Shown here piece after piece: positions 1-10,902 of a DNA stretch of 10,902 nt. Origin of the DNA: Treponema sp. Lineage in GTDB: Bacteria > Spirochaetota > Spirochaetia > Treponematales > Breznakiellaceae. Where the stretch lies: the NCBI GenBank assembly GCA_020216655.1, contig JAIWNU010000164.1, positions 1-10,902 on the forward strand, written 5' to 3'. Both the position numbers and the translations under genes were made by a program. How positions within the stretch are numbered: position 1 is the first letter of the stretch; the number at the start of each line of letters is the position of its first letter. Under the pieces are notes generated by a model. That model was not told where the DNA came from. It did no database searches and saw nothing but the letters and a program-made list of their open reading frames with translations.

Positions 1-331
1 ATTTGGTTTCCTTAGCCTTGTTATCAGCGGCTTTTTTCTCCTGAGCCTTAGTAATAGCTTCTTGAATGTAAGAAGAGGCCTGTTCTTCGGTGAACTTGAG
101 TTTCTTGCTCTCCATATTGTCCTTAAAGCCCTGCATAAACGCGTTATAATCCAGTTCAATACCCGTATCTTTCACACTTTTGCCGAGGGCCATACCTACT
201 GCATAGCTGATATCCGCCTTGGAAGCTGGTTTTGTAGCAGTAGCATCCTTAGATGTATCTGCATTACCTTTTGCATTGCAGGCGAATAACACTGTGGAAG
301 CCAAAAGAAGCGATAAGACTGTCTTTTTCAT
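1..331 (-). CDS. FKBP-type peptidyl-prolyl isomerase lipoprotein, 5' part (C-terminal part beyond the window edge)
   Basis: The first 110 codons are visible, beginning MKKTVLSLLLASTVLFACNAKG. Residues 1-17 form a lipoprotein signal peptide with an LFAC lipobox (Cys18 would be the lipidated residue). After a Thr/Ala/Lys-rich linker comes ISYAVGMALGKSVKDTGIEL followed by a DYNAFMQGFKDNM-like stretch, which matches the helical FKBP_N dimerisation domain of FkpA/Mip-type proteins. A Lys/Glu/Ala-rich helix then runs off the edge. The catalytic FKBP barrel should lie outside the window and is not seen. By family, such proteins are prolyl isomerases and chaperones of the periplasm or envelope. The start has only a weak GGA about 10 nt upstream. 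The gene follows the histidine kinase gene on the same strand after a 152-bp gap, so it probably has its own promoter. Family assignment is fairly sure; enzymatic activity is inferred. Confidence 0.85.
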   Translation of the reverse strand, partial: MKKTVLSLLLASTVLFACNAKGNADTSKDATATKPASKADISYAVGMALGKSVKDTGIELDYNAFMQGFKDNMESKKLKFTEEQASSYIQEAITKAQEKKAADNKAKETK

Positions 332-400
332 ACAAAATATTCCATATTAATGAGTTTTCAGGTTCCAGGCACCTGAAGGCCCTGAAAGAGGGTCCGTACC

Positions 401-429
401 AGCATACAGAGAAATAATAAAAGCCGCAA
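401..429 (-). promoter_or_regulatory. possible promoter for the FKBP lipoprotein gene
   Basis: In the gap between the histidine kinase gene and the FKBP gene the minus strand reads TTGCGG (424-429), a 17-nt spacer, then TATGCT (401-406). This is a mediocre sigma70-type match at the right spacing. Transcription would start near 394, giving a leader of about 60 nt. That leader contains a short dyad (TTCAGGT at 357-363 pairing with ACCTGAA at 371-377). The dyad has no T-run, so it is not a convincing terminator for the upstream operon. Confidence 0.3.
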
Positions 430-483
430 GAGGATAGTCCTCGTACCACCAATCAACGACTCGTCATTTATGAAAACCTCAGC

Positions 484-2160
484 TTAGGATTCTGATAGGG
501 TAAAGGTAAGTTTTGCGACCGTTTCTTTCACCTGAATACCTGCCCGTTTAATTGTAAAATTGGCACCAATCTGCTTTGCCATCAGTTGGACTACCTGTAA
601 CCCAAAACCAGTCGGTGTTTGCTTATCACTAGGCTCAGGGTACTTACCTCCACTATCGATGACTAGAATCGTGACATCCAGGCCATTCTTTTCTGCACTG
701 ATACGTATGGTACCTGTTTCACCGGCTTTAAAAGCATACTTAAATGCATTGGTCAAAAGCTCATTAACAATAATGCCAAGAGAAAAGAGAATACGGGCAT
801 TAAGTACGATTGGTTCAAGACATTTCTCAACCTTAATGTAGGGATCACTTGGAAACATGGCAACTAATTTATCAATAAGAGGAGACAGATAATCATTAAG
901 GGGCATTTCATTGGCCCCATCGGATCGATAAAGCAGGTCATAAAGAACAGACATACTCTGTACCCGGTTCCTTGCTTCTAACAGTGCAGCCTTTGCGGCT
1001 CCGTCCTGGACTATATCCGATTGCAGAGAAAGTAAGCCAGCGATAACGCTCATGTTGTTTTTAACCCGATGGTGAACTTCCCGTAAAAGGAGGTTTTTTT
1101 CTTCCAAAAGCTGCTGCACTTTTTTTTCAGATGCTCGCAGGCTTGTTATATCATGGAGCAAAAAAAGAGTACCCAGGATTCTGGATCGGCTGTCTGCAAT
1201 TTTTTTTACCGAAAGATCAAAGACCTTATTTTCACCCTGAATGGTGAGTTCCACATCCCGCTGGCCAGAACCTAATTTGGCCTGGGCATCAAAAAAATCT
1301 TTCCACGGAGTAGGTAAAAAATCGTTGGGTACACCAACATAATTATGCGGATTCAATCCGATAGCCTGGAGGGCTGCGGGGTTGCAATCTACAATTTGAG
1401 CTTGATTATCAAAAACGACCACCAGATCAGAAATGTGTTCCAGCACCGTGGAACGAGCAATCGGCACAAAACCAAAGAGGCGGTATTTCATAAGCGCTAC
1501 AAGATAAGCTCCACCGGTAAAAACAATGGTGCTGGCTGCGAAATTGTATCCCTTTATAGGAGTGATATTGTTGGTAAATAATATTTCCACCAAAATAGGA
1601 ATAAGAATGCCAATGATCAACAGTATAGTAGATTGTGGTTTGAGCGCCCGGTCCCTTAAAGAAATGAACATAATCAACAGGGATGAAAGAATGACTACCG
1701 CATTGTAAATGTTGCTCAGTGTAAAGATCGGGCCCGTTGTATAGTACAGGATTGGAATAACCCCTGAAGTATCTAGAGTGAAATTATAACGGAAGAGGTG
1801 ATGCCAGGGACTTGTCATGGAAGCTATAATTGAGATGATTGGAATACTGAGAACCAGAATTACATTCCGTAAGGTAATCCAGCGTTCCTTACCGCTATAT
1901 TCCAAAGCCATGTACAGAATTGCGGGAGCCATGAGCCGGGAGGGAATATACATGGCCATGGAAAGAAAAAGCCGAAGCGGATACCACACGGTAATAATTG
2001 ATAATCCATATAAAGCAATCCACCCTGCACCGACCCACATCATTAAAATAAAGGGCCTGGAAGCTGGTGTTTCCGGATACTTTTGCACATACAGCGCAAT
2101 AATAATGCAAAGCACCGTGGCAATAATTAAGGGCCAAATGTAGGGTGTATACACAAACAT
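484..2160 (-). CDS. membrane sensor histidine kinase: 7TM sensor, PAS, HisKA_2, HATPase_c
   Basis: 558 residues from the ATG at 2160. Residues about 3-228 carry roughly seven hydrophobic segments starting YTPYIWPLIIATVL, the typical opening of the HisKA_7TM sensor domain. A PAS domain follows at about 238-340 (VLEHISDLVVVFDNQAQIVDCN), ending in LLHDITSL and a short coiled coil. The kinase core is of the HisKA_2 type: REVHHRVKNNMSVIAGLLSL, with the His before Arg (about residue 364) as the expected phospho-acceptor. The HATPase shows an N-box (VNELLTNAFKYAF, about 466-478), a G1 DSGG and a G2 TGFGLQVV. By family it autophosphorylates at the membrane and signals to a separate regulator; none is encoded here. 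It is the last gene of the sugar operon, 31 nt after the phosphorylase fusion. An in-frame ATG at 2217 overlaps the upstream gene and would add 19 residues before the sensor domain. I chose 2160 because homologues start at YTPYI, though its ribosome site is weak. Confidence 0.88.
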   Translation of the reverse strand: MFVYTPYIWPLIIATVLCIIIALYVQKYPETPASRPFILMMWVGAGWIALYGLSIITVWYPLRLFLSMAMYIPSRLMAPAILYMALEYSGKERWITLRNVILVLSIPIISIIASMTSPWHHLFRYNFTLDTSGVIPILYYTTGPIFTLSNIYNAVVILSSLLIMFISLRDRALKPQSTILLIIGILIPILVEILFTNNITPIKGYNFAASTIVFTGGAYLVALMKYRLFGFVPIARSTVLEHISDLVVVFDNQAQIVDCNPAALQAIGLNPHNYVGVPNDFLPTPWKDFFDAQAKLGSGQRDVELTIQGENKVFDLSVKKIADSRSRILGTLFLLHDITSLRASEKKVQQLLEEKNLLLREVHHRVKNNMSVIAGLLSLQSDIVQDGAAKAALLEARNRVQSMSVLYDLLYRSDGANEMPLNDYLSPLIDKLVAMFPSDPYIKVEKCLEPIVLNARILFSLGIIVNELLTNAFKYAFKAGETGTIRISAEKNGLDVTILVIDSGGKYPEPSDKQTPTGFGLQVVQLMAKQIGANFTIKRAGIQVKETVAKLTFTLSES

Positions 2161-2191
2161 ACAATTAGTTTGACATTCTTTATTGGTTTCG

Positions 2192-5100
2192 TCAATCTTT
2201 TTCTCTAATACCTCCATCGAGTATAAGCCGTTCCAGGAGTTCCATAGACAATTCACCAGTATCGTGTACCTTTATATCAGCCCTATTCAAATTGTGACCG
2301 ACTCCAATAGCTTTCATACCCGCCGCCTTTATTGCATCAATACCAACCTGGGCATCTTCTATACCTATACAATCATGTGGCGATACCTTAGCCAACTCTG
2401 CGGCCCTTAAAAATAGTTCAGGATCCGGCTTTCCACAGCAGACCGTATCAGGGTCCACAATACCTTCGAAATAGGTACCAGGCACAGGACCAAGTCCTAA
2501 TTGTTCAATAATTCTCGGCGCATTCCTGCTGGCGGAAGCAATAATCCGTTTTATACCCTTCTTACCCAGTTCAAGAAGCAAATTCTGAACACCACTCAGA
2601 ATGTCCTGGGGCCCAAGCTTATCCAATAGCTTCATATAATAAGCGTTCTTTCGTTCTGCAAGCTCATGTTTTTCTTGATGCGAAAGCCGGATACTGTTGT
2701 GGTGGAGGATAATTTCTAAGGAGCCCAACCGTGAAACACCTTTTAGCGCTTCGTTCAGTTTCTCGTCAAAAGCCCAGCCGTGTTCATCCGCCAGCTGCTT
2801 CCAAGCGGCATAATGCAACCTGGCCGTATCGGTTATAACGCCATCCAGATCAAAAACAACAGCCCGTAAGACCGGTTTGAGCGAGACCGTCACCGAATCA
2901 CCTTCAAACAGGGTAATACGCTGGTTTCGATGCAAGAAGGTAAGGGACTGTGGGTTATCAGAATGTTCGCGGGATTGCTGACCCGCACTATTTTGGCCAG
3001 CGGGCTTTAACAAGCTATACTGTACTGCATGACGACCTAAATCTACTTTTAGGGTTCGGCCTTCGATCTGTAACGAGAATATAAGTCGTTTCCACTGGGA
3101 CGGAAGCCTCGGATTAAAGGAATAGCAGACATCACCGTTTCTTTGCCGCCGGTCCCGGAAACCGGCAAATCCATAGATAACAGAGAGCCAGCTACCGGCC
3201 ATAGCAGCGGTATGGATACCATCACTACTGTTGCCATGCACATCATCTAAATCCATCCGAACTGTTTTTAGGAAATACTCATAAGCCTTTTCCGAGTCGC
3301 CGATTTCAGCGGCCATAATACTTTGAATACAGTGGGAAAGAGATGAATCTCCGGTGGTCAGCTTCTCATAGAAGCGGTAATTCCGGATTTTTTCTGCAAG
3401 GCTAAATTGTTCAGAAAGCAAAAATTGGGCTAGAACTAAATCAGGCTGTTTTAGCACCTGGTGCCGGTAAATAACTAGGGGGTGAAAATGAAGCAATAAC
3501 GGATATTTTTCCCGGGGAGTATTCTCGAAGGGCCAGGGTTCCTTTGCCATAAAGGAATCATCCTGAGGATAAATTCCAGTTTTTGGATCAAAAGGAACGT
3601 ACATAGCCTCTGCGGCTCGTTTCCAGAGATCCATTTCAGATTCATCAAGATTAAGCCTTACAAGCAAGGCCTTATAGTCGGCAGGGGCTTCCTGCTTCAT
3701 GAGTCCCAGTGTATCCAGGGCAAAGCGGAGATTGTTACGAGCCATGAGATTTGTATATGCATTGTTGTTCACCAGGGCGGTGTATTCATCGGGCCCCGTT
3801 ACACAGTCAATGCGGAATAGGCCATCGGCGCCGAAATGGCCCAGGGACAACCAAAGTCGGGCCGTTTCAACCGCCACATCCGCAGCCCTATGGAAAAGGA
3901 ACTTCCGGTCCCCCGATGCCTGGCAGTATTTTTCTATGGCATACACAATATCCGCATTAATATGATACTGGGCGGTGCCTGCAGGATAATAGGCGCTGGT
4001 TTCTTCCCCATCGATGGTACGCCAGGGAAAGAGGGCCCCCTTTTCAGCCATAACCTGGGCACGCTTACGGGCCCTATCCAAAATGGAATACCGATATTCA
4101 AGAAGGCTCCGGGCAATTTCTGGCTGTGTATAGGTAAAGAGGGGACACACATAAATTTCTGTATCCCAGAAATAATGGCCCTCGTAGCCCTCGCCGGTGA
4201 GCCCTTTAGCTGCAATACTGGTCCGACCATCCCGTCCAGAAGATTGAAGTATATGGAATATGTTAAATCGGAGGGCCTGCTGAATTTCTGGATCCCCTTC
4301 TATTTGCACATCCGCAGTAGCCCAGAAGGCCTTTAAGAATTCATGCTGTTCCTGAACGAGAACGGAAAAACCTGCTTGAAAGGCCGCATCCAACAACGAT
4401 TCATTTTGTTTTTCTAAAGCTTCAATCTCCGAGGATGAGCCGTGAGTATAAGAAAAGTATTTATAGAATGTACAAGATTCACCGACCTTCATAGTCCCCA
4501 CCCAGCTATGTTGGACGGATTTATCGGAAGCTTCATAAGAAAGTGATAATTTATCTTGGGGAATCACTGCATAGCGAAGGGAGAGTACCGTCGTCAGTGC
4601 GCTCTTGTGGGTCCCCACGGTTAGGCGAGCCCGATCCCGATCAGCCTCCAGCGATATAACCTTGTAGGGGTGCTGGGAAAATTTAGAACCAACCCGGGGA
4701 TCTTTTTCTGCCTTACGGTTAGACGCAAGAGCTTCCAGCGGACTTTCGAGCCTTACAGAAACGGGCATTCCGCCAGGACTATTTAATAGGGTACATTGAT
4801 ACTCGAGGGCACCGATCGTATTCCGGACAAAGCTCACAAGCCGCCGGCTCTTAAGCCCTATGCGGCATCCATTGGGAAGCAAGGCTTCCACATTGCGGAC
4901 CAGAAGCCCCTCTTTCATATCAAGGCATCGGTTATAAGAAAAAATCTGTACCGTATCCAGTCGGAATTCTTCATTGTTTACAAAGAGCCGCACCTGTTTT
5001 GGATCCGGCAAGTTAAGAATCGTCTCATGGTTTTCCGCATAGCCATAGGCAATTTCTCCATAGACAATCGGTTCTTTTTCAAAAAAGCCATTAATATAGG

Positions 5101-5254
5101 TTCCCCGGTGAAATGCCGGCTGCGGTTCATCAAAATCGCCCCGTAGTCCCAGGTGTCCATTTGCTAGGGTAAAAAGCGTTTCATCCTTTCCAAGGCTTTG
5201 CTTATTCCATTTTCTTTCTATTATTTTCCATTCCTGTATTTCAGTGCTGCTCAT
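2192..5254 (-). CDS. fused GH65 disaccharide phosphorylase / beta-phosphoglucomutase (HAD)
   Basis: 1020 residues. Residues about 1-790 are a complete GH65 inverting phosphorylase: an N-terminal beta-sandwich (to about 280), an (alpha/alpha)6 barrel with FWDTEIYVCP (362-371), the catalytic-acid motif GPDEYT (Glu490), a phosphate-binding loop TTGDSSLS (633-640) and GIHTAAMAGSW (679-689). Residues about 796-1015 are a beta-phosphoglucomutase-type HAD domain with FDLDGVITDT (nucleophile Asp802, acid/base Asp804), SASRNAP (907-913), CGKPDPELF (Lys942) and the Mg-binding IEDAQVG (Glu966/Asp967). By family, GH65 cleaves maltose, trehalose, kojibiose or nigerose with phosphate to give beta-glucose 1-phosphate, and the HAD domain turns this into glucose 6-phosphate. 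The two steps are thus tethered in one cytoplasmic chain. The substrate cannot be read safely from the sequence. The start overlaps the repressor gene by 14 bp, with AGGAG (5263-5267) 8 nt upstream, which suggests translational coupling. Confidence 0.93.
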   Translation of the reverse strand: MSSTEIQEWKIIERKWNKQSLGKDETLFTLANGHLGLRGDFDEPQPAFHRGTYINGFFEKEPIVYGEIAYGYAENHETILNLPDPKQVRLFVNNEEFRLDTVQIFSYNRCLDMKEGLLVRNVEALLPNGCRIGLKSRRLVSFVRNTIGALEYQCTLLNSPGGMPVSVRLESPLEALASNRKAEKDPRVGSKFSQHPYKVISLEADRDRARLTVGTHKSALTTVLSLRYAVIPQDKLSLSYEASDKSVQHSWVGTMKVGESCTFYKYFSYTHGSSSEIEALEKQNESLLDAAFQAGFSVLVQEQHEFLKAFWATADVQIEGDPEIQQALRFNIFHILQSSGRDGRTSIAAKGLTGEGYEGHYFWDTEIYVCPLFTYTQPEIARSLLEYRYSILDRARKRAQVMAEKGALFPWRTIDGEETSAYYPAGTAQYHINADIVYAIEKYCQASGDRKFLFHRAADVAVETARLWLSLGHFGADGLFRIDCVTGPDEYTALVNNNAYTNLMARNNLRFALDTLGLMKQEAPADYKALLVRLNLDESEMDLWKRAAEAMYVPFDPKTGIYPQDDSFMAKEPWPFENTPREKYPLLLHFHPLVIYRHQVLKQPDLVLAQFLLSEQFSLAEKIRNYRFYEKLTTGDSSLSHCIQSIMAAEIGDSEKAYEYFLKTVRMDLDDVHGNSSDGIHTAAMAGSWLSVIYGFAGFRDRRQRNGDVCYSFNPRLPSQWKRLIFSLQIEGRTLKVDLGRHAVQYSLLKPAGQNSAGQQSREHSDNPQSLTFLHRNQRITLFEGDSVTVSLKPVLRAVVFDLDGVITDTARLHYAAWKQLADEHGWAFDEKLNEALKGVSRLGSLEIILHHNSIRLSHQEKHELAERKNAYYMKLLDKLGPQDILSGVQNLLLELGKKGIKRIIASASRNAPRIIEQLGLGPVPGTYFEGIVDPDTVCCGKPDPELFLRAAELAKVSPHDCIGIEDAQVGIDAIKAAGMKAIGVGHNLNRADIKVHDTGELSMELLERLILDGGIREKD

Positions 5255-6290
5255 GATGTATACTCCTGCAAGAATCTCTTTGTGCTAATACGGTTGGTAA
5301 AATGATACGGTGCATTTCTGTTTCCTGTTGCACCGCAGACGGTGAAAGTATTTGCCGCAAAACAAGCCGGGCAGCGGCCTCGCCGAGCCCTGCAGCAGGC
5401 TGGGTTACGGTTGTAAGCGGCGGATTTAAATATCGGGAAAGGTAGTCATCGTCAAAACCGGCGAGGGATATATCGCCGGGAATATCAAGCCCCGCATCCT
5501 GAATAGCCTGCATGGCGCCATAGGCCACCACATCGTTTCCTGCAAAAACTGCTGTGGGCCTGTCTGCCAGGTCAAGCAATTCCCGCATAGCCCGGTAGCC
5601 TGAAGCTTCGGTAAAATCGGCAATACGAATGTATTCGTCGTGAATGGGAAGATCAGCGGTCTCAAGGGCTGCTTTGTATCCTGCAAGCCGATGCGCTGCG
5701 GCATAATAGCTCACCGGCGCATGGACAATCATTGCGATTTTCTTATGCCCCAGCGAAATTAAATATTCAGCCATCTCTCTTGCCGCAGCGATATTATCAA
5801 TATCTACCTGAGGTATACGAAGCTCTTGAATAGACCCGATAACAACAAGGGGAATACCCGCTCGTTCCAGATCAGCTATACCGGGGTCATTGGTATGGGT
5901 GTTGATGAGTATCACCCCGTCGAGGGCTTGGGACCGGACTAGTTCAACATAGTTAGTCTGGGATTGCCGCAAAGGTTGTAAGACCAACCGACACCGGTTT
6001 TTGTTGAACACCAGAGCCATCCCATCAATAAGGCGGATAATATAGGCATCGGTAAAGATCGAGCTTGAGTGGCTGATAAAAAAGCCAATAGTGAAATGGG
6101 TGCGGCGGGCTACGCTCACCGCATCCTCATCGGGCACATATTCCAATGCACTGGCCGCCTGGAGAACCCGCTGTCGTGTAGCTTCGCTGATATGCTTACC
6201 AGGTGTATTGTTCAAAATGAACGACACCGTTGTCCGAGACACACCGGCCAGCTTTGCCACATCGGATGCCGAAACCATACGCTTTTTCAT
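5241..6290 (-). CDS. LacI-family transcriptional repressor of the sugar operon
   Basis: 349 residues. Residues 6-28 are the LacI helix-turn-helix (SASDVAKLAGVSRTTVSFIL), followed by the hinge helix region (RQRVLQAASALEYVPD). A periplasmic-binding-protein-like effector domain covers about 60-340, with typical stretches such as LDGVILI, ISLGHKKIAMI, PTAVFAGNDVVAYGAMQ and DISLAGFDDDYLSRYLNPPLTTVTQP. By family it is a dimeric repressor released by a sugar or sugar phosphate. It lies inside the operon it probably controls, 41 nt after the MalG-type gene and overlapping the phosphorylase gene by 14 bp. The best operator candidate is the inverted repeat at 9605-9626. The start at 6290 has GAGGG close upstream (3 nt) and AAGGA farther up; the in-frame Met at 6278 has no ribosome site. 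The effector is unknown but is likely the disaccharide or glucose derivative. Confidence 0.92.
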   Translation of the reverse strand: MKKRMVSASDVAKLAGVSRTTVSFILNNTPGKHISEATRQRVLQAASALEYVPDEDAVSVARRTHFTIGFFISHSSSIFTDAYIIRLIDGMALVFNKNRCRLVLQPLRQSQTNYVELVRSQALDGVILINTHTNDPGIADLERAGIPLVVIGSIQELRIPQVDIDNIAAAREMAEYLISLGHKKIAMIVHAPVSYYAAAHRLAGYKAALETADLPIHDEYIRIADFTEASGYRAMRELLDLADRPTAVFAGNDVVAYGAMQAIQDAGLDIPGDISLAGFDDDYLSRYLNPPLTTVTQPAAGLGEAAARLVLRQILSPSAVQQETEMHRIILPTVLAQRDSCRSIHHEQH

Positions 6291-6331
6291 CTGCCCTCTA
6301 TCCTTTTGCTCTTATTTTTGCTTTTAAGGTT

Positions 6332-7204
6332 TTATTCTTTGACCGAACCGGCAAGAACACCTTTAACAAAATATTGCTGTAATCCAAAGAAGACCACAAG
6401 GGGCAGAGCCATGGATATAAAGGCCGCTGCGGTCAGATATTCCCAGCCACCGCCATAGGAATTGACCAAGTTACCAATAGTAACCGTCATCGGGGCGACG
6501 TCAGGGGTACCGCCCAGATACACAAGGGCGATAAGAAGGTCATTCCACACCCACATAAACTGGAAAATTGCCAGCGATGAAATGGCGGGAATAGAGGTTG
6601 GCACTATCAGTTTGAGGAATATCAATGGATGGGAAGCCCCGTCGATCTCGGCGGATTCTATCATGGAAGGAGGCAATTGGGCGATAAAATTCCGCAATAG
6701 ATATACCGCAAAGGGAAGTCCATAGGCTGTATGGGCAAGCCAAATACCGGTAAAACTCCCTGTAAGCCCCAGACTGTTAAATATACGCAGCACCGGGATC
6801 ATGGTCATTTGGAGAGGCACTACAATGAGCGCCACCACGAGCAGAAAGAGGGTCTTTCTTAAGGGGAAACGCATCCACGCAAAAGCATAGGCTGCCGCAG
6901 CGGCAATAAAGATCGGAATCACTGTTGAAGGAACTGCAATGAGTAAACTGTTAATAAAACTCCTGCCCATGTTTCCCTGGGATATTACATGCTTATAGTT
7001 ATCCAAAGTAAAAGCAAAGGGGCTCTTCAAAGCCTCCCACCAGCCACTTATAGCTATAAGATTTTTCGGCCGAAAGGAGCTGATAAAAAGCCCGACCGAA
7101 GGGACCATCCAGACTATGCATGCAAGGATAAGCACAAGGTGAAGCGGAATTGCAGACAGGGCTTTGTGATACTGAGCTTTTAGGGAATTGATTTTTTTAC
7201 TCAT
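6332..7204 (-). CDS. MalG-type ABC sugar transporter permease
   Basis: 290 residues with about six hydrophobic membrane segments. The cytoplasmic EAA loop is clear: ESAEIDGA (about 183-190), then FLKLIVPTSIPAI, the contact site for the ATPase subunit. The C-terminal KGVLAGSVKE is typical of MalG/carbohydrate CUT1 permeases. It pairs with the MalF-type protein to form the inner-membrane channel that receives sugar from the binding protein. The start is taken at 7204 rather than the in-frame ATG at 7219, because GGAGG (7211-7215) lies 6 nt before 7204 and the product then begins MSKKINS. The ATG at 7204 overlaps the end of the upstream permease gene by 8 bp, implying coupled translation and equal amounts of both subunits. 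The gene is complete and normal in length. Confidence 0.92.
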   Translation of the reverse strand: MSKKINSLKAQYHKALSAIPLHLVLILACIVWMVPSVGLFISSFRPKNLIAISGWWEALKSPFAFTLDNYKHVISQGNMGRSFINSLLIAVPSTVIPIFIAAAAAYAFAWMRFPLRKTLFLLVVALIVVPLQMTMIPVLRIFNSLGLTGSFTGIWLAHTAYGLPFAVYLLRNFIAQLPPSMIESAEIDGASHPLIFLKLIVPTSIPAISSLAIFQFMWVWNDLLIALVYLGGTPDVAPMTVTIGNLVNSYGGGWEYLTAAAFISMALPLVVFFGLQQYFVKGVLAGSVKE

Positions 7205-8177
7205 GGGAAGCCTCCGCATTAAATCGTTTTATATTGATGACCATGACAGGAATTATGGCCACGAGGAGCAGTGTTGCGATCGCACTTGCCCTGCCATAAT
7301 TACGATAATTGAACATTTCCTTGTACATGCGGTTTGCGATAACCTCGGTACCAAGGTTACCATTGGTCATCACATATACGATGTCAAAGACTTTCAGAAC
7401 ATTTATGATAAGGGTGGTTGCTACCACCGTAATCGTCGGGAGTAATAAGGGAAGGATAATTTTAATAAATATGGTGAACTCCCCTGCCCCGTCCATACGT
7501 GCCGCCTCCAAAAGGTCTTCGCTGATTCCCTTGAGTCCCGCTGAAAGGATCACCATGGCAAAACCGGTCCACATCCAGATACCAACCACGATGAGAGCAA
7601 TGTTATTGGTGGAACGGTCAAAAAGCCATGCCTTTGGTTCAAAAGCAGGATTTATTACAGAAAGAACAGCATTCACCGTACCAATTTGCGGGGAGCCAGC
7701 AGGGCGATATTCATACATAAATTTCCAGATAACACCGGCTGCGACAAAAGAAATGGCCATGGGCAAAAAAATAAAGGCCTTTGCAACAGACTCATATCGG
7801 ACCCGGTCGGCCAGGAGTGCAATCAAAAGGCCAAAGAAGAGACAAAAGAGAGTAAACAGTACCAGCCATAACACATTATTTCGGAGCACCACCAGCATGT
7901 TGGCATCAGTAAATATATATAAGTAATTAGCAAAGCCTACAAAATTAGCTGACTTGGCATCTAAAAAACTGAGATATACCGTATTCGCAGCCGGATATAC
8001 CAAAAATACGACAAGGAGAGAAAGGGCCGGAAGCAACCAAAGCCAAGGCCGAAGAGAACCAGATATTTTTCGAGGTGTGCGGGAAACCACTAGCTCGGTT
8101 ACCACAAGGTATGACCATATAAGAACTGGAATAATCCCTATTGCCAGGATAGCTATTAAAAAATAGTTTACATGCAT
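7197..8177 (-). CDS. MalF-type ABC sugar transporter permease
   Basis: 326 residues with about seven to eight hydrophobic segments. One N-terminal helix (5-27) precedes the usual six-helix permease core, which begins at RPWLWLLPALSLLVVFLVYP. The EAA loop reads EAARMDGA (224-231), then FIKIILPLLLPTI, which is close to the consensus for CUT1 permeases. It forms a heterodimer with the MalG-type protein in the cytoplasmic membrane. A periplasmic loop with WLFDRSTNN separates the middle helices, as in other MalF-like proteins of this size (shorter than E. coli MalF). The start has AAGGCGGA about 5 nt upstream. The gene is separated from the binding-protein gene by 83 bp containing a strong hairpin. 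Confidence 0.92.
   Translation of the reverse strand: MHVNYFLIAILAIGIIPVLIWSYLVVTELVVSRTPRKISGSLRPWLWLLPALSLLVVFLVYPAANTVYLSFLDAKSANFVGFANYLYIFTDANMLVVLRNNVLWLVLFTLFCLFFGLLIALLADRVRYESVAKAFIFLPMAISFVAAGVIWKFMYEYRPAGSPQIGTVNAVLSVINPAFEPKAWLFDRSTNNIALIVVGIWMWTGFAMVILSAGLKGISEDLLEAARMDGAGEFTIFIKIILPLLLPTITVVATTLIINVLKVFDIVYVMTNGNLGTEVIANRMYKEMFNYRNYGRASAIATLLLVAIIPVMVINIKRFNAEASHE
7211..7215 (-). promoter_or_regulatory. ribosome binding site that sets the MalG-type start
   Basis: GGAGG on the minus strand lies 6 nt before the ATG at 7204 and inside the last codons of the MalF-type gene. It supports the start at 7204 over the alternative ATG five codons upstream at 7219. Confidence 0.75.
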
Positions 8178-8211
8178 GCTGTTCCGCCTTATGCTCTGTG
8201 ATTACAACTAA

Positions 8212-8239
8212 CAAGCCGGAACTACACAGTTCCGGCTTG
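8212..8239 (-). promoter_or_regulatory. intercistronic 12-bp hairpin between binding-protein and permease genes
   Basis: The arms CAAGCCGGAACT (8212-8223) and AGTTCCGGCTTG (8228-8239) are perfectly complementary with a 4-nt loop. On the transcribed (minus) strand the right side continues TTAGTTGTAATC, which is not a good T-run. It is therefore more likely a leaky terminator or a 3' stabiliser of the binding-protein mRNA than a full stop. Such hairpins after malE-type genes are a known way to make more binding protein than permease. The stem sits 21 bp after the binding-protein stop codon and 34 bp before the permease start. Confidence 0.75.
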
Positions 8240-8260
8240 AAGAACTGATTTTTCTATCTA

Positions 8261-9568
8261 TTATTTATATGCTTCCTTGCGGACCTTTTCGAGACCGGCC
8301 AGAATGGAATCCAGGTTTTTCGGACTTTCAATATAGCTCACCACGGCGGACCAGAAAGCCGCATTCATTTCAGGCTTCATCATGTCAGAAGCGTCGAATA
8401 CAACAATCTCAGCCTTATTCATGATGTCAGCAGCCCGTTTGGTAAGAGCATCTGGATAGAATACAAGAGAAACATTCTTGTTGGTAGCCAAGGCTCCCGT
8501 ACCGGCTGCCCAATAGGCCTGAGCTTCTGCACTCGCCAGGTAATTTACAAAGGCGCGGACTTCTGGGGTATTCTTAAATACACCGATAACATCCGCTGCA
8601 CCTTCTACTGCCTTAGCATATTTTGCTTCGATGCTGGGGAAGGCCACAAAATCAAAGTCTTCAACAGGCTTCAGGCTCGGGAACTGGTTCATAATAAAGC
8701 TCTGGATAAAACTAGCCTGATGATGGAACAATGCTTTGGGAGGATTGCTAAAGAGCGGTTCATGGGCATTACCAAAGTTGGTTGAATTAACATATTTTGA
8801 ACCGCCGTAAATCATTTTAGAATCCGCAATAATCTGGCCCCAAATCTCCCATGCTTTCCGTACTTCAGGGCTGGTCCAAGCCAGCTTACCCTCGTACCAT
8901 TCCTTGTACTTTTCGGGACCATTCACACGCAGGAAAATGTTCTCGAGCCAGTCAGTTCCAACCCAGCCGGATGCAGCACCGCTTTCTACACCAATCGCCC
9001 AAGGAGCAAGTCCCTTATCAATCGCCTGCTTGGAATAGTTCATCATATCATTCCAGGTCCAGGTATTGGTAGGCGGATTCACACCAGCGGCCTTAAATGT
9101 TTTGGGATTGTACCATACAAGACCTTTGATGGCCGCTTTTGTAAAGATACCATAGAGTTTGCCATCTACGGTTCCCAGATCCTTCCAGCCAGCAGAATAG
9201 TTCTTGTTAAATTCGTTCATATCAAGAATTTGAGCCAGATCTACAAGTTTTCCAGTCTTGGCGAGTTCTACCAGCTTACCGGGACCGGGAAGCCCCGCTA
9301 CATCGGGGGGATTTCCCGCCTCAACCCGGGTTGTAATGACCGCATCCAAATCCCGCGTTGCTTCGAGTTCTACTTTAATACCAGTCCGTTCTTCGAAGGG
9401 TTTAACCATTGCACGGAATACTTCCGCTTCCTGGCCGCCCCATACGGCTAAAAAGTTGATGGTTTTTTGGCCACCGCTGCCAGATGCGTCCTTTTCGGTG
9501 CTGCCAGCGGCGAATACGAGACCAAACACCGCAAGTGCCATGACGAGTGTCATTGCGAGCTTTTTCAT
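8261..9568 (-). CDS. ABC transporter sugar-binding protein (family 1 extracellular solute-binding)
   Basis: 435 residues from the ATG at 9568. Residues 1-20 form a Sec signal peptide ending VFA, with mature AGSTEKDASGSGG, the pattern often seen in spirochaete sugar-binding proteins. There is no lipobox Cys. The mature part has the order of the family-1 solute-binding fold: INFLAVWGGQEAEVFRAMV, FEERTGIKVELEATRD, a variable ligand region rich in Trp (ASGWVGTDWLEN), and the late VEGAADVIGVFKNTPEVRAFVNYL motif near the C-terminus. It binds the sugar outside the cytoplasmic membrane and delivers it to the MalF/MalG-type pair encoded next. It is the first gene of the operon. The reading frame is open 29 codons further up to 9655, but GGAGGT 4 nt before 9568 and the signal peptide fix the start. 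The ligand is inferred to be the GH65 substrate. Confidence 0.93.
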   Translation of the reverse strand: MKKLAMTLVMALAVFGLVFAAGSTEKDASGSGGQKTINFLAVWGGQEAEVFRAMVKPFEERTGIKVELEATRDLDAVITTRVEAGNPPDVAGLPGPGKLVELAKTGKLVDLAQILDMNEFNKNYSAGWKDLGTVDGKLYGIFTKAAIKGLVWYNPKTFKAAGVNPPTNTWTWNDMMNYSKQAIDKGLAPWAIGVESGAASGWVGTDWLENIFLRVNGPEKYKEWYEGKLAWTSPEVRKAWEIWGQIIADSKMIYGGSKYVNSTNFGNAHEPLFSNPPKALFHHQASFIQSFIMNQFPSLKPVEDFDFVAFPSIEAKYAKAVEGAADVIGVFKNTPEVRAFVNYLASAEAQAYWAAGTGALATNKNVSLVFYPDALTKRAADIMNKAEIVVFDASDMMKPEMNAAFWSAVVSYIESPKNLDSILAGLEKVRKEAYK

Positions 9569-9572
9569 AGGT

Positions 9573-9578
9573 ACCTCC
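9573..9578 (-). promoter_or_regulatory. ribosome binding site that sets the binding-protein start
   Basis: GGAGGT on the minus strand, 4 nt before the ATG at 9568. It rules out the longer in-frame start at 9655, which would place the signal peptide internally and lies upstream of the promoter -10. Confidence 0.8.
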
Positions 9579-9604
9579 ATTTGTCCAATTTGTATGTTCT
9601 TTGC

Positions 9605-9626
9605 GTTACTAACGCTTGTTAGTAAC
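9605..9626 (-). promoter_or_regulatory. candidate LacI-family operator (perfect 9+4+9 inverted repeat)
   Basis: GTTACTAAC (9605-9613) and GTTAGTAAC (9618-9626) are perfect inverted repeats separated by 4 nt. Each arm is itself a GTTA-N-TAAC palindrome, so the site is also a direct repeat of period 13. It begins immediately after the promoter -10 and so covers the expected transcription start, a typical position for a repressor site. A LacI-family gene lies in the same operon. Assignment to that repressor is inferred. Confidence 0.7.
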
Positions 9627-9655
9627 ACTATAAACCCACTTTTTAGAAAATGCAA
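9627..9655 (-). promoter_or_regulatory. sigma70-type promoter of the sugar operon
   Basis: On the minus strand, TTGCAT (9650-9655), a 17-nt spacer, then TATAGT (9627-9632). The -10 matches five of six consensus bases and the -35 matches its first three. The mRNA leader would be about 50 nt, running through the inverted repeat to the GGAGGT of the binding-protein gene. Confidence 0.65.
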
Positions 9656-10058
9656 GAAGAATTTTTTAGAAAAAGAGCCAATCCTTCCCGCCTTTTTCCC
9701 GGACTTATTGATTTAACAATCCTGGATAAATGCCTAAATACCGAGCTAATGCGGCAGCACTTTTGCTTGATGTTCTCGCCAGATCCAATGTATTACGCTA
9801 CAGCGCCTCCTGATACGTCCTTAGCTGCTTTTACATATGCTCGACATCCTATAAAATTCAGAGAGGCATCTCCTCTTGTCCACTAAATCGGGGAAAATCC
9901 AGTTTTGAGCCCTCTTTTTTAATTTACTTACTGTTTTAGCTTTAGTAGAAGTGCCGGACTACTGGAAAGGGAAGCGGGTGTAAGATAGAGCAATGTTAAA
10001 AATAGAGAATTTGGTGTTTTTTTACATTTTCTTGCTAGATAAATATTTAAAAAATGTG
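9656..10058. other. gene-poor spacer between the sugar operon and the small-peptide locus
   Basis: About 400 bp between divergent transcription units without a convincing gene. Short open frames on both strands have no ribosome site or recognisable product. One minus-strand stretch (9705-9788) reads LDLARTSSKSAAALARYLGI and continues a few residues to a stop. It has the flavour of a helix-turn-helix from an IS3-type OrfA, but it is too short to call. The right end (from about 10010) is very A+T-rich, with repeated TTTACATTTT-like words at 10021 and 10082 and the inverse AAAATGT at 10051. Confidence 0.5.
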
Positions 10059-10098
10059 TTGACAATTTTTTTTTTTTTGAATTTACATTTTTTGTAAT
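10059..10098 (+). promoter_or_regulatory. probable promoter of the small-peptide genes with a T13 tract in the spacer
   Basis: A consensus -35 TTGACA (10059-10064) is followed by A and then 13 T in a row (10066-10078). At 17-18 nt spacing only weak -10 words are found (TTTACA at 10082, TTACAT at 10083; three of six matches each). A better -10, TGTAAT (10093-10098, five of six), is 28 nt away, too far for normal spacing. The exact -10 is therefore uncertain. A homopolymer in this place could change length by slippage. Confidence 0.5.
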
Positions 10099-10099
10099 C

Positions 10100-10119
10100 T
10101 TGTCCAGGGCCCAGGACAA
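10100..10119 (+). promoter_or_regulatory. 20-bp dyad, possible operator or leader hairpin of the small-peptide genes
   Basis: TTGTCC (10100-10105) and GGACAA (10114-10119) flank A-GGGCCC-A. The whole is symmetric except for an A opposite A on each side of the GGGCCC centre. It lies between the likely promoter and the first AGGAGG. As DNA it looks like a binding site for a dimeric regulator; as RNA it would form a 6-bp stem with an 8-nt loop. Neither regulator nor function is known. Confidence 0.5.
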
Positions 10120-10141
10120 AAAGTTACTTTAGGAGGGATAT

Positions 10142-10279
10142 ATGGAAATGAGAAAGATTGACCTGGAAGAGCTTGAAGTTATTGAGGAATCCACCGACAA
10201 TGCCTGGGGGGTTGTTTGTGGGATCGCTTGTAGTGGCTATGGCTGTGGTTTATGGTGCAATGGCAATTGGTGTTGGTAG
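10142..10279 (+). CDS. small Cys/Gly/Trp-rich peptide 1, probable RiPP precursor
   Basis: 45 residues: acidic leader MEMRKIDLEELEVIEESTDN (1-20) followed by A and a tail of about 24 residues containing five Cys (26, 30, 35, 39, 44), seven Gly and four Trp, ending WCW. Cys spacing is regular: x3, x4, x3, x4. AGGAGG (10131-10136) lies 5 nt before the ATG, so translation signals are strong. The leader matches that of the next gene at 11 of 21 positions with most others conservative, while the tail differs; this leader/core division is typical of ribosomally made, modified peptides. The core has one Ser and no Thr, so lanthionine chemistry is unlikely. Cys-to-azole, radical-SAM thioether (sacti/ranthi type) or disulfide products are all open. 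The leader's ID-L-E-E-L resembles FNLD-like enzyme-recognition boxes. No family is recognised; the RiPP call is inference. Confidence 0.7.
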   Translation: MEMRKIDLEELEVIEESTDNAWGVVCGIACSGYGCGLWCNGNWCW

Positions 10280-10314
10280 ATTTAAAGAGGATAAATAATT
10301 AGGAGGAACTCTGT

Positions 10315-10449
10315 ATGGAATTAAAGAAAATAAATTTGGATGATCTAACTTTTATTGAAGAAACCATTGAAAATGCTAATTGGGGATGGTTTTGTTCAGT
10401 CGGGATGGTTTGTGGTGGTGGTTGTTTTGGTGGTTTTTGTATTGGATAA
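10315..10449 (+). CDS. small Cys/Gly-rich peptide 2, probable RiPP precursor paralogue
   Basis: 44 residues: leader MELKKINLDDLTFIEETIEN (1-20), then A-N-W-G-W and a tail with four Cys (27, 33, 37, 42) and many Gly, ending FCIG. The final C-x3-C-x4-C (33-42) lines up with C35-x3-C39-x4-C44 of the peptide encoded just upstream, and both cores open with W-G-x-x-C. AGGAGG (10301-10306) lies 8 nt before the ATG, and the gap from the previous stop is 35 nt, so the two genes form a tandem pair on one transcript. The core has a single Ser (28) and no Thr. Core codons are almost all GGT and TGT, giving a G/T-rich coding strand with a GGT triplet run. It is probably a duplicated precursor with a diversified core; maturation enzymes are not in the window. 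Confidence 0.7.
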   Translation: MELKKINLDDLTFIEETIENANWGWFCSVGMVCGGGCFGGFCIG

Positions 10450-10462
10450 TTAAATAAGAAGT

Positions 10463-10482
10463 GGCCGGACTAAAGTCCGGTC
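10463..10482 (+). terminator. hairpin after the peptide genes, possible attenuator
   Basis: GGCCGGAC (10463-10470) pairs with GTCCGGTC (10475-10482; one G-T pair) around a TAAA loop, an 8-bp stem rich in G+C inside A+T-rich DNA. The following TCAATATAATCTC has no solid T-run, so it is a weak or partial terminator at most. A leaky stop here would make precursors more abundant than the downstream products, a common RiPP-operon arrangement. Confidence 0.55.
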
Positions 10483-10510
10483 AATATAATCTCATAAGGT
10501 TTAACAAGAA

Positions 10511-10858
10511 ATGAAAAGAATATGGGTAAAAACAGCCTTCGTTTTATTTTTTATTGTAATTAAGATTCCGGCGCAAGAAGTGATAGCAAGGTCAAAGATA
10601 ACGAGTTTCCCAGGTACAGAAGCAAGTGGTATTCTTATAGTTAATACTACACCATTAGTAAAAGACGATTTTATTATTTTGCCGGGGACAAAGGTTTCAT
10701 ATGGAGGCTTTGCTCGTACTGATGTAATTCGAGTTATTAATAAATGGGACGGTTCTGTTGTTTGGGAGCGATTTATAGGAGAGCTTATAAATGATTATCA
10801 TCTTATTGGGGATCGCTATTTGTCAAGCAAGTTGTCACCTGATTACCCGACCTTCTGA
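10511..10858 (+). CDS. short secreted PQQ/BamB-like beta-propeller fragment, possibly truncated
   Basis: 115 residues. An N-terminal signal peptide MKRIWVKTAFVLFFIVIKIP is cleaved near PAQ-E. The mature part has the rhythm of PQQ-like (quinoprotein) propeller blades: TPLVKDDFIILPG, VIRVINKWDGSVVWERFIG, then LINDYHLIGDRYL; WDGSVVWE corresponds to the usual T-G-x-x-x-W blade motif. Only about one and a half blades are present, where full propellers need six to eight. It ends in TGA overlapping an ATG in another frame (TGATG), so either the propeller gene is broken by a frameshift near 10840-10858 or this is a coupled small protein. The ribosome site is weak (AAGG 11 nt upstream). It lies 61 nt after the second peptide gene, past a hairpin. 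A link to peptide export or immunity is possible but unsupported. Confidence 0.55.
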   Translation: MKRIWVKTAFVLFFIVIKIPAQEVIARSKITSFPGTEASGILIVNTTPLVKDDFIILPGTKVSYGGFARTDVIRVINKWDGSVVWERFIGELINDYHLIGDRYLSSKLSPDYPTF

Positions 10859-10902
10859 TGAATAAAACGCTTAGTATCGTGGGAGGGATTCAAGTAAACG
10901 AC
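10858..10902 (+). CDS. start of a further reading frame running off the window
   Basis: ATG at 10858 overlaps the preceding TGA by one base and opens a frame reading MNKTLSIVGGIQVND to the edge. Only 15 codons are visible and no ribosome site is needed if translation is coupled. The frame is closed by a stop at 10840-10842 just upstream. The residues could be the next strands of the propeller (frameshifted continuation) or the start of a new protein; this cannot be decided here. Confidence 0.35.
   Translation, partial: MNKTLSIVGGIQVND

Follow-up and report, generated by a model that had tools for sequence, protein, structure and literature searches.

Two adjacent small genes near one end of the DNA analyzed here, an entire MAG contig of Treponema sp. 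(GCA_020216655.1; 10,902 bases, henceforth the window), are well supported as precursors of a RiPP. It seems probable to us that their products, here termed A and B, form a pair whose leader is held by a protease of the M50 family carrying an RRE domain and whose cores are cross-linked through cysteine sulfur by a radical SAM enzyme of the PapB/SCIFF kind, the product being cut free and leaving the cell. The MAG comprises 2.66 Mb in 251 contigs and is 89.6% complete, and the window stops in the end of an insertion sequence (IS) about 450 bases past gene B; the rest of the locus was therefore sought in a relative. The features of the window that bear on this proposal are collected in Table 1.

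Table 1. Features of the precursor locus and of its boundary in the window
Feature	Positions	Strand	Basis
Dyad TTACA-N5-TGTAA upstream of A; kept in J25; possible operator	10083..10097	+	motif scan of 141 loci
Possible operator ahead of A: inverted repeat TTGTCC-N8-GGACAA, with the same sequence in J25	10100..10119	+	
Ribosome-binding site of A, AGGAGG	10131..10136	+	
Precursor A (45 aa): residues 1-21 form the acidic leader; the core starts at W22 and has 5 Cys	10142..10279	+	
Ribosome-binding site of B, AGGAGG	10301..10306	+	
Precursor B (44 aa): acidic leader, then a core rich in Gly with 4 Cys	10315..10449	+	
Conserved stable hairpin (also in J25) in the gap after B; not followed by a T-run	10462..10483	+	
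Start of secreted BamB-like propeller gene, ~101 codons, then IS end	10511..10813	+	
IS end closing the contig, outside the RiPP locus	10814..10902	.	sequence comparison with J25 IS end

The leaders of A and B are identical at 11 of 21 positions (BLOSUM62 score 60, matched by 0 of 200,000 shuffles). A and B share 48% identity, and BLASTP of one against the other gives E 3e-08 as a single comparison. Both peptides contain W-G-x-x-C, and their cysteine spacings (3,4,3,4 in A and 5,3,4 in B) have C-x3-C-x4-C in common. An earlier note on this DNA had described two adjacent small genes, each with AGGAGG, that share an alike leader, diverge in their tails while keeping both cysteine motifs and almost lack Ser and Thr in their cores, and the reading frames, the shuffles, the cysteine gaps and the core composition bear out each of these points. 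The leader carries a net charge of -4 to -6, the cores are hydrophobic and hold two to four Trp, and the C-terminal residue is Trp or Tyr in A and Gly in B. Each core in the window has one Ser and no Thr, and across the two species considered below the range is zero to one Ser with no Thr, so that the Ser/Thr content that is a feature of lanthipeptide cores is wanting here. A and B thus present the general organization of RiPP precursors, that is, a short ribosomal peptide with a conserved leader and a variable core.

A search with precursor A across 58 genomes (that of the window organism and 57 relatives) gave clear matches only in the organism's own genome and in Treponema sp. J25; 18 of the 58 had some match at E <= 1, all but two of them at a chance-like E of 0.1-1. 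Strain J25 is a cultured, free-living hot-spring isolate of the same family. According to PMC8307006 it came from the Jermuk spring, is thermophilic and strictly anaerobic, ferments xylan, has a genome GC content of 49.6% and is deposited as DSM100394. It carries both genes in the same order, separated by 32 bases (35 in the window), with 39 of 45 residues of A and 37 of 44 residues of B identical, and the stretch from 9902 to 10809 of the window aligns to it as one piece at 84% identity (772/915). Over the 89 codons of both genes there are 12 synonymous and 13 non-synonymous codon differences (dN 0.078, dS 0.308), while the core of B taken alone (23 codons, one synonymous change; dN 0.099, dS 0.071) gives no purifying signal. 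The cysteine positions are invariant within each peptide across both species. Since A and B are only 48% identical to each other, against the much closer matches of each peptide between species, the duplication that gave rise to them must be older than the species split, and the retention of two divergent cores in the same order in two species suggests a two-component product.

On contig C8 of J25 the two precursor genes are directly seen on one strand with genes for a 452-aa protein and a 385-aa M50 protein. The former has a likely signal peptide and a PQQ_2 match over the cut-off (E 4e-7), and its low-confidence structure model (mean pLDDT 68.2) matches BamB, the outer-membrane assembly lipoprotein, best of all 5ayw_B (E 1.9e-15). 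The identity in these fold matches is only 10-12%, however, and the protein scores 22.8 of the 285.2 bits set for the BamB equivalog. The gene that starts at 10511 in the window is the beginning of the same gene (75% identity over residues 1-103). The 385-aa protein contains HELGH and matches PF02163 over the cut-off. In its structure model, which is of middling confidence (pLDDT 76.5), residues 112-288 match the site-2 protease 3b4r, and residues 1-94 match the leader-bound RREs of TbiB1 (5v1v) and PbtF (8t19) as well as TigE, so that this N-terminal part is predicted to be an RRE leader-binding domain; the J25 locus would hence encode a leader-recognition domain of the kind looked for in RiPP loci. 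The best NCBIfam model for this protein is YydH/LiaK (25.2 of 225 bits, below the cut-off), and the daptide protease model gives 15.5 of 300 bits. Its relatives are few: among the 7991 candidates sharing most words with it, which were the ones scored, P0003 (72% identity), P0004 (49%) and P0005 (39%) stand out, plus two weak matches. The YydH/LiaK model gives 38.8 bits for P0003 and 38.6 for P0005, again with a cut-off of 225, and does not match P0004. P0005, a protein of 398 aa encoded on a 187,233-base contig, matches the daptide protease model (E 7e-11) about as well as YydH/LiaK (E 9e-10), and its contig may hold an uninterrupted version of the locus.

Contig C8 also ends in an IS end, shortly past the start of a further gene, and the gene interrupted there is a different one of the same run than in the window. 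The IS ends of both genomes are 73% identical over 89 bases, and they strike the same locus at different genes (10814-10902 in the window, 23,437-23,533 on C8), apparently as two independent events. In J25 the end motif TTGACAAATAGC occurs 11 times, ten of them at contig ends (4 to 108 bases from the end) and one inside contig C33, in surroundings unlike the IS; the other IS end, ACTATTATGGCAGAGCG, has nine exact occurrences, and about ten copies of this element coincide with breaks in the assembly. We read the genes beside seven of the ten first-type ends (both ends of C8, C40, C44, C53, C55 and C57), judged the remaining three (C15, C31 and C51) by GC content, and read those beside all nine second-type ends, mostly over 1.5 kb each. 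Among the stretches read, genes of RiPP type are found only at the end of contig C12, a stretch located through a survey of radical SAM proteins (PF04055; 24 matches in J25 and 19 in the genome of the window organism), in which reading frames were examined for 23 of the 24 J25 matches, one match on C31 having no frame with the motif.

At the C12 end lies the frame of a likely secreted protein, which reaches the IS junction and lacks a start. It is accompanied by genes for a radical SAM protein (461 aa, 16 Cys), an ABC ATPase (210 aa; PF00005) and a likely permease (255 aa) that has no family match. The GC content of the propeller (29.9%) and M50 (26.3%) genes on C8 resembles that of the secreted protein (30.2%), radical SAM (27.5%), ATPase (28.3%) and permease (27.7%) genes on C12, and lies well under that of the adjoining DNA (47.6% on C8, 51.4% on C12). 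Two other second-type flanks fall below 33% GC, on C13 and on C36; by eye they look CRISPR-related and glycosyltransferase-like, respectively, and they match in kind the start of C8 and the end of C44, respectively. Because C8 and C12 bear the two ends of one IS, have matching low GC and are left over when the other IS ends are eliminated, it is very likely that the order in J25 is C8-IS-C12. Contigs C44, with glycosyltransferase-like genes by eye, and C53 were also considered as continuations of C8 and rejected, as the stretches read hold no genes of RiPP type. In J25, type III CRISPR-like genes (by eye) at the start of C8 (131-1670 of the stretch read) and at the end of C13 are likewise split by this IS.

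With these genes in place, the RiPP reading put forward in the earlier note gains support from the RRE-M50 gene and from the radical SAM and ABC ATPase genes at the C12 end, the likely continuation of the locus. A homologous pair exists in one other genome, together with candidates for protease, modification and export functions, contrary to the outcome that the note had named as refuting its reading. Regarding chemistry, the best NCBIfam model of the radical SAM enzyme is PapB (E 5e-49, 167.2 of 340 bits), followed by the maturases of nif11-type peptides (1e-41), quinohemoprotein (9e-39), SCIFF (7e-32; 110.9 of 425 bits) and CcpM (2e-31); among the best 25 of the 67 families matched no cut-off is passed. 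By sequence, the PDB entry closest to the enzyme is 5wgg (E 2e-25), titled for thioether formation in sactipeptides, and the C-terminal cysteine pattern of the enzyme fits a SPASM domain by eye. YcaO gave no match at E <= 0.1 in either of the two genomes, on account of which azole chemistry, one of the options that the earlier note had left on the table, appears disfavored, whereas radical-SAM thioethers, another of them, are likely to judge by the maturase matches. These matches, 5wgg and the lack of YcaO together point to a Cys-thioether peptide or pair, excised by the M50 protease, as the most likely product.

It is less probable, though conceivable, that the same RiPP locus employs other radical chemistry, such as epimerization of the epipeptide type or carbon-carbon or cyclophane links at Trp, with the cysteines left as free thiols or joined in disulfides. 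In its set of functions the locus resembles yydFGHIJ (PMC7026026), the protease has YydH/LiaK as its best model, the maturases of DynA and cyclophanes also appear among the matches of the radical SAM enzyme, and the cores retain two to four Trp. A YydG model is not among the best 25 of the 67 families. However, the PapB, nif11-type, SCIFF and CcpM maturase models score higher, and the cysteine positions are fixed within each peptide in both species. More improbable still is the notion that the peptides undergo no more than cleavage by the M50 protease and oxidation to disulfides, the radical SAM enzyme serving some other role and C8 and C12 not being adjacent. The adjacency is inferred rather than sequenced, but the IS ends, the GC content and the elimination of other candidates favor it, and the radical SAM, ABC ATPase and likely permease genes, directly seen on their separate contig end, form one run with no precursors of its own in the 1 kb seen. 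Least credible of all is a non-RiPP origin, in which A and B would be chance reading frames or else small, Cys-rich peptides that bind metal or act in regulation, for even if neither has a Pfam match, both give only sub-threshold chance matches in NCBIfam and a search of 5.8 billion proteins with A returned the window itself alone, the coding-type conservation, a duplication predating the species split, the ribosome-binding sites and the neighboring RRE-M50 gene speak against it.

For the preferred reading, that of a thioether-linked pair, the following course can be proposed. The acidic leader of A and B would be held by the predicted RRE of the membrane-bound protease, the PapB/SCIFF-like enzyme would cross-link the Cys/Gly/Trp cores through cysteine sulfur, presumably as thioethers, and the protease would cut near the conserved N-A / W-G junction. 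Before modification, cores released by a cut ahead of WG would have monoisotopic masses of 2616.98 (A) and 2231.99 (B), or of 2688.02 and 2347.02 with one more residue, and each thioether would lower the mass by 2.016. The transporter may then export the product or protect the producer, and what is released would probably be an antibacterial peptide.

Compared with described systems, the locus mixes features of daptides, ranthipeptides and epipeptides and passes none of the curated family cut-offs tested. Like daptides, as defined in PMC10036551, it combines several short precursors, an ABC transporter and, in J25, a predicted RRE fused N-terminally to a site-2 protease. According to that same paper, the daptide leader motif ELExMEAP accompanies such fusions, and by eye it looks similar to ELEVIEES (leader A) and DLTFIEET (leader B), so that the statement of the earlier note that it recognized no described family with this leader lacks support in that form. 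Unlike daptides, A and B lack the invariant C-terminal Thr, no decarboxylase, aminotransferase or methyltransferase genes occur in the J25 stretches read (both contig ends, up to the IS), and the protease scores low on the daptide model. The Bacillus subtilis epipeptide operon yydFGHIJ / epeXEPAB offers (PMC7026026) the parallel of a precursor, a radical SAM enzyme, an M50 protease, an ABC ATPase and a permease, and M50 proteases have been described for epipeptides and pearlins (PMC10885120). Here, however, two Cys-rich precursors stand in place of YydF, the protease remains far below the YydH/LiaK cut-off and bears an extra N-terminal domain, and the two secreted J25 proteins have no counterpart in the yydFGHIJ description consulted. 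As in ranthipeptides or SCIFF peptides (maturases PapB, ScfB/CteB), short Cys-rich precursors go with a radical SAM enzyme closest to PapB, but the enzyme lies below the PapB and SCIFF cut-offs, and in NCBIfam no curated precursor model, SCIFF or otherwise, hits A or B up to E 10, a search in which the HMMER filters drop most weak matches.

RiPPs from spirochetes have rarely been described. Among the 211 anaerobe genomes surveyed in 2014, 4 of 21 Spirochaetes are listed with RiPP clusters, those in Brachyspira being of azole type (PMC4289311). The literature searched, in which subscription papers are thinly covered, yielded no spirochete radical-SAM RiPP with an RRE-M50 protease, nothing pairing PqqD with peptidase M50 and nothing joining darobactin, BamB, immunity and radical SAM. 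The locus would be a radical-SAM RiPP system that joins a daptide-like RRE-site-2 protease to a PapB/SCIFF-like maturase and an epipeptide-like transporter. Nonetheless, the new spirochete RiPP class suggested in the earlier note goes too far, given that RRE-site-2-protease fusions are known in daptides and that parts of the locus resemble the epipeptide operon, and a claim of that kind would need the product. The presence of a BamB-like protein beside the precursors could point to target or immunity. We regard as quite doubtful the more ambitious possibility of a new diderm-spirochete RiPP class, in which a two-component, radical-SAM cross-linked pair of hydrophobic Cys/Gly/Trp peptides, released by the RRE-site-2 protease, would attack the machinery by which rivals assemble their outer membrane, the propeller serving as the producer's own decoy or immunity protein. 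As J25 is cultured and free-living, the locus is testable at once.

The locus is rare among the genomes searched. Among 195 genomes of the family, 390 of the order and 392 of the phylum, the M50 gene was found once per set; the sets overlap, and the genome concerned is always the same. The M50 protein was not found in plasmids, and none of the pattern matches to an M50 profile (78 in genome_contigs, 181 in viral_contigs) was confirmed. The radical SAM enzyme has matches at E <= 1e-15 in 5 of the 195 family genomes, four of them partial at 28-38% identity. The earlier note had proposed looking for its leader in other genomes; J25 indeed provided a homologous pair, but the pattern K-I-x-L-[DE]-[DE]-L-x-x-I-E-E, searched as degenerate DNA, found 29 stretches in genome_contigs (where genomes near that of the window are possibly absent), none with a short Cys-rich reading frame. 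In the window organism the propeller gene is broken by the IS after about 101 codons, and searches of the assembly (89.6% complete) turned up neither the remainder of this gene nor the M50 and radical SAM genes; the locus may be either decaying or still working, in this organism and in J25 alike.

Both conserved dyads upstream of the pair (10083-10119) sit between a poly-T tract and the start of A. The first occurs in 10 of 141 loci, eight of which are copies of this upstream region and two unrelated, and the second in eight, every one a copy. As RNA, the second folds no better than shuffles (z -0.09 and 0.72), and the two elements might constitute the operator of some regulator. The hairpin after B is stable, with z of -4.13 here and of -5.47 in J25, and since no T-run stands behind it, its role may lie in processing or in setting stoichiometry. 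In a simple sigma-70 scan of 9950-10600 no promoter came up, where 2.0 were expected by chance, and the terminator scan likewise found nothing.

To the left of the pair, positions 9902-9982 hold only the 3' end of a gene, glycosyltransferase-like by eye, of which J25 has a complete copy ahead of its own pair; this left neighbor was hence once conserved, and then lost or decayed. Positions 1-9600 look by eye like an unrelated sugar-uptake region, mostly on the minus strand. There, a 1020-aa reading frame (2192-5254, minus strand) seems to fuse a glycoside phosphorylase with a beta-phosphoglucomutase-like HAD domain and is adjoined by a LacI-type regulator and a sugar ABC transporter, all named by eye. 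A histidine-kinase-like protein is encoded at 484-2256 on the minus strand; in J25, a similar reading frame begins at the IS end at the start of contig C55, and a similar N-terminal piece lies at the IS end of C44.
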